Positions 1-64,000 of a DNA stretch of 64,000 nt are shown here, in pieces. The translations under genes were made by a program, and so were the position numbers. A model generated the notes under the pieces. The model had not been told where the DNA came from. It saw only the letters and a list, made by a program, of their open reading frames with translations, and ran no database searches. The stretch is taken from positions 1 through 64,000 of the forward strand of contig JAURHD010000004.1 of assembly GCA_030833445.1 (NCBI GenBank), read 5' to 3'. Each line of letters begins with the position of its first letter. Position 1 is the first letter of the stretch. The stretch is from Cephaloticoccus sp. (GTDB lineage: Bacteria; Verrucomicrobiota; Verrucomicrobiia; Opitutales; Opitutaceae).

Positions 1-13
1 TTTACCTTTCATG

Positions 14-39
14 GTCTGGGTCCTTTCTGGGGCCCAGAC
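14..39. terminator. possible hairpin at window edge
   Basis: GTCTGGG at 14-20 pairs perfectly with CCCAGAC at 33-39 around a 12-nt loop. No T-run follows on the plus strand, so it is a weak terminator candidate for a gene lying left of the window. Bases 60-331 hold nothing else I can support; a 61-codon frame there has no RBS or recognisable content. Confidence 0.25.
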
Positions 40-331
40 TAACATCAAAGGTGGCTCAAAATAGCGAGGTCAGGTCAGTGACTTTAATAAGCAGTTATGC
101 GTATTGGCTTTATACGGGAACTCCCTAAGGTGCTGCCGTTCAGATTCTGACCTAATCTAAGCATGTTGTTAGTGATAATCATTCTGGTATTGTTGAGTGC
201 CCTCGTGGCGACCGATCCCGATTCTCCGGGAGGCGGTCAATGAGGGTGGCGTCTTAGCGTGCGCTCCGCGCTCCGCATCATCTGCACAAGCTACTGGTCA
301 ACAACAGATTAAATTGCGAGAAACTGGGGTC

Positions 332-1594
332 TCAGAGCGGATTGACCGCCGGTCGCAGTTTCAAAGTCAGCAGAATAAGTAGCCCCGCCGCAAAGAAGCC
401 GGCATTGGCCAGCACGGCGACTTGGTAACCGTGATAGGCCGCGATCCAGCCGAAGACCGGTTGACCGATCACGGCGGCCAGTTTGCCGAAAAAGCCCCAG
501 TAGCCGAAGAATTCCCCGGCGCGATTCATCGGGGTCAACATGGCCACCACGGCCCGGGCCCCCGATTGGAGTGAACCCATCGCACTGCCCGCCAGCACCC
601 CAATAATATAGAACTCCATCTTGGTCGTGCAGAGCGCCGCCCAGACGCATACGGCGATCCATTGCACCAATGACAGGGCCAAGGCAAAACGAGGTCCGAC
701 CTTATCCTGCATCACCCCAAACCCATAGGCCCCGGCCACCCCGGCGAGCTGAAGGACCACAAACAGTTTGATGATCTCCGTCTGCGTCATCCCGAGCACC
801 TGAATCGCAAATACCGACGCAAACGCCACAATCGCGGTCAGCCCGGCCATAAACAGGAGCATGGCGCCGAAAAAGATCATGAGGGGGCGATGCTGCGGCA
901 ATTCCCGCACCATCTGCTGGAGCTGACCCCAACCCAGTCGCCAATAGGACTCATGATTGGCGAGTTCCCTTCGCCGGGCGCGTTCGCGCAGCATCAGGGT
1001 GGGCAGACTGGCCAATAGGAAAAACATCCCGGTCATCACAAAGGTCCACGGCACCCGCCCCGCCCCGCTGTTAATGATCACTAGAGCCAACACTAGGCTG
1101 AGCAAACCGCCGAGGTAGCCGAAACTCCAGCCGTAGCCGGAAATGCGGCCCACATTTTCCGGCGTGCTGATCTCCGGCAGAAAACTCGCGCAGAGATTTT
1201 CTCCCAAGGAAAACGCGATGTTGGCCATGATCACCAACCCAAGGGCCAGCCAGATGTCACCCGCCCCGGTATAATAGAGTGCCATCGTGGCCACCGAGCA
1301 GACGACCGCCGAACCCATGAGATAAACTTTCTTGCGCGCCGTGACATCTGCGAGCGCCCCAATCAACGGCGAGACCAAGATCACGATCAATTGCGAGACG
1401 GCTAGCGCGGTGCCCCACCAACCAGGACCACGGGAATCGCCCTCGGCCACGACGCCGACAAAGTAGGCGGAAAAAACGACCGTGATGATGATCGTGGTGA
1501 AGGCGGAATTAGCAAAATCGTAGCAACACCAACCAAATATCTCCCGGGGCCGGGCTGGTGGCGGGTCAAAAGGGGAAACAGTAGAGTTCCGCAC
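332..1594 (-). CDS. MFS transporter, Atg22/UMF1 family
   Basis: A 420-residue polytopic inner-membrane protein with about 12 hydrophobic segments. The N-terminus carries the YDFANSAF signature typical of Atg22/UMF1-type major facilitator proteins, followed by a loop with DVTARKK between segments 2 and 3, as in MFS motif A. Substrates of bacterial members are mostly unknown; small solutes or amino acids are guesses from the yeast vacuolar effluxer. The start is GTG (CAC at 1592-1594 on the plus strand); no later Met precedes the first membrane segment. It is transcribed divergently from the lipid operon, with about 156 bp between the two starts. Full length for the family, no defects seen. Confidence 0.85.
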   Translation of the reverse strand: MRNSTVSPFDPPPARPREIFGWCCYDFANSAFTTIIITVVFSAYFVGVVAEGDSRGPGWWGTALAVSQLIVILVSPLIGALADVTARKKVYLMGSAVVCSVATMALYYTGAGDIWLALGLVIMANIAFSLGENLCASFLPEISTPENVGRISGYGWSFGYLGGLLSLVLALVIINSGAGRVPWTFVMTGMFFLLASLPTLMLRERARRRELANHESYWRLGWGQLQQMVRELPQHRPLMIFFGAMLLFMAGLTAIVAFASVFAIQVLGMTQTEIIKLFVVLQLAGVAGAYGFGVMQDKVGPRFALALSLVQWIAVCVWAALCTTKMEFYIIGVLAGSAMGSLQSGARAVVAMLTPMNRAGEFFGYWGFFGKLAAVIGQPVFGWIAAYHGYQVAVLANAGFFAAGLLILLTLKLRPAVNPL

Positions 1595-1750
1595 GATTTA
1601 GGATAATCTACCGCAGGCTCCTGATGGCAAGCGCGTTGCACGTCTGGATTGCGTCCAAGGAACCCAGTTGCACGTTACTTGACTGTAATTAACGAAAACT
1701 CCGCTTGCACGCGCCTCCGATGCGGGGTTCCCTGGGGGCGACGTTTGCCC

Positions 1751-2944
1751 ATGACATCATCTGCAAATAAACCTTCCCGCACGCTCTTAAGCCGTCTGCT
1801 CACGCCTTTGGTGCAATGGGTGGATTCGGATCATTGCCCGGATGGCGCTGAAAAAATGCGCAACGAGCCTGATCGCGTGGATTGGGTCCGCGTGATGCCC
1901 TTTGTGTTTCTACACGCCGGCTGCCTAGGGGTGATTTGGGTAGGCGCCAGTTCGTTTGCCGTCTGGTCCGCTGTCGCGCTCTACTTTATCCGCATGTTTG
2001 CGGTCACCGGGGTGCACCACCGCTATTTCTCGCACAAAACCTACAGCACGTCCCGCTTCGGCCAGTTCCTGTTGGCAATCTTTGCCGGCACCACCGTGCA
2101 ACGAGGCTCACTTTGGTGGGCCTATCATCACCGCCATCACCACAAACACAGTGACGAAGCGGAAGATGCCCACTCTCCGCACGTCCACGGTTTCTGGTGG
2201 TCGCACATTGGCTGGATCACGAGTCGGCGGAATTTTCCCACCGATTACAGCAAGATCAAGGACCTCGCGAAATATCCCGAGCTCGTGCTGTTAAACCGGT
2301 TCGACCTCGTGGTGCCGATTCTCTTTGCCACGAGTATTTTCGGACTGGGTCAGCTCCTCGCCGCTTACGCACCCGGCCTCGGCACCAACGGCTGGCAGAT
2401 GCTGGTGTGGGGCTTTTTCATCAGCACCACCTTTCTGTTTCACGGCACCGGCTGCATCAATTCCATGGCGCACCTGATGGGACGGCGGCGATTCAAGACG
2501 TCGGACGATTCGCGCAACAGTGCGATCCTCGCGTTTATCACCCTTGGCGAGGGATGGCACAACAACCACCACCGCTACCAAAGTTCCACGCGTAATGGTT
2601 TCTATTGGTGGGAAATCGATCCCACTTATTACGGGTTGAAACTGCTTTCATTGACCGGATTCATCCATGGGTTGAAGCCGGTCCCGGCCAGCATCCTCGA
2701 AGAAGGCGCCCATGCTGATCATCATGCTTCAGTGGTAGCTGCCCAAAAATCCGCCATTGCCCATCCGCATTACACTTCGCTGCGTCGCGCCATGCCGACT
2801 GCCGCGGCCATCGCGGTGGCCACGGCCACGGCCTCACCGGCCGCCATGCCACAAAGAAAAGTTGATCCGGCGGTGCACAAGGACGTGACCGAATTGGCCC
2901 ACGAACTGAAGGCCAAGACCAGCGATAATCCGCCGGCGATTTGA
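1751..2944 (+). CDS. acyl-CoA / acyl-lipid desaturase (membrane di-iron)
   Basis: A 397-residue integral-membrane fatty acid desaturase of the stearoyl-CoA delta-9 type, which would introduce a double bond into a saturated acyl chain using O2 and an electron donor. The three histidine boxes that bind the di-iron centre are present: HHRYFSH at residues 89-95, HHRHHHKH from about 126, and HNNHH at 270-274, separated by paired hydrophobic segments. The frame is open back to 1649, but the ATG at 1751 (MTSSANK) fits the family best. The last ~60 residues are a low-complexity Ala-rich tail that probably is not catalytic. It stands 46 bp ahead of the FAD oxidoreductase gene and likely heads the lipid operon, supplying the unsaturated substrate for the methyltransferases downstream. 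Confidence 0.9.
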   Translation: MTSSANKPSRTLLSRLLTPLVQWVDSDHCPDGAEKMRNEPDRVDWVRVMPFVFLHAGCLGVIWVGASSFAVWSAVALYFIRMFAVTGVHHRYFSHKTYSTSRFGQFLLAIFAGTTVQRGSLWWAYHHRHHHKHSDEAEDAHSPHVHGFWWSHIGWITSRRNFPTDYSKIKDLAKYPELVLLNRFDLVVPILFATSIFGLGQLLAAYAPGLGTNGWQMLVWGFFISTTFLFHGTGCINSMAHLMGRRRFKTSDDSRNSAILAFITLGEGWHNNHHRYQSSTRNGFYWWEIDPTYYGLKLLSLTGFIHGLKPVPASILEEGAHADHHASVVAAQKSAIAHPHYTSLRRAMPTAAAIAVATATASPAAMPQRKVDPAVHKDVTELAHELKAKTSDNPPAI

Positions 2945-2990
2945 ATCCAAATGGCCTGTTGGGCCGTATCATGGGCAAAGCTACATACCC

Positions 2991-4313
2991 ATGACAAAAA
3001 CCGCCATCATCGGCACGGGCATTGCCGGTCTCGGTTGCGCGCATTACCTGCACGCCACTGACGAGATCACCCTGTTTGAACAAAACTGCCACATAGGCGG
3101 ACATACCAACACGGTCACGGCGCGCGAACCAGTCAGTGGCCGCGAACTCCCGATCGATACCGGGTTCATGGTCTTCAACAAGGTGACCTATCCTCTGCTC
3201 ACCCGGCTGTTCGACGAATTGAAGGTGCCGATCAAGCCGACCAACATGTCCTTTAGTGTGCGGCACGTGGATTGCGGCATCGAGTTTTGCGGCTCGTCGC
3301 TCAACCACTTGTTTGCCCAGCGGAAGAATCTGTTCCGGCCGCGGTTTTACCGCATGCTGCATGCGATCAGCCGCTTCAACCGCGAGGCGGTGCAAGCCCT
3401 GAGCGATCCGGCCATTCAGGAAATCACACTCGGCGACTACGTGCAGGCCCGCGGCTACGGGGAGGACTTTTTAAAACTCTACCTGACGCCAATGAGTTCG
3501 GCGGTCTGGAGCACCCCGCCGGATCTGATGTTGCAGTTTCCCGCGGCCAAGCTGCTGCGCTTTTTTCACAACCATGGTTTTCTCGGCCTGCACACGCAGC
3601 ACCCGTGGTGGACGGTGGACGGCGGCGCGCGCGAGTATGTGCTGCGCCTGACCAAACCTTGGCAGGATCGCATCCGCACCGGCATCGGGGCCACGCGGAT
3701 CGAACGCGAAAGCGCCGGGGTCAAGGTGCACACGACTAACGGCGAGGTGGAGAAATTCGATCGGGTGATTCTGGCCTGTCATGGTGATCAGGCCCTGCGC
3801 CTGTTGGACGCACCCACTTATGCTGAGCAGGCCGTTTTGCGGGAGTTTCGATATCTGCCCAATGTCGCCACCCTGCACACGGACCGCACGGTAATGCCGC
3901 GCACGCGTCTCGCTTGGTCGAGTTGGAACTACGAAGTAAATCACACCCCCGACGAACAACCGTCCACCGCGACGCACTATTGGATGAATTCTCTGCAGGG
4001 CGTATCGGATCGCGAAGACTATTTCGTCTCCATCAACCGGCCCGAAGCGATCAACCCGGCCAAGGTCCTGCGTCGGATCAATTACGAGCATCCGCTCTTC
4101 AGTGTCGGTGCCATCCGGGCGCAAAATGCGATTCCCCGGTTGAACGCATCCGCCACGGGCACGACTGAAACTTATTTTGCCGGGGCCTGGCAGCGCTACG
4201 GCTTTCATGAAGACGGCCTCTTCAGCGCCCATCGCCTGTGCGAACAATTGCTGGGGCGTGATCCCTGGCCGTCGCAGTCGACCGCCGCACTCACCCCTCA
4301 GACCGTCCAGTGA
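2991..4313 (+). CDS. FAD-dependent amine-oxidase-like oxidoreductase (COG2907 type)
   Basis: A 440-residue flavoprotein with a dinucleotide-binding fold at the extreme N-terminus (IIGTGIAGLG, residues 6-15), then the FEQNCHIGGHTNT segment that contacts the FAD ribose and phosphate. Proteins of this group (predicted NAD/FAD-binding, COG2907) sit beside DUF1365 and cyclopropane-synthase genes in many bacteria, exactly as here. A Rhodobacter furan-fatty-acid pathway uses a desaturase called UfaD in a comparable setting, but whether this protein is its orthologue cannot be told from sequence inspection. Likely acts on membrane acyl chains or on an intermediate made by the neighbouring methyltransferase. 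The DUF1365 gene starts 45 bp after its stop. Confidence 0.85.
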   Translation: MTKTAIIGTGIAGLGCAHYLHATDEITLFEQNCHIGGHTNTVTAREPVSGRELPIDTGFMVFNKVTYPLLTRLFDELKVPIKPTNMSFSVRHVDCGIEFCGSSLNHLFAQRKNLFRPRFYRMLHAISRFNREAVQALSDPAIQEITLGDYVQARGYGEDFLKLYLTPMSSAVWSTPPDLMLQFPAAKLLRFFHNHGFLGLHTQHPWWTVDGGAREYVLRLTKPWQDRIRTGIGATRIERESAGVKVHTTNGEVEKFDRVILACHGDQALRLLDAPTYAEQAVLREFRYLPNVATLHTDRTVMPRTRLAWSSWNYEVNHTPDEQPSTATHYWMNSLQGVSDREDYFVSINRPEAINPAKVLRRINYEHPLFSVGAIRAQNAIPRLNASATGTTETYFAGAWQRYGFHEDGLFSAHRLCEQLLGRDPWPSQSTAALTPQTVQ

Positions 4314-4358
4314 ACCGTTCCGCGGATTACCGGTCGGTGTTCATGTCCAACCCAGATC

Positions 4359-5222
4359 ATGCGCTCCCAAATCTATGAATGTCAGGTCAGGCACGCCCGC
4401 TTTGCCCCCAAAGCGCATGCCTTCGCCTATCGGATATTCATGTTCGCGCTCGATCTCGATGAATTGGAAGAGCTGCACACCAAACTCCCCTTCTTCTCGC
4501 TCAATCGTCGCAACCTCTATTCGTTTCACGAACGGGATTTTCTCCCTATCGGCGAGAAAAAGCATGGTGTCTCTCCGGACGAACCCGTCCCGCCCGCCGC
4601 CAAGCTCACTCCGTCCGGTCTCAAGGAGCGCGTGGTCGCCTATCTCGACACCCACGGCATCGACCTGACCGGCGGACGGGTGCTGCTCGTTACGCTGCCG
4701 CGAATCCTCGGTTATCTGTTCAATCCCGTATCGTTCTACTTTTGCTATGACCGGCACGGCACCCCGGTGGCCGCCATCGCCGAAGTGACCAACACGTTTC
4801 GCGAAATGAAACCGTTCCTGATTGCGTCCTCAGTGACCGAAACCGGCACCACCACTTTTCAAGCGCGTCAGCCCAAACATTTCTACGTCTCGCCCTATTC
4901 CGATGTGGATGTCGCCTTTGATTTCAAGCTGCGCATCCCGGACCAAAACCTCTCCGTGCAAATCGATGACTACACCGACGGCGAACGCACCTTTACCAGT
5001 AGTCTCACCGGCCCAAGCCGTGCGCTGACCGGAGGCAGGCTGCTTTGGTATGGCATCAAATATCCCCTGCTGACGCTCCAGATCATCGGACTGATTCACT
5101 GGCACGCCTTGCTTCTGTGGCTAAAACGCATTCCGTGGTTTGCCAAGGCCGCGCGGGCGGACGCACAACGCGATCTCTACCGTCCTCACGAGTCCATTCG
5201 CCACTCCAACGACGCCGTATGA
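4359..5222 (+). CDS. DUF1365 family protein
   Basis: A 287-residue DUF1365 (COG3496) protein. Family hallmarks visible are the opening IYECQVRHARF, the central FNPVSFYFCYD motif, and EVTNTF followed by a KHFYVSPY segment. A hydrophobic stretch near residues 240-260 suggests membrane association. The biochemical role of the family is not established; its constant companions are the COG2907 flavoprotein and a cyclopropane-fatty-acid-synthase-like methyltransferase, so a role in acyl-chain modification is inferred. Its TGA (5220-5222) overlaps the ATG of the next gene (5219-5221), giving an ATGA junction that suggests translational coupling. Confidence 0.88.
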   Translation: MRSQIYECQVRHARFAPKAHAFAYRIFMFALDLDELEELHTKLPFFSLNRRNLYSFHERDFLPIGEKKHGVSPDEPVPPAAKLTPSGLKERVVAYLDTHGIDLTGGRVLLVTLPRILGYLFNPVSFYFCYDRHGTPVAAIAEVTNTFREMKPFLIASSVTETGTTTFQARQPKHFYVSPYSDVDVAFDFKLRIPDQNLSVQIDDYTDGERTFTSSLTGPSRALTGGRLLWYGIKYPLLTLQIIGLIHWHALLLWLKRIPWFAKAARADAQRDLYRPHESIRHSNDAV

Positions 5223-6511
5223 ACCACTCTACTACTCGCGCCGAATCGGTCGCACCCAATCCAACCAAACCCTCCTTCTACCAAGCATCCGTCTTGAACG
5301 CGTTTCGGGCGATGCCGCTGGGGCGCATGAAAATCGAATTGCCCGGCGGCGAAACCTTGATGCTGGGAGCGGACGCCGAGAACACGCTAACCACTCTCCC
5401 GCTGGAGATTCCCGCGGAGGCCGCGATCCGCATTCGTCGCGTCGCATTTTTCAAAAAGTGTGTGCTGGCCGGTGACATCGGGTTTGCTGAATCCTTCATC
5501 GATGGCGATTGGGATACGCCCAACCTGACGGCGGTCATCGCTTGGTTCATTCAAAATCACGAACATGCCCCGAGTCTCTCCGGTTCGGCCCGGGCCAAGA
5601 ACGGGGCGCTAAACCTGCTGCGCTGGGCCAACCGCATCGGTCATTTGTTGCGACCGAACAACCGCACCACCGCGCAGCGCAACATCAGCGAACACTACGA
5701 TCTCTCCAACGACTTCTTTGCCCTCTGGCTGGATCCCAGCATGATGTATTCGTCGGCCAAATGGGCGCAGCCCAATTTCACGCTGGAAGAAGCACAGCGG
5801 GAAAAGAACGACGCCCTATGTCGCCGGCTCCGTCTGCAACCCACTGACCACGTGCTCGAAATCGGCACCGGCTGGGGCGGCTGGTCACTCCACGCCGCCA
5901 AAAACTACGGCTGCCGCATCACCACCGTGACGATCTCACGCCAACAACTCGAGCTGGCGGAAAAACGCATCGCCGCCGCCGGTTTGAGCGACCGGATCAA
6001 GGTCGAATTCTGCGACTACCGCGACATCCAAGGCTCCTTCGACAAGATCGTCTCCATCGAAATGATGGAAGCTATCGGCCACCGCTACCTGCCGGATTTC
6101 GCCGACACCCTGGGCCGGGTGCTCAAACGTGACGGCCTGATCGCGTTGCAATTCATCACTTGTCCCGACGCCCGCTATGACTCCTTCCGTCAGGGCGTGG
6201 ATTTTATCCAGAAACATATTTTCCCGGGTTCGCTGTTGCTGTCGCTTAACCGCGTGAACACCCAGCTGACTCGCGCCGGGAATTTCTGGCTGCACGAGAT
6301 TGAAGATCTGGGCCACGACTACGCCCGCACCCTGCGCACCTGGCAAGAGGTCTTCATGAGCAAGCTCACCGAAGTGCGCGGACTGGGGTTTGATGATCGC
6401 TTCATTCGCAAATGGAGCTACTACCTTTGCTACTGCGAGGCGGCCTTCGCCCTGCGCAACATCTCTGTGGTCCAGACCCTGCACACCCGCTCCAACAATC
6501 TCGCCCTCTAA
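5219..6511 (+). CDS. cyclopropane-fatty-acyl-phospholipid synthase-like methyltransferase 1
   Basis: A 430-residue SAM-dependent methyltransferase of the CFA synthase family, which transfers a methyl(ene) group to double bonds of phospholipid acyl chains at the membrane surface. It has the N-terminal lipid-binding region, NISEHYDLSNDFF before the catalytic domain, and the SAM motif LEIGTGWGG at about 213-221, then VSIEMMEAIG, the family's catalytic-loop signature. The start is the ATG at 5219, overlapping the DUF1365 stop; the frame is open further upstream only because it runs through the neighbour. In related clusters this position is held by a methyltransferase that makes a methylated unsaturated chain (UfaM-like) rather than a cyclopropane ring; sequence alone does not decide. 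Confidence 0.9.
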   Translation: MNHSTTRAESVAPNPTKPSFYQASVLNAFRAMPLGRMKIELPGGETLMLGADAENTLTTLPLEIPAEAAIRIRRVAFFKKCVLAGDIGFAESFIDGDWDTPNLTAVIAWFIQNHEHAPSLSGSARAKNGALNLLRWANRIGHLLRPNNRTTAQRNISEHYDLSNDFFALWLDPSMMYSSAKWAQPNFTLEEAQREKNDALCRRLRLQPTDHVLEIGTGWGGWSLHAAKNYGCRITTVTISRQQLELAEKRIAAAGLSDRIKVEFCDYRDIQGSFDKIVSIEMMEAIGHRYLPDFADTLGRVLKRDGLIALQFITCPDARYDSFRQGVDFIQKHIFPGSLLLSLNRVNTQLTRAGNFWLHEIEDLGHDYARTLRTWQEVFMSKLTEVRGLGFDDRFIRKWSYYLCYCEAAFALRNISVVQTLHTRSNNLAL

Positions 6512-6514
6512 GGT

Positions 6515-6928
6515 ATGCTCTGGTTTCTGCGCATTCTCTTCGGATTCGTCATCCTCACCATGCTAGCCGTGACGAGCTGGGCCAGCGGGCAGTGTGCCCT
6601 GTTCTCGATTCCGCGCGAGGTATTCACCCACCCTTGGTTCATCGCCACGTTATTCGATGCCTACTGGGCCTTCATTACCTTTTATGTGTGGGTCGCGTGG
6701 AAAGAACAAAGCCCCGCTGCGCGCGTGCTGTGGTTCGTCGCCATTATTCTCTGGGGCAATCTAGCCATGGCGCTTTATATGTTGGTTGAAGTATTTCGCA
6801 TCCGGCAAAGCAGCCAACTCGGCGAAGTCTTCTCGACGCGCCGGCCCGGAAAAATCGGGCTGCCCGCCAGCCTTACGCTGTTGGGGGCCATCGTTTATCT
6901 GCTCGGAGCCAAAGCACTGTTCGCGTGA
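6515..6928 (+). CDS. DUF1475-like small membrane protein
   Basis: A 137-residue protein with about four hydrophobic segments and a conserved-looking W-rich core (FDAYWAFITFYVWVAWKE). Size, topology and position next to a CFA-type methyltransferase match the DUF1475 family; no enzymatic residues can be assigned. It starts three bases after the methyltransferase stop and its TGA overlaps the GTG of the next gene, so it is clearly inside the operon. Likely an accessory membrane component of the lipid-modifying system. Confidence 0.7.
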   Translation: MLWFLRILFGFVILTMLAVTSWASGQCALFSIPREVFTHPWFIATLFDAYWAFITFYVWVAWKEQSPAARVLWFVAIILWGNLAMALYMLVEVFRIRQSSQLGEVFSTRRPGKIGLPASLTLLGAIVYLLGAKALFA

Positions 6929-7425
6929 TACCCCCGGCCCCAGTCCGAAGTTTTTGGCGGCGGCGTATTGCGGATCCCATCATCACGCAACTGACCCAGG
7001 GCACCAGTCCGGAAAAAATAGCCCTGACCTTGGCGGTGGGCGTCGCCGCAGGTCTGTTTCCCTTTCTCGGCTTTACCACCCTACTCTGCTTCCTCGTCGC
7101 CTTGGCGCTCCGTCTCAACCAACCGATCATTCACGTAATCAACCAGGTGTTGTGGCCGATCCATCTGACCATGGTGCTGGTTTATATCCGCATGGGCGCG
7201 TGGATCTATGGCGCCACCGCCCTGCCCTTCGATCCCAGTGAGGTCACATATCTCTTCATGCATTCCCAGCGCGAATTCTGGTCGCGTTTCGGTCTGATGG
7301 GTCTGCACGCGCTCACGGCTTGGCTCATCACGGTGCCGATCATCGTGGGAGGCCTCTATTTTCCTCTGCTGCACGTGTTGCGGCGCTTCATCACCACGCA
7401 TCCCCCCAAGCCAAGTTCCCCATGA
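6925..7425 (+). CDS. DUF2062 domain protein
   Basis: A 166-residue protein of the DUF2062 family. The segment ISPEKIAL-like (here TSPEKIALTLAVGVAAGLFP) followed by a hydrophobic stretch and LRLNQPIIHVINQVL is characteristic. Two or three membrane segments are predicted by eye. Function of the family is unknown, though members often lie near lipid or glycan synthesis genes. Start is GTG at 6925, sharing GTGA with the preceding stop; its own TGA overlaps the next ATG (7422-7425). Both junctions support the GTG choice. Confidence 0.75.
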   Translation: MIPPAPVRSFWRRRIADPIITQLTQGTSPEKIALTLAVGVAAGLFPFLGFTTLLCFLVALALRLNQPIIHVINQVLWPIHLTMVLVYIRMGAWIYGATALPFDPSEVTYLFMHSQREFWSRFGLMGLHALTAWLITVPIIVGGLYFPLLHVLRRFITTHPPKPSSP

Positions 7426-8219
7426 CCACGCTTGCCCTTATCCTCCTCGCCACCGCTGCGCTGTGTGTGGTTTTCGCCGGTGTTTTTCTGTTGGCCAAAT
7501 TGATCAACAATTACGGGGCCGTCGACATCGCCTGGTCCTATGCCTTCGCGGGCTTGGCCGCCTTCTATGCCATCTGCGGTCAAGGCTGGCCGGTCCGTCG
7601 CGCGTTGATCGGCGCAATGGTCTGCCTGTGGAGCCTGCGGTTGGGTTCGCATCTCCTGCGTCGCGTCGCCGGGCATCACCCGGAGGAGGACGGACGTTAT
7701 CAGCAGTTGCGTCAGGACTGGTCGGAAAACTTCCTGCCCAAGATGTTCGGCTTTTTCCAAATGCAGGCCGTATCGGTCATTTATCTGGGCATTCCATTTC
7801 TCCTGATTGCGCAAAATCCCGCCCGGCATCTGGAACTCTTGGAGATTGCCGGCCTTATCATTTGGTTGCTGGCGCTGTCCGGCGAAGGACTGGCCGATAC
7901 CCAACTGAATGCCTTCAAGCGCAACCCCGATAATCGCGGCAAGGTTTGCGACATCGGTCTGTGGCGCTACAGCCGTCACCCCAACTATTTTTTCGAGTGG
8001 TTGATCTGGGTCGGCTATTTCGTTTTTGCCCTCGCCTCGCCCTGGGGCTGGCTCGCGATTTTAAGTCCCTTGAGCATCCTTTGGCTGCTGCTGCGCGTAA
8101 CAGGTATACCCATGACCGAAGAACAAAATATCCGCAGTAAAGGAGACGCCTACCGGCGCTACCAGCGGACCACAAGTGCCTTTGTGCCCTGGATTCCGAA
8201 ACGCCCGCACCATGATTGA
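7422..8219 (+). CDS. DUF1295 / steroid 5-alpha-reductase-like membrane protein
   Basis: A 265-residue polytopic protein of the DUF1295 family, related to 3-oxo-5-alpha-steroid 4-dehydrogenase and isoprenylcysteine methyltransferase folds. The C-terminal half has the signature GLWRYSRHPNYFFEW, then a late TEEQNIRSKGDAYRRYQ segment, which in this superfamily forms the cofactor-binding end. A reductase acting on an unsaturated acyl chain is a reasonable inference but unproven. The ATG at 7422 overlaps the DUF2062 stop, and its TGA overlaps the second methyltransferase start region (ATG at 8212). Confidence 0.85.
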   Translation: MTTLALILLATAALCVVFAGVFLLAKLINNYGAVDIAWSYAFAGLAAFYAICGQGWPVRRALIGAMVCLWSLRLGSHLLRRVAGHHPEEDGRYQQLRQDWSENFLPKMFGFFQMQAVSVIYLGIPFLLIAQNPARHLELLEIAGLIIWLLALSGEGLADTQLNAFKRNPDNRGKVCDIGLWRYSRHPNYFFEWLIWVGYFVFALASPWGWLAILSPLSILWLLLRVTGIPMTEEQNIRSKGDAYRRYQRTTSAFVPWIPKRPHHD

Positions 8220-9222
8220 TTTGCTGCTCGAAAAGAACCTCCTGCCAGACTGGCTGGTGCGGGTAGGCATTCGCCGCCTGCTGGCCCAACGCATTCGTGA
8301 TGAAGACGCGACCTACGACCGCACTGCCTATGTGGCGGATTTAAAGACGCGTTCACTGGCCGAGCAAACCACCGCCGCCAATGAACAGCACTACGAAGTG
8401 CCGACGCCGTTTTACCAATACTGCCTCGGGCCGCGCCTGAAATACTCCGGGTGTTACTATCCACAAGGAACGGAGAGCCTCGCCGAGGCCGAGGAACACA
8501 TGCTCGCCCTTTATGCCGAACGGGCGCAACTCGCCGACGGCCAGCACATTTTGGAACTCGGTTGCGGCTGGGGCTCACTTTGTCTCTACAACGCGGCAAA
8601 ATTCCCCCGCGCCAAAATCACCGCGATCTCCAACTCCCGCACCCAAAAGGAATTCATCGACACCGAGGCCCGCAAACGTGGCCTCACCAACTTGCGCATC
8701 ATCACCTGTGACATCAATGAATTCGACATCACGCCGGCGCAATTCGACCGCGTGGTTTCCGTGGAGATGTTTGAGCACCTGAAAAATTACGAGCGCCTCT
8801 TTGCCCACATCGCTCGCTGGCTCAAACCGGGCGGCCTGCTTTTCACCCACATCTTTACGCACAGCCGGTTTAGTTATCACTTCGTGGCGCGGGACAGCAC
8901 GGATTGGATGAGTCGTTATTTCTTCACCGGCGGTCAAATGCCGGCGCATGATTTGTTACCGCAATTTCAAACCGATCTGAAACTCGTCGAAGACTGGAAA
9001 GTAAACGGCCGGCACTATCAGCAGACAGCGGAACACTGGTTGCAGAATATGGACAAGCATCGCGAGGAAATCCTGCCGCTCTTCCGCGATACCTATGGCC
9101 CAGATCAGGCGACCAAATGGTGGGCTTATTGGCGCACCTTTTACATGTCCTGTGCGGAACTCTGGGGTTACCGCAACGGAGAGGAGTGGCTCGTGAGCCA
9201 TTACCTTTTCCGCAAGCCGTGA
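8212..9222 (+). CDS. cyclopropane-fatty-acyl-phospholipid synthase-like methyltransferase 2
   Basis: A 336-residue SAM-dependent methyltransferase, shorter than its operon paralogue because it lacks the large N-terminal lipid-binding region. The SAM-binding motif LELGCGWGS is at about 114-122, preceded by an EQHYEVPTPFY segment equivalent to the HYDL region of CFA synthases, and VVSVEMFEHLKNYE matches the catalytic loop. It overlaps the DUF1295 stop by eight bases, so it is the last coupled gene of the operon. Two different CFA-type enzymes in one operon suggest two successive methylations; Rhodopseudomonas uses a second methylase, FufM, to make dimethyl furan fatty acids, a possible but untested parallel. 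Confidence 0.88.
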   Translation: MIDLLLEKNLLPDWLVRVGIRRLLAQRIRDEDATYDRTAYVADLKTRSLAEQTTAANEQHYEVPTPFYQYCLGPRLKYSGCYYPQGTESLAEAEEHMLALYAERAQLADGQHILELGCGWGSLCLYNAAKFPRAKITAISNSRTQKEFIDTEARKRGLTNLRIITCDINEFDITPAQFDRVVSVEMFEHLKNYERLFAHIARWLKPGGLLFTHIFTHSRFSYHFVARDSTDWMSRYFFTGGQMPAHDLLPQFQTDLKLVEDWKVNGRHYQQTAEHWLQNMDKHREEILPLFRDTYGPDQATKWWAYWRTFYMSCAELWGYRNGEEWLVSHYLFRKP

Positions 9223-9229
9223 ACCGTTA

Positions 9230-9661
9230 TCAGTAGTTCGGCCAGATGCCCGGTGTGACCAACTCCGCGACATTTCCGTCCGGATCATGAAAGTAGAGAC
9301 TCCGGCCGCCGCGATCCCACCGGGTCTCACTGATTATCTCCACGCCGTGTGCCACCAACCGTGAACGCCAAACCGGATAGTCAGCTTCCCCAATGCCAAA
9401 GGCAATATGCAGCGGACCGTGTCCATCGTGCGGTGGAATGTTGCCACCCGGGGTGACCACGGTTTCGAGGGTTGCACCCCGTTTGAACAATAGGAGCACC
9501 CGCGCCTGCCCGGCATCGAACGATTGAAATCGTTCGGGATTACCCGTCATGGGGGATAGTCCGAGCACCTCGGTGTAAAACGCGATGGCTCGGGGGAGAT
9601 CCTCCACATAGAGGATGGTTTCAACCACGCCATGGATGCGAGGTGCCGGTGCGTTGGACAT
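9230..9661 (-). CDS. VOC (glyoxalase-like) protein
   Basis: A 143-residue vicinal-oxygen-chelate domain protein. It has paired beta-alpha-beta-beta-beta modules: HGVVETILYVEDLPRAIAFY at the N-terminus and GRSLYFHDPDGNVAELV near the end, where H and E residues would bind metal. Substrate unknown; members include dioxygenases, resistance proteins and isomerases. The start MSNAPAPRIHG (ATG complement ending at 9661) is chosen because the much longer open frame upstream is antisense to the TPR gene. It converges on the lipid operon with 7 bp between stops. Confidence 0.88.
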   Translation of the reverse strand: MSNAPAPRIHGVVETILYVEDLPRAIAFYTEVLGLSPMTGNPERFQSFDAGQARVLLLFKRGATLETVVTPGGNIPPHDGHGPLHIAFGIGEADYPVWRSRLVAHGVEIISETRWDRGGRSLYFHDPDGNVAELVTPGIWPNY

Positions 9662-9736
9662 ACCTGCACTTTGAGGCCACTGTGCCGGATTGCAATCCAT
9701 GCAACCAAGGCCACCTCCGGACCGTATCACCATTGC

Positions 9737-10489
9737 ATGAAATTCCTCCTGTTGAGTCTTTGCCTTGGCGTGGGTTTGCATCTCGCTCACGCGGCCGATG
9801 CAGACGCATTGATCAAGTCGGCGATCGCCGCCGAGGCTGCCTTCGATACGCAAAAGGCACTGGAACTGTTTCAGGCGGCGGATGCCGCACGACCCAACGA
9901 TCCGTTTATCCTCCAAAAAATTTCCAAGCAGTATTCCGACTCGACCATCGAGGACACCGCACCGGAGGAAAAGAAACGGCTCATGGAGCTGGCCCTTGAT
10001 TACGCCCAACGCAGTCACGAGCTCGAACCAACTAATGCCGTCCACACCCTTTCGATTGCGATCTGTTACGGCAAACTGGGGCTCTACAGCGATGTGCGCA
10101 CCAAGATCAAATATGTCCGCCTGACCAAGGAGTTTGCCGACCGGGCCCTCCAGCAGGATCCAAACTACGACTGGGCCTTCCATGTGCTGGGACGCTGGCA
10201 ATGCGAAGTAGCCAAGCTCGGTGGCACCAAGCGCTTCATGATCGGTCTGCTCTTCGGCGGTTTGCCGGATGCTTCGACGGAGGAAGGCATCCGCCTGCTG
10301 CAATGCTCGGTCGAACTCGCGCCCAACAATCCCTCTCATCAAATCGAATTGGGCTTTGCTTACCTGGCGGATCATCAGCCCGCCGCCGCCCGACAAGCTT
10401 TCGCGGCCGGCCTGGCGTTGCCCAATAGCGAGAAATACGACGAGGTTTCCAAAGAGCGTGCCCGTGAAGCCTTGAAGAATATCCAGTAA
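9737..10489 (+). CDS. exported TPR protein
   Basis: A 250-residue protein with a signal peptide (MKFLLLSLCLGVGLHLAHAA) and several tetratricopeptide-like helices, for example at residues ~25-60, ~85-130 and ~190-235, with the pattern A..LFQAADAARPND and QIELGFAYLAD. The spacing resembles TPR proteins annotated as regulators of microtubule dynamics in metagenomes, although no such role applies in bacteria. Likely a periplasmic scaffold of unknown partner. The frame is open back to 9632 but the ATG at 9737 precedes the signal peptide directly. Confidence 0.75.
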   Translation: MKFLLLSLCLGVGLHLAHAADADALIKSAIAAEAAFDTQKALELFQAADAARPNDPFILQKISKQYSDSTIEDTAPEEKKRLMELALDYAQRSHELEPTNAVHTLSIAICYGKLGLYSDVRTKIKYVRLTKEFADRALQQDPNYDWAFHVLGRWQCEVAKLGGTKRFMIGLLFGGLPDASTEEGIRLLQCSVELAPNNPSHQIELGFAYLADHQPAAARQAFAAGLALPNSEKYDEVSKERAREALKNIQ

Positions 10490-10566
10490 AGAGCGTCCGG
10501 GCTGGGAGAAAGTTTCAGCATTCAAAGGAACTCACCGCTCTCACACGAATCCCAAGGGTTTCCGCC

Positions 10567-11093
10567 GTGAGACCTCTACCCCTCATGTTCTTGTTTTCCG
10601 CCACCGGACTTGCTGCGTGCATGGCGGAAGAATCCGATCCGGAGACCCACCAAACTCCAAAACTCTCTGCCGTGATCAGGGAAGTCCTGAAAGCATCGCT
10701 ACCCAAATACGATGCTTCGATGGCCACGGTGGAATCCGCCGAAGAACGATTACCCGAAATGCGTCCGGAGGAAATCCCCGAGGCGACGTCCTGATGATGC
10801 CCGACTACATCGTCTTTGAGGACAAATTCCGGGATCTCTCCGAATTCGAAATGCTGACGCCCAAGGGTAAAGCTGAACTTGCCCTTAAACGGTATCCCGG
10901 ACTCAAAATAGGGCCGTTTGCATCCCTAAACACGGGCGTCGGTGTAGCTATGCTGGCGGAAGAAGAGCGCATTCGAAAACTCAAACGCACCGACGAGCTC
11001 ATAGACTTGGCCGGGACCCTCGATCCACAGAAGATCAGGTCTCTTAAGAAATTAATGTATGATGTGCGTATGAAATCCCTTTCAGGGAAATAG
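10567..11093 (+). pseudogene. small lipoprotein gene, probably split by a frameshift
   Basis: Two adjacent frames look like one gene. The first (10567-10794, GTG start, 75 codons) begins with a lipoprotein signal ending LAAC and stops in PEEIPEATS. The second overlaps its TGA (ATG at 10794) and runs to 11093 (99 codons) with FRDLSEFEMLTPKGKAELAL. Read without the break, the upstream part of the second frame gives DVLMMPDYIVFED, a natural continuation of the acidic, Pro-rich stretch. Adding one G in the GG at about 10781-10783 would join them. Alternatives are two coupled genes or an assembly error. Function unknown. Confidence 0.5.
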
Positions 11094-11116
11094 GCGTTAG
11101 CCCTGACTGATTCGCA

Positions 11117-12322
11117 TTAACCAGTATTTTTCCCGGCAGCCCAGTGCATCAAACCCCCGCGCGTAGCCGGAAATCCCGCCCCGCTGAGCAAGGCGAAATC
11201 TACATCTGCTGGCGTCTTGATCACCCCTTCATCGAGACAACGTTGAGCCTCCGCGACCATGACAGCCATTAATCGTCCGGCTATCTCCGTCGCTGTGGGT
11301 GTGGACGACATCGGGCCGACATCCATCAGTTTCGCAGCCTCATTGAGGGACGCCTCACGACCGACATAAGCGTAGAAGCCGCTGCTCGCGCCATTCTTGC
11401 GGCCCTTAAATCCGGCCGCCAACAAGCGGGTGCAAATCGTGGCGCGCTGGAAACGCGCCGTGAAATAATGCGCCATCTCGCCGAAGATAAAATCGGTTAC
11501 ATCAACACCAACCTCATCGATCAGCCGCATCGGTCCCATCGGCCAACCCCACTCACGCATCGCGTTATCTATCGTCTCGGTGGGCACGCCTTCTTCCCAT
11601 AATCGGCACGCTTCGTTGAGATAAAAGAACAGGACACGCGTTACCAGAAATCCCGGGGACGAGCGGCAGATCACCGGCGATTTCTTCAACTGTTTAACAA
11701 AGCCCAGTGCGGCCGTGGCGGTGGCTTCACTGGTCTGCCGCCCCATGATCAGCTCAACCAGCGGCATGCGGCCTACGGGATTGAAAAAATGGATCCCCAG
11801 CGTCCGCTCCGGCTGCGGCACGTTACCAAATAGTTCCTCAATCGGCAGGGCTGAGGTATTCGATGCCAGCAGCACAAGGGGTCCCACGTTGGTCGCGATT
11901 TCGGCAAATAATTTCTGCTTGGCCGCAACGTCTTCGACGATCGCCTCAATCACCAGATCGCAATCGGAAAACCCGTCCCAGCCGGTCGTCGTTACGATGC
12001 GCCCCATGGCCTGTTCGGCCTCATCTGCTGTTTGTTGCCCTAGTTTGACCCCGCCGTCGAACAAGCCACGGATCACGGTCAACCCCCGCGCAATGAATTC
12101 CGGCTGCACATCGCGCAACACGACCTGCAATCCGCATGCCGCGCACCAGTGCGCGATGCCCGAGCCCATGACGCCCGCACCGATCACTCCGACTTTTTTG
12201 ATCGTTCGTGAGTGGGAATTACCTGCCTCAGGTGGTGGGAAACTCCAACCGGCCAATGTTCGCGCAGCGGCCTCGGTTTTTAACTGCTCTGCGTAAGCGG
12301 TGGGGGTATCGGGTGAACTCAT
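11117..12322 (-). CDS. 3-hydroxyacyl-CoA dehydrogenase
   Basis: A 401-residue NAD-dependent 3-hydroxyacyl-CoA dehydrogenase, oxidising 3-hydroxyacyl-CoA to 3-ketoacyl-CoA in beta-oxidation or a related pathway. The Rossmann motif VGVIGAGVMGSG spans about 44-55, the catalytic His lies in GIHFFNPVGRMPLVE near 176-190, and two C-terminal 3HCDH domains follow (SPGFLVTRVLFFYLNEA; then a second copy after ~290). It resembles the dehydrogenase half of FadB/FadJ without the enoyl-CoA hydratase domain. Start MSSPDTP (12322) is preferred; the longer frame is antisense to the divergent gene's leader. No partner thiolase or hydratase is in the window. Confidence 0.88.
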   Translation of the reverse strand: MSSPDTPTAYAEQLKTEAAARTLAGWSFPPPEAGNSHSRTIKKVGVIGAGVMGSGIAHWCAACGLQVVLRDVQPEFIARGLTVIRGLFDGGVKLGQQTADEAEQAMGRIVTTTGWDGFSDCDLVIEAIVEDVAAKQKLFAEIATNVGPLVLLASNTSALPIEELFGNVPQPERTLGIHFFNPVGRMPLVELIMGRQTSEATATAALGFVKQLKKSPVICRSSPGFLVTRVLFFYLNEACRLWEEGVPTETIDNAMREWGWPMGPMRLIDEVGVDVTDFIFGEMAHYFTARFQRATICTRLLAAGFKGRKNGASSGFYAYVGREASLNEAAKLMDVGPMSSTPTATEIAGRLMAVMVAEAQRCLDEGVIKTPADVDFALLSGAGFPATRGGLMHWAAGKNTG

Positions 12323-12387
12323 CGCGGTCAGGTTGGGGTTTGGTTTTCCGCATTGCAGGAAAAAAGAGAAGCGGAAACGGTCTAGGC

Positions 12388-14220
12388 ATGTCGCGTCAGC
12401 GCGAAAAACCCACCGCCAATTCCATTCAGACCAAAGGTGCCGTGCCACTTTGGTTGGGCTGGTTGGGTCTGCTGATCCTGGCGCTCATCGCGTATTACCC
12501 GGCTGTGCACGGCGCGATGCTGTGGGATGACAACGCGCACGTCACCACACCCGAATTGCTGCTACCGGGAGGGCTGGCACGCATCTGGTTCGAACTCGGG
12601 GCAACGCAGCAATATTATCCGGTGCTGCACAGTGCGTTCTGGCTGGAACACCATTTGTGGGGCGATGCCGTGGAGGGATATCATTGCCTCAACATTCTGC
12701 TGCACACGCTTTCGGCGGGATTGATTGTCCTTCTGATGCGGCGGCTGGCTTTGCCGGGTGCTTGGTTGGGCGGCGCGCTCTTTGCCCTCCATCCGGTCTG
12801 CGTGGAATCAGTGGCATGGATCTCGGAACAAAAGAACACGCTTTCCACCGTCTTCTATCTGCTGGCCATGCTGACCTGGCTGCGGATCGACGCCCAACGT
12901 GATCAAACGACCAACTCGACTTGGCGGACCTATGCCCTGGCGACGGTTTTATTCATCTTCGCTGCACTAACCAAGACCGTCACGGTCACCTTGCCCGCGG
13001 CTTTGCTGGTGATCGCATGGTGGCGACGAGGTAAACTATCCCTGCGTCGTGATGTCATTCCCCTCCTGCCTTGGTTTGCCTTGGCGATGGTGGGGGGGCT
13101 GATGACGGCATGGGTGGAGCGCACCTTCATCGGCGCCGAGGGCGAGTTCTTCGCCTTGTCGTGGTTGCAGCGCACCTTGCTCGCAGGAAAAGTTGTGTGG
13201 TTCTATCTGGGGAAACTCGTTTGGCCCGCCGACTTGGTTTTCATCTATCCCCGTTGGGAAATGGTGCCCACGGTTGCGAGCCACTTTATCGGCCTGATTG
13301 CAGCCATCGTAACACTGGTCGGCTTCTGGCTGTTGCGGCATCGCACCCGCGGGCCCTTGGCCGCCGCCCTGCTTTTTGGCGGCACGCTGTTTCCCGCGCT
13401 GGGCTTCTTCAACGTCTACCCTTTCCAGTATTCCTACGTCGCCGACCATTTCCAATATCTGGCCGCGATTGCGATTTTCGTGTCGGGGTCCACCGGGTTC
13501 GCTCAACTGGTCGGCAAACTGAAAATCACCTCAACATGGGGTATGGGTAGCGCCGCCGTAATTGTGCTCGGATTGCTTGGCACGCAAACCTGGCGACAGG
13601 CCCACGAATACCAAGACAACATCACGCTCTACCGGGCAACCCTCGCCAAGAATCCCACGTGCTGGATGGCAGCCTACAACCTCGGTTTGGAACTGGTTGA
13701 GACCGGCCATACCCAAGATGCAATCGCCAGCTACGAGGAGGCCCTGAGGCTGCGACCCGAATACGCCGAGGTGCACGCCAATCTCGCAATGGCGCTGTTG
13801 TCGCAGGGAGACCAAGCCGGCGCCCTGACTCACCTGCAACGGGCCGTCGATTTAAAACCCACACTGTGGCAGGCGCGCGCCAATCTCGCCAACGTGTTGA
13901 TGTCGACACCCGGACGGCAAGCCGAGGCTTTGCCGCATTATTGGCGGGTCGCGATCCAGGAACCCAGCATCGCGTGGGTGCGTTTTAATCTTGGCTATGC
14001 CCTGCAAGCCTATCCCGCTTATCGTCAGGCGGCCTTGAAGCAGTTCCACGCGGCATTGGAAATCCAGCCCGCCTACTGGGAGGCCGATTACAGTATCGCC
14101 CTGTTATTGATCAACATGCCGGGCCGTCAGCGGGAAGCCATTCCCCACTTGGAAAAGGCAATTGCACTCAACCCCGACCTCGGTTCGGCGCGCGAGTTAC
14201 TCGATCAACTCCGGCGCTAA
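12388..14220 (+). CDS. TMTC-like multi-pass membrane protein with TPR domain
   Basis: A 610-residue protein with roughly ten membrane segments in the first ~410 residues, then a run of TPR repeats (from about 425). The segment HPVCVESVAWISEQKN is the hallmark of TMTC-type proteins, which in animals are O-mannosyltransferases; AMLWDDNAHVT near the N-terminus matches the catalytic DD region of GT-C glycosyltransferases. A role as a lipid-linked-sugar-dependent glycosyltransferase is inferred. The ATG at 12388 (MSRQREKP) sits just before the first hydrophobic segment; upstream extension would overlap the divergent dehydrogenase gene. Its 3' end overlaps the convergent pseudouridine synthase by 53 bp. 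Confidence 0.82.
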   Translation: MSRQREKPTANSIQTKGAVPLWLGWLGLLILALIAYYPAVHGAMLWDDNAHVTTPELLLPGGLARIWFELGATQQYYPVLHSAFWLEHHLWGDAVEGYHCLNILLHTLSAGLIVLLMRRLALPGAWLGGALFALHPVCVESVAWISEQKNTLSTVFYLLAMLTWLRIDAQRDQTTNSTWRTYALATVLFIFAALTKTVTVTLPAALLVIAWWRRGKLSLRRDVIPLLPWFALAMVGGLMTAWVERTFIGAEGEFFALSWLQRTLLAGKVVWFYLGKLVWPADLVFIYPRWEMVPTVASHFIGLIAAIVTLVGFWLLRHRTRGPLAAALLFGGTLFPALGFFNVYPFQYSYVADHFQYLAAIAIFVSGSTGFAQLVGKLKITSTWGMGSAAVIVLGLLGTQTWRQAHEYQDNITLYRATLAKNPTCWMAAYNLGLELVETGHTQDAIASYEEALRLRPEYAEVHANLAMALLSQGDQAGALTHLQRAVDLKPTLWQARANLANVLMSTPGRQAEALPHYWRVAIQEPSIAWVRFNLGYALQAYPAYRQAALKQFHAALEIQPAYWEADYSIALLLINMPGRQREAIPHLEKAIALNPDLGSARELLDQLRR

Positions 14221-15001
14221 GGCGCCGACCGGCCCCGCGGCCAAATTTCCGCAGGTTCTTCAACGCGATCTCAAATTCCTGTGGCAGGGGCGCACGCAAA
14301 GTCAGGGACTCACGAGTCAGTGGGTGGGCAATGACCACCTCACTTGCATGCAAGGCCAGCTGCCGAATCATTGGCCGTTCATCGGCCCCGCCCTTGTAGC
14401 CGCGTTTGAAATCTGAAAGTAGCAACTGCGTTTCCGGGACGCCGTAAAGGGCATCGTTCAAGACTGGCAGCCCCGCCGCCGCCAGATGCACCCTCAACTG
14501 ATGCTTGCGTCCGGTGATTGGCCGGGCTTCCACCAAAACAAACTTCCCAAAGCTCTCCTTCACCACAAAATTGCTCTCAGCCGACTGCCCGCCGTTGCGG
14601 CGAAACGCTTTCATCTGCGCGGGACTTTCCGGATCATGGCCAATCCACCAATCGATGGATAATTCCGCCGGAACTCCACCCGCGGCATCACGCAGCATAG
14701 TGTCCGGAAATTTTATTTCCTCCCCGGCCAGCACGACAACCATCGCATGATATAACCGCTGCGCGGTCTTGGCTTGAAATTGCCCGCTGAGAAAATCCAG
14801 GGCGGGCTTTGTTTTTGACCACAAGGACAACCCACTGACGTCGGCATCATCCCGCTGCACATTACTAACGCCGGACCCGTAATGCTCCCGCACGAGTGCG
14901 CCAAGGGTTTCACTTTGCGATGCAGACGCGACGGGCAAGCCGGCCGGCTTGTCAAAAGCCAGCAGTGCTTCGTCCTCATAAATGATCGGCGGCAACGGCA
15001 T
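14168..15001 (-). CDS. RluA-family pseudouridine synthase
   Basis: A 277-residue pseudouridine synthase acting on rRNA or tRNA. The family motif that normally reads HRLDxxTSG is here QRDDADVSG; the catalytic Asp position is kept although the flanking H and L are not. The second signature, GRKHQLRVHLAAAGLPVLND, is intact. It has no S4 domain. Start MPLPPIIYEDE at 15001 matches the usual family beginning. The last ~18 codons lie inside the 3' end of the convergent TMTC-like gene and read as an Arg-rich tail, so the C-terminus may be recent. Target base cannot be predicted. Confidence 0.82.
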   Translation of the reverse strand: MPLPPIIYEDEALLAFDKPAGLPVASASQSETLGALVREHYGSGVSNVQRDDADVSGLSLWSKTKPALDFLSGQFQAKTAQRLYHAMVVVLAGEEIKFPDTMLRDAAGGVPAELSIDWWIGHDPESPAQMKAFRRNGGQSAESNFVVKESFGKFVLVEARPITGRKHQLRVHLAAAGLPVLNDALYGVPETQLLLSDFKRGYKGGADERPMIRQLALHASEVVIAHPLTRESLTLRAPLPQEFEIALKNLRKFGRGAGRRLSAGVDRVTRAPNRGRG

Positions 15002-15146
15002 GCAGTTACTTGAGAACGGCAAAGCCGCGGTAATGTCACTTCGTTTATCACAGGCTAAATTCCCGTAAGATTGGGTGGAACGCGTGAATACGCTTGCGGC
15101 TAGGCACGGTGAAGCGCTGCCTAATGGAGCGAGTTTCGCTACCGAT

Positions 15147-16729
15147 ATGCCGGTCTTGCCCAAAAGTATCTACACCTTCGGTGCCGGTTTTATGACCCTG
15201 TGGACGGGTAAACGTTTGAAACGTCCGGCCGTTCCCGCCCAACAGGAAGCATTCCGACAATTACTCCAGGAATTAAGCCTGACGGAACAGGGTCGGGAGG
15301 CCGGCCTTAAGCCCGGAATGAGCTACGAAAAATTTGCGCACCAGGCACCACTCCGCACCTATGAATCGCTGGTGCCCCAATTTGAACGGATGAAACGCGG
15401 GGCGGCGGATGTGCTTTGGCCGGGGCAGTGCACCCAATACGCCATCACTGCAGGCACCTCCGCGGGCCGCCCGAAATATCTGCCGATCACGGATGCGATG
15501 CTGGATCATTTTCGCCAAGCCGGAAATGCGTCACTCTATTATCATACCAGCCGGGTCGGACACGCGGGAATTTTCCATGGCCGGCACCTCCATCTCGGCG
15601 GCAACACGCCACTTTACGGCCTGACGGAATCAGCCCCGTTTGCGGCTTACGCGGGTGATCTTAGCAGTATCCTTGAGCATGATATGGCGGAGTGGATGGA
15701 AAAGCATTTATACGAACCCGGCGTAGATATCGCCCGGATGAGTGACTGGCCGGCCAAGTTGACGGCGATGGTCAATCGCACCCGAAATTGCGACATCACT
15801 CTGTTGTCCGGCATCCCCAACTGGTTGCTGATCCTGATCCAAACCCTGCGCGAACAGGTCGATTCACGAAAAACCGCCCCTAAAAATTTACAGGCTATCT
15901 GGCCCAATCTGGAATGCCTTGTTCACGGTGGAGTGCCCATCGAACCGTTCATGGATGAACTGCAGCAGATGTGCGGCCCGGACGTAAAATTCCATGAAGT
16001 CTATCATGCCGCGGAAGGCTTCATCGCCGCCCAAGATGCCGACAGTAAACAGGGTCTGCGTCTGATTACCGATGCCGGCATTTTTTATGAATTCCTGCCC
16101 TTAAAGGAATTCAATGAAACCCGTCTGGCTCAACTCGGCCCCAAGGCGGTGCCGTTGGCCGGCGTCAAAACGACGTGGACTACGTGCTGATCATGACCAC
16201 CCCGGCCGGACTATGCCGCTACGTGCTTGGCGATGTGGTCCGGTTCCTCAGCACCGAAACTCCGCGCTTGGTTTATGTCGGTCGCACCAAACTGCAACTG
16301 ACCGATTTTGGGGAGCACGTGATCGAAAAAGAACTCACGGAGGCCCTGACCAAGGTCTGCCGGAAGTCGGATTGGACCATCGTCAACTTTCACGTGGCCC
16401 CCATCTTCATAAATTCGCTGACGGGCCAGCATCGCGGTAAGCACGAGTGGTGGATCGAATTGCGACCGGGCACCGTGGTCACCCCAACCGGTCCGGCCCT
16501 CGCCGTCGATCTCGACGCCGAACTCCAATTGCTGAACCACGACTACGAGGCCAAACGCAAGGGCGGCAGCCTCGAAGCTCCGGTGGTGCGGCTGGTGATG
16601 CCGGGAGTCTTTGAACAGTGGATGCGCAGCCAGGGAAAATGGGGCGGCCAAAATAAGATGCCGCGATGCCGCAGCGACCGGGAAGTAGCGGACGGACTAG
16701 CTCAGATCGCACGCTTCACCGCCGATTAA
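15147..16729 (+). pseudogene. GH3-family acyl-acid-amido synthetase, frameshifted
   Basis: Together two frames encode a full-length (about 525-residue) GH3 protein, an ATP-dependent acyl-adenylate enzyme that ligates carboxylic acids to amino acids in plants; bacterial functions are mostly unknown. Frame 1 (15147-16190) has the phosphate-binding AITAGTSAGRPKYLP and EVYHAAEGFIAAQD; frame 2 (effectively 16172-16729) continues with DYVLIMTTPAGLCRYVLGD and YVGRTKLQLTDFGEHV. The break is at an AAAA run, 16167-16170: one extra A would give V-K-N-D-V-D-Y and restore one frame. Start MPVLPKSIYTFG is chosen over an upstream ATG at 15075. It could be a real mutation or a homopolymer sequencing error. 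Confidence 0.72.
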
Positions 16730-16839
16730 CCGAGCCAAAGTTGGCACGCGCAGTGCTTAAGTGAGCTTGTTGTTAAGGACTGCCATTAGGTTGACCTAAA
16801 CGACACCGGTCCCAAATGACCGGAAACATAGCAAACCAT

Positions 16840-16872
16840 GGGGGTCGGCGTTAGGGGTTATCGCCGGCCCCC
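16840..16872. terminator. hairpin between convergent genes
   Basis: GGGGGTCGGCG at 16840-16850 pairs with CGCCGGCCCCC at 16862-16872 (11 bp, one G-U) around an 11-nt loop. It sits between the convergent GH3 and EamA genes. No T-run flanks it, so a bidirectional terminator is plausible but not certain. Confidence 0.4.
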
Positions 16873-16881
16873 TCCGCTATG

Positions 16882-17766
16882 TTAAATGAGCACCAGTCCG
16901 ATGGCGGCCACCATCGCGGCGGCGCCAATCATGCGATAGACCAGAACCGCCCGCCCAACTTGTCCTTCCGTGCTGGAGAACCAATGTCCGGCCAGCCAGA
17001 CCAAGAGCACGCTGAACAGCCCCCGCGAACTGTAGACGATGTTGACGGCGGTGGCGTTGCCCCAAGTCCCGAGAGTAAAAGCGATACCACCGTTGGTGAG
17101 GGCATTGAATCCCGCACCGGGCAATACCCAGCGCCATGCTTGTTTGGTAACGGCAAACAGAGGTCCTTTCGCAAAGCGCAACAGCACGAAGGAATACAGT
17201 CCCACCGCCAGAAAGAGCGGCGGAAAATAATTCCCGCGGCCCCAGACCGGTGCCCAGCGCGCAATCAGCACATCGCTCAACGCATAGAGCACGGCGCTTA
17301 GCGAAGTGAGCAGGATCGTTTGTCCCACCCGACGGTGCCGCGCCCCCCCACCCAGATTCAGCAGCCCAACCGCCGCCGTGCTCAGACCCGCCCCGATCCA
17401 CCATTGCAGTGGGATGTCGCCAACCAATAAAACGCTGCTCAGAAGCGCCACCAATATGACCTTCAAGCCCATTACCGGTGCGGCCACCGAAACATCGCCC
17501 CGGGTAATGGCCAAAAACATCACGACCTGCGCCACCAGAAAGAGCAGGCCACTGGCCGCCGGTTGCCAATACAAGGTCCAGTCCACCGGGGCCAGACCGT
17601 TGCGAAACCACCACGGCAGAAACATCAGCGCACAGGCCCAATTGGCAAAAAATGTCACCCGCCAGACCCCTACCCCCAACTCGGAAGCCCGCTTAAGGGT
17701 CAACATGCCGAGCACATAAAATAATCCGCAGGCCAGCGGAATTAACATGTAGGGCGGAAAGTGCAT
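16882..17766 (-). CDS. EamA/DMT-family transporter
   Basis: A 294-residue protein with ten hydrophobic segments arranged as two similar halves, as in drug/metabolite transporters of the EamA family. Features include an early GLFYVLGMLTLKRA helix, AITRGDVSVAAPVMGLKVI, the typical helix 3-4 segment, and GLFSVLLVWLAGHWF in the second half. Substrate unknown; family members export amino acids, nucleosides or drugs. It has a clear ATG start (complement ending at 17766) and is separated by about 70 bp from the TlpA gene, which is transcribed in the same direction. Confidence 0.82.
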   Translation of the reverse strand: MHFPPYMLIPLACGLFYVLGMLTLKRASELGVGVWRVTFFANWACALMFLPWWFRNGLAPVDWTLYWQPAASGLLFLVAQVVMFLAITRGDVSVAAPVMGLKVILVALLSSVLLVGDIPLQWWIGAGLSTAAVGLLNLGGGARHRRVGQTILLTSLSAVLYALSDVLIARWAPVWGRGNYFPPLFLAVGLYSFVLLRFAKGPLFAVTKQAWRWVLPGAGFNALTNGGIAFTLGTWGNATAVNIVYSSRGLFSVLLVWLAGHWFSSTEGQVGRAVLVYRMIGAAAMVAAIGLVLI

Positions 17767-17836
17767 CAGGACCGCGTTACGTTCACGACTTGCGCGTGGC
17801 GCACAATCCCTAACCGACCAATATCGTATCCGCTGA

Positions 17837-18427
17837 TCAGTTCAGTAGCTTCAAGACGGTCTTTTCATAGACCGCGGTCGGCATGGATCCGATTTTTACG
17901 TCACGAATGTTACCTTCACGATCAATGAGAAATGTTGTCGGGATCGCATTCAAACCGCCAAAGGCCTGGACCATGTCATTATCGGCCATCACCAGAGTAT
18001 AATTGACACCGAATTTCTTGGCGAAATCCACGACCTTGGCCGGGCCACCGGTATCCACCGAAACGCCCACAATAACCAAGCCATCCTTGCCGTATTTTTT
18101 CTGCATTTCGATATAGCCGGGAATCTCTTCGCGGCAAGGTGCACACCAAGTAGCCCAAAAATCCACCACCACCACCTTGCCCTTGAGTGCTTCGGAACCC
18201 ACCGATTTGCCCTCGATATCGGTCAGGCTCCAAGTCGGCGCTACATCAATGATCGGCAAACTGGACTTTGCCTTCTGGGCGGTATCCGGGGCCATCGCCG
18301 TTTCCTTGGCCGGCGTTTCCGCCGGAGCCTCAGTCTCGGTGTGTGGTTTGCAGCCGGCCAAACCAACCAACAGCACCGACAGCATGATAAATGGGCGTGA
18401 AAAAATCTTCTTTATTGCAGGCATCAT
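17837..18427 (-). CDS. TlpA/ResA-like thioredoxin lipoprotein
   Basis: A 196-residue thiol-disulfide oxidoreductase. The N-terminus is a lipoprotein signal with lipobox LAGC, then an Ala/Thr/Glu-rich linker to about residue 45, then a thioredoxin-like domain with VVVDFWATWCAPC (catalytic CAPC about 94-97) and the cis-Pro region AIPTTFLID. Such proteins keep periplasmic cysteines reduced, for instance in cytochrome c maturation. Start is one of two adjacent ATG codons (18427 or 18424), preceded by GAGG. No cytochrome genes are adjacent, so the client is unknown. Confidence 0.88.
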   Translation of the reverse strand: MMPAIKKIFSRPFIMLSVLLVGLAGCKPHTETEAPAETPAKETAMAPDTAQKAKSSLPIIDVAPTWSLTDIEGKSVGSEALKGKVVVVDFWATWCAPCREEIPGYIEMQKKYGKDGLVIVGVSVDTGGPAKVVDFAKKFGVNYTLVMADNDMVQAFGGLNAIPTTFLIDREGNIRDVKIGSMPTAVYEKTVLKLLN

Positions 18428-18502
18428 AGTCTGAGAGACCTCAAAGGAAGCTTTCTTCCCCGGTTTTCGCAAACCCAGGTGAATCTTTTGGAGACCCTGG
18501 TT

Positions 18503-19387
18503 TCAGGACAAATCCAACCCCAGCGTCTCGATGAATTTGCGCATGGCGGGGGTCAGCACCCGACCCTTGCGGTGCAGAATGGCGAGCGGACGGGTAAAAT
18601 CCTTACCCTTGAATTGGATGGCCGCGAGCGACCCCTGCTTCGTTTCCTGCATCACGGTCGCATAGGGCACTATGGCGATACCATGATCGATTTCCACCGC
18701 CCGTTTCACCGTCTCGATGTTGTCGAACTCCATCACCGGCTCGATCTCCAGCTTATTCTCACGTAAGATAATATCCACCGCCTTGCGGGTCGGAATATCG
18801 GGGTCGAAGCCAATGAATTTTTGGCCGGTCAAATCCTTGAGATCGATTTCGGTCTTATTGGCCAAGGCGTGATTGGGATGCGTGATCAGCACCAGGCGGT
18901 CGGCCCGGAACGGCAGCATTTCGATCTGACGGGTCTTCACCGGGAAGGCGACCAAGCCGAAATCCACTGAATTGTGCAAAATGTCCTCGTAGACGAGATT
19001 GGAGCGTCGATATTCCACCCGCACATTAACCGAGGGGAAATCGACCAAAAACTTCTTTATGTAGGGCGGTAGCTCGTGCAGTCCGATCGAGTAAATGGTC
19101 GAAATCCGAATCGTGCCGCTGATCACTTTTTTCAGCTCCTGCAATTCGCTCAACAATTTGTCGTAGTTATGAAGCATCTCCTTGGCGGAGTCATAAACCT
19201 GCTGACCTTCCCGCGTGAGCTGGAATTGCTTCTGGCTACGATCGATGAGGAGGGTCTTGAAATGCCGCTCCATCGCCCGGGCCTGCTGACTGACGGCAGA
19301 CTGGGTTATCCCATTCAATTTGGCAGACTTGGAAAAACTCTTCGTTTCCACCAAATCGGCGAATATTTTGAAGTTTTCTATTTGCAT
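18503..19387 (-). CDS. LysR-family transcriptional regulator
   Basis: A 294-residue LysR regulator. The N-terminal winged helix-turn-helix (about 1-60) has the typical FADLVETKSFSKSAK and ITQSAVSQQARAMER; a periplasmic-binding-protein-like effector domain follows from ~90, including IRISTIYSIGLHELP. Start MQIENFKIF at 19387 fits the family; the open frame extends only six codons further. It is divergent from yggS with 65 bp between starts, so it may control that gene or itself. The effector is unknown; the sequence resembles regulators of cysteine/redox-type genes but not closely enough to name. Confidence 0.9.
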   Translation of the reverse strand: MQIENFKIFADLVETKSFSKSAKLNGITQSAVSQQARAMERHFKTLLIDRSQKQFQLTREGQQVYDSAKEMLHNYDKLLSELQELKKVISGTIRISTIYSIGLHELPPYIKKFLVDFPSVNVRVEYRRSNLVYEDILHNSVDFGLVAFPVKTRQIEMLPFRADRLVLITHPNHALANKTEIDLKDLTGQKFIGFDPDIPTRKAVDIILRENKLEIEPVMEFDNIETVKRAVEIDHGIAIVPYATVMQETKQGSLAAIQFKGKDFTRPLAILHRKGRVLTPAMRKFIETLGLDLS

Positions 19388-19452
19388 GGCTATCGTTGTT
19401 GGCACGGACCATAAAAGCTCCTAATTATCTAGCAACCTTATTAGCTATCCAA

Positions 19453-20148
19453 ATGCTGATGCTTACCTACGACCAATTTAAAGCCCGCGCTGATACTGTG
19501 CAGGCCCAGATTGCCGCAGCATGCGCCCAAGCCGGACGAAATCCGGCAGAAGTAGAATTGCTGGCCGTCACCAAGACCCACCCGGCTGCCGCGGCGGAAT
19601 ACGCCGCCCGTTATGGCCTGCGGGCCGTGGGTGAAAATCGCGTGCAGGAAGCCGTGGATAAACGAACGCAGTGCTCTGTAGCCATCAAATGGGAGCTCAT
19701 CGGGCACTTGCAGTCGAACAAAGCGAAGCTCGCAGTGGAAAATTTTGACCGGGTGCAAAGCGTGGACAGTGCAAAGTTGCTAAAACATCTGGATCGCGCC
19801 GCCGCTACGGCAGGTAGGATTTTGCCGATCCTCTTGCAGATCAACGCCGGGAATGATCCGGCCAAATTCGGCGCGGAACCGGCCGATGCGGCGGCCCTGC
19901 TCGGATTCGCCCTCGACCAATCCGCTTTGCAAGTGGATGGATTGATGACGATTGCCCCGCTGAGTGACGATCCGGCCGTGGCCCAGCGGACTTTTGAGAA
20001 TCTGCGCACAATACGGGATACACTGGCGGATAAATTCGCCGTGCCCCTGCGAGAATTATCCATGGGCATGAGCGGCGATATGATCGCCGCGATCGCCGCG
20101 GGCAGCACGCAAGTCCGGGTCGGCACGGCTCTTTTCGGCTCCCGCTGA
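19453..20148 (+). CDS. yggS: YggS-family pyridoxal-phosphate homeostasis protein
   Basis: A 231-residue PLP-binding alanine-racemase-fold protein that maintains PLP and amino-acid homeostasis rather than catalysing a known reaction. The PLP lysine is K41 in LLAVTKTHP; further marks are GENRVQEA, WELIGHLQSNKAK and the C-terminal LSMGMSGDMIAAIAAGSTQVR, which holds the phosphate-binding Ser and Gly-Ser-Thr residues. Length matches the family. ATG at 19453 and 19459 are both possible starts. It begins a rightward run of five genes reaching to prs. Confidence 0.93.
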   Translation: MLMLTYDQFKARADTVQAQIAAACAQAGRNPAEVELLAVTKTHPAAAAEYAARYGLRAVGENRVQEAVDKRTQCSVAIKWELIGHLQSNKAKLAVENFDRVQSVDSAKLLKHLDRAAATAGRILPILLQINAGNDPAKFGAEPADAAALLGFALDQSALQVDGLMTIAPLSDDPAVAQRTFENLRTIRDTLADKFAVPLRELSMGMSGDMIAAIAAGSTQVRVGTALFGSR

Positions 20149-20213
20149 ATAATTTAACAAAACTCGGCTGTTTCCGGGTTGCCACGTCGGTAAATCCGGC
20201 TTCGGTTCGCGAC

Positions 20214-21080
20214 GTGGAAACGGAAAAACTGAGTCCCGAGCGCCGCGAATCCTATCTGCGCTTGCTCGACGACCCGAATCCAACCGTTCGACAGGCATTG
20301 CTCACCCATTTCGCGGAGCTGGGCGCACCGGCACACGAGTTTTTGCAGTCCACCCAACAGCAGTCGCATCGCTCTCTCGCCAAACACGCCACGTGGTTCC
20401 TCGGTCAGTTGAAGTTCAGTGATCCCGCCGCTGATTTCCGCGTCTTCATCAACTCACTGAACTACGAACTCGAGTCGGGTGCCCTCTTACTTGCCCGCAC
20501 GGTAAATGCCGAACTCGATGCCGGGGCTTGCCACGACATGCTGGACCGGATTGCCCGCCGCTGCCGCGAGTTGATCAGTGAACCATCTTCACCGCGCGAA
20601 AAATGCCGCATCATCAACCGGGTGTTGTTTCACGAGTGGGGCTTTCGGGGTAATCAGGAAAATTACACCGATCCGCGCAACAGCCTGTTGGATCAGGTGC
20701 TGGCCACCCGCAAAGGCATCCCCATTTCCCTCTGTATCATTTACCTGCTGGTGGCGGAGCGGTTGGGCTTGGAACTCGAGTCGGTGGGCATTCCCGGCCA
20801 TTTTCTCGTCGGGTGCTACCAGGAAGGAAATGTGTTTTTCATCGATGCCTTTGATCGTGGGGTGTTTCGCGATCCCGACGAGGTTTTGGATCTGATGCGT
20901 GCGCATCATTTGGAGCCCAGCGTCGAGGACCTAGCCCCAACCCCGGTGCGTGAAGTCCTCTGCCGCTGCTGCCGCAACCTCGTCAACCACTACCATACCG
21001 CGGGTGATCCTGCCAAAGCACGGCTGTTTGCTGGCTTCGTCGAAGACTTTGAGGCCGCTTACGAGCGGAACTCAACCTGA
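20214..21080 (+). CDS. SirB1-like transglutaminase-fold protein
   Basis: A 288-residue protein of the SirB1/COG2912 family. The central segment NYTDPRNSLLDQVLATRKG, then GIPISLCIIYLLVAERLGL and GIPGHFLVG is the family core, a transglutaminase-like fold in which the catalytic Cys and His often have no demonstrated activity. Residues 1-90 look HEAT-like and helical; the C-terminus (from ~240) is TPR-like. Start is GTG at 20214; there is no earlier start close to the yggS stop. Function unknown. It is in the same direction as yggS and aroE with short gaps. Confidence 0.8.
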   Translation: METEKLSPERRESYLRLLDDPNPTVRQALLTHFAELGAPAHEFLQSTQQQSHRSLAKHATWFLGQLKFSDPAADFRVFINSLNYELESGALLLARTVNAELDAGACHDMLDRIARRCRELISEPSSPREKCRIINRVLFHEWGFRGNQENYTDPRNSLLDQVLATRKGIPISLCIIYLLVAERLGLELESVGIPGHFLVGCYQEGNVFFIDAFDRGVFRDPDEVLDLMRAHHLEPSVEDLAPTPVREVLCRCCRNLVNHYHTAGDPAKARLFAGFVEDFEAAYERNST

Positions 21081-21172
21081 AGAAGGATGAGGCGGAGCAG
21101 TTTTCGACTTTGCGTGGTCGGCGCGCAACTGTCCCAATCCGCTATCTGAACTCGAATCCTGAAAATTCCGCA

Positions 21173-22066
21173 GTGCTCACCTTGGGCGATTTGGCCACTT
21201 GGGATTTTCCCGGCACCGCACTTGCCGTCCTTGGCCACCCCATCAAGCACTCGCTGAGTCCGTTGATGCACAATGCCGCGCTCGCGGAATTAGCCCGAAG
21301 CAATGCACGGTTCGCGGACTGGAAATATTTTCGCTTCGATGTGCCGCCCGATGATTTGCCCAAGGCCTTGCAAGAACTGCATGCTAGGGGATTTCACGGC
21401 ATCAACCTGACCGTGCCGCACAAGATTCTCGCCGTGCAAGAAGTGGCGACGATTGATGCCGCCGCCCAACCCGTCGGCGCCGTTAACACCTTGCGCCGCA
21501 CCGCGGAAGGATGGGCCGGCTTTAACACCGATGGTTACGGCATGGCCGAGGCGGTGCGAGAAGGGCTGGGACTCGAACTCACCGGTCGTCCGGTGGTTTT
21601 ACTTGGCGCCGGTGGGGCCGCTCGTGGAGCCGCCGTCGAATGCCTCCAACGTCACTGTGCTTCATTGTGGATCGCGAATCGCACCGCAGATAATCTGGCA
21701 AAATTACTGGCGCAGCTGCAGCCCATCGCGGACGGAGTGCCCATCCATGGTTTCGCGCCGGATCACATTCCCACCGAGCTCCCCACCGGGGCATTAATTA
21801 TCAATGCCACCTCGGCGGGTTTGCATCCCGATGATCCCGTCCCCATAGATCTGGCCCGCCTGCCGAAACCGGCCGGGGTCTTCGACATGATTTACAATCC
21901 GCCGCTCACTCCCCTGTTGGCCGCCGCCGAGCAACTCGCACTACCCCACGCCAACGGCATGGCCATGTTGGTGCATCAAGGGGCCAAAGCCTTGGAAATA
22001 TGGAGCGGGGTTGCCGCCGGCCAAACCGCCCCCATGATGGCCGCCGCCCTCGCCGCCTCCCGCTGA
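21173..22066 (+). CDS. aroE: shikimate dehydrogenase
   Basis: NADP-dependent reduction of 3-dehydroshikimate to shikimate, step four of aromatic amino-acid synthesis. The shikimate-binding HSLSP and NLTVPHK (K84, catalytic) are present, with GAVNTL, NTDGYG (catalytic Asp) and the Rossmann motif LGAGGAARG near 140. The C-terminal NGMAMLVHQGAKALEIWSG is typical. I prefer GTG at 21173, which leaves the normal short N-terminus; a TTG at 21110 would add 21 residues and has a weak GGAG upstream. It ends one base before the prepilin peptidase ATG. DAHP synthase of the same pathway is at 26.7 kb. Confidence 0.93.
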   Translation: MLTLGDLATWDFPGTALAVLGHPIKHSLSPLMHNAALAELARSNARFADWKYFRFDVPPDDLPKALQELHARGFHGINLTVPHKILAVQEVATIDAAAQPVGAVNTLRRTAEGWAGFNTDGYGMAEAVREGLGLELTGRPVVLLGAGGAARGAAVECLQRHCASLWIANRTADNLAKLLAQLQPIADGVPIHGFAPDHIPTELPTGALIINATSAGLHPDDPVPIDLARLPKPAGVFDMIYNPPLTPLLAAAEQLALPHANGMAMLVHQGAKALEIWSGVAAGQTAPMMAAALAASR

Positions 22067-22067
22067 C

Positions 22068-22976
22068 ATGGCCGATTACAACGAAATCAACACCCTCTTG
22101 CCTTGGTTTTTCCCGATGGTGGTTTTCGTTTTCGGGGCCAGTATTGGCAGTTTTCTCAATGTGGTCATTTACCGGGTGCCGGCTGGGAAATCGATCGTCA
22201 CCCCCGGGTCCCATTGCGGCTGCGGGGCACCGATCGCGTGGTATGACAACATCCCGATCTTCAGTTGGTTCATCCTGCGTGGCAAAGCGCGCTGCTGCGG
22301 TCGGGGTTACTCCTTTCGCTATGCCTTTGTGGAATTGCTGACCGCTGGGTTGTTCTTGGCCTGCTGGTGGCAATTCGCCCCTGCCAAGGCCCTCGTCGGC
22401 ATGCTCTTTCTCAGCATTCTACTCTGCGCCACTTTCATCGACCTCGACCACATGATCATCCCGGATGTGTTCACCATCGGGGGTGGCGTGTTGGGTGTGT
22501 TGCTGTCGTTACTTGTGCCGTCGTTGCACGGTCAGAGTGGAGATTTCTTTGTGGTCGATAGCCTGCGTTCAGTCGTGATCGGAACCCAAGGCTTGTTGAT
22601 TGGTTCCGGGCTGGTGCTCTGGATCGCCTTGGTCGCGGAAGCGATCTTGCGCAAGGATGCCATGGGCTTCGGCGATGTGAAATTTGTCGGCGCCATCGGT
22701 GCGTTCTGCGGCTGGCAGGGTGCGGTCTTTGCGATTTTCGGTGGCGCCATCGTCGGCACCGTCTGGTTCGTGCTGGCTTTGATTTGGCAAAAAGTCGTCG
22801 GCAAACCCTCGATCGTCGCCCCCCGGGCGGAAACGGCCGAGGGCGAACCCACCAATCTGGGTTTTGGCGTGCAGGTGCCGTTTGGTCCCATGCTCGCCAT
22901 TGCCGGCGCATTGTATTTTCTATGCTTCCAACCTTGGGTGCAGTCCTACTTCGCCCAAATCGGCGAACTGCTCTAG
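22068..22976 (+). CDS. pilD: prepilin leader peptidase / N-methyltransferase
   Basis: A 302-residue membrane aspartic protease (A24) that cleaves and N-methylates type IV pilin or pseudopilin precursors. The N-terminal GASIGSFLNVVIYRVP and WYDNIPIFSWFILRGKARC match the methyltransferase domain; the two catalytic Asp occur in FIDLDHMIIPD and in GFGDVKF. The four zinc-binding cysteines are present but unusually close together (CGC and CC rather than two CxxC). About eight membrane segments. No pilin genes are in the window. Starts one base after aroE. Confidence 0.92.
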   Translation: MADYNEINTLLPWFFPMVVFVFGASIGSFLNVVIYRVPAGKSIVTPGSHCGCGAPIAWYDNIPIFSWFILRGKARCCGRGYSFRYAFVELLTAGLFLACWWQFAPAKALVGMLFLSILLCATFIDLDHMIIPDVFTIGGGVLGVLLSLLVPSLHGQSGDFFVVDSLRSVVIGTQGLLIGSGLVLWIALVAEAILRKDAMGFGDVKFVGAIGAFCGWQGAVFAIFGGAIVGTVWFVLALIWQKVVGKPSIVAPRAETAEGEPTNLGFGVQVPFGPMLAIAGALYFLCFQPWVQSYFAQIGELL

Positions 22977-22993
22977 CTCAGGTTCCATTCATC

Positions 22994-24196
22994 ATGACCG
23001 ATTCGAAATACATAGTTGTTGGCAATTCCTCGGACGATCCCTTCGCGATCGATGTCGCCTTTGCCATGGGCCAACGCGAGGACGTCGCCGATCTGATCAG
23101 CATGAAGCGCTTTGCCAACTCGGAGTTCTGTCCGCGTTTCATTTCGGACGAACAGGACTTCAGCGATATCGGCAACAAGTTGGCGGGCAAAAGCGTCATC
23201 ATTGTCAGCACCAGCAGTCTGATGATGAGCCGCCAAAGCCTGACCATGCGCACCTTGATGATCGCGCGAGCCGCCAAGGAAAACGGCGCGGCCGAGGTCA
23301 TCCTGGTTGAGCCCGACCTTTATTACAGTGCCCAGGATCGTGGACCCCGGCCTGACCTCGGTGAGACCAGCTTCAAGCGTGACCAGCAGGATCTAAAGAA
23401 ATTCGACGGTCAGTTGTTCACGGCTAAACTCTACGCCCAGATGCTGAAGTTGGCCGGGGTCGATCGAGTGCTCACGGTGCACAATCACTCCCACTCCGTG
23501 CAAACCACGTTCACCGAGGTCTTCGAGGGAAAGTTTCATAACATCATCCCCTACGACATCTACGTCGATTACCTGCTGAACTCGAACATCGTCAGCTACC
23601 AGGAAGGTGGCGAAGGTCTCGCCCTGTGCGCTCCGGACAAGGGCGCACGCGAATTCGTCAATGAAATGCGTCACCGGCTAAACCTGCCCAAGGTAAAATT
23701 CGTGATGTTGGACAAGGTGAGAACCGGCGAACGCAAAGTGGATATCAGCATCCATCCCGAGAGCGAATGGAGCCTAGCCGACATTGAGGGTCACGACATC
23801 GTGCTGTTCGACGACATGGTGCGCACCGGTTCAACCGTGGTGCAGTCCTGCCAATTGTTGAAACGGATCAACCCGGGCAAAACTGTCTTTGCCCTGACCC
23901 ACTTTTATGCGAGCGAGGAAGGCCGCGTAAAGATGGCCCACACCGCCATCGATGAAATCCTGACGTTGAACACCATCCCCACCATTCTCAACCGCGACAT
24001 CCAGGGGCGTCTCCGCAAAAAGTTGGTCGTGTTGAAAATCGAGAAGTGGCTCGCCCTCAACCTGTGCAACATTCTGGAACTGCCTCCACCGAAAATGAAC
24101 GACAGTCTCTACGCCATCGACATGTCGTCCAAGAATCTGCGTTGGAAACACAAGATCTGGCTCAGCGAGCAGTTGAAGGCCCTGAACCAACGGTAA
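22994..24196 (+). CDS. prs: ribose-phosphate pyrophosphokinase
   Basis: A 400-residue PRPP synthase transferring pyrophosphate from ATP to ribose 5-phosphate, feeding purine, pyrimidine, His and Trp synthesis. The PRPP-binding loop is LFDDMVRTGST (about 271-281), and an upstream KVRTGERKV matches the active-site loop. It is longer than the usual ~315-residue enzyme, with an extended N-terminus and a C-terminal tail; this longer form is seen in some bacteria and its kinetics may differ. The frame is open to 22784 but the upstream part lies inside pilD, so ATG 22994 is chosen. It converges on galK with 14 bp between stops. Confidence 0.88.
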   Translation: MTDSKYIVVGNSSDDPFAIDVAFAMGQREDVADLISMKRFANSEFCPRFISDEQDFSDIGNKLAGKSVIIVSTSSLMMSRQSLTMRTLMIARAAKENGAAEVILVEPDLYYSAQDRGPRPDLGETSFKRDQQDLKKFDGQLFTAKLYAQMLKLAGVDRVLTVHNHSHSVQTTFTEVFEGKFHNIIPYDIYVDYLLNSNIVSYQEGGEGLALCAPDKGAREFVNEMRHRLNLPKVKFVMLDKVRTGERKVDISIHPESEWSLADIEGHDIVLFDDMVRTGSTVVQSCQLLKRINPGKTVFALTHFYASEEGRVKMAHTAIDEILTLNTIPTILNRDIQGRLRKKLVVLKIEKWLALNLCNILELPPPKMNDSLYAIDMSSKNLRWKHKIWLSEQLKALNQR

Positions 24197-24210
24197 CCGC
24201 GAACGCGGGA

Positions 24211-25572
24211 TCAAATCACCGCCGCGCCTTCGCACGGCGGCGTGCTCAACACCATCGGCTCGGTGCCAAACTTGTCCTGATAGGCTCGCGCGACCGCCGC
24301 GGCCTGCTCCTCGCTGAACGCCGACGAAGTCAATGCCATGACGGCCCCACCGAAGCCTCCGCCGGACAATCTGGCGCCATAGACCCCCGGTTCGGCAATC
24401 AACGTATCCACCAAGAAATCCAATTCAGGCGTGCTGTTTTCAAAGAGTGTTTGCGAACTCCGGTGCGAAGCCGTCAACAGCTTGCCAACCTTCACCAGAT
24501 CGTTGGTTTGCAAGGCGGTCACGGTCTGCCCCACGCGGGCGATCTCCTCCACAATGTGCCGCGCGCGGCGCGCCTCCACTGCCGGTAGCTTGTCCAGACT
24601 GGCCGCCCGTTGCTCCGGTGAAACGTCAACCAATTGCTGCACGCCCAGCAATTGCGCCGCTTCCATGCACTCCCGGTGCCGTGCGGCATAAAGTCCGTCC
24701 ACGAGTGCATGCTTGGTATGCGTATTGAAAATCCAGAACTGCACTCCCGCTGGCATCGGCACGGTGGCAAAGGTCGGACCGCGGCAATCAATGAACACGA
24801 GCTGGTCCTTCTGCCCAAAACCAGAAACCCCCTGATCGAGAATCCCGCACGGCACCCCCACGAAATTATTTTCCGCATGCCGGCCCACTTTGACCACGAT
24901 TTCGCGCGGCGGGTGCTCGCCCGTCAGTTCCAGGAAGCCAAGGGCCGAAGCCAGTTCAATGGCCGCACTGCTGCTCAAACCCGCCCCGGTGGGCAGATCA
25001 GAGATCGCGAGAAAATCAAATCCGGCCGGGGCCTTCAGTCCGAACTCTGGTAATGCCGCCAAAACGCCGAGCGGATAATTCAACCAAGCCGACGCTCCCG
25101 TCTGCTGCACCAATCGCTCGACTGAAGTGGTGACAATGGCCTCGTGCTGATCGCTCGCAAACCGCCGTTGGCCGTCAGTCCGCGGCGCCAGAGCCACCCA
25201 CACGCCGCGATCAATCGCCGCACCCAGCACCGTGCCACCGTTATAGTCAGTATGATTCCCAATGAATTCGATGCGCCCGGGAGCTCGCGTCATCACCGTC
25301 GGTCCCCGGCCGAATGTCGCGTGAAACAAGGAGAGGAGTTTCTCGCGCATCGATGGCGTGGGTCGCGGAGCGGATGTATCCGCCACCGACTCACCCGCCC
25401 GGCCCTTGACCAAGACCTCGAGCAAGTAATGCATCGCTTCCTCCCGCGTCACGCCCCGTTCCGTCGCAAATTGCGTCGCACGTTTCTGCAACTGGGCCGC
25501 CATGGTGGCGGCCGCGCCTGGTTCCGCGCCCAAATTTACACAGAGCGCGGTAAGTTGATCGAGTTCGTTCAT
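24211..25572 (-). CDS. galK: galactokinase-family GHMP kinase
   Basis: A 453-residue sugar kinase of the GHMP superfamily, phosphorylating C1 of galactose or a related sugar with ATP. It has the substrate motif APGRIEFIGNHTDYNGG (E of the usual GEHTDYN replaced by N), the ATP-binding LPTGAGLSSSAAIELA and a C-terminal GARLSGGGFGGAVMAL. The first ~70 residues form an extra helical segment absent from E. coli GalK. Its ATG overlaps the ygfZ stop by four bases, so the two genes are cotranscribed. Galactose as substrate is likely but N-acetylgalactosamine or arabinose cannot be excluded given the altered motif. Confidence 0.85.
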   Translation of the reverse strand: MNELDQLTALCVNLGAEPGAAATMAAQLQKRATQFATERGVTREEAMHYLLEVLVKGRAGESVADTSAPRPTPSMREKLLSLFHATFGRGPTVMTRAPGRIEFIGNHTDYNGGTVLGAAIDRGVWVALAPRTDGQRRFASDQHEAIVTTSVERLVQQTGASAWLNYPLGVLAALPEFGLKAPAGFDFLAISDLPTGAGLSSSAAIELASALGFLELTGEHPPREIVVKVGRHAENNFVGVPCGILDQGVSGFGQKDQLVFIDCRGPTFATVPMPAGVQFWIFNTHTKHALVDGLYAARHRECMEAAQLLGVQQLVDVSPEQRAASLDKLPAVEARRARHIVEEIARVGQTVTALQTNDLVKVGKLLTASHRSSQTLFENSTPELDFLVDTLIAEPGVYGARLSGGGFGGAVMALTSSAFSEEQAAAVARAYQDKFGTEPMVLSTPPCEGAAVI

Positions 25573-26450
25573 GCCGGGTTTTGCAGGGTGACGACCGATG
25601 GACCGCTCACGGTCAACGCGAGTTTACGATCGGCTGGCACATGCATAAGTGTGATGAGCGCCAGCCCGTCAAATCCTTCCGGCGTGGCGACGGCCGAACG
25701 CAGTTCCCCGACCTGTTTTTCACCGGCAAAGAGGGGCGCCGGCAAGGTGGGTAAGGGTGCGGTCGCATTAAGCGGTAGCAACTGACGCCGCACCTGGCCC
25801 ATCGCCTTCAGTCGCGCCATCACTTCCTGCCCAAGGTAACAACCCTTCGTATAAGAAATCGCGTCACGATCGAGTCCGCCTTCATTGGGCAACTCGCCTA
25901 AACCGATGTCCTGAGGAATCGCCGGAATCTTCGCGGCGATGCGACGACGTTCCATTTCTTCATTCGTGAGTTGCAGATCCTGATGCAGGCTCGGGGAAAT
26001 TTCCTCCAACTGCACTTCCGGTGCGATCCATTCCCAATGGCTGCCAGATGTGCGTCGTCCGGGAAACAGATACCCTCCGGGCAAATGCGAAATCACTTCC
26101 CAGTGGTCCGCCTCAGTGAAAAAGGTCACTCCTCGCGATTGGTCGGTTTCATCCGTGATCGTGACATCATCCGCGATGATGTAGGCCTCGAGTCGCTCGC
26201 GAATGTCCTCCGCTTTTGAATGGTAACTGACCACGAGGAACTCTTCCTGACCCACTCGACCCACAAAACAATCCGCGAGCACTTTGCCTTTTTGATTCAA
26301 CAATAGGCCGTAAACCGTGTGATCCACTATTAGCTCTGCTAGGTTGTTAGTCACCTGACCTTGAAGGAATGTTAATGCATCCTCTCCCGTAACTCGCAGA
26401 CAGGCCGCAGGTTGCCAAAAATGATATGGGGTATGTTGCAAATCTTCCAC
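25569..26450 (-). CDS. ygfZ: YgfZ/GcvT-domain folate-binding protein
   Basis: A 293-residue tetrahydrofolate-binding protein that assists iron-sulfur cluster assembly or repair. The family signature KGCYLGQE, with its conserved Cys, is at about 203-210; LRVTGEDALTFLQGQVTN near the N-terminus and GLLLNQKGKVLADCFV are typical. Start is GTG at 26450. Its stop overlaps galK, and it is divergent from the DAHP synthase leader. Confidence 0.9.
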   Translation of the reverse strand: MEDLQHTPYHFWQPAACLRVTGEDALTFLQGQVTNNLAELIVDHTVYGLLLNQKGKVLADCFVGRVGQEEFLVVSYHSKAEDIRERLEAYIIADDVTITDETDQSRGVTFFTEADHWEVISHLPGGYLFPGRRTSGSHWEWIAPEVQLEEISPSLHQDLQLTNEEMERRRIAAKIPAIPQDIGLGELPNEGGLDRDAISYTKGCYLGQEVMARLKAMGQVRRQLLPLNATAPLPTLPAPLFAGEKQVGELRSAVATPEGFDGLALITLMHVPADRKLALTVSGPSVVTLQNPA

Positions 26451-26515
26451 AAAAGTTTAATTATCTGGTTAAAATAGTGTTACGAAAATAAGTGATAGTT
26501 TTTGATAACTTTAAG

Positions 26516-26543
26516 TTGACGATGACACTAACCATAGTATCTA
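26516..26543 (+). promoter_or_regulatory. candidate sigma-70 promoter for DAHP synthase
   Basis: TTGACG at 26516-26521 and TATCTA at 26538-26543, spaced 16 bp, in the only notably AT-rich stretch between ygfZ and the DAHP synthase gene. It would give a leader of about 170 nt. Position and sequence only; not tested. Confidence 0.45.
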
Positions 26544-26565
26544 TCAAATCATCAATTTCACACTT

Positions 26566-26644
26566 CTCCCGCCTAGCGGGAGTTTTGGGGTAACTAAGAA
26601 AGCAAAGGCCGGTCGCTTAGGGGTAAGCGACCGGCCACTTTTTT
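26566..26644 (+). promoter_or_regulatory. two-hairpin leader with terminator-like structure
   Basis: Hairpin 1 is CTCCCGC (26566-26572) with GCGGGAG (26576-26582), followed by TTTT. Hairpin 2 is a perfect 13-bp stem, GGCCGGTCGCTTA (26607-26619) with its complement at 26624-26636, a GGGG loop, then AC and six T. Hairpin 2 looks like an intrinsic terminator but lies upstream of the DAHP synthase start, between divergent genes, where a simple gene-end terminator is not expected. Attenuation of DAHP synthase is inferred; no leader peptide rich in Phe, Tyr or Trp was seen. Confidence 0.55.
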
Positions 26645-26720
26645 GTCCGGATAAAATCATCCGTTCATGACGGAAGCGAGACTTGCCCCGCCCGGGATCG
26701 TCAGCCCAAGTTGACCTTCC

Positions 26721-27776
26721 ATGCAAATCACTTCCGACATCAATGTCGTTGAGACTCGTGCCCTTCCCTCTCCCGCCGCTTTGCTGCACGAGTTGCCCAA
26801 GACGGCTGCGCAGGCCGAATTTGTCACCCGCACGCGCAGTGATTTGCATCGCATCATCTTCACCGATGACAAACGGCTGCTGCTCATAGTTGGTCCGTGT
26901 TCGATTCACGATCTCGCCGCGGGTCGCGACTATGCCCACCGTCTGGCCGGTTTGGCGAAGGAAGTATCTGACCGGATCATGATCGTCATGCGGGTGTATT
27001 TTGAAAAGCCCCGCACCACCGTCGGTTGGAAGGGCTTGGTCATGGATCCGCATCTCGATGGTTCACACGACATCGAGACGGGTTTGCGCTTGGCCCGTTC
27101 CTTTTTGCGCGAAGTGCTCGATCTCGGTTTGCCCACCGCCACCGAGTTGCTCGATCCCATCACGCCGCAATACATCGCCGATCTGATTTGCTGGTCGGCC
27201 GTGGGCGCGCGCACCACGGAATCCCAGACGCACCGGCAGATGGCGTCCGGTTTGTCGATGCCGCTCGGTTTCAAAAATGGCACCGACGGCACCCTCAAAG
27301 CCGCGCTCAACGCGATCCAAGCCGCGGCCCAACCACAGACCTTTCTCGGCATCAACATCGACGGCGCCGCCTCCGCCGTGGTGACCCGCGGTAACCCTGA
27401 TTGCCACATCGTGCTGCGCGGCGGCAGTGCCGGTCCCAACTATTCCGCGGGGCAAATCGCAGATACGGAAGCGCAGCTCGACAAGGCCGGGTTGCTCAAA
27501 TCAATCCTCGTGGATTGTTCACACGACAACTCCGCCAAGAAACCGGAACGCCAACCCGAGGTGATGCGCGCCCTCCTCGCGCAGATCACCGCCGGCAACC
27601 GCTCCATCATGGGGGCGATGATCGAAAGCAACCTCGAGGCCGGCAACCAGCCGTTCCCGCAGCCCAAGGATAAACTTCGCTACGGCGTCTCCATTACCGA
27701 CGGGTGCATCGACTGGCCCACCACCGCGGCCCTCGTGCGCGAAATCCACACCGCCTTGGCTCCGCGTTTCGCCTGA
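26721..27776 (+). CDS. 3-deoxy-7-phosphoheptulonate (DAHP) synthase, class I
   Basis: First step of the shikimate pathway, condensing phosphoenolpyruvate and erythrose 4-phosphate. The 351-residue protein shows GPCSIHD at 58-64 (metal-binding Cys), RVYFEKPRTTVGWKG, and a C-terminal metal-site region with DCSHDNSAKK and SIMGAMIESNLEAGNQ. This is the AroF/AroG/AroH type; which allosteric class cannot be read by eye, so no symbol is given. Start ATG 26721 has a stop codon in frame upstream and only a weak RBS. The long structured leader suggests regulated expression. Confidence 0.92.
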   Translation: MQITSDINVVETRALPSPAALLHELPKTAAQAEFVTRTRSDLHRIIFTDDKRLLLIVGPCSIHDLAAGRDYAHRLAGLAKEVSDRIMIVMRVYFEKPRTTVGWKGLVMDPHLDGSHDIETGLRLARSFLREVLDLGLPTATELLDPITPQYIADLICWSAVGARTTESQTHRQMASGLSMPLGFKNGTDGTLKAALNAIQAAAQPQTFLGINIDGAASAVVTRGNPDCHIVLRGGSAGPNYSAGQIADTEAQLDKAGLLKSILVDCSHDNSAKKPERQPEVMRALLAQITAGNRSIMGAMIESNLEAGNQPFPQPKDKLRYGVSITDGCIDWPTTAALVREIHTALAPRFA

Positions 27777-27905
27777 TTTTCGATTTGAATGAATCGGTGT
27801 CACCATAAACGAAACTGCTCATCAGCAGCGTGACGGCTGCAACCGGGCGCTTTCTTTGAATTTCTCCGTGCGCTCTGCGTTCTCTGTGTTAGAAATCAAT
27901 TTCCC

Positions 27906-28889
27906 ATGAAAACTCCTATTCGCGTCGCTGTTACCGGGGCTGCCGGTCAGATTGGTTATTCCCTCCTTTTCCGCATCGCCTCCGGCGCGATGTTCGGCCC
28001 CGACCAACCGGTCATCCTGCAATTGATTGAGGTGCCTTTTGAAAAAGCCATGAAGGCGCTCGAAGGCGTCGCCATGGAACTCGACGATTGCGCTTTCCCT
28101 CAGCTCAAGGGCATGGTGCTGACCGATGATCCGCGAGTCGGTTTCAAGGACGCCAACTGGTCACTGCTCGTCGGGGCCAAGCCGCGCGGTCCCGGCCAGG
28201 AACGTGCTGATCTGCTCAAGGACAACGGCAAGATCTTTACGGCGCAGGGTCAGGTCATAGATGAGGTGGCCGCCGATGACGCCCGCGTCGCCGTGGTGGG
28301 CAACCCCGCCAACACAAACTGCATGATCGCCGCCTCCAAGGCCAAGCGCCTCACGCCCGACCGATTCACCGCCATGGTGCGCCTTGACCAAAACCGCGCC
28401 CAGGCCCAACTCGCCAAGAAAGCCGGCGTCGATCTCACCGCCGTGAAGGACATTTTCATCTACGGTAATCATAGCCCGACGATGTTCCCGGCCTTCGCCC
28501 ACGCGACGATCAACGGCAAACCCGCCACGGAGGTCATCAACGATTCCGCCTGGCTGCAGGGGCCGTTTCTTGAGACCGTCGGTAAACGCGGCGCCGCGAT
28601 CATCGCCGCCCGTGGTCTCTCCTCCGCCGCCTCCGCCGCTAATGCTTTGGTCGATCACGTGCGCAGCTTGATGACCCCGGGGGCGATTCATTCCGTCGCC
28701 GTCAAAGGCGCCACGGCTTATGGCTTCGATGCCAATGTCTGGGCCGGTGTGCCCGTGCGCACCACCACCCCTGGCAGCGTCGAGATCATCACCGGCTACG
28801 AAATGGATGATTTCGCCAAGGCCAAGATCGCGGCAACCAACAAGGAGCTCACCGACGAGCGCGCCATGGTCGCCGAGATGCTCGGTTAA
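27906..28889 (+). CDS. mdh: malate dehydrogenase
   Basis: A 327-residue NAD-dependent malate dehydrogenase of the cytosolic-type (MDH2-like) clade, interconverting malate and oxaloacetate in the TCA cycle. NAD-binding [10 protein letters not shown] at 10-19, NPANTN in the middle, and the catalytic His in [10 protein letters not shown]. Complete and full length. A strong terminator follows the stop. The 129-bp gap before it carries a degenerate segment resembling the TCTCCGTG-type palindromic repeats seen elsewhere, but too weak to annotate. Confidence 0.94.
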
Positions 28890-28914
28890 ACCCAATTACC
28901 CATCGCAATACTTC

Positions 28915-28947
28915 AAAACGACGTCCCGCCTTTGGACGTCGTTTTTT
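28915..28947 (+). terminator. rho-independent terminator of mdh
   Basis: AAAACGACGTC (28915-28925) pairs with GACGTCGTTTT (28935-28945) over a 9-nt loop, ending in a run of T. It starts 25 bases after the mdh stop. Confidence 0.85.
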
Positions 28948-29001
28948 ATGTCCGGACAATTTTACCCAACCCAATTTCCACTCCTGTCCGTCTAAATCAG
29001 A

Positions 29002-31029
29002 ATGCAACCTTCGACTATTTTTTCCCCGGACCTCATCAAACGCCAACCGCGCCTCGATGAAATCAAGCGCGTCATCGCGTCATCTACAGGTGCCCCTATT
29101 TGGGAAGAGATCACGCAGGCCGCCACGGCCGAACGGGATATTCCGCCCTACTTGGTGGACTCGGTTTTCCCGGGTCGCGACGGCTATAGCGCGGAGCTCA
29201 AAGGCATGGACTATACCTTGTGCCGCGCAATTAGTCTGCGCCTCACGCGGCACGCCTTGATGTTTCTGATCGAAGAGGATCGCCGCTGGATCGAGGCCGC
29301 GTTGCGCCAAACCGATGTGCTGTTCGACGATGTGGAGTATCCCCATTGGAACCACGTCGCCCGCATGGACGGTGATAACGAGACCTTCAAAAAGAGTATC
29401 GATCTCCGGAAATCTGATGTGCATCTGCGCACCGGCATGCTGGCCAACAGTGTGGGCCTGATGCTCAACTGGCTGCGGCCGCACCTGAATCCCGCCCAAC
29501 TGGAAACCCTCGTGCGCGGCTTGGAAAAGCGCGCCATCCGCCCCTTTCAAAATGCCATTTCGCAACAACCGTGGTGGTTGGAGGTAAACAACAACTGGCT
29601 GACCTGTATTGTCGGGGGTGTCGGGATCGCCGCCATGGCGCTCGACGGATTGCATCCCGATGCCCGGAGCTTGATCGAATATGCCGAGCCGCTGATGGAG
29701 CGCCATCTCGAAGATTATGGGACCGAGGGTGAATTCAACGAAGGCCTCGGTTATGCCGGAGCGATTTGTCTGGTCGTGGACTATTATACGGCGCGCTTGG
29801 GCTGGACGGAAGGGCGTGAAAACCGTTTGGCGAAGGCCCCGTTTCCGGCCATCACCAAGTGGTTTGTGCAGATGACCGTGCCACCCGGACATCTTTTCTC
29901 GTATGGTGACGGAAAAGTCCAAGCCCCACTGAAAGGCGACTGGGTAGCGCCGATCGCCGCGGCCAATCAAGACCGCGTGCTGCAGGGTTTTTATTTGCAG
30001 CATCGCTCGATCCTCGCCGATCCCCTGCAATTGTTGTGCCTCGACTCCGACCTGAAGGCCCAATCACCAACCGGTATTTATCCGCTCGGCATTGCTTACA
30101 AGGAACAAGGCGGCTGCATCACCAGCCGGACTTCCTGGGATTGGACCAAGACTGCCTGTGTCGTCGGGAGCAAAGCCCGGCGGGAGGATAACCACGAACA
30201 CAACGATCCGGGCCAAGTGGTCATTGAGGGTGAAGGCCAGCCCCTGATTGTAGACTGGGGCACCCCGGCAACCAGCTATCCCGCCGGCTTTTTCTCGGCC
30301 AATCGATTCCGCTATTTCGATGCCAATGTCTTTGGTCACAACATTCTCGCATTCGGCGGTCGCGAAATGGAATCGTGCTACGAACTGCATCCCAATTTCA
30401 CGCAAGGAACCCTGCACGGCAAACGTGCCCTGCATGCCCAAGGCCGCATCCTATCCGCGGAATTTGATGATAGCTGGGGTGGTCTCTGGTCTATCGATAC
30501 CACCGCGGCTTGGGCCGGGGTAAAATCCAATGTGCGCACGGTGCTGCATTTGCATCCGGGTTTTGTCGTCGTATTGGACGAAGCCAAACTGGAAAAATCC
30601 GAATCCATTTCCTTGCGGTGGAACACCGCGCAAAAACCCACCTTGATCGGCGAAGACGACTTTGCCTTGCAGTTCTCAACGGTCGGGCTGGCCGCTCGTG
30701 TGCTGAATCTTTCCGCCAACCAAGCCACCCGCCGACTAGGCAATCAGCACTACCAGGAAGCCTGGAACAAGGATCAGTTCGGCGGCGTGCTGCCAGACCG
30801 CGATTGTCCCTACTACGAGATCATAACCACCGCGGATCATTGCCGGTATCTTTCCCTATTTACCGTTCAACCCGGCCACCAATCCGTGGCCTGGACAAAC
30901 CAAGGTGACACTTACACGGGCACGATCGGATCCGACAAAATTGAGGTTACGTTCAGTGAATCGGTCATCTCGGTAAAGTCTTCCCACCATCAGCGCACGT
31001 GGAAAATTTGTCCGGCTGAGGATAAGTGA
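29002..31029 (+). CDS. heparinase II/III family protein
   Basis: A 675-residue probable polysaccharide lyase or lyase-like protein. The N-terminal ~380 residues are helical (alpha/alpha toroid-like) and the C-terminal part is beta-rich, with the heparinase II/III hallmark EDNHEHNDPGQVVIEG, then PLIVDWGTP. Family members cleave uronic-acid-containing glycans such as heparan sulfate, alginate or exopolysaccharides; the substrate here is unknown. There is no signal peptide, which suggests a cytoplasmic enzyme. It converges on the GH78-like gene with 7 bp between stops. Confidence 0.78.
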   Translation: MQPSTIFSPDLIKRQPRLDEIKRVIASSTGAPIWEEITQAATAERDIPPYLVDSVFPGRDGYSAELKGMDYTLCRAISLRLTRHALMFLIEEDRRWIEAALRQTDVLFDDVEYPHWNHVARMDGDNETFKKSIDLRKSDVHLRTGMLANSVGLMLNWLRPHLNPAQLETLVRGLEKRAIRPFQNAISQQPWWLEVNNNWLTCIVGGVGIAAMALDGLHPDARSLIEYAEPLMERHLEDYGTEGEFNEGLGYAGAICLVVDYYTARLGWTEGRENRLAKAPFPAITKWFVQMTVPPGHLFSYGDGKVQAPLKGDWVAPIAAANQDRVLQGFYLQHRSILADPLQLLCLDSDLKAQSPTGIYPLGIAYKEQGGCITSRTSWDWTKTACVVGSKARREDNHEHNDPGQVVIEGEGQPLIVDWGTPATSYPAGFFSANRFRYFDANVFGHNILAFGGREMESCYELHPNFTQGTLHGKRALHAQGRILSAEFDDSWGGLWSIDTTAAWAGVKSNVRTVLHLHPGFVVVLDEAKLEKSESISLRWNTAQKPTLIGEDDFALQFSTVGLAARVLNLSANQATRRLGNQHYQEAWNKDQFGGVLPDRDCPYYEIITTADHCRYLSLFTVQPGHQSVAWTNQGDTYTGTIGSDKIEVTFSESVISVKSSHHQRTWKICPAEDK

Positions 31030-31036
31030 GCTCGAT

Positions 31037-33370
31037 CTACACCTGAACATGCTGCTTCCCGGCCCGCAGCGCAATTTCTTGCCCACGCCAGACGAACACG
31101 CCGGTCGTCCCAGCTGGTAATTCCACCGTCGCGTCAACGCGCTCGCCGGCAAACTCCGCCCGCAATTTCACCTTGCCGCGCGGATGCGGCAGCGCGGTGT
31201 CGATTTTTGTGAGCCGGCCGGGTTGCGGTGCAATCCTCACTTGTTTGAAACCGGGGGCCGCCGGCCGGATACCGGCCACGGTTGCATGCAGGTGAAACAC
31301 CGGATGCGCGCCCCACGCGTGGCAGTCCGACCGCGAGGGCTCCGGATGCTCGATCGGCGTTTTGAATCCTTGTTTCACCAACCCGCGCCACATCTCCAGT
31401 TTTTCCAGCACGAGGTCGGCTCGACCGGCCTTGCCCAACGCATCAAACAGGTAGTGCTGAAAATAGATCGTCGCCGCCGCGAGTCCGTTGGCAGCCGCAT
31501 CCGCCCACTTGGTCGGATCAGGAACTCGCAGACCCGCGATCACCGCCAACGCCTGGGCGTGCTGACTGAATGATTTGTGTGCGACATCGTCAGCCCACAA
31601 TCCGCGTGGCTTATCCCAGAAACGCCTATTGATAACCCCGACCAGTTTTTCTGCCGCGTCCGACCAACGTCGGGCCATCGTCGGCTCACCCAACCAAGCC
31701 TCGAGTTCCGCCGCACGCTGCAGCGTGATCAGGTATTGCAGATTCACCAAGGCCGAACGCCGGCCCTCCAATTGGCCCGGTGCCCACCCGGCTTCCCAAC
31801 CGGGCACCCAGTCGGCAAACAGCCAGCCCGGTGGCTTTGCCAGCAGACCATCGGCATCCTGCTCGGTTTCCAATGCCTCCATCAACGCACGCAGACCCGT
31901 CAGCCGCTCGCGCAGCCATGCCGGATCATTCCGCCACAGTGCGTAGTCATGCAGCATCCAGGGCCAGATCATCGCAAAGGTCGTGCTTTCCTGCCGTTCG
32001 ACCGAGGGCGTGCGCATCGTAGGATACCCTCCGCGACCTCGCGATAGATCGAACAACTCCATGCCGCGCCGGGCCAGTCGTTCGTCGCCCGCAAATACAT
32101 ACGCGAGCAGCATTTGGATGCGCGTATCCGCCACATACATCATCTGCTCGTAATAAGGACAGTCCACAAAGACGTCGTGCATGCAGGAGCGCAGCCCGCG
32201 TTCGCTCAGTGCAATGACCGGCCCGAGCGTCGCATCGCTGGATTGAAACTTTGCCGCGGTCCGCAAAGGGAAGCCCGTGCGTTCCACCCCCAGCGCATGC
32301 AGTGTCACCGGCTTCGCTCCCACCTTGACGCTCACCAGTAGGTAACGCCCCGAGCGCCACCACGGCGAAGTGGTCCAGCGACGTCCACGTCCACCGAGTT
32401 TCCACGTGTCGCCAAAACCAAAAAACAGTTTTCCCGCCACCTCCCCGCGATTGCCCTTCGGACCGGGGGTGTTGTTATAAACCGTCCGGTCCTCCCGGTC
32501 GAAGAGCGACTCCGCCCATTCGATGCGCACCTGCGTGCCAGCGCCGCCGGAAAACTCCAGCATCGCGTAGCCGCACAGGTAATCGTCGGTATCAATCAAC
32601 ACCGTGGCCTGATATCGCGCCGGGAGAGTCAGCGATCCGCTACTCTGCAGAAGTTGGTTCCAGTCGGCCGCGTCCACCACCGTCGTTTCCGCTCCAAACC
32701 GGATGCCTTGCGCCCGGGTCCAGCGCGGCAATTGCGCCCGCACGCGACCGCCACGCCACAGATCATGTCGCTGCTCCGGCAGGGCCGATGGCAACAACTG
32801 CCACCCGCGCGCCACAATACCACAGACATTGAAATCCACTGGCACGCGCACCACCGCGGGTTGCATCCATCGGACTCCGCGCATGTCAAACTTCGCCAGA
32901 TCCACCTGTGCCGAACCTCCGATGACGTGATACGAACGATTGATCGCGGGTCCCCACACCATGCCTTCCAGCCGCGCCGCCCGCCAAGAGGCCACGCCGG
33001 TCGTGAAACGTTTTCCCGCTCGTCCCAGTCCGGCACAAGCAAACCCTCCGCGCCAAGACATCCGACCGTCGGGTGATTGCGGTGTTTTCGCCCACCAGAC
33101 CAATGCCTCCAGTTGATGCACGCCCGCCTTCAATTTGAGTTCATAGGTCGCAAACGACCAGTGCGTCACATCCCCGGTGTCGGGCCCACGTCCCACCAAC
33201 GCACCGTCAAGCGCGAGGGCATAACAAATATCCGCGCTCACCTGCAGCCGCACCGTCTCGGCACGCGCCAGCTTCACGTTGAGTCGGAAGAGCACAAACC
33301 CGGGCACTCCAATGGCAAGTTCCGGATGCCACAACCAAGCCGCACGATCGAGCGCATGACGCGGTTCCAT
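31037..33370 (-). CDS. GH78-like alpha-L-rhamnosidase
   Basis: A 777-residue protein with N-terminal beta domains (a galactose-binding-like fold, residues ~60-330) and an (alpha/alpha)6 catalytic domain from about 380. Near the catalytic-domain start, VFVDCPYYEQMMYVADTR corresponds to the DCPxRE..D general-acid region of GH78, and SDCHAWGAHPVFHL to its C-terminal SxCHAW motif. It would release terminal rhamnose, though related sugars are possible. No signal peptide: start MEPRHALDRAAWLWH at 33370 is chosen over a longer frame. Its neighbour on the other strand is the heparinase-like gene, so the two may degrade one glycan. Confidence 0.8.
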   Translation of the reverse strand: MEPRHALDRAAWLWHPELAIGVPGFVLFRLNVKLARAETVRLQVSADICYALALDGALVGRGPDTGDVTHWSFATYELKLKAGVHQLEALVWWAKTPQSPDGRMSWRGGFACAGLGRAGKRFTTGVASWRAARLEGMVWGPAINRSYHVIGGSAQVDLAKFDMRGVRWMQPAVVRVPVDFNVCGIVARGWQLLPSALPEQRHDLWRGGRVRAQLPRWTRAQGIRFGAETTVVDAADWNQLLQSSGSLTLPARYQATVLIDTDDYLCGYAMLEFSGGAGTQVRIEWAESLFDREDRTVYNNTPGPKGNRGEVAGKLFFGFGDTWKLGGRGRRWTTSPWWRSGRYLLVSVKVGAKPVTLHALGVERTGFPLRTAAKFQSSDATLGPVIALSERGLRSCMHDVFVDCPYYEQMMYVADTRIQMLLAYVFAGDERLARRGMELFDLSRGRGGYPTMRTPSVERQESTTFAMIWPWMLHDYALWRNDPAWLRERLTGLRALMEALETEQDADGLLAKPPGWLFADWVPGWEAGWAPGQLEGRRSALVNLQYLITLQRAAELEAWLGEPTMARRWSDAAEKLVGVINRRFWDKPRGLWADDVAHKSFSQHAQALAVIAGLRVPDPTKWADAAANGLAAATIYFQHYLFDALGKAGRADLVLEKLEMWRGLVKQGFKTPIEHPEPSRSDCHAWGAHPVFHLHATVAGIRPAAPGFKQVRIAPQPGRLTKIDTALPHPRGKVKLRAEFAGERVDATVELPAGTTGVFVWRGQEIALRAGKQHVQV

Positions 33371-33782
33371 GTTCGGCGTGCCCTTGGGAACCACTGGGGC
33401 GGGAATCCGTCGGCAGACTTTCTCTCCGGCAAAAGGGGCGAATAGCATCCCTTTGCGTTTAACCGGCGCATCTTTTCCCGCGAGAGATTTTTGTTACTGC
33501 CAATAGATTAACCCACACATTTCGATCCATTTCGGCTGATTACACGGATGCCCCGGATGCGGAGTCATCCCATGGAGCAAATGATATCGAAGTGTAGTCG
33601 TTTGAATTGTGGGGAACGTTCTGCTGGCCAGCTGAATGTCCCTAACGCGTTTTGGCGCAGCAGCAGTTATTTGTGATGCTCCGCGTAATCCGCGGTTAAG
33701 AAGGGTCGGTTTATCCGCAGTGAACACCACACATCACGATTGCCATAACACCCGGCCATACGGATGATTCCTACACCCCATT
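33371..33782. other. 412-bp divergent intergenic region
   Basis: Between the starts of the GH78-like and first PhyH gene. I see no convincing gene, repeat or terminator; a 78-codon leftward frame at 33494-33730 has no recognisable content. It probably carries the two divergent promoters. Confidence 0.6.
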
Positions 33783-34697
33783 ATGGTTACCCACCCGCCC
33801 CTGCATTCCTGCAAGCTCGAGCTGGACACTTCGCCGACTGCCTTTGGCGAACTGCGCCCCTCGGCTGATTATCTCGATCAACCTGAAATCCTCAATCAAC
33901 GCCTCGACGAGGACGGCTACCTGTTCATTCCCGGCTTCTTCAATCGCGATTTGATTCTCGAGGCCCGCACTTCCGTGGCCCAACGCCTCGCCGCCGAGGG
34001 GGCCCTCAATCCCAAATATCCAGCCACCGACCTCATCGCCGCATCCGACAAAGCGATGACCTATCGCGGCGATCTCGCCCTCAACAATCCGGCAGTGGAA
34101 CGCGTCGTTTACGGACCCGAACTCGACGGTTTTTATGCCGCGCTCTTTGGCGAGCCGGTCCGGCATTTCGATCACATCTGGTTTCGTGCCGTCAGTCAGG
34201 GCTTGGGCACGCCGCCGCACTGCGATCACGTTTACATGAGCCGCGGCACGCACCAGTTGCTCACCTGCTGGATTCCCTACGGTGAAGTGACGCTCGAAGT
34301 CGGCGGGCTGATGGTGTTGGAAGATTCCCATCTAAAATCCGACCGCCTACAATCCTACCTCGACGTGGATGTAGACCGTTATTGCGAGAACGACCCCAAG
34401 CAGGTCGCCAAGGTCAAGGGCACTTCGGCGTGGAGCCATCCCGGCTGGTTGACCAACAATCCCGTCGTGCTGCAGAAGCGCCTCGGTGGCCGCTGGCTGA
34501 CCACGCAGTGGCAACCCGGCGACTTCCTCACTTTTAAGATGAATATGATTCATGCGAGTCTGGACAACCAGACCCGGCAAATCCGGCTCTCCTCTGACAC
34601 CCGCTACCAACGCCTCAGCCAACCGGCCGATGCGCGCTGGGTGGGCGACAACGTAGCCGGCCACGGCCCCCGCGCCAAACAGGGCCGGATCTGCTGA
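33783..34697 (+). CDS. phytanoyl-CoA dioxygenase (PhyH) family protein 1
   Basis: A 304-residue Fe(II)/2-oxoglutarate-dependent oxygenase fold. The metal facial triad is His146-x-Asp148 (PHCDHVYMSRGTHQLL) and His257 (NMIHASLDNQ), with an Arg in RLSSDTRYQ that would bind 2-oxoglutarate. Family members hydroxylate diverse substrates, in bacteria often sugars, amino acids or natural products; the substrate here is unknown. It is a close paralogue of the gene at 40984 (shared HQLLTCWIPYGEV region, and GGRWL..QPGDF near 245). Possibly controlled from the 412-bp divergent region. Confidence 0.88.
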   Translation: MVTHPPLHSCKLELDTSPTAFGELRPSADYLDQPEILNQRLDEDGYLFIPGFFNRDLILEARTSVAQRLAAEGALNPKYPATDLIAASDKAMTYRGDLALNNPAVERVVYGPELDGFYAALFGEPVRHFDHIWFRAVSQGLGTPPHCDHVYMSRGTHQLLTCWIPYGEVTLEVGGLMVLEDSHLKSDRLQSYLDVDVDRYCENDPKQVAKVKGTSAWSHPGWLTNNPVVLQKRLGGRWLTTQWQPGDFLTFKMNMIHASLDNQTRQIRLSSDTRYQRLSQPADARWVGDNVAGHGPRAKQGRIC

Positions 34698-34781
34698 ATC
34701 GAGTCGTAGATGCAGAATCCCAAGCGAGTTAGGCCGAATAACACTATTCGACGCACAATGGAAAATCGAGGCGCCTCGGTC

Positions 34782-34908
34782 AAAGGGGTCAGGCCGTTAT
34801 TTGTTAATCTTTTGGAATGCTCGATTGCATGAGTAGCTCAGGTTTATCGCTAGAAGCCGCCGATGCAGGAAAATCGGGGGAATTAACAAATAACGGCCTG
34901 ACCCCTTT
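34782..34908. repeat. 127-bp MITE-like element with 27-bp perfect inverted termini
   Basis: AAAGGGGTCAGGCCG... at 34782-34808 is the exact reverse complement of 34882-34908; 73 bp of unrelated sequence lie between. GGGGTCAGGCC ends resemble those of repeat elements associated with REP-type Y1 transposases. It lies between the convergent PhyH gene and the hypothetical gene. No transposase is inside it, so it would be non-autonomous. Confidence 0.8.
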
Positions 34909-34911
34909 CCA

Positions 34912-35607
34912 TTAAGCCACCAGCCCAGACAAGGTTTTGCTGAGTCGGAAGGCGCTGCGCACGGCGGCAAATTGTTCGAGCAGTTCCTGCGGTGCTCCCG
35001 CCCGGGGAAAGACCATGTCGAGGCTCGCGCCAGTGCAGCGCACCTGCGCCTCCACGCCTTCCACACTGATCGTGCACTCACTGCAATCCGACGGATAATC
35101 CACGCGCATCACCGTCTCATCATCAAGTCCCTCGATCGCATCGATCACCGCCTCAACTCGGGCACCCTTGCGCAAAGTGAATGACAACTCGCTGAACCGC
35201 CCGTCGAAGATCGTGTTGAATGCTTCGGTCCGGGCGAAGTCCCCGTCCTTCACATCCAACAGGGTCTGCGTCACCGCAAACTCCGCCGGCGCCGCCGGAT
35301 CGAGTTCATAAAGAATTTCAAAGGTGAAGTCCTTCGCCGCCAAAACCGCCGAAGGACTCGTCAGGGTCAGCGCAACGTCCTTACGTTTGTAACCCAGCTT
35401 GGTGCGCACGGCCTGAAATAATTTCTCCGCTTCTTCCTCCAGTTCACCAGTGCACAACCGGCCCAGAAAGGCGTTGGTTACCGGGTTTGCCGCATCCGGC
35501 AAAGTGTGATGCTTCTTCTTGAATCCGCTCAGCAATTTTACCACTCCGCCGGAACGGCCGATGAATCGGATATCGGCAATCACGCTGCCAGGCACTGCGG
35601 AGGACAT
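34912..35607 (-). CDS. conserved hypothetical protein
   Basis: A 231-residue protein that I do not recognise. It has no signal peptide or membrane segment. Acidic and Leu-rich helical stretches alternate with beta-rich ones; there are two Cys near residue 178 (DCSECT) that could coordinate a metal or form a disulfide. The ATG complement ends at 35607. Its stop lies four bases from the inverted-repeat element. Codon use and GC look like the neighbours, so it is probably a real gene. Confidence 0.6.
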   Translation of the reverse strand: MSSAVPGSVIADIRFIGRSGGVVKLLSGFKKKHHTLPDAANPVTNAFLGRLCTGELEEEAEKLFQAVRTKLGYKRKDVALTLTSPSAVLAAKDFTFEILYELDPAAPAEFAVTQTLLDVKDGDFARTEAFNTIFDGRFSELSFTLRKGARVEAVIDAIEGLDDETVMRVDYPSDCSECTISVEGVEAQVRCTGASLDMVFPRAGAPQELLEQFAAVRSAFRLSKTLSGLVA

Positions 35608-35783
35608 GCCTCATGCAAGTGGGCTCAGACCCAAGTCGCCAATCCCAAAAAGCGCTGAGGTAGAACTACACGCCCCTGAACTTCCCACTGATCACGCGGA
35701 TAAAACCAGATATTCAGTAACAGTGAGCACCAGATCTGATCCGCGATTATCTGCGCACCCGCGGAAGTATTCTGTGTTGCCAC

Positions 35784-36050
35784 TCAAGCGGTCACCGCTG
35801 GACCCCGGACCAATCGGCAGATCAGCATCACAAAGCCAACCACCAAGGCGACTGGCAGCCAGATGGGCGCCAGCGCGGTGATCACGGCCAAGGACACCAA
35901 CACGGTTACCGTGGCACCGGCCGTCAGGACGACCCCCAGCACCAAGGTGGTGACCAGCAGGATAAAGACCGGCGCGAGCAGCACCGGCGCAAACTTAAGG
36001 GTCAGCAGGGCGAGGAAGATAATTCCGAGTGCTTTAAGAAATGTGTTCAT
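35784..36050 (-). CDS. small hydrophobic membrane protein
   Basis: An 88-residue protein with three hydrophobic segments (APVLLAPVFILLVTT-like runs, residues 5-75) and a basic C-terminus. Start MNTFLKALG (ATG complement ending at 36050) is preferred over six extra codons. It lies 62 bp downstream of the SPFH-domain gene on the same strand, so may be part of that unit. Function unknown. Confidence 0.55.
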   Translation of the reverse strand: MNTFLKALGIIFLALLTLKFAPVLLAPVFILLVTTLVLGVVLTAGATVTVLVSLAVITALAPIWLPVALVVGFVMLICRLVRGPAVTA

Positions 36051-36112
36051 GTCCTGATAACCCGGCAAGCCGCGCAGAGTTTCAAAAAACGCGGACGCCG
36101 GATGAAATAGGC

Positions 36113-37258
36113 TTACTTTTGCACCGGCGCCGCGGCCTTGCCCCCGACCACGGCCTCAACCGCGCGGAGGAAGGAGTCGCTCAGCAGGTTGACCGTCATG
36201 TCCTGCGGCAGGTAGCCGTCGATGTTTTGAAAGGCATTGGCCATGGACTTGGAAACTTCGATGCGCACAAAGGCTTCGGAACCCTCGGCGGAGTAGGCGC
36301 TGAGCTTCAGGCGGGTAGCCTCGGCTTCGGCCTTACCGAGCGCTTCGATTGCCTGCGCGCGGAGCAATGCCGCTTCCTGTTCACCTTGGGCGGCGAGCAC
36401 GTTGCGGTTCTTGTCGGCCTCGGCGGCGAATTCGACTCGCTTGGCGGCGGCTTCGGCATCGAGCACCTGCTGCTCGGCGAGTTTCTGCGCGCCGAGAATA
36501 CCGACTTCCTTGTCGCGCTTGGCATCGACCACGGCCTTTTCATAAGCGGCTTGGGCTTCGGCTTTCGCACGTTCGGCGCGGGCCTCGGCCGCGCGGGTTT
36601 CCTCGATGGCCCGCAGACGTTCCTGCACCGCCACCTGACGGGCCTTGATCTGTTCAACGTAAGCGGGATCGAGGCCAATATGCTCAATCACAAAGTTTTC
36701 GACGATCACACCACGTTTGCGGAGTTCCGCCTCGGGGGACATGAGTGCTGAGGAAATATCGCTCTGCAGTTTCACCAGGCCTTCGCCGGAATAAGCGTTG
36801 AGGGCCGTGCGAGTGGTGGCTTGATCCTTCACGACGCGCATCAGCTCCGGCCGGAGAATTTTCTCCTCCACGTTGCCGCGAACCGTCTTGTGCATGTCCA
36901 CCACGAAATCGGGATCGCGACGCCAGCGGATGTTGAGCGAGATGCGCATGTCCTGGCCTTCCGAGGACTGCACGAGATAACTGTCGCGACGACGGCCCTC
37001 TCCATAGGTATCGTTGGCCTGGTCGTTCATGACAAAGACCTGTGAAGACATGTCGTATTTGAAAACCTTTTGGGTGAAGCCCGGGAAGAGCACATAGGTC
37101 TTGGGCTGCAAGGATTCAGCGATGACACCGCCATCCCAGGTTTCTTTTACGCCAAGTTCGTTACCTTCCACGGTGCTGATATCGACGATAAAGACACTGG
37201 CGACCACGAGTGCGATGAGCACAAGGCCGGCTACAACTAGACTGATGATTTGTTTCAT
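36113..37258 (-). CDS. SPFH/band-7 domain protein
   Basis: A 381-residue stomatin/prohibitin-like protein. One N-terminal membrane helix (residues 5-26) is followed by the SPFH domain (about 40-215) and a long coiled coil rich in Ala, Glu and Lys (about 215-310, repeats such as ARAERAKAEAQAAYEKA). Such proteins form ring-shaped membrane scaffolds that organise microdomains and protect the membrane or modulate proteases. The small membrane protein at 37272 lies 13 bp upstream on the same strand. No FtsH or NfeD homologue is adjacent. Confidence 0.88.
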   Translation of the reverse strand: MKQIISLVVAGLVLIALVVASVFIVDISTVEGNELGVKETWDGGVIAESLQPKTYVLFPGFTQKVFKYDMSSQVFVMNDQANDTYGEGRRRDSYLVQSSEGQDMRISLNIRWRRDPDFVVDMHKTVRGNVEEKILRPELMRVVKDQATTRTALNAYSGEGLVKLQSDISSALMSPEAELRKRGVIVENFVIEHIGLDPAYVEQIKARQVAVQERLRAIEETRAAEARAERAKAEAQAAYEKAVVDAKRDKEVGILGAQKLAEQQVLDAEAAAKRVEFAAEADKNRNVLAAQGEQEAALLRAQAIEALGKAEAEATRLKLSAYSAEGSEAFVRIEVSKSMANAFQNIDGYLPQDMTVNLLSDSFLRAVEAVVGGKAAAPVQK

Positions 37259-37271
37259 GAAGCTGGAGGGG

Positions 37272-37484
37272 TTACTTACGGTTTTTCAGGAGGTAAATGG
37301 TGCAGACGACCAGATACACGAGGAAGATGAGTCCGATTAGCGGCAGTAGCAGGCGAATGGTTCCGCTCTTCAATTCGAAGAAGAGGGCGAATACCACTAC
37401 CCAAGCCACGACAAACGCCGCCACAATCTTCCACGAAAAGGGATTCTTGGGGGTAAGCTCGATCACTGGGTCAGAATCAGACAT
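37272..37484 (-). CDS. small two-helix membrane protein
   Basis: A 70-residue protein with two hydrophobic helices (about 19-37 and 46-65) separated by a short loop and ended by basic KNRK. Start MSDSDPVIELTP at 37484 is chosen over a frame that begins further upstream, because it gives a normal soluble N-terminus. Its stop lies just before the SPFH gene start, suggesting coexpression, perhaps as an accessory subunit of the SPFH assembly. Not similar to a family I know. Confidence 0.6.
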   Translation of the reverse strand: MSDSDPVIELTPKNPFSWKIVAAFVVAWVVVFALFFELKSGTIRLLLPLIGLIFLVYLVVCTIYLLKNRK

Positions 37485-37543
37485 ACCGCCATTGTGTATT
37501 GCCCCATCCCACACGGCCAGCGCAGATTGCACCAATTCGAAAC

Positions 37544-37954
37544 ATGACCGCGAATTCCAAACCCATTCCCGTCGTGTGCGCCTTGATTGAGCGCGATGGC
37601 CGTGTCCTTGTTGCGCAGCGTCCCGCCCACAAGCACCTGCCGTTCAAATGGGAATTTCCTGGCGGCAAAGTCGAACCCGGTGAATCCGCGGAGACCGCGA
37701 TCGTTCGCGAAATCCGCGAAGAGCTGGGCTGCGATTTCCACATCACGCGCGCCCTGCCGCGGTTTACCCACGCCTATGCCGAGACGATTGAGATGATTCC
37801 CTTTGTCGGCCGACTCAAGCCTGACAGTCCCGCACCACAGGCCCACGAGCATCTCGCCCTGCAATGGTTGCCCGCCGAGGAAATTGCAGGGCTCGATCTG
37901 GCCGCGGCAGATCATCCCGTGCTCGCCGTATATCGCGAACCTCCTCCTCACTGA
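37544..37954 (+). CDS. MutT-like Nudix hydrolase
   Basis: A 136-residue Nudix pyrophosphohydrolase. The Nudix box is GGKVEPGES (40-48) through REIREELG (55-62), with all catalytic Glu. The opening PVVCALIERDGRVLVAQRP and length match MutT/NudG-like enzymes that hydrolyse oxidised or methylated (d)NTPs. The ATG at 37544 is preferred to one at 37499. It precedes the two-domain hydrolase by 9 bp on the same strand. Confidence 0.88.
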   Translation: MTANSKPIPVVCALIERDGRVLVAQRPAHKHLPFKWEFPGGKVEPGESAETAIVREIREELGCDFHITRALPRFTHAYAETIEMIPFVGRLKPDSPAPQAHEHLALQWLPAEEIAGLDLAAADHPVLAVYREPPPH

Positions 37955-37963
37955 AACCAACTC

Positions 37964-39928
37964 ATGGCCCCCACCCCATTCGAACCCAGTCAGATGTTGC
38001 GCCAGCAGCTCATCGCCCAAGGTCATGCCGGTCTGGCCGCCGGGCACATGCGCTTTGCCGATAACGCCAAAGCCGATCCGCTCGCGGCGGGTGCCGAAGT
38101 GCGCCGGCAATTCGCAAGCTACTACGGCGATCTGTTGTCCGCCATGGCAAACAATCCGCTGAACGCGCGCCAAGTCGGCGGCGGCACTGCCAAAGGGTTT
38201 CGTTACGAAAACTGGCTGTTCGAATCGCACCCAGGTTGGGAGGTCAATGCCACGCTGTTTTTGCCGGCTGATCTGCCGCCGCCCTATTTGCCGGTAGTCA
38301 TGTCGGTCGGCCACTCCGGCAAACAATTTTCCGCCTACCAACTGCCCTGCCAGTATTTCGCCCGCGCCGGATTTGCGGCCATCGTCTTTGATCCACCGGG
38401 AGTCGCCGGTGAAAAGCAACCCGGCAACGATCACTTCAACGACGGCGTGCGCTGTTACCTGACCGGCGACACTTCGTGCCGCTACTTTATCGGTGACACG
38501 CTGCGGTCGATGGACTTTCTCGCCAGTCGCCCCGACATCGATACGAGCCACGGATTCGCGCTGACCGGCGTGTCCGGCGGCGGGCACAGTTCACTGTATG
38601 CCGCACTGCTGGATGATCGGGCCACATTGATCGCGCCTTCCTGCTGTCTGATCGACCAGGGGAAATTCGTGCTCGATCTGTGTTACAGCTCCTGTCCCGA
38701 AACCCTCATGCCCAACCGGCTGCGCGATGGGTTGGATGACGACATTCTTTTGTGTGCCGTCGCTCCGCGGCCCGTGCTCCTCATGGCAGGCAGCACGGAC
38801 GAGGTGTATCAAATCGAGGACAGTCGTAAAATCGCCGCGGCCGCACGCACGCATTACACGACAGCGGGTCACGCCAACCGGTTCAAATTTCTGGAGGACA
38901 CCGGGGGTCACGATTACTCGCTGAACCAAGCGCGCGAGTTTGTGCAGTTTGTGCGTCGGCAGTGGAAACTTTCGTCGACCACGCCCCTGCCTGCAACGCA
39001 GGCGAACGACTTTAATCTACTCGAACCCGCGCAGCTGGCCTGCCAGCCCCAAGCCGCCGCCAACATGCTTACACTCACGCGTGTTCGCGCGGCCGCAATC
39101 GCGCCAGACCGCAAACCGCCGACTATTGCCGAACTGCAATCCTTTCTCGCGATTAGCGATCAACTCGCCGCGCCCACTTTCACCACGCGCACCCCGTCCG
39201 TGCAGGCCTGGTTTCATAATTGGACGGAATGCACCGTCGCCACCGAAACCGGCATCATGGTGCCGCTATCTGTCGCAGATCCGGGACCGGATCATCCCGC
39301 CCTCTGGCATTTCGATGATGCCGGCCGGCAACGTTTAGTGACGCGGGGAGGTCTGCTGTCTTTGGCGATCGGTCAAGCCGATCGCGCCTCAATCAAGGCC
39401 GCTCTCTACAGCGCGGATCTGCGAGGCTGGGGCGAGACCGCGATGGCCGCGCATCCCTATGAAAGCGTTTCCTGGGGTGCCCCGGATCGCTTTGCCGCTT
39501 ATGTCGGCGCCGCGATCGGCGATTCACCCGCCGCCATGCGTTTGCGCGACGCCTGGCAACTCGTTCGCACTTTCCCTTTGCGCAAGCACACCGTGCTCAG
39601 TGCCACCGGCGCCGCCGGACCGATTGCATTGCATCTCGCAGCCCTGTTACCCGGGCAATTCGCCGCCGTCGTGTTGCGCGATGTCCCCGCTTCTTATGCC
39701 GCGCTGCTCGCGACCGATGAATTCAATTGGCCGCACGACATCATCTTCCCGGGAGTCCTCACGCATTATGATCTGCCCGAACTGGCCCAAGCCGCCGGTT
39801 GTCCCGTGTATTGGTTGAACCCGCTCGATGGAGCGCGACAGCCGGTCACTGCCACCATGCTCAATGGACGCACCGAAGTGGATGATGCAACCCACGGTGC
39901 ACTGCTTCAGAAGTTGCTCTACAATTGA
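37964..39928 (+). CDS. two-domain alpha/beta-hydrolase (acetyl-esterase-like)
   Basis: A 654-residue protein. The first half is an intact alpha/beta hydrolase related to acetyl xylan esterases: oxyanion region near SVGHSGKQF, nucleophile in GVSGGGHSS, Asp in AGSTDEVY and His in TGGHDYS. The second half (~340-654) repeats the fold but lacks the GxSxG serine (it reads TGAAGPIA), so is probably a non-catalytic or binding domain. No signal peptide. Substrate unknown; sugar-ester deacetylation is a reasonable guess given the glycan neighbours. Confidence 0.7.
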   Translation: MAPTPFEPSQMLRQQLIAQGHAGLAAGHMRFADNAKADPLAAGAEVRRQFASYYGDLLSAMANNPLNARQVGGGTAKGFRYENWLFESHPGWEVNATLFLPADLPPPYLPVVMSVGHSGKQFSAYQLPCQYFARAGFAAIVFDPPGVAGEKQPGNDHFNDGVRCYLTGDTSCRYFIGDTLRSMDFLASRPDIDTSHGFALTGVSGGGHSSLYAALLDDRATLIAPSCCLIDQGKFVLDLCYSSCPETLMPNRLRDGLDDDILLCAVAPRPVLLMAGSTDEVYQIEDSRKIAAAARTHYTTAGHANRFKFLEDTGGHDYSLNQAREFVQFVRRQWKLSSTTPLPATQANDFNLLEPAQLACQPQAAANMLTLTRVRAAAIAPDRKPPTIAELQSFLAISDQLAAPTFTTRTPSVQAWFHNWTECTVATETGIMVPLSVADPGPDHPALWHFDDAGRQRLVTRGGLLSLAIGQADRASIKAALYSADLRGWGETAMAAHPYESVSWGAPDRFAAYVGAAIGDSPAAMRLRDAWQLVRTFPLRKHTVLSATGAAGPIALHLAALLPGQFAAVVLRDVPASYAALLATDEFNWPHDIIFPGVLTHYDLPELAQAAGCPVYWLNPLDGARQPVTATMLNGRTEVDDATHGALLQKLLYN

Positions 39929-39965
39929 AACGGTAATTCGGGACTTCCGGACCGGATATCCAAAT

Positions 39966-40041
39966 TGTAGGGCGGGATCGCTGATCCCGCCTTGTAAGTC
40001 TTTGATTATTCGAAGGCGGGGTTCGGAGACCCCGCCCTACA
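39966..40041. repeat. TGTAGGGCGGG palindromic repeat, copy 1
   Basis: An imperfect palindrome beginning TGTAGGGCGGGATC and ending GACCCCGCCCTACA, made of two stem-loops. It lies in the 123-bp space between the convergent hydrolase and AraC genes. A second copy is at 54100-54176. Repeats of this kind are widespread in Verrucomicrobiota and may fold as transcription stops. Confidence 0.75.
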
Positions 40042-40051
40042 GAATTGTCCT

Positions 40052-40903
40052 TCAACGCCGCATCTGCTGGCGAAAGGCGGAGGGGGACAGCCCGGTGCGC
40101 TGCTTGAAGAGTTTTGAAAAGTGAAACTCGTCGCAAAAACCCAGTTCACCCGCAATGACGCGCAGCGGACGATCATCCGCGGTTAGGAGCAGTCCCGCTT
40201 GATCCACCAGCCGCATCAGTCGATATCGCGCCGGCGGCACACCCTTGAGTTCGGCGAATCGCTTGCGGAAGCGTTCATAGGAAAACCCGGCCATCGCCGC
40301 CAATCGGTCCCAATCCGGCACCACGTCTGCTCGTTCCAATTCGACACAAACCGGGTTGAGCCATGCCGGTGCCACCTCCGGTTGTCGGGCTTGAGCTGGT
40401 CGCCACGCGGCGCGGAAATCGGCCAGCACACCCTGCAATCGTGCCAATTCCAACAAGGCTGCGGAGACGCCTTCATGCTGCCCGGCGCAGACCGCCAAAA
40501 ATCGCCGATGCCAGGTCGCCACCGGTTTGGCATGCCAAATCGGTTCCCGCGGATCAATCAACCCGGCCGAACGCCACTCATCGAAGACCGGCCCGTTGAA
40601 TACAAAATAGATTTCATCCCACTGACCGCCGGGCTTCGGTCCATACTCGTGTGGCACATCGGGAAAAATCAGCAACAAGTCGCCGGCCGACACCGATTGC
40701 CGGCGTCCGAGTGCATCGGAAAAGTCCCCACCTCCCGCCAACAAATAGACCACGGCATAGCTGCCCAATAGCCGCATGGGATTATGCCCGGTGCCTTCAC
40801 TGGCCGTAAGTTGACCAGCCAAGGTAATCCCGCCCATAGGGGAATAGGCTCCCGCAGTCGCAATGCGCTGGGAAGCTGGCGGTAATTCGCCGGACTTTTT
40901 CAT
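40052..40903 (-). CDS. AraC-family transcriptional regulator
   Basis: A 283-residue regulator with an N-terminal cupin-like ligand domain (SAGDLLLIFPDVPHEYGP at about 75-92) and a C-terminal AraC helix-turn-helix pair (about 190-283), including FSYERFRKRFAELKG and LGFCDEFHFSKLFKQRTG. It is divergent from PhyH gene 2 with 80 bp between the starts, so is its likely regulator. The ligand is probably a sugar or small metabolite, as is usual for cupin-fused AraC proteins. ATG at 40903. Confidence 0.92.
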   Translation of the reverse strand: MKKSGELPPASQRIATAGAYSPMGGITLAGQLTASEGTGHNPMRLLGSYAVVYLLAGGGDFSDALGRRQSVSAGDLLLIFPDVPHEYGPKPGGQWDEIYFVFNGPVFDEWRSAGLIDPREPIWHAKPVATWHRRFLAVCAGQHEGVSAALLELARLQGVLADFRAAWRPAQARQPEVAPAWLNPVCVELERADVVPDWDRLAAMAGFSYERFRKRFAELKGVPPARYRLMRLVDQAGLLLTADDRPLRVIAGELGFCDEFHFSKLFKQRTGLSPSAFRQQMRR

Positions 40904-40917
40904 GTAACCATATTACA
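40903..40917. promoter_or_regulatory. candidate operator in araC/phyH divergent region
   Basis: TGTAA (40903-40907) and TTACA (40913-40917) form an inverted repeat with a 5-bp spacer, touching the AraC start codon. It could be an autoregulatory site. Small and not tested. Confidence 0.3.
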
Positions 40918-40983
40918 CATGCCTGCACCCAGAACAACCATTCCTTTCCGGGCACTGATCCCCTAGAGTGTATTCGTTATCCC

Positions 40984-41904
40984 ATGAGCTTGCTCACCCT
41001 CCCCGCCCTCACCGCGAATAACCTGCCGGTTGACACCAGTGAAAACGCCTTTGGCGAACTGCATTCTTCCGAGGACCTGCTCGGTCAACCCGAGCTGCTG
41101 CGCCAACGTCTCAGCGAAGACGGCTATCTCTACATTCGCAATTTTCTGCCGCGCGACATCGTGCAATCCGCGCGAGTGTCATTGTTGGAACGTTTGCTTA
41201 AGGGTGGATTCCTCAATCCTGCGGCTCCCCTGGAATCCGGCATCGCCAACCCGGATAACACGCCGAAGTTCATGCCCAATCTGGCCAACCCGAATCCTGA
41301 GGTGGCCCGCGTAGTCTTCGGTCCGGAGCTGACTGGTTTTTACGCCAAACTCTTTGGCGGGCCGATCCGCCACTTCGATTACATCTGGGTGCGCTCCATG
41401 CCGCGTGGCACCGGCACCCCGGCTCATTGCGATCTGGTTTACATGGGGCGCGGCACGCATCGCTTGCTGACCTGCTGGGTGCCTTATGGCGAAGTCCCGC
41501 TTGAAGAGAGTCCGCTGATGCTGCTCGAGGATTCGCATAAGAAATCCGAGCGCATCAAAAATTATTTGGAGAGCGACGTGGACTCCTATTGCGAGAACCG
41601 CCCCAAGGAAGTGCAAAAGGTCAAGATCAACGGTGGCTGGAGCATGCCCGGTTGGCTCTCGAAAAATCCCATCACGCTGCGCGAGAAACTCGGTGGCCGC
41701 TGGCTCAGTGCTCATTTCCAACCCGGTGATTTCCTCACGTTCCAGATGAACATGATCCACGCCTCGCTCGACAATCAGACCGACAAGGTCCGGCTCTCAA
41801 CCGACACGCGTTATCAGCTGGCCAGCGAGCCGATCGACGAACGTTGGATCGGCGACAATCCCGCCCTGCACGGCAAGGCCGGCAAGCGCGGTCGCATCTG
41901 CTGA
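40984..41904 (+). CDS. phytanoyl-CoA dioxygenase (PhyH) family protein 2
   Basis: A 306-residue Fe(II)/2-oxoglutarate oxygenase with His148-x-Asp150 (AHCDLVYMGRGTHRLL) and His259 (NMIHASLDNQT), plus an Arg in RLSTDTRYQ. It is a paralogue of the gene at 33783, sharing LTCWVPYGEV and GGRWL motifs and nearly the same length, so the pair probably arose by duplication. Substrate unknown. The divergent AraC gene is the likely regulator. Its 3' end faces the solute-binding gene across a palindromic repeat. Confidence 0.88.
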   Translation: MSLLTLPALTANNLPVDTSENAFGELHSSEDLLGQPELLRQRLSEDGYLYIRNFLPRDIVQSARVSLLERLLKGGFLNPAAPLESGIANPDNTPKFMPNLANPNPEVARVVFGPELTGFYAKLFGGPIRHFDYIWVRSMPRGTGTPAHCDLVYMGRGTHRLLTCWVPYGEVPLEESPLMLLEDSHKKSERIKNYLESDVDSYCENRPKEVQKVKINGGWSMPGWLSKNPITLREKLGGRWLSAHFQPGDFLTFQMNMIHASLDNQTDKVRLSTDTRYQLASEPIDERWIGDNPALHGKAGKRGRIC

Positions 41905-41927
41905 CAATTGTTATAACTTCCATTGTG

Positions 41928-42025
41928 CAACGGAGGCTCCAAGACACGGAGCACTAATTCCTGTAAGCATTGTCCCGGCCAAACGCATTGCATGCGGTCG
42001 CTCTGTGCCTCCGCGTCTCCGCGGC
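41928..42025. repeat. degenerate palindromic repeat
   Basis: CAACGGAGGCTCC... AGACACGGAGCAC at the left is partly reverse-complementary to GCTCTGTGCCTCCGCGTCTCC at the right. It lies between the convergent PhyH 2 and solute-binding 1 genes. Resembles the dispersed CTCTGTG/CTCCGCG repeats found in many genomes. Confidence 0.5.
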
Positions 42026-42030
42026 CAAGA

Positions 42031-43626
42031 TTAAGGCAGTTTAGAACGCGCCAGTTGCAGTTTCATCTGGAAGGCGAGTCCTTCCGACATCGTCTGCCCG
42101 GCCTCCATCTCACGCCGGCGTTGGGCGTGCATTAGGCCTTGATCCGATTCGTCGACCAAGTTGGCTTGGGCGATGATCAACGCGTCCTGCGGTTTGACCA
42201 GCAAAAGCGCATTCCGCGCCTCATTCTCCAAGTCCATCCGGATTTTTTGCGGCATTACTTGGTCGAGCTTCGCCGCGAATTTATCCACGCTGCCCTGATC
42301 GCCGGTCAGCTCATAAAAATTACTGTCCCAGGCCATGGAGACTTCTGAGCCGATAAAATTATAGGGCGATTGACCAATGGCGTAACCCAGCTGGTAATCG
42401 CGGAACGGCTTGATCTCGTCCGGCACATCCACCCCGTTGATTGCGGGCAGCCACAGACTCTTGTCCGTGAACAATTGATTGCCGGGCACGCTCGTCAGGA
42501 ACTGCAGAAAGTCCAAGGCTTCCTTGGGGTGCGAACTGGTTTTGTTGAGATACATGGCCATGGCCGTTTCGCCGCGGCCCTCACCCGCAACCGCCATGAT
42601 GTATTTGCCGACCTCGGGGTCGTCCGGCGTGATCGGCGGTAATCGCATGGCCGTGACGGGAAAAGGCGCGGTTTGCTTGATCGTGGTGGCATCCCAGGTG
42701 CCGGTGAAGAGGAACAACGCACCGCCGGAGAAAAATTCCAGCATGGCGTCATCGCGGCGGAGCTGCAGATAACCCGGCTTGGTGGCCTGGGAAACCTCCC
42801 GCACGAGTTGCAGTCCCGCCTTCACTTCGGGTCGCTGAAAATTCCAACGCCCCTCCAGATAAGCCGCCAACACCTGCCGGTTGTAGAGATAAAGATAACC
42901 GCTGTCGTCGAATTGGTAATTGAGCGCGAGCAAGGGGCCGGCGAAGACCGCACTGGTGATCCACAGCCCGTTGTCCCGACTGCCCGCCAGTCCGTTGATG
43001 GGCTGAGAGGTGCGTCGCGCATAAGCCTGGGTCAGGGCGAGGATGCGCCGGAAATCATCGTAGGTTTTGGGTGCCGCGGTGGAACCGGTGATTTTTTTCA
43101 ACAACTCGGCATTGCAGAACAGACGCACCGAAACCTCCGTCACAGTCACCGCGTAGATCTGCCCGGGATCGGGCGAATCCCGCCGCGCCCCGATCAAGTT
43201 GTCATGAAAGGTATCCTGCCAGGGAATGCCTTCCTGCGACGTGCCGACGTTGTAGGGGTTGGGTTGTTCCAACTCCGCCGTCAGCGGCACGAAGTAGCGG
43301 GCGGGCACATCTTTCTGGCCCGCCAGCCATGCACCCCACTCCATGATATCGGAACCGGTATCGCCCGCGAGATTCGTGCGCAGCCATTGTTTGTAAACCG
43401 CCCCGGGCACCAACAACTGCTCCACCTTTACCTTGGGTTTCAGTTCTTCGTAGCGCTTGATCACTGCGGCAAAGCCATCGGGCGGTCCGCGCTCGATCTG
43501 CCAGTGGGCGATGCGAATCGTGATGGGGCGTTCCTCGATGACCGGACTCGAACGCGTAAATACCCAATAGACGGCCCATCCATAAACCAGCACGAGCAGC
43601 AGGAGACTGAAATGACTGCGCTTCAT
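42031..43626 (-). CDS. membrane-anchored extracellular solute-binding protein 1
   Basis: A 531-residue protein of the family-1 (maltose-type) solute-binding fold. One N-terminal helix (residues ~7-24) followed by TRSSPVIEE looks like an uncleaved anchor rather than a lipoprotein signal. The mature part begins TIRIAHWQIERGPPDGF, then has the typical domain-crossing KRYEELKPKVKVE and a C-terminal helical lobe. It pairs with the TPR-like gene just upstream (ATGA overlap, 43623-43626). No permease or ATPase gene is nearby. Paralogue of the protein at 44532, roughly half identical by eye. Ligand unknown, probably an oligosaccharide. Confidence 0.8.
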   Translation of the reverse strand: MKRSHFSLLLLVLVYGWAVYWVFTRSSPVIEERPITIRIAHWQIERGPPDGFAAVIKRYEELKPKVKVEQLLVPGAVYKQWLRTNLAGDTGSDIMEWGAWLAGQKDVPARYFVPLTAELEQPNPYNVGTSQEGIPWQDTFHDNLIGARRDSPDPGQIYAVTVTEVSVRLFCNAELLKKITGSTAAPKTYDDFRRILALTQAYARRTSQPINGLAGSRDNGLWITSAVFAGPLLALNYQFDDSGYLYLYNRQVLAAYLEGRWNFQRPEVKAGLQLVREVSQATKPGYLQLRRDDAMLEFFSGGALFLFTGTWDATTIKQTAPFPVTAMRLPPITPDDPEVGKYIMAVAGEGRGETAMAMYLNKTSSHPKEALDFLQFLTSVPGNQLFTDKSLWLPAINGVDVPDEIKPFRDYQLGYAIGQSPYNFIGSEVSMAWDSNFYELTGDQGSVDKFAAKLDQVMPQKIRMDLENEARNALLLVKPQDALIIAQANLVDESDQGLMHAQRRREMEAGQTMSEGLAFQMKLQLARSKLP

Positions 43627-44462
43627 GGTTGGGCCTCCCTTTTCAACGCGAGTTGACGGTTGGTTTCCTCCAACCGCCGAGCCACGGCATAAGCCCGCAG
43701 ATTATCCGGATAGGTCTGCAGATACCGTTCAAAATAGTCCTTTGATTGTTCCAGCAAACCCGCGCGCAACGAGAGCTCGCCGATCTGCACTACCAAATCT
43801 TCCTTGGCGGTGCCACTGATGCCGCCTGCCTGATCGGCCGCCACCAAGTGCGGGAGGATGCGGGGCAACGGTTGCTTCAACACGACACCGGCCTGGCCGA
43901 TCTGCAAATGCAGGTCGCGCAGGAGTGCGGGTTCGTGAATGCGCTTCAACAATACCTCAGCGGATGACAGCCGGTCGGCCCCGACCGCGGCATCAATGTT
44001 CAGGACGTAGAGTTTCAGCATGGCCAGTTTAACCAAACCCAGTTGCGCCCAATGGCTGTCCGGTTGGAGCGTTGCGAGTTGTTCGTAGAGCTGCGCCGCC
44101 TGCGCATAGTCGGGCACCTGAAAGTGCAGTTGATGCAACCGTGCCTGCAGATAGGTGGCCTGCGCCGCCAATTCATCATCACCCTTGGCGACTCCGACAA
44201 AGATTTCCCCGGCGCGTCGCATGTTGTCATCGGTCGCCGGCTGCATGCTCATGATGGCCACGCCCTCCGCCAATTGCGCCTCCCGCCCCGCCGTGTCGGC
44301 ATCATAAACCCGCAGCACGTCCTTGGGCCGGTTATTGATCAAAGCCCGCCAGTTGGCGTCGGCGTCATCCGTCGACGAACCAGCCCACGCCAGCAACGGC
44401 ATGAAAAGGGCAAGGCAGGCACAAAGCATCCAGCGTTCCGAAGGGGTAACAGAAAGCACCAT
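43623..44462 (-). CDS. exported TPR-like protein 1
   Basis: A 279-residue protein with a signal peptide (hydrophobic stretch MLCACLALFMPLLAWAGS) and helical repeats that look like TPRs, e.g. AAQLYEQLATLQPDSHWAQ and LEQSKDYFERYLQTYPDN. It overlaps the solute-binding gene by ATGA. Start at the ATG at 44462, preceded by AGGA; a longer TTG-initiated frame is less likely. Paralogous to the protein at 46133. Likely periplasmic, perhaps a scaffold or sensor partner of the binding protein. Confidence 0.72.
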   Translation of the reverse strand: MVLSVTPSERWMLCACLALFMPLLAWAGSSTDDADANWRALINNRPKDVLRVYDADTAGREAQLAEGVAIMSMQPATDDNMRRAGEIFVGVAKGDDELAAQATYLQARLHQLHFQVPDYAQAAQLYEQLATLQPDSHWAQLGLVKLAMLKLYVLNIDAAVGADRLSSAEVLLKRIHEPALLRDLHLQIGQAGVVLKQPLPRILPHLVAADQAGGISGTAKEDLVVQIGELSLRAGLLEQSKDYFERYLQTYPDNLRAYAVARRLEETNRQLALKREAQP

Positions 44463-44531
44463 CCCATCCTGAAACTTGGCCGCCAATCGACAAGCTCATC
44501 CCGTAGAAATTATTCGGCGGGGCCCTTGACC

Positions 44532-46136
44532 TTAGCGCTGGTCGACGATTTCCAGCTGGCGCGCCAGCAACAAGGCCCGGCCTTCACTGAGATTCTGCGC
44601 CGATTCCAGCCGCTCGCGCCGCAGGGCTTGGGCATCCGGCTCGGCCAGCTGCACGGTCAGGTTGGCCAAGGCCACGATGCGCGTATCCTGCGGCAACATC
44701 GCCCACCGGGCCGCCCGTTGTTCCACCTGCAATGCCTCGCGCGTCACCGCCGGCATCGCTTCATCCAAGGCCTCGGCCAGTTTATCGACACTGCCTTGTG
44801 GCCCCACCATGTGGTGGAGGTTGCTTTCAAAAATAGCGCGGGAACCACCCCCGAGGGATATGTTGGGCCCCCCATAAGCATAGCCGTCATCGGGGGAAAT
44901 GTAGGAAGCGATTTCCGGAGCCACCGGCACAGTCTTGATGCTGGGTAGCCAGCCGCTGTGGTCGGTGAAAAGTTTGTTACCCTCATAGCTGGTGAGGAAG
45001 CGCAGGAAATCCACCGCGATTTTCCGGTGGGGGCTCCGCTTGTTCAGGTAAAAGCCAAAGCCCGTCATGTTGTTTCCATCTGAAAAATGGCCCAGCATGT
45101 ATTTGCCCACGACCGGGTCGTCCTGGGTCGGCTGGGGACAACGCAGCACCCCGACGTCAAATTCGGCCAACCGGCGCAAACTGGTCGCATCCCAAGTGCC
45201 CGTGAAAATGAACAGGGACTCGCTGCGCAAAAACTGCCGCGTGGCTTCATCCCGCAGCAGGCTCATGTAACCCGGCCTCATCTGGTCGTTGATCTCTTTC
45301 AGGAGGGCGAGGGCCGCCTTCACTGCCGGATCCTGGTAATGCCAGGCGCCCTTCAAATACATCCATTGGCTTTGGCGTGGATACAGGCCCAACATGGCGT
45401 CGGTATCGAGCTGCTGGCCCACCGTATTCATCACCCCGCCCATATAAAATCCCATCATCCACATCGCGTTGTCCTTGCTGCCCGCGAACGGCGTCACGAT
45501 CCGACCCTCCTTCGCGGCATACTCCGCCGTCTGCTGAAAGAGGATTCGCATCTCCGCCCAATCTGCCGGGGGCACGCGCGAACCGGTGATTTCCTCCAGC
45601 AGGTCCAGATTACAAAACAGCCGCAACGAACCCCGCGTCATGGTCACCGCATAATATTGGCCGGGCTCGGGTGAGTTGATTCGTTGCTCCTGCAGTTCAT
45701 CGGCAAACGTTTCCTGCCACGGCATACCGGCCAGCGCAGTTCCATCGTTGTAGGCATTCGGCTCCAGCAATTCCTCGGTCAAGGGTTCAAAGTAACGCAC
45801 CGGCAAGTCCGCCAGCCCATCCAACCAGGCGCCGTATTCCACGATGTCCGGCGCATTATCCCCCGCAAAATTTGCGCGCATCCACTGCCGGTAAACCGGT
45901 CCCGGCACCATCACCTGTTTCACACGCACTTTCGGGTTGAGCTCCTCGTAGCGCTTGATCGCAGCCTCAATCCCATCCGGTGGTCCCAGCTCAATCTGCC
46001 AGTGCGCGATTCGGATCGTGGTCACGTCGCCTTCAACCACCGGCTGCGATCGCGTGAAAACCCAATACACCGCCACCAGGTAGCCCGTGACAAACAGGAG
46101 CAGGCCCAGGCGTTTGCGCAGCGTCCTCGCGGTCAT
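44532..46136 (-). CDS. membrane-anchored extracellular solute-binding protein 2
   Basis: A 534-residue paralogue of the protein at 42031, with the same N-terminal anchor and TIRIAHWQIELGPPDG beginning. Shared landmarks include YWVFTRS, ITGS in the middle and FTGTWDAT near residue 320. It overlaps TPR-like gene 2 by four bases (ATGA at 46133-46136) and precedes TPR-like gene 1, so the two units form one leftward run. No ABC permease was seen. Confidence 0.8.
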   Translation of the reverse strand: MTARTLRKRLGLLLFVTGYLVAVYWVFTRSQPVVEGDVTTIRIAHWQIELGPPDGIEAAIKRYEELNPKVRVKQVMVPGPVYRQWMRANFAGDNAPDIVEYGAWLDGLADLPVRYFEPLTEELLEPNAYNDGTALAGMPWQETFADELQEQRINSPEPGQYYAVTMTRGSLRLFCNLDLLEEITGSRVPPADWAEMRILFQQTAEYAAKEGRIVTPFAGSKDNAMWMMGFYMGGVMNTVGQQLDTDAMLGLYPRQSQWMYLKGAWHYQDPAVKAALALLKEINDQMRPGYMSLLRDEATRQFLRSESLFIFTGTWDATSLRRLAEFDVGVLRCPQPTQDDPVVGKYMLGHFSDGNNMTGFGFYLNKRSPHRKIAVDFLRFLTSYEGNKLFTDHSGWLPSIKTVPVAPEIASYISPDDGYAYGGPNISLGGGSRAIFESNLHHMVGPQGSVDKLAEALDEAMPAVTREALQVEQRAARWAMLPQDTRIVALANLTVQLAEPDAQALRRERLESAQNLSEGRALLLARQLEIVDQR

Positions 46137-46960
46137 GGCGCTGCCTCCGATTTTGCCAACGCCGCGCGCACTTCCGTCAAACGTTGGCTCACGTTGAAAC
46201 GCCGCGTGTTGCTTGGATATGCTTCCAAAAAATTTTCAAAATAATATTTCGCCTGCTCCAAGCGCCCGGCCCGAAACGACAACTCGCCAATCTGGGTCGT
46301 TAGGTCTTCCGGCGTAATGCCCATCATGCCTCCCACGGCCTCGGCCGCGATCAAGGGCGGCAACACTTCGTCGTAGGGAAGCTCATAAAACAGTCCCGCC
46401 CAGCCCATCTGCAATTGCAGATCGCGACGCAGTGAAGGCTCCTGGATCTCCGCGAGCAAGACCCCCACCTGTTGCAAGCGCACCCGCGCGTCCTGCGGTT
46501 CACGCACGGAAAATAATTTGAAGAGGCCCAACTTCACGTAACCGAGTTGCGCCCAGTGACTGCCCGGCCAGCGCCGCGCCAGTTCCCGATACAACGCCTC
46601 CGCCCGTGGATAATCCGGCACCGATTTGTGCACCTGATACATCCGCGCGTGCAAGTAGAGGGCCTGCGCCGCGATCTCATCGTCGCCTTGCGCGAGTTGG
46701 GCCAGCACCGGTTCGATCTTCTGCCAGTCGCCCTCTGCAATCGGCGGTCGCGCCAGGTCGAGGATCGCCCGGGCCAGCAACCGCGTGCGCTCATCGACTC
46801 CGTCAACTTTCTTCAATGCCACCCGCGCTTCTATCGGCTGGCTGTTCGCGGCAAAGTTCCAGACCGAATCGAGGGAAGCTGAATCTTCCGTCGCCCCACC
46901 CGTTACGGCCAAGGCAAAGCCCAGCAGCAGGGTGCCTATGACGGGGTAACTTCGGGGCAT
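46133..46960 (-). CDS. exported TPR-like protein 2
   Basis: A 275-residue protein with a signal peptide (MPRSYPVIGTLLLGFALAVTGGA) and helical TPR-like repeats, similar to the protein at 43623. The ATG at 46960 gives the best signal; a TTG-started frame reaches 47032. Its stop overlaps the solute-binding gene 2 start. It is the first gene of the four-gene run, 75 bp downstream of the GNAT stop. Confidence 0.72.
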   Translation of the reverse strand: MPRSYPVIGTLLLGFALAVTGGATEDSASLDSVWNFAANSQPIEARVALKKVDGVDERTRLLARAILDLARPPIAEGDWQKIEPVLAQLAQGDDEIAAQALYLHARMYQVHKSVPDYPRAEALYRELARRWPGSHWAQLGYVKLGLFKLFSVREPQDARVRLQQVGVLLAEIQEPSLRRDLQLQMGWAGLFYELPYDEVLPPLIAAEAVGGMMGITPEDLTTQIGELSFRAGRLEQAKYYFENFLEAYPSNTRRFNVSQRLTEVRAALAKSEAAP

Positions 46961-47035
46961 CCGCCCATAGTGGCGAACAAGGCCCCCCGCGCACAAGCCC
47001 GCGCTGCAACATAAGAGAATCCCCCACCGCAAAAA

Positions 47036-47719
47036 TTACTCCAACCAAGCCGACCACTTGTAGGGCTTCCAATCCAGTTTCCGGAAACCCGCTTCTTCGT
47101 AGATCCGGATGGCCTCGGAGATACCACTGTAGAGATAAAGTGCCGTCGTCGATACTTGCCGGTGATAGTCAACGAAGTGCTGCATCAATGTCCGCGAGTA
47201 GCCTTTTCGGCGGTGATCCGGGTGCGTGATCACGTCGTCCACCCGCGCGACGTTCCTCGCGATATCAAGGGCGGCCATCGTCACGGGCACATTGGCCACA
47301 TAGCCGACGAGCAGGTGGTAATCCTCCCGTTGGAGCTGACGCTCAATCACGCCAACCGACCATTCGCCATCGTCCTTGAAGATGTCTCGAATCGCCGCAT
47401 CCATCTCGCGCACCCGACGCACTTCAATCCCGGCCGCGGGTGTAATCACGGAAGGTTCGGAGCAGACAAAATAGTCCTCGTCGTAAACCTGCATTTTGAA
47501 TCCCTTGGTCAAAAGTTTCGGCAAGAGCACTTCGGCCACCCCAGGGACAAAGCCGTGGAAGATTCGCGGGGCTACATTGAAGCCGCGATAAAATACACAG
47601 ACATCGTCGATGGCTGCATCCAGATCGCCATCGAGTTTCAGAATCAAGGCATGGTTGCTGTCGTGCGACTGCGGGTTGTCCCGGCAATGAAAGAGCAGCC
47701 CGTAGTCGCGCTTCTCCAC
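47036..47719 (-). CDS. GNAT-family N-acetyltransferase
   Basis: A 227-residue acetyltransferase using acetyl-CoA; the acceptor is unknown. The acetyl-CoA-binding motif A is VDDVITHPDHRRKGYSRTLMQ-like, at about 165-185, preceded by the long N-terminal half that is less typical. The annotated start is GTG at 47719. Just upstream, in frame after a TAG, lies a plausible longer N-terminus (SVDDIIQHDNYCVRSFA) that could have begun at a TTG about 60 bases earlier; see findings. Confidence 0.82.
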   Translation of the reverse strand: MEKRDYGLLFHCRDNPQSHDSNHALILKLDGDLDAAIDDVCVFYRGFNVAPRIFHGFVPGVAEVLLPKLLTKGFKMQVYDEDYFVCSEPSVITPAAGIEVRRVREMDAAIRDIFKDDGEWSVGVIERQLQREDYHLLVGYVANVPVTMAALDIARNVARVDDVITHPDHRRKGYSRTLMQHFVDYHRQVSTTALYLYSGISEAIRIYEEAGFRKLDWKPYKWSAWLE

Positions 47720-47793
47720 CTACGCGAACGAGCGCACGCAGTAATTATCGTGCTGAATGATGTCGTCGACTGAGATCAAGGAGCGTCAGATTC

Positions 47794-47870
47794 TTAACCA
47801 CAGATACCAATCAAGCGTCCGGATAGAATATATTCTAATCAGTGTGCATCTGGGTTCATCCGTGGTGGAA
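47794..47870. repeat. degenerate TTAACCACNGAT palindrome
   Basis: TTAACCACAGATACC at the left and CATCCGTGGTGG at the right form an imperfect inverted repeat between the GNAT and VOC genes, related to the copies at 48586 and 52995. Confidence 0.45.
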
Positions 47871-47880
47871 ACTCCAAATT

Positions 47881-48258
47881 CTACTTCTGCCCAAACCCAT
47901 CACCATCCTGAATGAATTCAATGCGATTGCCGAAGGGATCTGCCGTGTAGAACCGGCGCCGATTCGGCAGAACCTTATCAGGAATCACTGGATAACCTGC
48001 AGCGGTAAGTCGCTGAGCCAATCCGTCGAAATCACGCACACAAAACGCCGGATGCGCCTTCCGCTGCGTCGTAAAATCCTGCTCCACTCCGCAATGGATA
48101 ATCACTTTGTCGGTGCGAAACCAGCACCCGCCTCGGTTTGCCAGAGGTTCGGGTTTCACCTCTTCCATCATCCCCAATATCCCGTGCCAAAACGCCCGAG
48201 CCTGGTCCTCTTCGCCCGGAGGCATCGCGAGTTGAATGTGGTCGAGCCGAGTAATCAT
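47881..48258 (-). CDS. VOC (glyoxalase-like) protein
   Basis: A 125-residue vicinal-oxygen-chelate protein with HIQLAMPPGEEDQARAFWHG at the N-terminus and RRRFYTADPFGNRIEFIQDG near the C-terminus, which would supply a metal-binding His and Glu. Close to the fosfomycin-resistance/glyoxalase group in size, but no substrate can be named. It directly abuts the ABM gene on the same strand (start 48258, ABM stop from 48259), so they are cotranscribed. Confidence 0.87.
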   Translation of the reverse strand: MITRLDHIQLAMPPGEEDQARAFWHGILGMMEEVKPEPLANRGGCWFRTDKVIIHCGVEQDFTTQRKAHPAFCVRDFDGLAQRLTAAGYPVIPDKVLPNRRRFYTADPFGNRIEFIQDGDGFGQK

Positions 48259-48576
48259 CTATGAAGAAGCCTTTTCGTTCGGGCCCTCGTGCACTTTCGC
48301 ATAGTGCTCCACCGTCGGAAACGGGTCGTAGTAATGGTGCAGCAGTTTCTTCCACTCCTGATAGCCGGGCGATTTTCGAAATTCTTCGGTATGAGCTTCG
48401 ACAGTTTCCCAGCGCACGAGCAGCACATAGCGGTTCGGCGTCTCCACGCTGCGCTGTAACTCATGGGCGATATAGCCCGGAACGCCTTCAACATGGCTCA
48501 CCGCCAAATCGAAATCGTTTTCAAACGCCGACTCCAAACCCGGCTTCACATCAAGGGTGGCTACTTCAAGGATCAT
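48259..48576 (-). CDS. ABM-family (antibiotic biosynthesis monooxygenase-like) protein
   Basis: A 105-residue dimeric alpha/beta protein of the ABM fold, with MILEVATLDVKPGLESAFEND and YVLLVRWETVEAHTEEFRKS. The YHDPFPTVEHY-like end (HYYDPFPTVEHY) is common in this family. Biological role unknown; members include monooxygenases and signal-type proteins. Cotranscribed with the VOC gene. Confidence 0.85.
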   Translation of the reverse strand: MILEVATLDVKPGLESAFENDFDLAVSHVEGVPGYIAHELQRSVETPNRYVLLVRWETVEAHTEEFRKSPGYQEWKKLLHHYYDPFPTVEHYAKVHEGPNEKASS

Positions 48577-48585
48577 AGCAGGACT

Positions 48586-48671
48586 TTAACCACGAATAGA
48601 CACCAAGGAACACCAATAAAATCCAATCCCATTAAAACCATCCGTGTCGATTAGTGTGCATTCGTGGTTAA
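48586..48671. repeat. TTAACCACGAAT palindromic repeat
   Basis: TTAACCACGAAT at 48586-48597 is exactly complementary to ATTCGTGGTTAA at 48660-48671; the middle shows further imperfect symmetry. Between the ABM and Nudix genes. Same family as the copy at 52995. Confidence 0.65.
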
Positions 48672-48689
48672 GAAATCGGTGCGAAAAAA

Positions 48690-49142
48690 TCAGCCATACA
48701 ACTCTGGCAAATCCCGTGGATTGAGTAAGACGCCCAGATCCCCCACCAGTTTGAAATCGGGTTCGATCTGCCGCCATTCATAGGCGAAGCGCATACCGCC
48801 ATCCTCACCGGTCCCGCCGACCCGGTGAATCCAGTGGTCCCGGGTCTCCGCCCCGACCGACAACAGGTAGCAATGGCGTTCCAGGGTGTCATTCTCGTTG
48901 AGGTGCGAGGGAAACTCGGAAACCCCCACTTTGCGCACCATCCGCAAATCCGTGAGTCTGGTCTCCTCGGCCACCTCGCGCCACAGGGCGGTTTCGATCG
49001 GCTCATCCGGCTCCACCGTGCCACCCGGAATTTGAATCGGAGCGTCGTTCGAATCGGGCTGCGTAAACAGCAGCAGCTCCGGCGGAACCCGGCCATTGTC
49101 GCGCAAAATAAAGGCCCCTACTTTCAAGATCGTTCGCTTCAT
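48690..49142 (-). CDS. Nudix hydrolase
   Basis: A 150-residue pyrophosphohydrolase. The Nudix box GGTVEPDE (40-47) to REVAEET (55-61) is complete. The N-terminus KVGAFILRDNGRVPPELLLFTQ and long C-terminus make it distinct from the MutT-like protein at 37544. Substrate unknown. ATG complement ends at 49142. Confidence 0.85.
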   Translation of the reverse strand: MKRTILKVGAFILRDNGRVPPELLLFTQPDSNDAPIQIPGGTVEPDEPIETALWREVAEETRLTDLRMVRKVGVSEFPSHLNENDTLERHCYLLSVGAETRDHWIHRVGGTGEDGGMRFAYEWRQIEPDFKLVGDLGVLLNPRDLPELYG

Positions 49143-49192
49143 GATCCTAATCCGGGGGTGGTCGCAGTTATCTGGGTTTAAATGATTTTCGA

Positions 49193-51361
49193 TTACTTCG
49201 AGGCGGCTTCGATCGCAGCGCGCATCGCGTTTACGTCACGGATAATTGTCGCATTGTCGCCGAGTTGCTTGGGATCGCGGAAGCGTTCCAGTAATCCAGC
49301 CAACTCCGTCGGCAGCTCGCCGCCATGGGCTGCGCGGATGGCGCGCAACTTTTCCCATTCCTCGATCCCATCGCGCATGAGCTCCCAGCGGATCGAGCTG
49401 CGCGGCCCCGGATAAAGCAGAAACTCATCGCCGGGCGGCAGGTCATGTCGCCACGGATGGCAGGAGTAGAGCGTTTCATGAAATGGATTCGCCGGCCAAG
49501 TCGTCAGCGCCCAGCGCAACATCCCATCGTAACCATTCACCGCAGTGTAATAGCCCAGCCACACGCTTTCGGCCGGCGGGCTGTCCACAAAGGTGTTCGG
49601 CCGCTTCGGGTCGAGGCAGACATAAAACGTCGTCACGCGGCCCTCAGCGCGGCGCTTCGCGATGTCGTGCAACAGATCGTCACTCGCATGATCCATGATG
49701 ATCGTGAAGTCCGCCAGATCGAGACCGGTGTAATGCGACGGCTCGCTGTTGCCCGCGAGTGCGGCCTTCAATCGCGGCGCGTTGGACCGCACCAACTCCA
49801 TCATCGCGGTCATCATGGTCGCCGGTGCCTCATCGACACCCAACCGGGTGATTTCCAGCCAGCCCTTGGCCTCCAAGTGGCTTTGAAAATCCCTCAAAAA
49901 CGGTCCCCAATAATCCGCAAACTCCGGCGAACCCGGTTCGCACATCGCGTAACGCGTAACGCCTGTCGCGGCATCGGTATATTCCAACCGACCCGACCAC
50001 GTGAGCATCGAGTAGCAGTTGATCTGCCCCGTGATACCGCAGCTCATCGCGTAGTCCACGTAACGGTCGAATTTCGTGTAATCAAAAGTCCGCGAGCCAT
50101 CCGGCTGCCGCACGTGGTCAACCATCGACTCATAATCAAAATAGTCCCGACTGCCCCAAGGTCGCGGCGTGATCGTGGTCGTGATGACCTTCTGCCCGGC
50201 GTTGGCCAGTTCGATCATGTAGGGCCGCATGATCTGGAAGTGTTGCTCGCTCCATGGTTTGACGTCGTGCCAGCGCGCGATCGCCCAAGGATGCTGCCAG
50301 ATATCGAGATGAAATTTCCAATCGGCCGGTGCCGGCAAGGTCGCCGGCAGGACTTCCAATGTGAGCGGGAATTCCTTCGGCTCGGTGCCATCCGCCCGCA
50401 GGGTCAACGTGCCCGTGTAGGTTCCAGGTGTGGCATCGCGCGGCGGCTCCACCGTCAGCCAGACCGCCCGGTAAGAACCCGTCGGCATGTCCACGCGTGC
50501 AGCGTCGTCGAGCACATCGCCGGTGAGTTTTCCATCCGCCAGCACATTGCGCACGAAACGGGCCTGCACCGATGAGCCGGTTAATTCGTGGCCCGCCGCA
50601 TCACGCAGGGCCGACACCTCCGCCCGTAGCCCGACGCGCTCCGCCATCGTCCACACTACAAATTGCCCATACACGCGTTCGCCGCGCCAAGCCGTGGCGG
50701 ACCAGCTTTGTCCACCGTCAATCAACGGCACATTCGCGGCATCGTAACGGTGATCCAGATCGCCCACCGCACCTTCGATTTGATCGTTAGTCGGTTGGGC
50801 ATAAGCGGAAAGCTCCTGCACGTAAGGTCCCTCGCCCGGCTTGGATGAACCCGTGACCGTCAACCGTAGTTGCCGCAGTGCCACCAGCTCCGGCAGCACC
50901 ACCGATAACTTGCCATCCGGAATCGTCCCCGTGCCATTGAGTCGATCATACAGCATGTGCCAGTGTTCGCCATCGGTCGAACTCTCGATCGCCAAGTTAA
51001 ACGAACGCGTGCCCGGCGCCCGTAACTTCAGATTCACCTGTCTGATCTCCCGTGCCTCGGGCAGTTCGAGCTTCACCCACGCGGGAAACTGTTTCGAAGT
51101 CCAGAACATGACCGTATCGTCGAAAACGCCGTCATGCACGAACTCCGGACGCTGTTCATCATCGTGCCCGGAGGCCGTGATGACCGCGCCGCGCAATACA
51201 TCGGCATACTCCGCATCGGTCAGCAATGGCTGCGCAGGTTCATAGGGATCGTGCCGCGACAGAAAAGGTTCACTCGGCGTATAGGCCAGAGCAGACCCTG
51301 AAAACACTACCAGTCCCCAAGTCAGCACGCCCAGCACCGGAGTTCGTCTCATGTCACGCAT
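49193..51361 (-). CDS. exported GH123/DUF4091-like glycoside hydrolase
   Basis: A 722-residue protein with a signal peptide (VLGVLTWGLVVFSGSALA), an F5/8-type discoidin domain (about 55-190), a beta-sandwich, and a C-terminal DUF4091/GH123-type barrel. A Asp-Glu pair in RLGVDEAPAT near residue 510 matches the catalytic pair of GH123 N-acetylgalactosaminidases. The start may be 51361, 51352 or a GTG at 51397. It is divergent from the sulfatase and is the only enzyme of this cluster with a clear export signal, so it probably acts first, outside the cytoplasm. Confidence 0.75.
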   Translation of the reverse strand: MRDMRRTPVLGVLTWGLVVFSGSALAYTPSEPFLSRHDPYEPAQPLLTDAEYADVLRGAVITASGHDDEQRPEFVHDGVFDDTVMFWTSKQFPAWVKLELPEAREIRQVNLKLRAPGTRSFNLAIESSTDGEHWHMLYDRLNGTGTIPDGKLSVVLPELVALRQLRLTVTGSSKPGEGPYVQELSAYAQPTNDQIEGAVGDLDHRYDAANVPLIDGGQSWSATAWRGERVYGQFVVWTMAERVGLRAEVSALRDAAGHELTGSSVQARFVRNVLADGKLTGDVLDDAARVDMPTGSYRAVWLTVEPPRDATPGTYTGTLTLRADGTEPKEFPLTLEVLPATLPAPADWKFHLDIWQHPWAIARWHDVKPWSEQHFQIMRPYMIELANAGQKVITTTITPRPWGSRDYFDYESMVDHVRQPDGSRTFDYTKFDRYVDYAMSCGITGQINCYSMLTWSGRLEYTDAATGVTRYAMCEPGSPEFADYWGPFLRDFQSHLEAKGWLEITRLGVDEAPATMMTAMMELVRSNAPRLKAALAGNSEPSHYTGLDLADFTIIMDHASDDLLHDIAKRRAEGRVTTFYVCLDPKRPNTFVDSPPAESVWLGYYTAVNGYDGMLRWALTTWPANPFHETLYSCHPWRHDLPPGDEFLLYPGPRSSIRWELMRDGIEEWEKLRAIRAAHGGELPTELAGLLERFRDPKQLGDNATIIRDVNAMRAAIEAASK

Positions 51362-51480
51362 ACTGACCAACCGCCGGGTTGGCTCAATGGGATTCACGTG
51401 GAATAATCAACGGGCCGGGTTTTTCATTCATCGGGACTTGGCCCCGCGCAATGGACTGTGCGAAGGTCTCCCCACCCCAC

Positions 51481-52977
51481 ATGCGTCCCAACATTCTCCT
51501 CATCACTTCCGACCAGCACCGGGCCGACCATCTCGGTTGCATGGGCACCCCCGGTTTCAACACCCCTAACTTCGACCGGATGGCGCGCGAAGGCGTCCAT
51601 TTCAATCGCGCCTACACGCCCTGCCCGATCTGCACCCCCACGCGCGTGTCACTGCTCACCGGCCAATATCCTTCGCGTCACGGCGCCTATTCGATCGGCG
51701 TCACCCTGGATCCCTTTCCCACCCAGACCCTGCCGGCCATTCTCAACGGGGCCGGCTACCACACCGCGCTCTTCGGCAAACATCACTTCGTGCGGCGCGA
51801 CGACGAACTCGAACACATCAGCGGCATGAAGAACCCGCCGGCGAGTTTCTGGGAAAACTGGAACGGGCCCTACGTGGGGTTTCAGGAATTCCAGGCGAAC
51901 ACCGGCCACACCATCAACAATCTGCCCGAGGCCCACTACCGCCGCTTTCTCGAAGCCAGCGGCCAGGATTACCGGCAGTGGTTTCCGCAATATCGCAAGG
52001 GTGAGTATAACTATTTCCAAACCGGCGCATGGGACATCCCCGCCGAGTTGCACGACAGCTCCTGGGTGGCGCAGGTGACCAACGACTATCTGCGCCGCCG
52101 CGCGACGGAAGACGAACCATGGTATTGCTGGGCGAGTTTTCAGGATCCCCACGAACCGTTCGTCTGCCCCGAGCCATGGTATTCCGCCGTCGATCAGGAA
52201 AAGCTCCGGCTCTACGAACCGTATCGCGAAGGCGAGTTTGACGACCGTCACGAAATCTACCGCCGCATGTTCACCCGCGATTTCGGGTCGATCAACGACG
52301 GCAACGGCATTCCTTCATCGTTCGGCGAACCCGAGCGTAACCCAGTGTTGCGCGAAGCCCTGCAAGCCACCGCCGGCATGGTCAACTTTCTCGACGACCG
52401 CATCGGCAGTATCTTCCGCACCTTGGAGGAAACCGGCCAATTGGAAAACACCCTCGTCGTCTACACGTCCGATCACGGCGAGATGCATGGCCATCACGGA
52501 CTCTGGGGCAAGGGCTGTGCCGCCTACGAGGATTCGCAACGCATTCCCCTGTTGGCGTGGGGGCCAGGCCTGATTCCCGCCACCGGCAAGACCGAGGCAC
52601 TCGCCAACGTCGTGGATCTGCCACGCACGTTTCTTCAATTCGCCGGCGTGAAACCACCGCTCGGTCTGCAAGGGGTCGACCTCGCCCCGGTGCTGCGCCG
52701 CGAACAGGAATCCGTGCAGGACGCCGTGCTCATCGAGCTGCGCCCCACCCACTCGACGCTTTATCAAACCACCCTCGTCACCGCCACGCACAAGCTCGTG
52801 GTCTATCGCGATACCGACGAAGGCGAACTCTATGATCTCGCCACCGATCCTAGTCAGTATCGCAATTTGTGGAGCAGCCCGGATGCACGTGAGTTACGCG
52901 ACACCCTGATGCGCCGGCTCGTGCGCTTCAACATGGAGCGCGAACCTGAGGCCCCGCCCCGCGTAAGCTTCGCCTGA
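51481..52977 (+). CDS. type I sulfatase (alkaline-phosphatase superfamily)
   Basis: A 498-residue aryl- or glycan-sulfatase. The residue to be converted to formylglycine is Cys51 in CTPTRVSLLTG; the N-terminal metal ligands are in ITSDQHRADH, and later VYTSDHGEMHGHHG supplies the second metal site. There is no signal peptide at ATG 51481, so it would act in the cytoplasm. The upstream frame to 51379 does not add one. The FGE gene that should activate it is 145 bp downstream on the same strand. Confidence 0.92.
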   Translation: MRPNILLITSDQHRADHLGCMGTPGFNTPNFDRMAREGVHFNRAYTPCPICTPTRVSLLTGQYPSRHGAYSIGVTLDPFPTQTLPAILNGAGYHTALFGKHHFVRRDDELEHISGMKNPPASFWENWNGPYVGFQEFQANTGHTINNLPEAHYRRFLEASGQDYRQWFPQYRKGEYNYFQTGAWDIPAELHDSSWVAQVTNDYLRRRATEDEPWYCWASFQDPHEPFVCPEPWYSAVDQEKLRLYEPYREGEFDDRHEIYRRMFTRDFGSINDGNGIPSSFGEPERNPVLREALQATAGMVNFLDDRIGSIFRTLEETGQLENTLVVYTSDHGEMHGHHGLWGKGCAAYEDSQRIPLLAWGPGLIPATGKTEALANVVDLPRTFLQFAGVKPPLGLQGVDLAPVLRREQESVQDAVLIELRPTHSTLYQTTLVTATHKLVVYRDTDEGELYDLATDPSQYRNLWSSPDARELRDTLMRRLVRFNMEREPEAPPRVSFA

Positions 52978-52994
52978 GGAGAAGCCAATCTCTA

Positions 52995-53104
52995 TTAACC
53001 ACGAATGGACACCAATCGACACGAATAGATGAATATCAACGCCCAAAAGAGGGAAGTGCATCCTAGGTTTTCATTCGCGTGAATTCGTGTCCATTCGTGG
53101 TTAA
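52995..53104. repeat. TTAACCACGAATGGACAC palindromic repeat
   Basis: TTAACCACGAATGGACAC at 52995-53012 is the exact reverse complement of 53087-53104, and the arms stay imperfectly complementary for about 30 bp. It fills most of the space between the sulfatase and the FGE gene. Same family as 48586-48671. Confidence 0.8.
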
Positions 53105-53122
53105 AAATCTGACTTGGTTGTA

Positions 53123-54097
53123 ATGCATCCCGACGACCCCAAAGGCTCCTGCTGTTCCCCCGGACGCGATCCGTCGGATACTGCACCGGCGACGACGTCA
53201 GGTGAATTCCAACGCATTGCCCGAGGCAGCACGGACGGCATGCAACTCATCCCCGGTGGCGAATTCCTCATGGGCAACGAGGGCGATTACGGATTCCCCG
53301 CCGACGGCGAAGGACCCGTGCATCCGGTGAAGCTCGATCCGTTTTACATGGACGCGACCTGCGTGACCAACGAGCAGTTCAACGACTTCATCAACGCCAC
53401 GCACTACAAGACCGAGGCCGAGGAGTTCGGTTGGTCGTTTGTATTTCAAGGACACCTGACCCCGGCGCAACAGGCCGCGGCGGTCCGTTCGCGCGTGGTT
53501 GGCAGCGAGTGGTGGTGCCGGATCGACGGGGCCACCTGGCGGCATCCCGAAGGCCCGGGCACGAATATCAAGAAACGCTGGGCGCATCCCGTCGTGCATG
53601 TTTCCTGGCGCGACGCCACCGCCTACGCCGCATGGGCCGGCAAGCGCCTGCCCACCGAGGCCGAGTGGGAATATGCCGCCCGCGGCGGTCTGGCGCAAAA
53701 GCGCTTTCCGTGGGGCGAGGAACTCGAGCCCGGCGGGAAGCACCGCATGAACGTGTGGCAGGGCACCTTTCCCACGCACAACACCGAGGCCGACATGCAT
53801 TACGGACCGGCCCCGGCCAAAAGCTATCCCGCCAATGGCTACGGGCTCTACAACATGACCGGAAACGTCTGGGAGTGGGTCTGGGACTGGTTCGATGCTG
53901 CGTATTACAACAACTCACCCGCTGATAATCCCACCGGTCCCGCCACCAGTGACCGACGCGTCATGCGCGGCGGCAGCTACCTGTGCCACGCGAGCTACTG
54001 CAACCGCTACCGCACCGACGCCCGCAGCAGCAACACCCCCGACAGCTCCACCACCAACCTCGGCTTCCGCTGCGCGCGGGATGTGGAACCCACATAA
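53123..54097 (+). CDS. formylglycine-generating enzyme (sulfatase maturase)
   Basis: A 324-residue SUMF1-type enzyme that oxidises the sulfatase Cys to formylglycine using O2. It has the C-type-lectin-like fold with AVTNEQFNDFINAT-like start, GKRLPTEAEWEYAARGG, GNVWEWVWDWF and the two active Cys in RGGSYLCHASYCNRYR (Cys288 and Cys293). No signal peptide, consistent with acting on the cytoplasmic sulfatase next door. ATG 53123 is preferred to a TTG at 53114. The stop is two bases before the TGTAGGGCGGG repeat. Confidence 0.94.
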   Translation: MHPDDPKGSCCSPGRDPSDTAPATTSGEFQRIARGSTDGMQLIPGGEFLMGNEGDYGFPADGEGPVHPVKLDPFYMDATCVTNEQFNDFINATHYKTEAEEFGWSFVFQGHLTPAQQAAAVRSRVVGSEWWCRIDGATWRHPEGPGTNIKKRWAHPVVHVSWRDATAYAAWAGKRLPTEAEWEYAARGGLAQKRFPWGEELEPGGKHRMNVWQGTFPTHNTEADMHYGPAPAKSYPANGYGLYNMTGNVWEWVWDWFDAAYYNNSPADNPTGPATSDRRVMRGGSYLCHASYCNRYRTDARSSNTPDSSTTNLGFRCARDVEPT

Positions 54098-54099
54098 AA

Positions 54100-54176
54100 T
54101 GTAGGGCGGGGTCTCCGAACCCCGCCTTCGAACACCCAAGAACTTCCAAGGCGGGGATCGGAATCCCCGCCCTACA
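54100..54176. repeat. TGTAGGGCGGG palindromic repeat, copy 2
   Basis: Starts TGTAGGGCGGGGTCTCC and ends GGAATCCCCGCCCTACA, with two stem-loops; the same family as 39966-40041. It begins immediately after the FGE stop and may serve as its transcript end. Confidence 0.8.
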
Positions 54177-54191
54177 TCAGAGCCATCCCTC

Positions 54192-54320
54192 ATGAACCAA
54201 CCTCATCGCATCAGTGCCGGCGCCTTGGTTATGCACGAAAATAGTGTGCTGCTCGTGCACCAGCAATTTGCAGGTAAAGAAGACTTTTGGGTGCCACCCG
54301 GTGGCGGTGTGAGAGTAGCG
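54192..54320 (+). pseudogene. truncated Nudix hydrolase
   Basis: ATG at 54192 begins a normal Nudix N-terminus (ISAGALVMHENSVLLVHQQF, then DFWVPPGGGV) but the sequence diverges right at the Nudix box, giving RVAKR and a stop. All catalytic Glu residues are missing. The junction lies at about 54310-54320, where it meets the tail of another broken gene. Confidence 0.6.
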
Positions 54321-54447
54321 AAACGTTGATGGATTGCGCATACCAAAGCGTATCGCGCGGACCCACGCAAAGTCGCGTCGCCGGATCATACCAAGTCCGG
54401 CCGTGCTCACGCGTCCAATCGGTCAGTCGTTGCGCGGTGACATTCAT
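54318..54447 (-). pseudogene. 5' fragment of an unrecognised gene
   Basis: The leftward frame from ATG 54447 reads MNVTAQRLTDWTREHGRTWY then DPATRLCVGPRDTLWYAQSI, which looks like a real protein start, then loses sense at about 54320. It starts one base after the oxidoreductase stop, so was probably the next gene of that operon. The 3' part appears deleted together with that of the Nudix gene. Confidence 0.45.
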
Positions 54448-54448
54448 C

Positions 54449-55459
54449 TCAAACTTTCATCGCCGCGGCATAGACACCACTCGTCAAATCGACGGCCTGA
54501 CCGGTCTTGATTGATTCGATTGCGGCCAGCACCACCGCGGTCGTGCGCCGCGCGGATTGCACGGAGACGGGCGAGGGTTTGCCCTCGGCCAGGGCCGTGA
54601 TAAATGCGGTGTCGATCACCGCCGCCCCTTCCTCGGGCCACGCAGGATGCTCGGTTACTTTGCCGTCCTCTCGCGTCATGATCGAGTTGAGCCGGTTGTA
54701 GAGACTGGCGCTACGGGCACCGTCGCTCAGCTGCAGCGCAAACTTCGAGGAATGCGGCGGCACGCCGCAATCGCCCACCGCCACCGTCGCCACCGCCCCA
54801 TCCGCAAAGGTCAAGGTGATCGAGGCGGTGTCCACGATGTCGCGGGTCGGGTGATGCCGATTTCCGCCCGCGGCATAAACCCGCACCGCCGACGTCGGAT
54901 GCAGGTGCAGCACGGTATCGACCATGTGGCAGCCCTGCGACAGCACGTTGCCGCCGCCCTGAATCGGATCATTGGCCCAAAAATCGGCCGGCCAGTGATC
55001 ATCAATCACCTGCGCCACCGTCAGGGTCGGCTTGGTCAAAAACTGTTTGGCCGCCACCACTGCCGGAAAGAACCGTAATTTGAAACCTGACGCCGCCATC
55101 ACCCCGCTGCGCTCTACCGCCGCGACAATGCGATCGCAGTCCACCAGCGTCAGCGCCAACGGCTTCTCGAGAAAGAAATGTTTCCCGGCGGCAGCGACCT
55201 GTTCGGCGAGCGGCGCATGCGTGTGATGCTGCGTGCAAATCCACACCGTATCGATCTCCGGATCGGCCAGCACCTTCGCCACCTCGTCCGTAGCATAACC
55301 GGCCCCATATTTTTTCGCAAAATCCTCGGCCCGCTCCCCCGCGATATCCGCCACGGCCCGAAGTTCCACTCCGGCATAGCCTGATAAAAATTGCGCGTGC
55401 TGGGCGCCGTAACTGCCACAGCCAATGATGGCGGCACGAAGGATGCGGGGAGTGCTCAT
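54449..55459 (-). CDS. Gfo/Idh/MocA-family oxidoreductase
   Basis: A 336-residue NAD(P)-dependent dehydrogenase. Rossmann motif AAIIGCGSYGAQHA near the N-terminus, EKPLALTLVDCD (the EKP signature, Lys for substrate), and a C-terminal substrate domain. Family members oxidise sugars, inositols or sugar acids. Start MSTPRILRAA at 55459 is chosen over a longer frame. It is divergent from the sialidase-like gene by about 110 bp and belongs with the glycan genes, probably in catabolism of a released monosaccharide. Confidence 0.88.
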   Translation of the reverse strand: MSTPRILRAAIIGCGSYGAQHAQFLSGYAGVELRAVADIAGERAEDFAKKYGAGYATDEVAKVLADPEIDTVWICTQHHTHAPLAEQVAAAGKHFFLEKPLALTLVDCDRIVAAVERSGVMAASGFKLRFFPAVVAAKQFLTKPTLTVAQVIDDHWPADFWANDPIQGGGNVLSQGCHMVDTVLHLHPTSAVRVYAAGGNRHHPTRDIVDTASITLTFADGAVATVAVGDCGVPPHSSKFALQLSDGARSASLYNRLNSIMTREDGKVTEHPAWPEEGAAVIDTAFITALAEGKPSPVSVQSARRTTAVVLAAIESIKTGQAVDLTSGVYAAAMKV

Positions 55460-55569
55460 GGGGTGGCTGGGAGCTAACGAACCCTGCTTTCGACTAACAA
55501 GCCTTTTGCCACCGCAAGACACAGTTGGGATTTGCGCTGCTCCACCACCAATGACTGGTTGGTTTCGTC

Positions 55570-56634
55570 ATGATTCAAAAATTCTCCGTCTCGCGGGATG
55601 ATTCGATCTACGAAGCCTTCCCCGATCTTACCCTGACGGCCGATGGACGTCTCCTCTGCGTATTTGAGGAATGCACCCACCACGGCAAACGCAACTGGAC
55701 CCGACTGGCCCTGACGGAATCCTCCGACCGCGGTCGCACTTGGTCGCCGAAACGGGCGCTCACCCCGGAGACCAAGGGCAACCCCTATTGGAATTGCGCG
55801 CGTATCACCACCCTGCGTGACGGACGTATTGCCGCCATCGCCGACAACATCGGCACCGATGAGCGCAGCAAGGATCATCATCTGCTTCGAAATTTTCTGT
55901 TCATCAGCCATGACCACGGCCGCACGTGGGACGAACCCATCCTGCTGCCGATGCAGGGCATCATGCCGGACAAACTGATCGAGCTCGCCAACGGCCGCTG
56001 GTTGACCGCTTGTCACGTCAAGAATCCCACATCGGAATTTCTCAAAGTCTGGCTCTGGCATTCCGATGATCAGGGGAAAACGTGGACTGGTCCGGTCACG
56101 GTCGCGGATCAATCCGGTCTGAACCTGTGCGAGGTTTCCATTCTGCCGGTGGATGACCAAGTGCTGGTTGCGCTGTTGCGCGAGAATTCCTTCAAGGGCT
56201 GGGACTGTTACAAAACGATTTCCCGGGACGGCGGCCTCACTTGGGGTCCGGCCATTCAACTGCCGATTCCCGCCTGCCATCGGCCAACCGCCGGCTGGCT
56301 CAAAAATGGACAGGCACTCATCACCTGCCGCCTGATGCAGGGCGGCAAGGGTTGGGTCGGTTGGTGGACGCAAAACACCCTCGCCGTGCTCACGGACAAG
56401 GAATCCCTCCTCGCCGAAACTCGCGAGGAGGCCCACGCGCGCATTCTGCCGCTCGACTTCGATCGCTCACCCGAAAGCGACACGGGGTATACGGGTTGGA
56501 TGCAGTTCCCCGACGGCGAGATCTATGTGGTGAACTACATCGTGGACGACGCCCCCAAGGCGCAGATCCGCGGTTACTCGCTGCGGATAGAAGATATCAT
56601 TTTGCCGACCACCACGCGCAACTGGCACGAATAA
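55570..56634 (+). CDS. BNR-repeat sialidase-like protein
   Basis: A 354-residue six-bladed propeller of the sialidase superfamily. Four Asp-box motifs are seen: SSDRGRTW, SHDHGRTW, SDDQGKTW and SRDGGLTW. No signal peptide, so not a typical secreted sialidase; related Verrucomicrobial proteins may hydrolyse other acidic sugars. ATG at 55570. It is followed in the same direction by a small reading frame and the GH106-like gene. Confidence 0.82.
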   Translation: MIQKFSVSRDDSIYEAFPDLTLTADGRLLCVFEECTHHGKRNWTRLALTESSDRGRTWSPKRALTPETKGNPYWNCARITTLRDGRIAAIADNIGTDERSKDHHLLRNFLFISHDHGRTWDEPILLPMQGIMPDKLIELANGRWLTACHVKNPTSEFLKVWLWHSDDQGKTWTGPVTVADQSGLNLCEVSILPVDDQVLVALLRENSFKGWDCYKTISRDGGLTWGPAIQLPIPACHRPTAGWLKNGQALITCRLMQGGKGWVGWWTQNTLAVLTDKESLLAETREEAHARILPLDFDRSPESDTGYTGWMQFPDGEIYVVNYIVDDAPKAQIRGYSLRIEDIILPTTTRNWHE

Positions 56635-56687
56635 ATCCTTGCCGGTCCCGCTTGCGGATACCCGGCAATGCCGTTGCATTGGCTGAG

Positions 56688-56864
56688 ATGCGACCCGCCT
56701 CCACTCATCTCCCGCCCGGGGAAAACCCGATCTCCCTGCGGACGCGTTTCGGAGTCTATTGGTTGGGCAAGATGCTGGGCACCATTCTGCATTTTGTCCG
56801 CAAACGAACCATCCTCCAAGACGCCGCTGTGAATCACGCCCAGCGTGAACCAAACATCCCTTGA
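56688..56864 (+). CDS. possible small protein
   Basis: A 58-codon frame with ATG at 56688 whose TGA (56862-56864) overlaps the TTG start of the next gene, a TTGA junction like the other couplings in this window. Its sequence (FGVYWLGKMLGTILHFVRKR in the middle) is plausible but unrecognised. The overlap is the main support. Confidence 0.35.
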   Translation: MRPASTHLPPGENPISLRTRFGVYWLGKMLGTILHFVRKRTILQDAAVNHAQREPNIP

Positions 56865-59290
56865 GCACCGTCCCTACCGCCCCCGCTCCGCGCTACTACA
56901 CTTTCTGGTCGATCAACGGCCCCTTGCAACGCGACCGCCTGCGTCAACAGCTCGTCGACTTCAAGGCCGCCGGCTTGCACGGCGTGGTCTTTCATCCCCG
57001 CTTTTATCCCGGCATCCCGCCCTACCTGAGCGCCGACTATCTCGCCCACGTCAACGACACGATCCTCTACGCCAAGGAGCTCGGCCTGCGCTTCTGGCTC
57101 TACGATGAAAACGGCTGGCCCAGCGGCACCGGCGACGGTCAGGTGCTCGCCAACTATCCCGACAGCGGAGCGATGCGGCTCGACCTCACGCCCACGGCCA
57201 CGCCCGATTCGATCGGCAGTTTCAGCGTCGATGCCGACAACCGAATCGTTTCCGCGAATACTGCCGGTGCGAAGACCTGGCACCTCACGCCGACCAAAAT
57301 CAACTACGTCGACTCGCTCGATCCGCGCGTGCTCGGACACTTTCTCGAACTCATTCACGAGAAATACCGCACCGGGCTCGATCCCGCGGCGTGGGATTAC
57401 GTCGAGACGATTTTCTTCGACGAACCCGAGTCGGGCATGATCAAGGATCCGTTTCCCGCGCAGGCCGGGATTCCGTGGTCGCGTATCATGCCGGACAAAC
57501 TGCAGGCGACCTTCGGTGATGATTACCTGTCGGTGTTGCCGCTGTTGTTCGCCCGCGGCGAAGGCTACGTCGACGCCCGCGTCAAATTCTGGGAGCTCGT
57601 CACCGACACGCTGATCGGCGGGTTCTTCGCGCCGTATCTCGCGTGGTGCAACCAGCACGGCAAACAGTTCATCGGTCACGTGAAGGGCGAGGAGCATCCG
57701 CTCTTCCAACTCCCGATGGTCGGCTCGTGCCACCGCACCTTCCGCCACTTCAGCATGCCGGGCATCGATGCATTGGAACGTTTCCCCTCGCTCGATTTCT
57801 TCCCGCGCCAAGCCGGATCCGTTGCGCGGCAGTTCGGCGCCCGCCGCGCCATGGTCGAGTGTTTCGGCGGTTCCGGCTGGGGCTCCTCGCCGGAAGACCT
57901 CGAGCGTTACCTGCTCTGGCTCGGCCGCAACGGCATCACCGATTTCGTGTTCCACCTCAGCCAATACCGGCTCGACACGCCCGCGCTCACCGACTGGCCG
58001 CCGTCCGAGCCGTTGCATCTGAGTTGGAAGGATGCGTTCCCCGCCGTGCTCGATCGCGTCTCGCGCGAACTCACCACCAATCCACCTGAGGTGGCCGACA
58101 CGCTCGTCGTCGCGCCCTACCGCGGACTCATGGCCGATTATGAACCTTGGGAGCTGATGCAGACCAATCAGCACAACGCCACGACCTTGCCCGACACGCC
58201 GGCGACTCGGATCAACACCGCCTTTCTCGCCGAGTTGGAAAAACTCAAGTCCGCCGGCATCGCCTACGATATCACCGACGAGCGCACGCTCGAAGAAGAT
58301 GGCCAGTCGGTGAACGGCCGCGTGCAACTCGGCCAGGTCAGCTACGCGAACCTCATCATCGACCCCGGTGCAAAATTGCACGGCTGGCACAAGGTGGAAC
58401 CGGTTGACCTCAACCGGTTGTTGGGCACATCCGCCGTGTCTCAAACCAAACGCGTTGAGGTCAACGCGTTCCACCCGCCAATCCCGCTCACCTGGTCCAT
58501 CCCCGCTCTGCCGGAGAACGCGTGGCTGATCGAATCCAACCGCACCGCCCCACGCCAATTCACGGCCAGATTTGCGACTGACGAATTGCCCGCAGGACTG
58601 ACGCTGCACTTCGCCGACGATCTCGTTTCCGCCACACTGAACAGCAAAACCTTACCCCTGACCACCGTCTCCGAAGGCGTTTCAGCCACCTTGCCGGCCC
58701 TGCCGGCTGGCGAACACCAACTGACTTTTGAGACGGTCGCCACTTTCCCCGCCAAGCCTTATGTCTGGCTGAAGGGTCCGTTCACCCTGCAGAGTCGCAC
58801 GCCCTATACTCCGGGTCCGAACGCCACGATCCGCACCGATGGTCCTTTTGTGGCCAGTGCTAAACCAGCGGATGCCGCCGCTGATCTCGTCGCCGGTGGT
58901 TTTCCGTTTCTGTATCAGGCCTTGGTCGTCGAAACCAAAATCGATTTGGCCGAAGCGAGTTCGAGCCTGGCCTTCCCCGACACGATTGCCGATGCGCTGC
59001 GTGTCTCCATTGATGGCGCGGACGCCGGCTGGATTTGGGGACCAGACTGGGAACTGTCCTTAGACAAACCCCTCGCAGTCGGAACGCACACGCTGCGACT
59101 CGAAGTCGTGCCGAGTAGTTTCAATCACTACGGCCCGCATCATTACTACAACGGCGACTGGCCGGTTGTGAGCCCGGGGCAAATCCTCGGCGACAAGAAC
59201 TTCGCCGATGCCCCCGATGCCCCCGACCACACCCACGTCCCGCAGTGGCATTTCAAACCGCTGCAGTTGCCGGCTTCGGTCGTAATCTAA
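56861..59290 (+). CDS. GH106-like glycoside hydrolase
   Basis: An 809-residue protein. The N-terminal TIM-barrel region has FWSINGPLQRDRLRQQ and WLYDENGWPSGTGDG, the hallmark of GH106-type rhamnosidases; beta-sandwich domains follow (jelly-roll segments from ~590). The catalytic acids are not certain by eye. Start is TTG at 56861; a stop codon lies in frame just upstream. No signal peptide. Together with the GH78-like protein at 31 kb it suggests rhamnose-containing glycans as food. Confidence 0.75.
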   Translation: MSTVPTAPAPRYYTFWSINGPLQRDRLRQQLVDFKAAGLHGVVFHPRFYPGIPPYLSADYLAHVNDTILYAKELGLRFWLYDENGWPSGTGDGQVLANYPDSGAMRLDLTPTATPDSIGSFSVDADNRIVSANTAGAKTWHLTPTKINYVDSLDPRVLGHFLELIHEKYRTGLDPAAWDYVETIFFDEPESGMIKDPFPAQAGIPWSRIMPDKLQATFGDDYLSVLPLLFARGEGYVDARVKFWELVTDTLIGGFFAPYLAWCNQHGKQFIGHVKGEEHPLFQLPMVGSCHRTFRHFSMPGIDALERFPSLDFFPRQAGSVARQFGARRAMVECFGGSGWGSSPEDLERYLLWLGRNGITDFVFHLSQYRLDTPALTDWPPSEPLHLSWKDAFPAVLDRVSRELTTNPPEVADTLVVAPYRGLMADYEPWELMQTNQHNATTLPDTPATRINTAFLAELEKLKSAGIAYDITDERTLEEDGQSVNGRVQLGQVSYANLIIDPGAKLHGWHKVEPVDLNRLLGTSAVSQTKRVEVNAFHPPIPLTWSIPALPENAWLIESNRTAPRQFTARFATDELPAGLTLHFADDLVSATLNSKTLPLTTVSEGVSATLPALPAGEHQLTFETVATFPAKPYVWLKGPFTLQSRTPYTPGPNATIRTDGPFVASAKPADAAADLVAGGFPFLYQALVVETKIDLAEASSSLAFPDTIADALRVSIDGADAGWIWGPDWELSLDKPLAVGTHTLRLEVVPSSFNHYGPHHYYNGDWPVVSPGQILGDKNFADAPDAPDHTHVPQWHFKPLQLPASVVI

Positions 59291-59296
59291 TCGTCG

Positions 59297-60694
59297 ATGC
59301 ACCGCCTCGGCAGCGCAGTTTCGTGGAGCCATCACCAACCGACCGAAACGCCTTGGGCAACCGACGCCGCTGCACTCACGCTCTCGATTCGGGTCAACTC
59401 CCTGCGTGCCACCGACGCCCTGCTGGGTTGGCAGGATGACCAAAGCGCGTGGGTCACCCAGCTGGCCGTCGTTTCCAGTCCGTCCGGTCACTGCCTGGTG
59501 CTTTCACTCACCCTGGATTCCCGGCGCGCGCCGTTGCAACTCGACGCCCCGCTCGACGCGATCGGCCGCGATCAACCGCACGAAATCACACTGCGCCATT
59601 TGGGTTATCGGCTGGAATTGCTTATCGACGGCGTGCTCGTGGATGAGGAATGGCCGGCCGATCTGCGGTTGCTGTTACCGGGCGCGATCAACGTTCCCGG
59701 CGACGCGGTCACGCAGGTCGAGCTCTGGAACCGCGCATTGCAGGACGACGAAGTTCGCGAGCTCTGCGGTTCGCTTGTTGCCATGCCCGAGCGCTACTTG
59801 GGTCCGGAGCGGACCATCGCGCAGGGTTGGCGGCCGCGCGGCTTTAACGTCAATGTCGGCGACTGCATGCCTTATTGGCACGAAGGACGCTGGCACTTGT
59901 TTTATCTGCGCGACCGGCGTCACCACGGCAGCATGTGGGGCTGTGGCGGACACCAATGGGCGCACGCCTCCACCACGGATTTGCGACATTGGGATGAACA
60001 TCCCCTCGCCGTGCCCATTGGCCCCGAGTCCCATGGTTCCAATTGCACCGGCTCCGTGTTTTGGCACGCCGGCGTGCATCACGCGTTTTACACCGTGCGC
60101 CAATTCTATGGCTCGCCCGCGCCGCTCTGCCTCTCGACCAGTCGCAACGGCATCGACTTCACGCCGCACGGTCCCCTGCTCACCTTGCGCGAACCTTACG
60201 ACGGACCTTCGGGTCGCGATCCAGTGGTTTTCCGACACGACGATCAGTTTCATCTGTTGCTCACCACGTCATTGAACAGCGCGCCCGGTGCACCTGGTTG
60301 CCTCGCGCGCTTGGTCTCCGATGACCTGCATCACTGGGAGCAGTGCGAACCGTTTTTCATTCCCGGACCCGACTACCCCGGCCAGCCCGAGTGTCCGGAT
60401 TACTTTGCGTGGAACGGTTGGTATTATCTGTTCTTCAGCATCGAAGGCGTCGCGCACTATCGCACCTCGCGCCAGCCGCTCGGTCCGTGGCAAAGCCCGG
60501 ACACCGACACACTCGACGACCCCATGGCTAGAGTGATGAAAACCGCCGCCTTCGGACCGCACCGCCGGCTCGGCGTCGCCTTCGTGCGCGACGGCGAGCA
60601 GTGGGGCGGCAGCCTCCGCCTCCGCGAACTCGTGCAACACCCCGACGGCACGCTGACCACGACCTGGCCCGCGGAACTGCCGCCGAACCCATGA
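59297..60694 (+). CDS. GH32/43-type five-bladed propeller hydrolase with LamG-like domain
   Basis: A 465-residue protein. Residues ~25-165 look like a concanavalin/LamG domain; the rest is a five-bladed propeller with VGDCMPYWHEGRWHLFYL (the first acidic blade) and SGRDPVVFRHDDQFHLL (R-D-P, the second acidic motif). The third acid is probably in QPECPDYFAW. Likely a fructosidase- or arabinosidase-like enzyme; no signal peptide. It starts 6 bp after the GH106-like stop. Confidence 0.75.
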   Translation: MHRLGSAVSWSHHQPTETPWATDAAALTLSIRVNSLRATDALLGWQDDQSAWVTQLAVVSSPSGHCLVLSLTLDSRRAPLQLDAPLDAIGRDQPHEITLRHLGYRLELLIDGVLVDEEWPADLRLLLPGAINVPGDAVTQVELWNRALQDDEVRELCGSLVAMPERYLGPERTIAQGWRPRGFNVNVGDCMPYWHEGRWHLFYLRDRRHHGSMWGCGGHQWAHASTTDLRHWDEHPLAVPIGPESHGSNCTGSVFWHAGVHHAFYTVRQFYGSPAPLCLSTSRNGIDFTPHGPLLTLREPYDGPSGRDPVVFRHDDQFHLLLTTSLNSAPGAPGCLARLVSDDLHHWEQCEPFFIPGPDYPGQPECPDYFAWNGWYYLFFSIEGVAHYRTSRQPLGPWQSPDTDTLDDPMARVMKTAAFGPHRRLGVAFVRDGEQWGGSLRLRELVQHPDGTLTTTWPAELPPNP

Positions 60695-60788
60695 CATTCC
60701 CGCGCTTGCATCTTCGCACGTGGTGCCGCACAGTGTTCGACCTGTTCTTTGATTGGCTCGCGCCCAATCATCCGACCTACCCACTTTT
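60691..60788 (+). other. gap with a coupled frame of uncertain meaning
   Basis: An ATG at 60691 overlaps the propeller-gene TGA (ATGA). The frame it opens (MTFPRLHLRTWCRT...) runs for 82 codons but its second half lies inside the tmRNA gene, so it is not a likely intact protein. It may be the remnant of a former downstream gene. No clear ssrA promoter was identified. Confidence 0.3.
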
Positions 60789-61144
60789 GGGGGTGTTCTG
60801 GATTCGATTTCTGGTTGGAGTGCGCCGCTGCCGTTCGAGAGTGAAAGGTCTCTCGTTAATCCCCTTTTCAAAAAAACAAACGGCAATTACGAAGAAATGC
60901 CCTTGGCAGCCTAAAACGGCTACCACGTTGGTCCAGTGACACCTGCTAACTGAAACCGACGTCGACAGCAGGCATAGTGTGTAGCGCGACTCGCGGAATG
61001 CATACCGTATCTTCATCCGGGAGTTGGCTGAAGGCTAAGCGCGGATGATCGCGTAACTTCGGCGAGATCAAAGTCATCCTATAACGGTAGATGCGGTGCG
61101 TAAAGGTCAGAAACACGCGGGTTCAACTCCCGCCACCTCCACCA
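60789..61144 (+). ncRNA. ssrA: tmRNA (transfer-messenger RNA)
   Basis: A 356-nt RNA that rescues stalled ribosomes with SmpB. The 5' end GGGGGTG (60789-60795) pairs with CACCTCC (61134-61140) as the acceptor stem, followed by ACCA encoded in the DNA (61141-61144). The 5' GGATTCGATT and the T-arm GCGGGTTCAACTCCCGC are typical. The tag frame encodes TNGNYEEMPLAA and stops with TAA at 60912-60914 (the resume codon, ACA at 60876, is uncertain). Three or more pseudoknot regions would lie between 60915 and 61090. A standard one-piece tmRNA. Confidence 0.93.
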
Positions 61145-61344
61145 CTTTAAAATTCACCAATTCCGCCATGAAAAGGCCATTTTCATAGGTAAAGTAGCGG
61201 AAACTAGACTTGAATCGTTTTAGCTGGTTTTTGTTGGTTTTTGGTCGTTTTCGTGAAATTTTAGCCACCGTAAAGCAGCAGGCACGCAAAACATGAGGGT
61301 GGGCTTCAATCAGCGAGTGCTCTCTTTAGAGGAAGCTTGGTTTC
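61145..61344. other. 200-bp gap after ssrA
   Basis: T-rich on the plus strand (runs of TTTTT around 61225-61245). No gene, clear terminator stem or integrase was seen. A leftward 60-codon frame here reads across the ssrA 3' end and is an artefact. Confidence 0.6.
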
Positions 61345-63807
61345 TTACTTGGTGAAAACCTTAGCCGGCATGTCTTCAGCGGCCAGCTTTACGCCGGCGC
61401 GCAGCAACAGATTGCCGAGGGAATCGGCCGTAGGCGCGCCGCTGCCCACGTAGAAGCCGAGCAGGTTGCCCTTGGCGTCCACAATGATGGTGTTCGGCAC
61501 GGGCGCCATGGCTCCGCCGGTCATTTGCAAGGGAAAGGTCTTGCGAAAATACGCCATCTGCTCGGTTCCGAAGGCTTTCTTTTCTTCATCGGTCATCTCC
61601 TCGCCATCCTTCGGCGGAGCCGGCGGACCACCAAGCGGGTCGGAATAAACCGGGAAGTCGAATTTGCCGGCGTTTTTTTCGCGCCATTCTTTCACGGCCT
61701 CATCGCCGGCGTAGCCGAGAAAGCCGACGAACTGCACGCCTTGGTCGGCGTAGCGGGCGGCCCATGCGTTGTTGAATGCAAGCACATCCTCCGACACGCC
61801 GCTGCCACCCCAGATGCTGATCACGGCCGTCTTGCCCTTGATCACTTCGCTGAGGGGCACTTCCGCGCCACTGGCGTCGCGCATTGCGGGATTAGGCACG
61901 GGTTCGCCAGCGACGAGCTTTCCGTATTTTTCGATAAACTTTGGCGTGGGGTTGATTTTTTCCGCCTCGGCCTGGGCCTTGCGTTCGCGATCTGCCGCAG
62001 CATCGGAATCGAGCTGTTTGCGGCCCTTCGCCATCGTCTCTTCGTCAACCTTCACACCGGCAATCGCCAGCGCGGCCTCGGTGCGCGCGTCACCCGCGCC
62101 GCCGTTGCCCACGATCACGGCGACGATTTTGCCGTCGCGATCGATCACAAATTGTGAAGGGATGCCGCGCACGCCGTAGAGCTTGGACGAGGCACGGTCG
62201 GCGAAGGTCGCGGAGCCGCGTTCGTTCGGATCGAAAGCCCAGACTATATCGGGATACTTCGGCTGGTTCTTCGGAATCCATGCCTTGAACTTCGCAATGG
62301 TGTCGCTCGTGCCCGAGGCCAGCACCACGACATCCTGATCTGCGTATTTCTTCGAAATCTCCTGCGTGTGCGGAAACGAAGCGATGCACGGACCGCACCA
62401 CGTCGCCCAGAAGTCGAGGATCACTATCTTGCCCTTGAAGTCGGCGAGCTTCAGCTCGCGGCCCGTCACGTCGTTCATCACAAAGTCCGGCGCCATTTCA
62501 CCGGCAGTGAGGGTTTCGCGCGGTTCGCCAGCAGAGGGGTCTTTGGGCGCGGGCTTGATCATGGCCGCGGCTTTCGCCCCGCGGGACGCCATCACCTGCT
62601 GCACGACATTTTTAACCGCCTCTAGGTGTTCCTCAGTCGGCTTCACCTTTGCAGCGATGATACCCATGAGGGCGATCGCCTCGGCGCGCGCGCCGAAGCC
62701 AATCGTGCCGGTGATCATCTTGCCGTCGGCGTCCGCGACAAATGACGCCGGGAACATGCCGATACCGAAATGCGTGTTGGCGACGCCTTCACCCCAAGCC
62801 TTGCCGGCAGGATCCCATGCCACGGTGAAACCAGGCGACGGGTTCGCCGCGACCCATCTGTCGAAATCCGCGCGCTCGGTCGCGGCAAAGATTACCAGCG
62901 TCTGCAGGCCTTGGTCCTTGTATATCGAGGCCACATTGCCCACCCAAGCCTGCGGGCCATTGCCTGTGGCGAAATGAACGAAAGTCGGCTTCCCCACGAA
63001 CGGTGCAAACGTGACGGGCTGTCCGTCAATGCCGGTCAGGGTGAAGTCGGGCACGGCCGCGCGGCGGGCGACGCTGCCAAATTTTTCCGGCGGGAAAGCG
63101 TCGCTTGGTGCGCCACCGCTCATCGCCATCATGCCGGCCGCCGGACGCAGCGCCGCGGTCTTGCCCATCGCCGGGATGGACTTGGGCGCGTTAGGATCCT
63201 TCTTTGGCTCCGGCGGAATCGAGGCGAGATCAACCTTCACTCCGATGCGGGCCAAGGCGTATTCGAGGCGGTAGTCTTCACCCGGTCCGCCACCGGTGAC
63301 GATCTCGGCCACTTTGCCGTCACGATCGATGACGAACATCGTCGGGAAACCCGTGACCGTGTAACCGGTATTGAAGACTGATTCCTTCCAGCCTTCGCGA
63401 CCGGCAGGATCGAAGGCCATCGTGAATGCATATTTCGAGGCATTGCGCTTGATCCAGCCGTCATAGGCTTGGCGCGTGTCTGAGGCAGTGATGCCGAGCA
63501 GCACCACGTCCTGATCACGGTATTTTCTAAAAATCCGATCGTTGTTCGGCATCGCCGCCTGACAGGGACCGCACCATGTCGCGGAAACATCCACGATCAC
63601 GACCTTGCCTCTAAAATCGGATAGCTTGATCGACTCGCCCTGCGGACCGACCACACTGAACTCGGGTGCGATATCGCCGGATTTAAGCCGGGTGCCGGCG
63701 GCAGCGGACGGCGCGTCCACAGAGGTCGGTTGGGCCTGGCCCAAATCAACCGACAACAGGGCGACGGCAAGCCCGGCAATAAACCGGAAAGCATGGGGTA
63801 TGTTCAT
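61345..63807 (-). CDS. exported protein with four tandem thioredoxin-like domains
   Basis: An 820-residue protein with a signal peptide (FIAGLAVALLSVDLGQAQ). It has four TlpA/redoxin-like domains: D1 (~45-195) with CGPC at 79-82; D2 (~255-390), where the active-site region reads ATGNGPQAW without Cys; D3 (~435-590) with CGPC at 471-474; D4 (~640-810), with ISIWGGSGVS instead. Active and inactive domains alternate, suggesting duplication of a two-domain unit. It probably reduces or shuttles disulfides in the periplasm. ATG 63807 is chosen over 23 upstream codons. No partner gene is adjacent. Confidence 0.85.
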   Translation of the reverse strand: MNIPHAFRFIAGLAVALLSVDLGQAQPTSVDAPSAAAGTRLKSGDIAPEFSVVGPQGESIKLSDFRGKVVIVDVSATWCGPCQAAMPNNDRIFRKYRDQDVVLLGITASDTRQAYDGWIKRNASKYAFTMAFDPAGREGWKESVFNTGYTVTGFPTMFVIDRDGKVAEIVTGGGPGEDYRLEYALARIGVKVDLASIPPEPKKDPNAPKSIPAMGKTAALRPAAGMMAMSGGAPSDAFPPEKFGSVARRAAVPDFTLTGIDGQPVTFAPFVGKPTFVHFATGNGPQAWVGNVASIYKDQGLQTLVIFAATERADFDRWVAANPSPGFTVAWDPAGKAWGEGVANTHFGIGMFPASFVADADGKMITGTIGFGARAEAIALMGIIAAKVKPTEEHLEAVKNVVQQVMASRGAKAAAMIKPAPKDPSAGEPRETLTAGEMAPDFVMNDVTGRELKLADFKGKIVILDFWATWCGPCIASFPHTQEISKKYADQDVVVLASGTSDTIAKFKAWIPKNQPKYPDIVWAFDPNERGSATFADRASSKLYGVRGIPSQFVIDRDGKIVAVIVGNGGAGDARTEAALAIAGVKVDEETMAKGRKQLDSDAAADRERKAQAEAEKINPTPKFIEKYGKLVAGEPVPNPAMRDASGAEVPLSEVIKGKTAVISIWGGSGVSEDVLAFNNAWAARYADQGVQFVGFLGYAGDEAVKEWREKNAGKFDFPVYSDPLGGPPAPPKDGEEMTDEEKKAFGTEQMAYFRKTFPLQMTGGAMAPVPNTIIVDAKGNLLGFYVGSGAPTADSLGNLLLRAGVKLAAEDMPAKVFTK

Positions 63808-64000
63808 AAAAGTAGTTTTACTGAGCAATGAGTTCGGTCCGTGTGTCTCGCAAGGTAACACGCGGTTCCTCTCCATTCATAGGACAACGGTAACAAACCT
63901 AACCACACGTTCGCCGGCGGCCAATCTTTCCGCTGATTTTGCTCCTTTCGGACTATGGCTTACCGCCTCGCGGACCGCTAGAGTCCTCCCCATGCAAACC
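63808..64000. other. upstream region at window end
   Basis: The leader of the thioredoxin-domain gene. An ATG at 63992 on the plus strand could open a divergent gene continuing outside the window; only three codons are visible, so it is not annotated. Confidence 0.4.

What the first reader, a model, noticed from the sequence alone, without database searches (positions are those of the whole stretch)
1751..9222. Eight-gene coupled operon with two CFA-type methyltransferases, a desaturase and a flavoprotein
Seen: desaturase, COG2907-type flavoprotein, DUF1365, CFA-like methyltransferase, DUF1475-like, DUF2062, DUF1295 and a second, shorter CFA-like methyltransferase, with stop/start overlaps at most junctions. 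Known: parts of this set accompany furan-fatty-acid and branched-chain acyl modification (UfaM, UfaD, UfaO; FufM in Rhodopseudomonas) and singlet-oxygen regulons. Inference: this bacterium makes an unusual methylated, perhaps furan or reduced branched, membrane fatty acid. The added DUF1475, DUF2062 and DUF1295 genes are not part of the described pathway. No sigma-E/ChrR pair was seen.
Basis: partly seen in the sequence, partly recalled or inferred. Interest (0 to 1): 0.68.

Follow-up and report, generated by a model that had tools for sequence, protein, structure and literature searches.

The report
Operon for dimethyl furan fatty acids
This bacterium carries, in one compact gene block, what looks like the whole known recipe for furan fatty acids (membrane fats that react with light-induced oxygen damage), together with a probable reductase that keeps company with the recipe in many bacteria but whose job is unexplained.

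Summary
The eight-gene block at 1751-9222 is real; five of seven junctions overlap or nearly touch. Four genes match the published furan-fatty-acid pathway: UfaD-like (2991-4313), UfaO-like DUF1365 (4359-5222), UfaM-like (5219-6511), and 8212-9222, which is a FufM-type enzyme, not a cyclopropane synthase: it is 50% identical to the one FufM-type protein of a Rhodopseudomonas palustris strain. In R. palustris fufM lies away from ufaM/D/O; here they share an operon. In 387 genomes of the phylum (unnamed by the tools), all 72 with a FufM-type protein have DUF1365; in 57 of 72 loci at least one of UfaD/UfaO/UfaM lies nearby. The unexplained partner is DUF1295 (7422-8219): 78 of 79 genomes with a strong match have DUF1365, and it precedes the FufM-type gene in three Rhodopseudomonas genomes and all five plasmid loci opened. 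Several conserved residues match the NADPH site of steroid 5-alpha-reductase. Cereibacter johrii has UfaM/UfaD/UfaO without DUF1295, so it is probably not a core synthesis step. The furan inference is well supported but chemically untested. No ChrR was found.

The parts
1751..2944 (+). acyl desaturase (PF00487); probably supplies the mono-unsaturated acyl substrate
   Evidence: Pfam 64.5 bits; 50% identical to the desaturase heading the same gene order on an Acinetobacter plasmid; in 35 of 72 loci
2991..4313 (+). UfaD-like FAD desaturase/dehydrogenase
   Evidence: 42% identical over 426 aa to the UfaD-type protein of Cereibacter johrii, 38% to that of R. palustris XCP
4359..5222 (+). UfaO-like DUF1365 protein (furan-forming oxygenase family)
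   Evidence: PF07103 244 bits; 36% to the R. palustris XCP and 31% to the C. johrii protein
5219..6511 (+). UfaM-like acyl methyltransferase
   Evidence: 39% over 425 aa to C. johrii UfaM (293 bits) against 36% over 297 aa to R. palustris CFA (180 bits); groups with UfaM against CFA at 98/96, with a long-branch warning; ATG overlaps the DUF1365 stop by 4 bp
6515..6928 (+). DUF1475-like small membrane protein, function unknown
   Evidence: PF07343 32 bits, cut-off 22.3; in 31 of 387 genomes, 30 of them FufM-positive
6925..7425 (+). DUF2062 membrane protein, GTG start, function unknown
   Evidence: PF09835 52 bits; in 30 of 72 loci
7422..8219 (+). DUF1295 protein, probable NADPH-dependent ene-reductase of the steroid 5-alpha-reductase fold
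   Evidence: PF06966 241 bits and Steroid_dh 29.9 bits, cut-off 22.6; D159, N188, Y189 in 65 of 65 and E192 in 55 of 65, aligned to NADPH ligands of PbSRD5A
8212..9222 (+). FufM-type methyltransferase (second ring methyl)
   Evidence: 50% to the single FufM-type protein of R. palustris XCP; FufM-type clade of 79 rows set off from UfaM/CFA at 100/100
9737..10489 (+). TPR protein with a signal-peptide-like start, possible further member, here separated from the operon by an ORF on the other strand
   Evidence: relatives in 17 of 71 fetched loci; a separate clustering finds a TPR family just downstream of FufM in 17 loci, largely the same ones

Best explanation
The operon makes mono- and then dimethyl furan fatty acids on existing membrane phospholipids. 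Inferred route: the desaturase makes a mono-unsaturated acyl chain; UfaM (5219-6511) adds a methyl group from SAM with a shift of the double bond; UfaD (2991-4313) adds a conjugated double bond; UfaO (4359-5222) inserts oxygen from O2 and closes the furan ring; FufM (8212-9222) adds the second ring methyl. Shown here: the genes, their family placement and their linkage. Shown elsewhere (PMC7380195): the chemistry of UfaM, UfaD, UfaO and FufM in two alphaproteobacteria. Inferred: that these proteins do the same here, and that DUF1295 is an NADPH-dependent ene-reductase acting on a furan-acid-derived or related acyl chain. If the desaturase is a delta-9 enzyme, the product should be a positional isomer of 9D5, with the ring on C8-C11 (for example 7D5 or 7D7; my derivation).
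For: Identity to UfaD/UfaO/UfaM of R. palustris XCP and C. johrii. XCP has one FufM-type protein, 50% to CFA2, plus a UfaM beside UfaD/UfaO and a CFA; identities to C. johrii UfaM are 28% (FufM type) and 37% (CFA), near the 26% and 38% printed for RPA0924 and RPA3082 against R. sphaeroides UfaM. Tree: CFA2 in the FufM-type clade at 100/100. Co-occurrence: FufM type 72 of 72 and strong DUF1295 78 of 79 within the DUF1365 genomes. All five plasmid loci opened, of 296 records matched, hold UfaD, DUF1365, UfaM, DUF1295 and FufM together, the Acinetobacter one in the window's order minus DUF1475/DUF2062. UfaO and UfaM share one reading frame in 15 of 88 DUF1365 genomes (Pfam on two).
Against: No fatty acid was measured. 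31-42% identity for UfaD/UfaO/UfaM does not prove the same substrate. The UfaM-type H266-to-Q change (51 of 51 UfaM-type rows with a letter there, two gaps) does not exclude ring closure: cotton cyclopropane synthases carry Q there too (PMC3132707, passage; printed as Q737, I729 and Q734). In 15 of 72 loci none of UfaD/UfaO/UfaM lies in the fetched stretch. 16 of 88 DUF1365 genomes have no FufM type. The co-occurrence counts are not phylogenetically independent. No ChrR, so the usual singlet-oxygen regulator is missing.
Confidence: 0.8

Rival explanations
1. The operon stops short of a furan: UfaM-like plus reductase (DUF1295) make a saturated or unsaturated methyl-branched acid, as in 10-methyl acid pathways, and UfaO/UfaD have drifted to another step.
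For: DUF1295 has reductase-like NADPH residues; methyltransferase plus reductase is the known logic of 10-methylstearate (recalled).
Against: UfaO and UfaD are retained and physically linked, and the FufM type, whose known substrate is a furan acid, occurs only in genomes with DUF1365 (72 of 72).
Confidence: 0.1
2. CFA2 is an N-methyltransferase of a lipid head group or small amine, like plant coclaurine N-methyltransferase, and only happens to sit here.
For: Its best solved relative is coclaurine N-methyltransferase (263 bits).
Against: 50% identity to the single FufM-type protein of a R. palustris strain; in R. palustris CGA009 FufM was shown by deletion and in vitro to methylate a furan acid (PMC7380195, section 9). 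Constant company of the furan genes.
Confidence: 0.06
3. DUF1295 is a required step of furan synthesis, for example the missing reductant supply of UfaO.
For: 78 of 79 genomes with strong DUF1295 have DUF1365, and 9 of the 16 DUF1365 genomes without a FufM type also have it.
Against: C. johrii has UfaD, UfaO and UfaM but no DUF1295 match; fufM alone gave 9D5 in an R. sphaeroides chrR mutant (PMC7380195, section 9), though whether R. sphaeroides itself has DUF1295 was not tested; 10 of 88 DUF1365 genomes lack a strong DUF1295.
Confidence: 0.1
4. Ordinary cyclopropane operon: both methyltransferases make cyclopropane acids.
For: Both match the CMAS family; cotton enzymes described as cyclopropane synthases share the Q residue.
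Against: CFA1 groups with UfaM against CFA (98/96) and CFA2 with the FufM type (100/100); UfaD and UfaO have no known role in cyclopropane synthesis in bacteria (recalled).
Confidence: 0.05

Closest known systems
Furan fatty acid pathway UfaM/UfaD/UfaO of Rhodobacter sphaeroides and R. palustris (Lemke 2020, PMC7380195)
   Same: All three enzymes have counterparts here (31-42% identity to C. johrii and R. palustris XCP proteins); UfaD next to UfaO.
   Different: In R. sphaeroides ufaM (RSP2144) is apart from ufaD/ufaO (RSP1091/1090); here one operon, headed by a desaturase, with DUF1475, DUF2062, DUF1295 and a FufM type added; no ChrR in the genome.
FufM (RPA0924) of R. palustris
   Same: CFA2 is 50% identical to the only FufM-type protein of R. 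palustris XCP and in the same clade; both are preceded by an overlapping DUF1295 gene.
   Different: In Rhodopseudomonas the DUF1295-FufM pair lies at another locus than UfaD/O/M.
Steroid 5-alpha-reductase fold (PbSRD5A, SRD5A2), for DUF1295
   Same: NADPH ligands D163, N192, Y193, E196 of PbSRD5A align with D159, N188, Y189, E192; Steroid_dh matches above its Pfam cut-off.
   Different: Weak overall match (E 0.0017); N159 of PbSRD5A aligns with an invariant E155; the catalytic QEY motif could not be aligned; substrate unknown.
Singlet-oxygen gene set of Chlamydomonas (SAK1-dependent; PMC4067076)
   Same: CFA1, CFA2, DUF1365 and DUF1295 genes are in the table of singlet-oxygen-induced genes weakened in sak1 (passages).
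   Different: A eukaryotic gene set; no furan acid was mentioned in the passages I saw.

Membership tests
Methylated furan fatty acid pathway (UfaM/UfaD/UfaO) | UfaM-type acyl methyltransferase | tested here: met
   39% over 425 aa to C. johrii UfaM; groups with UfaM against CFA at 98/96, with a long-branch warning
Methylated furan fatty acid pathway (UfaM/UfaD/UfaO) | UfaD-type flavoprotein | tested here: met
   42% to the C. johrii, 38% to the R. palustris XCP protein
Methylated furan fatty acid pathway (UfaM/UfaD/UfaO) | UfaO (DUF1365) | tested here: met
   PF07103 244 bits; 31-36% to the reference proteins
Methylated furan fatty acid pathway (UfaM/UfaD/UfaO) | furan fatty acid in the membrane lipids | not testable with these tools
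   needs GC-MS
FufM (furan acid methylase) | orthology to R. palustris RPA0924 | tested here: met
   tested on strain XCP, not CGA009: single FufM-type protein, 50% identity, clade 100/100; its equation with RPA0924 rests on near-equal identities to UfaM
FufM (furan acid methylase) | methylates 9M5 furan acid | not testable with these tools
   needs an enzyme assay
SigmaE/ChrR (ECF11) regulon | ChrR anti-sigma factor in the genome | tested here: not met
   no TIGR02451 match in the own genome; the control rings in Caulobacter
Cyclopropane synthase (for 5219-6511) | bicarbonate ligands C139 and H266 of the E. coli enzyme | tested here: not met
   S and Q instead; not decisive, because cotton cyclopropane synthases also differ there
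SRD5A-type NADPH reductase (for DUF1295) | NADPH ligands D, N, Y, E on TM5-TM6 | tested here: met
   D, N and Y in 65 of 65 rows, E in 55 of 65 (Q 6, V 4)
SRD5A-type NADPH reductase (for DUF1295) | the rest of the NADPH ligand set (N159, R170, TM7, loops) | tested here: inconclusive
   N159 is E in 65 of 65, a mismatch; R170 is K or R in 62 of 65; TM7 and loop ligands lie outside the profile match
SRD5A-type NADPH reductase (for DUF1295) | QEY catalytic motif | tested here: inconclusive
   the profile match covers only about TM5-TM6; the single-sequence model was too poor to use (pTM 0.34)

The most novel reading that the evidence does not exclude
DUF1295 is a furan-acid repair or recycling enzyme. 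Singlet oxygen opens furan acids to an ene-dione, an alpha,beta-unsaturated ketone (recalled chemistry). The SRD5A fold reduces just this kind of double bond with NADPH. Reduction would give a saturated 1,4-dione, which can close back to a furan by loss of water (Paal-Knorr). The operon would then encode synthesis and regeneration of a membrane singlet-oxygen trap, which would explain why DUF1295 follows the pathway so closely yet appears dispensable for synthesis.
Probability: 0.15. Interest if true: 0.82.

Novelty: new variant of a known kind. Interest (0 to 1): 0.52.

Why it matters
It puts UfaM, UfaD, UfaO and FufM counterparts, whose chemistry is known from separate loci in two alphaproteobacteria, into one operon, and shows that the set recurs in many genomes of this phylum and on plasmids of three proteobacterial classes. 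It singles out DUF1295 as the unexplained partner of furan-acid metabolism; the same family is induced along with CFA and DUF1365 genes by singlet oxygen in a green alga. That makes the question 'what happens to furan acids after they are oxidised' directly testable with a compact gene set.

Tried and rejected
Structure of DUF1295: single-sequence AlphaFold gave pLDDT 58, pTM 0.34; no fold search was run on it.

Active-site residues as proof of UfaM over CFA: H266 is Q in 51 of 51 UfaM-type rows with a letter there (54 rows in all, among them two with a gap and one R. palustris CFA, which has H), but cotton cyclopropane synthases also carry Q, so dropped as proof.

DUF1475 and DUF2062 profiles against solved structures: no DUF1475 match at E up to 1; DUF2062 only weak matches (best E 0.025). 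PADLOC on DUF1295, DUF1475 and DUF2062: nothing. Rfam on 1-12000: nothing. Promoter and terminator scans: 4 promoter-like sites against 3.6 expected and 12 terminator-like against 9.7 expected, so uninformative. 16S in the own genome, to name the phylum: no match.

Literature: searches for DUF1365/CFA/DUF1295, DUF1295/DUF1475/DUF2062/methyltransferase, DUF1295/singlet oxygen/ChrR/cyclopropane (30 of 226 papers listed), furan fatty acid/Verrucomicrobi/UfaD/DUF1365 and COG3752/COG2907/COG3496 (none) listed no paper that, from its title, start of abstract and term counts, describes a DUF1295-FufM-UfaDOM linkage. This covers the open library only. PMC2579311 (core sigmaE regulon) is not held.

The RPA0923 question: the 2020 paper lists deletion strains of RPA0923 and of RPA0923/RPA0924; the passages shown for RPA0923 all lie in its gene-cloning section. 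That RPA0923 is the DUF1295 gene is my inference from strain XCP.
Full report
WHAT IS THERE. The block 1751-9222 holds eight ORFs on one strand. Pfam confirms desaturase, FAD amine-oxidase-like protein, DUF1365, CMAS, DUF1475, DUF2062, DUF1295 and a second CMAS. The spacings are +46, +45, -4, +3, -4, -4 and -8 bp, so the last six genes are translationally coupled or nearly so. Upstream is an MFS gene on the other strand (332-1594); downstream follows an ORF on the other strand whose end reads like a VOC (glyoxalase-type) protein by eye (not scanned), then a TPR gene (9737-10489).

THE TWO METHYLTRANSFERASES DIFFER. The first (5219-6511) is nearest, among solved structures, to E. coli cyclopropane synthase (171 bits), but it is closer to the UfaM of Cereibacter johrii (39% over 425 aa, 293 bits) than to the R. 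palustris CFA (36% over 297 aa, 180 bits), and it groups with UfaM against CFA at 98/96 (the program warns of long branches). The second (8212-9222) is nearest to coclaurine N-methyltransferase (263 bits) and only about 100 bits from CFA synthases. PMC10940516 (passages) reports that FufM is 37.87% identical to Arabidopsis AT4G33110 (LIME1).

TEST AGAINST FufM. To reach named reference genomes I scanned with a RuBisCO key and then searched five genomes: R. palustris XCP, three other Rhodopseudomonas and C. johrii. XCP has one FufM-type protein, 50% identical to CFA2 (355 bits); its next methyltransferase scores 94 bits. The UfaM of XCP lies beside UfaD and UfaO. Against C. johrii UfaM, the XCP FufM-type protein has 28% and the XCP CFA 37% identity (local alignments); the paper prints 26% and 38% for RPA0924 (FufM) and RPA3082 against R. 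sphaeroides UfaM (PMC7380195, section 9). R. rhenobacensis and C. johrii have no FufM-type protein (best 1.8e-25 and 1.1e-23). R. sphaeroides makes 9M5, and made 9D5 when given fufM. In the tree, 79 FufM-type rows, the window included, are split from four UfaM/CFA rows at 100/100; one row under 250 aa (L106) was left out. The proteobacterial rows fall at three places among deep branches whose order is not well supported.

LINKAGE IN THE PHYLUM. Of 387 genomes, 72 (own included) have a FufM-type protein at 283 bits or more, and the next tier lies at about 111 bits or less. I fetched 71 stretches for the other 71. Counted with the window, 57 of 72 hold at least one of UfaD, DUF1365 and UfaM in the fetched stretch, 42 hold all three, 38 hold all three plus DUF1295, 15 hold all eight families. 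DUF1295 is present in 57 and, on the same strand, ends within about -400 to +300 bp of the FufM start in 49. Several stretches end at contig ends. Across the 387 genomes DUF1365 occurs in 88, the FufM type in 72 (all within the 88), strong DUF1295 (over 130 bits) in 79 of the 96 genomes with any match, 78 of them within the 88. Fisher p-values are below 1e-60, but genomes are not independent. DUF1475 occurs in 31 of 387, 30 of them FufM-positive; two of the 31 lie below the cut-off, one of them the FufM-negative genome. In at least two genomes DUF1475 lies on another contig than FufM. Orders vary: the window's order, FufM-UfaD-DUF1365, desaturase-DUF1295-FufM-UfaD-DUF1365-UfaM and others. The set is patchy: two of the other three same-genus genomes drawn lack DUF1365.

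BEYOND THE PHYLUM. A protein search matched 296 plasmid records. I opened five, and all five (Burkholderia, Acinetobacter, Mesorhizobium, Rhizobium tropici, Cupriavidus) carry UfaD, DUF1365, UfaM, DUF1295 and FufM types together. Acinetobacter has desaturase-UfaD-DUF1365-UfaM-DUF1295-FufM, the window's order without DUF1475 and DUF2062. Mesorhizobium and R. tropici carry a sigma factor with ChrR beside the genes, Burkholderia a sigma factor with an anti-sigma factor.

FUSIONS. In 15 of the 88 DUF1365 genomes the DUF1365 and CMAS matches share one open frame (562-1179 aa, stop to stop; places compared). Pfam confirms both domains in the two I scanned. Arabidopsis AT3G23510 matches both UfaM and UfaD. 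The pathway thus seems to fuse different pairs of its enzymes in different lineages.

DUF1295. In the three Rhodopseudomonas genomes with a FufM-type gene, DUF1295 lies directly upstream, in at least two with a 4-bp overlap. PbSRD5A binds NADPH through N159, D163, R170, N192, Y193 and E196 among others (PMC7815742, passages). With a shift of five between chain and paper numbering, which I worked out by hand from the printed alignment, D163, N192, Y193 and E196 fall on D159, N188, Y189 and E192 of the window protein; these are D 65, N 65, Y 65 and E 55 of 65 rows. N159 is E in all 65, a mismatch. The methyltransferase relative 4a2n_B scores slightly better by sequence (E 0.0004 against 0.0017); in its printed alignment N is M and E is L, and the D position is not covered. 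Pfam Steroid_dh matches over its cut-off (29.9, cut-off 22.6), while PEMT (20.1, cut-off 25) and the isoprenylcysteine methyltransferase model (24.8, cut-off 160) do not reach theirs. I therefore read DUF1295 as a reductase rather than a methyltransferase. C. johrii has no DUF1295 match although it has UfaD/O/M, and 10 of 88 DUF1365 genomes lack a strong one, so it is unlikely to be needed for ring formation. Against a pathway-only role: among the control genomes, Lactococcus and Methanosarcina have DUF1295 without DUF1365, so the family as a whole is wider. In Chlamydomonas, CFA1, CFA2, DUF1365 and DUF1295 genes are induced by singlet oxygen in a SAK1-dependent way (PMC4067076, passages).

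SUBSTRATE AND REGULATION. No true FabA was found in the own genome (best 41.5 bits, cut-off 238), so the operon's desaturase may supply the double bond; other routes were not tested. If it is a delta-9 enzyme, the furan ring should sit on C8-C11, unlike 9M5 and 9D5 (my derivation from the published steps). No ChrR was found. ORF clusters whose representatives are an ECF sigma factor (8 loci) and a glutathione peroxidase (5 loci) recur in the 72 loci, which fits oxidative stress without naming this organism's regulator.

KNOWN AND NEW. Known: UfaM, UfaD, UfaO and FufM chemistry (PMC7380195: abstract, sections 4, 8, 9, 10, 18 and passages read) and the sigmaE/ChrR core regulon containing furan genes (PMC6852236, passages). 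New here, as far as the searches show: the pathway with the FufM type as one operon over this phylum and on plasmids, and the near-constant company of DUF1295.

Noticed in passing
L076:11579-14785 and L085:12475-15087, and 13 further genomes: DUF1365 (UfaO) and the UfaM-type methyltransferase share one reading frame in 15 of 88 DUF1365 genomes of the phylum (two scanned).
   Followed up: partly
window 9737-10489: A TPR protein with a signal-peptide-like start, related to genes in 17 of 71 fetched loci and, by clustering, usually just downstream of FufM; here separated from the operon by an ORF on the other strand that looks like a VOC protein by eye.
   Followed up: partly
L100:3596-4210, L090:6008-6571, L105:7992-8576, L100:4207-4767: Recurrent extra neighbours in more distant loci, named from one scanned representative each: SnoaL-like protein (13 loci), chalcone isomerase-like protein (12), ECF sigma factor (8), glutathione peroxidase (5); chalcone isomerase family genes also sit in the Burkholderia, Acinetobacter and Cupriavidus loci.
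   Followed up: partly
L107, L108, L109, L110, L111: The furan set rides on plasmids of Burkholderia and R. tropici (typed conjugative), Acinetobacter and Mesorhizobium (mobilizable) and Cupriavidus (non-mobilizable), so horizontal spread is plausible.
   Followed up: partly
L109:13561-13971, L110:6721-7140: DUF2177 genes lie in the two rhizobial loci, and a DUF2177 gene is also in the Chlamydomonas SAK1 table.
   Followed up: no
window 6515-6928: The DUF1475-like protein has invariant P-W, D-x-Y and G-N positions in 18 aligned rows; DUF1475 is otherwise met in maize and rice transcriptome papers (search listing).
   Followed up: no
own genome G000: No 16S rRNA match was found in the 72 contigs held (97.75% complete by the tool's figure), so the organism could not be placed that way.
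   Followed up: no
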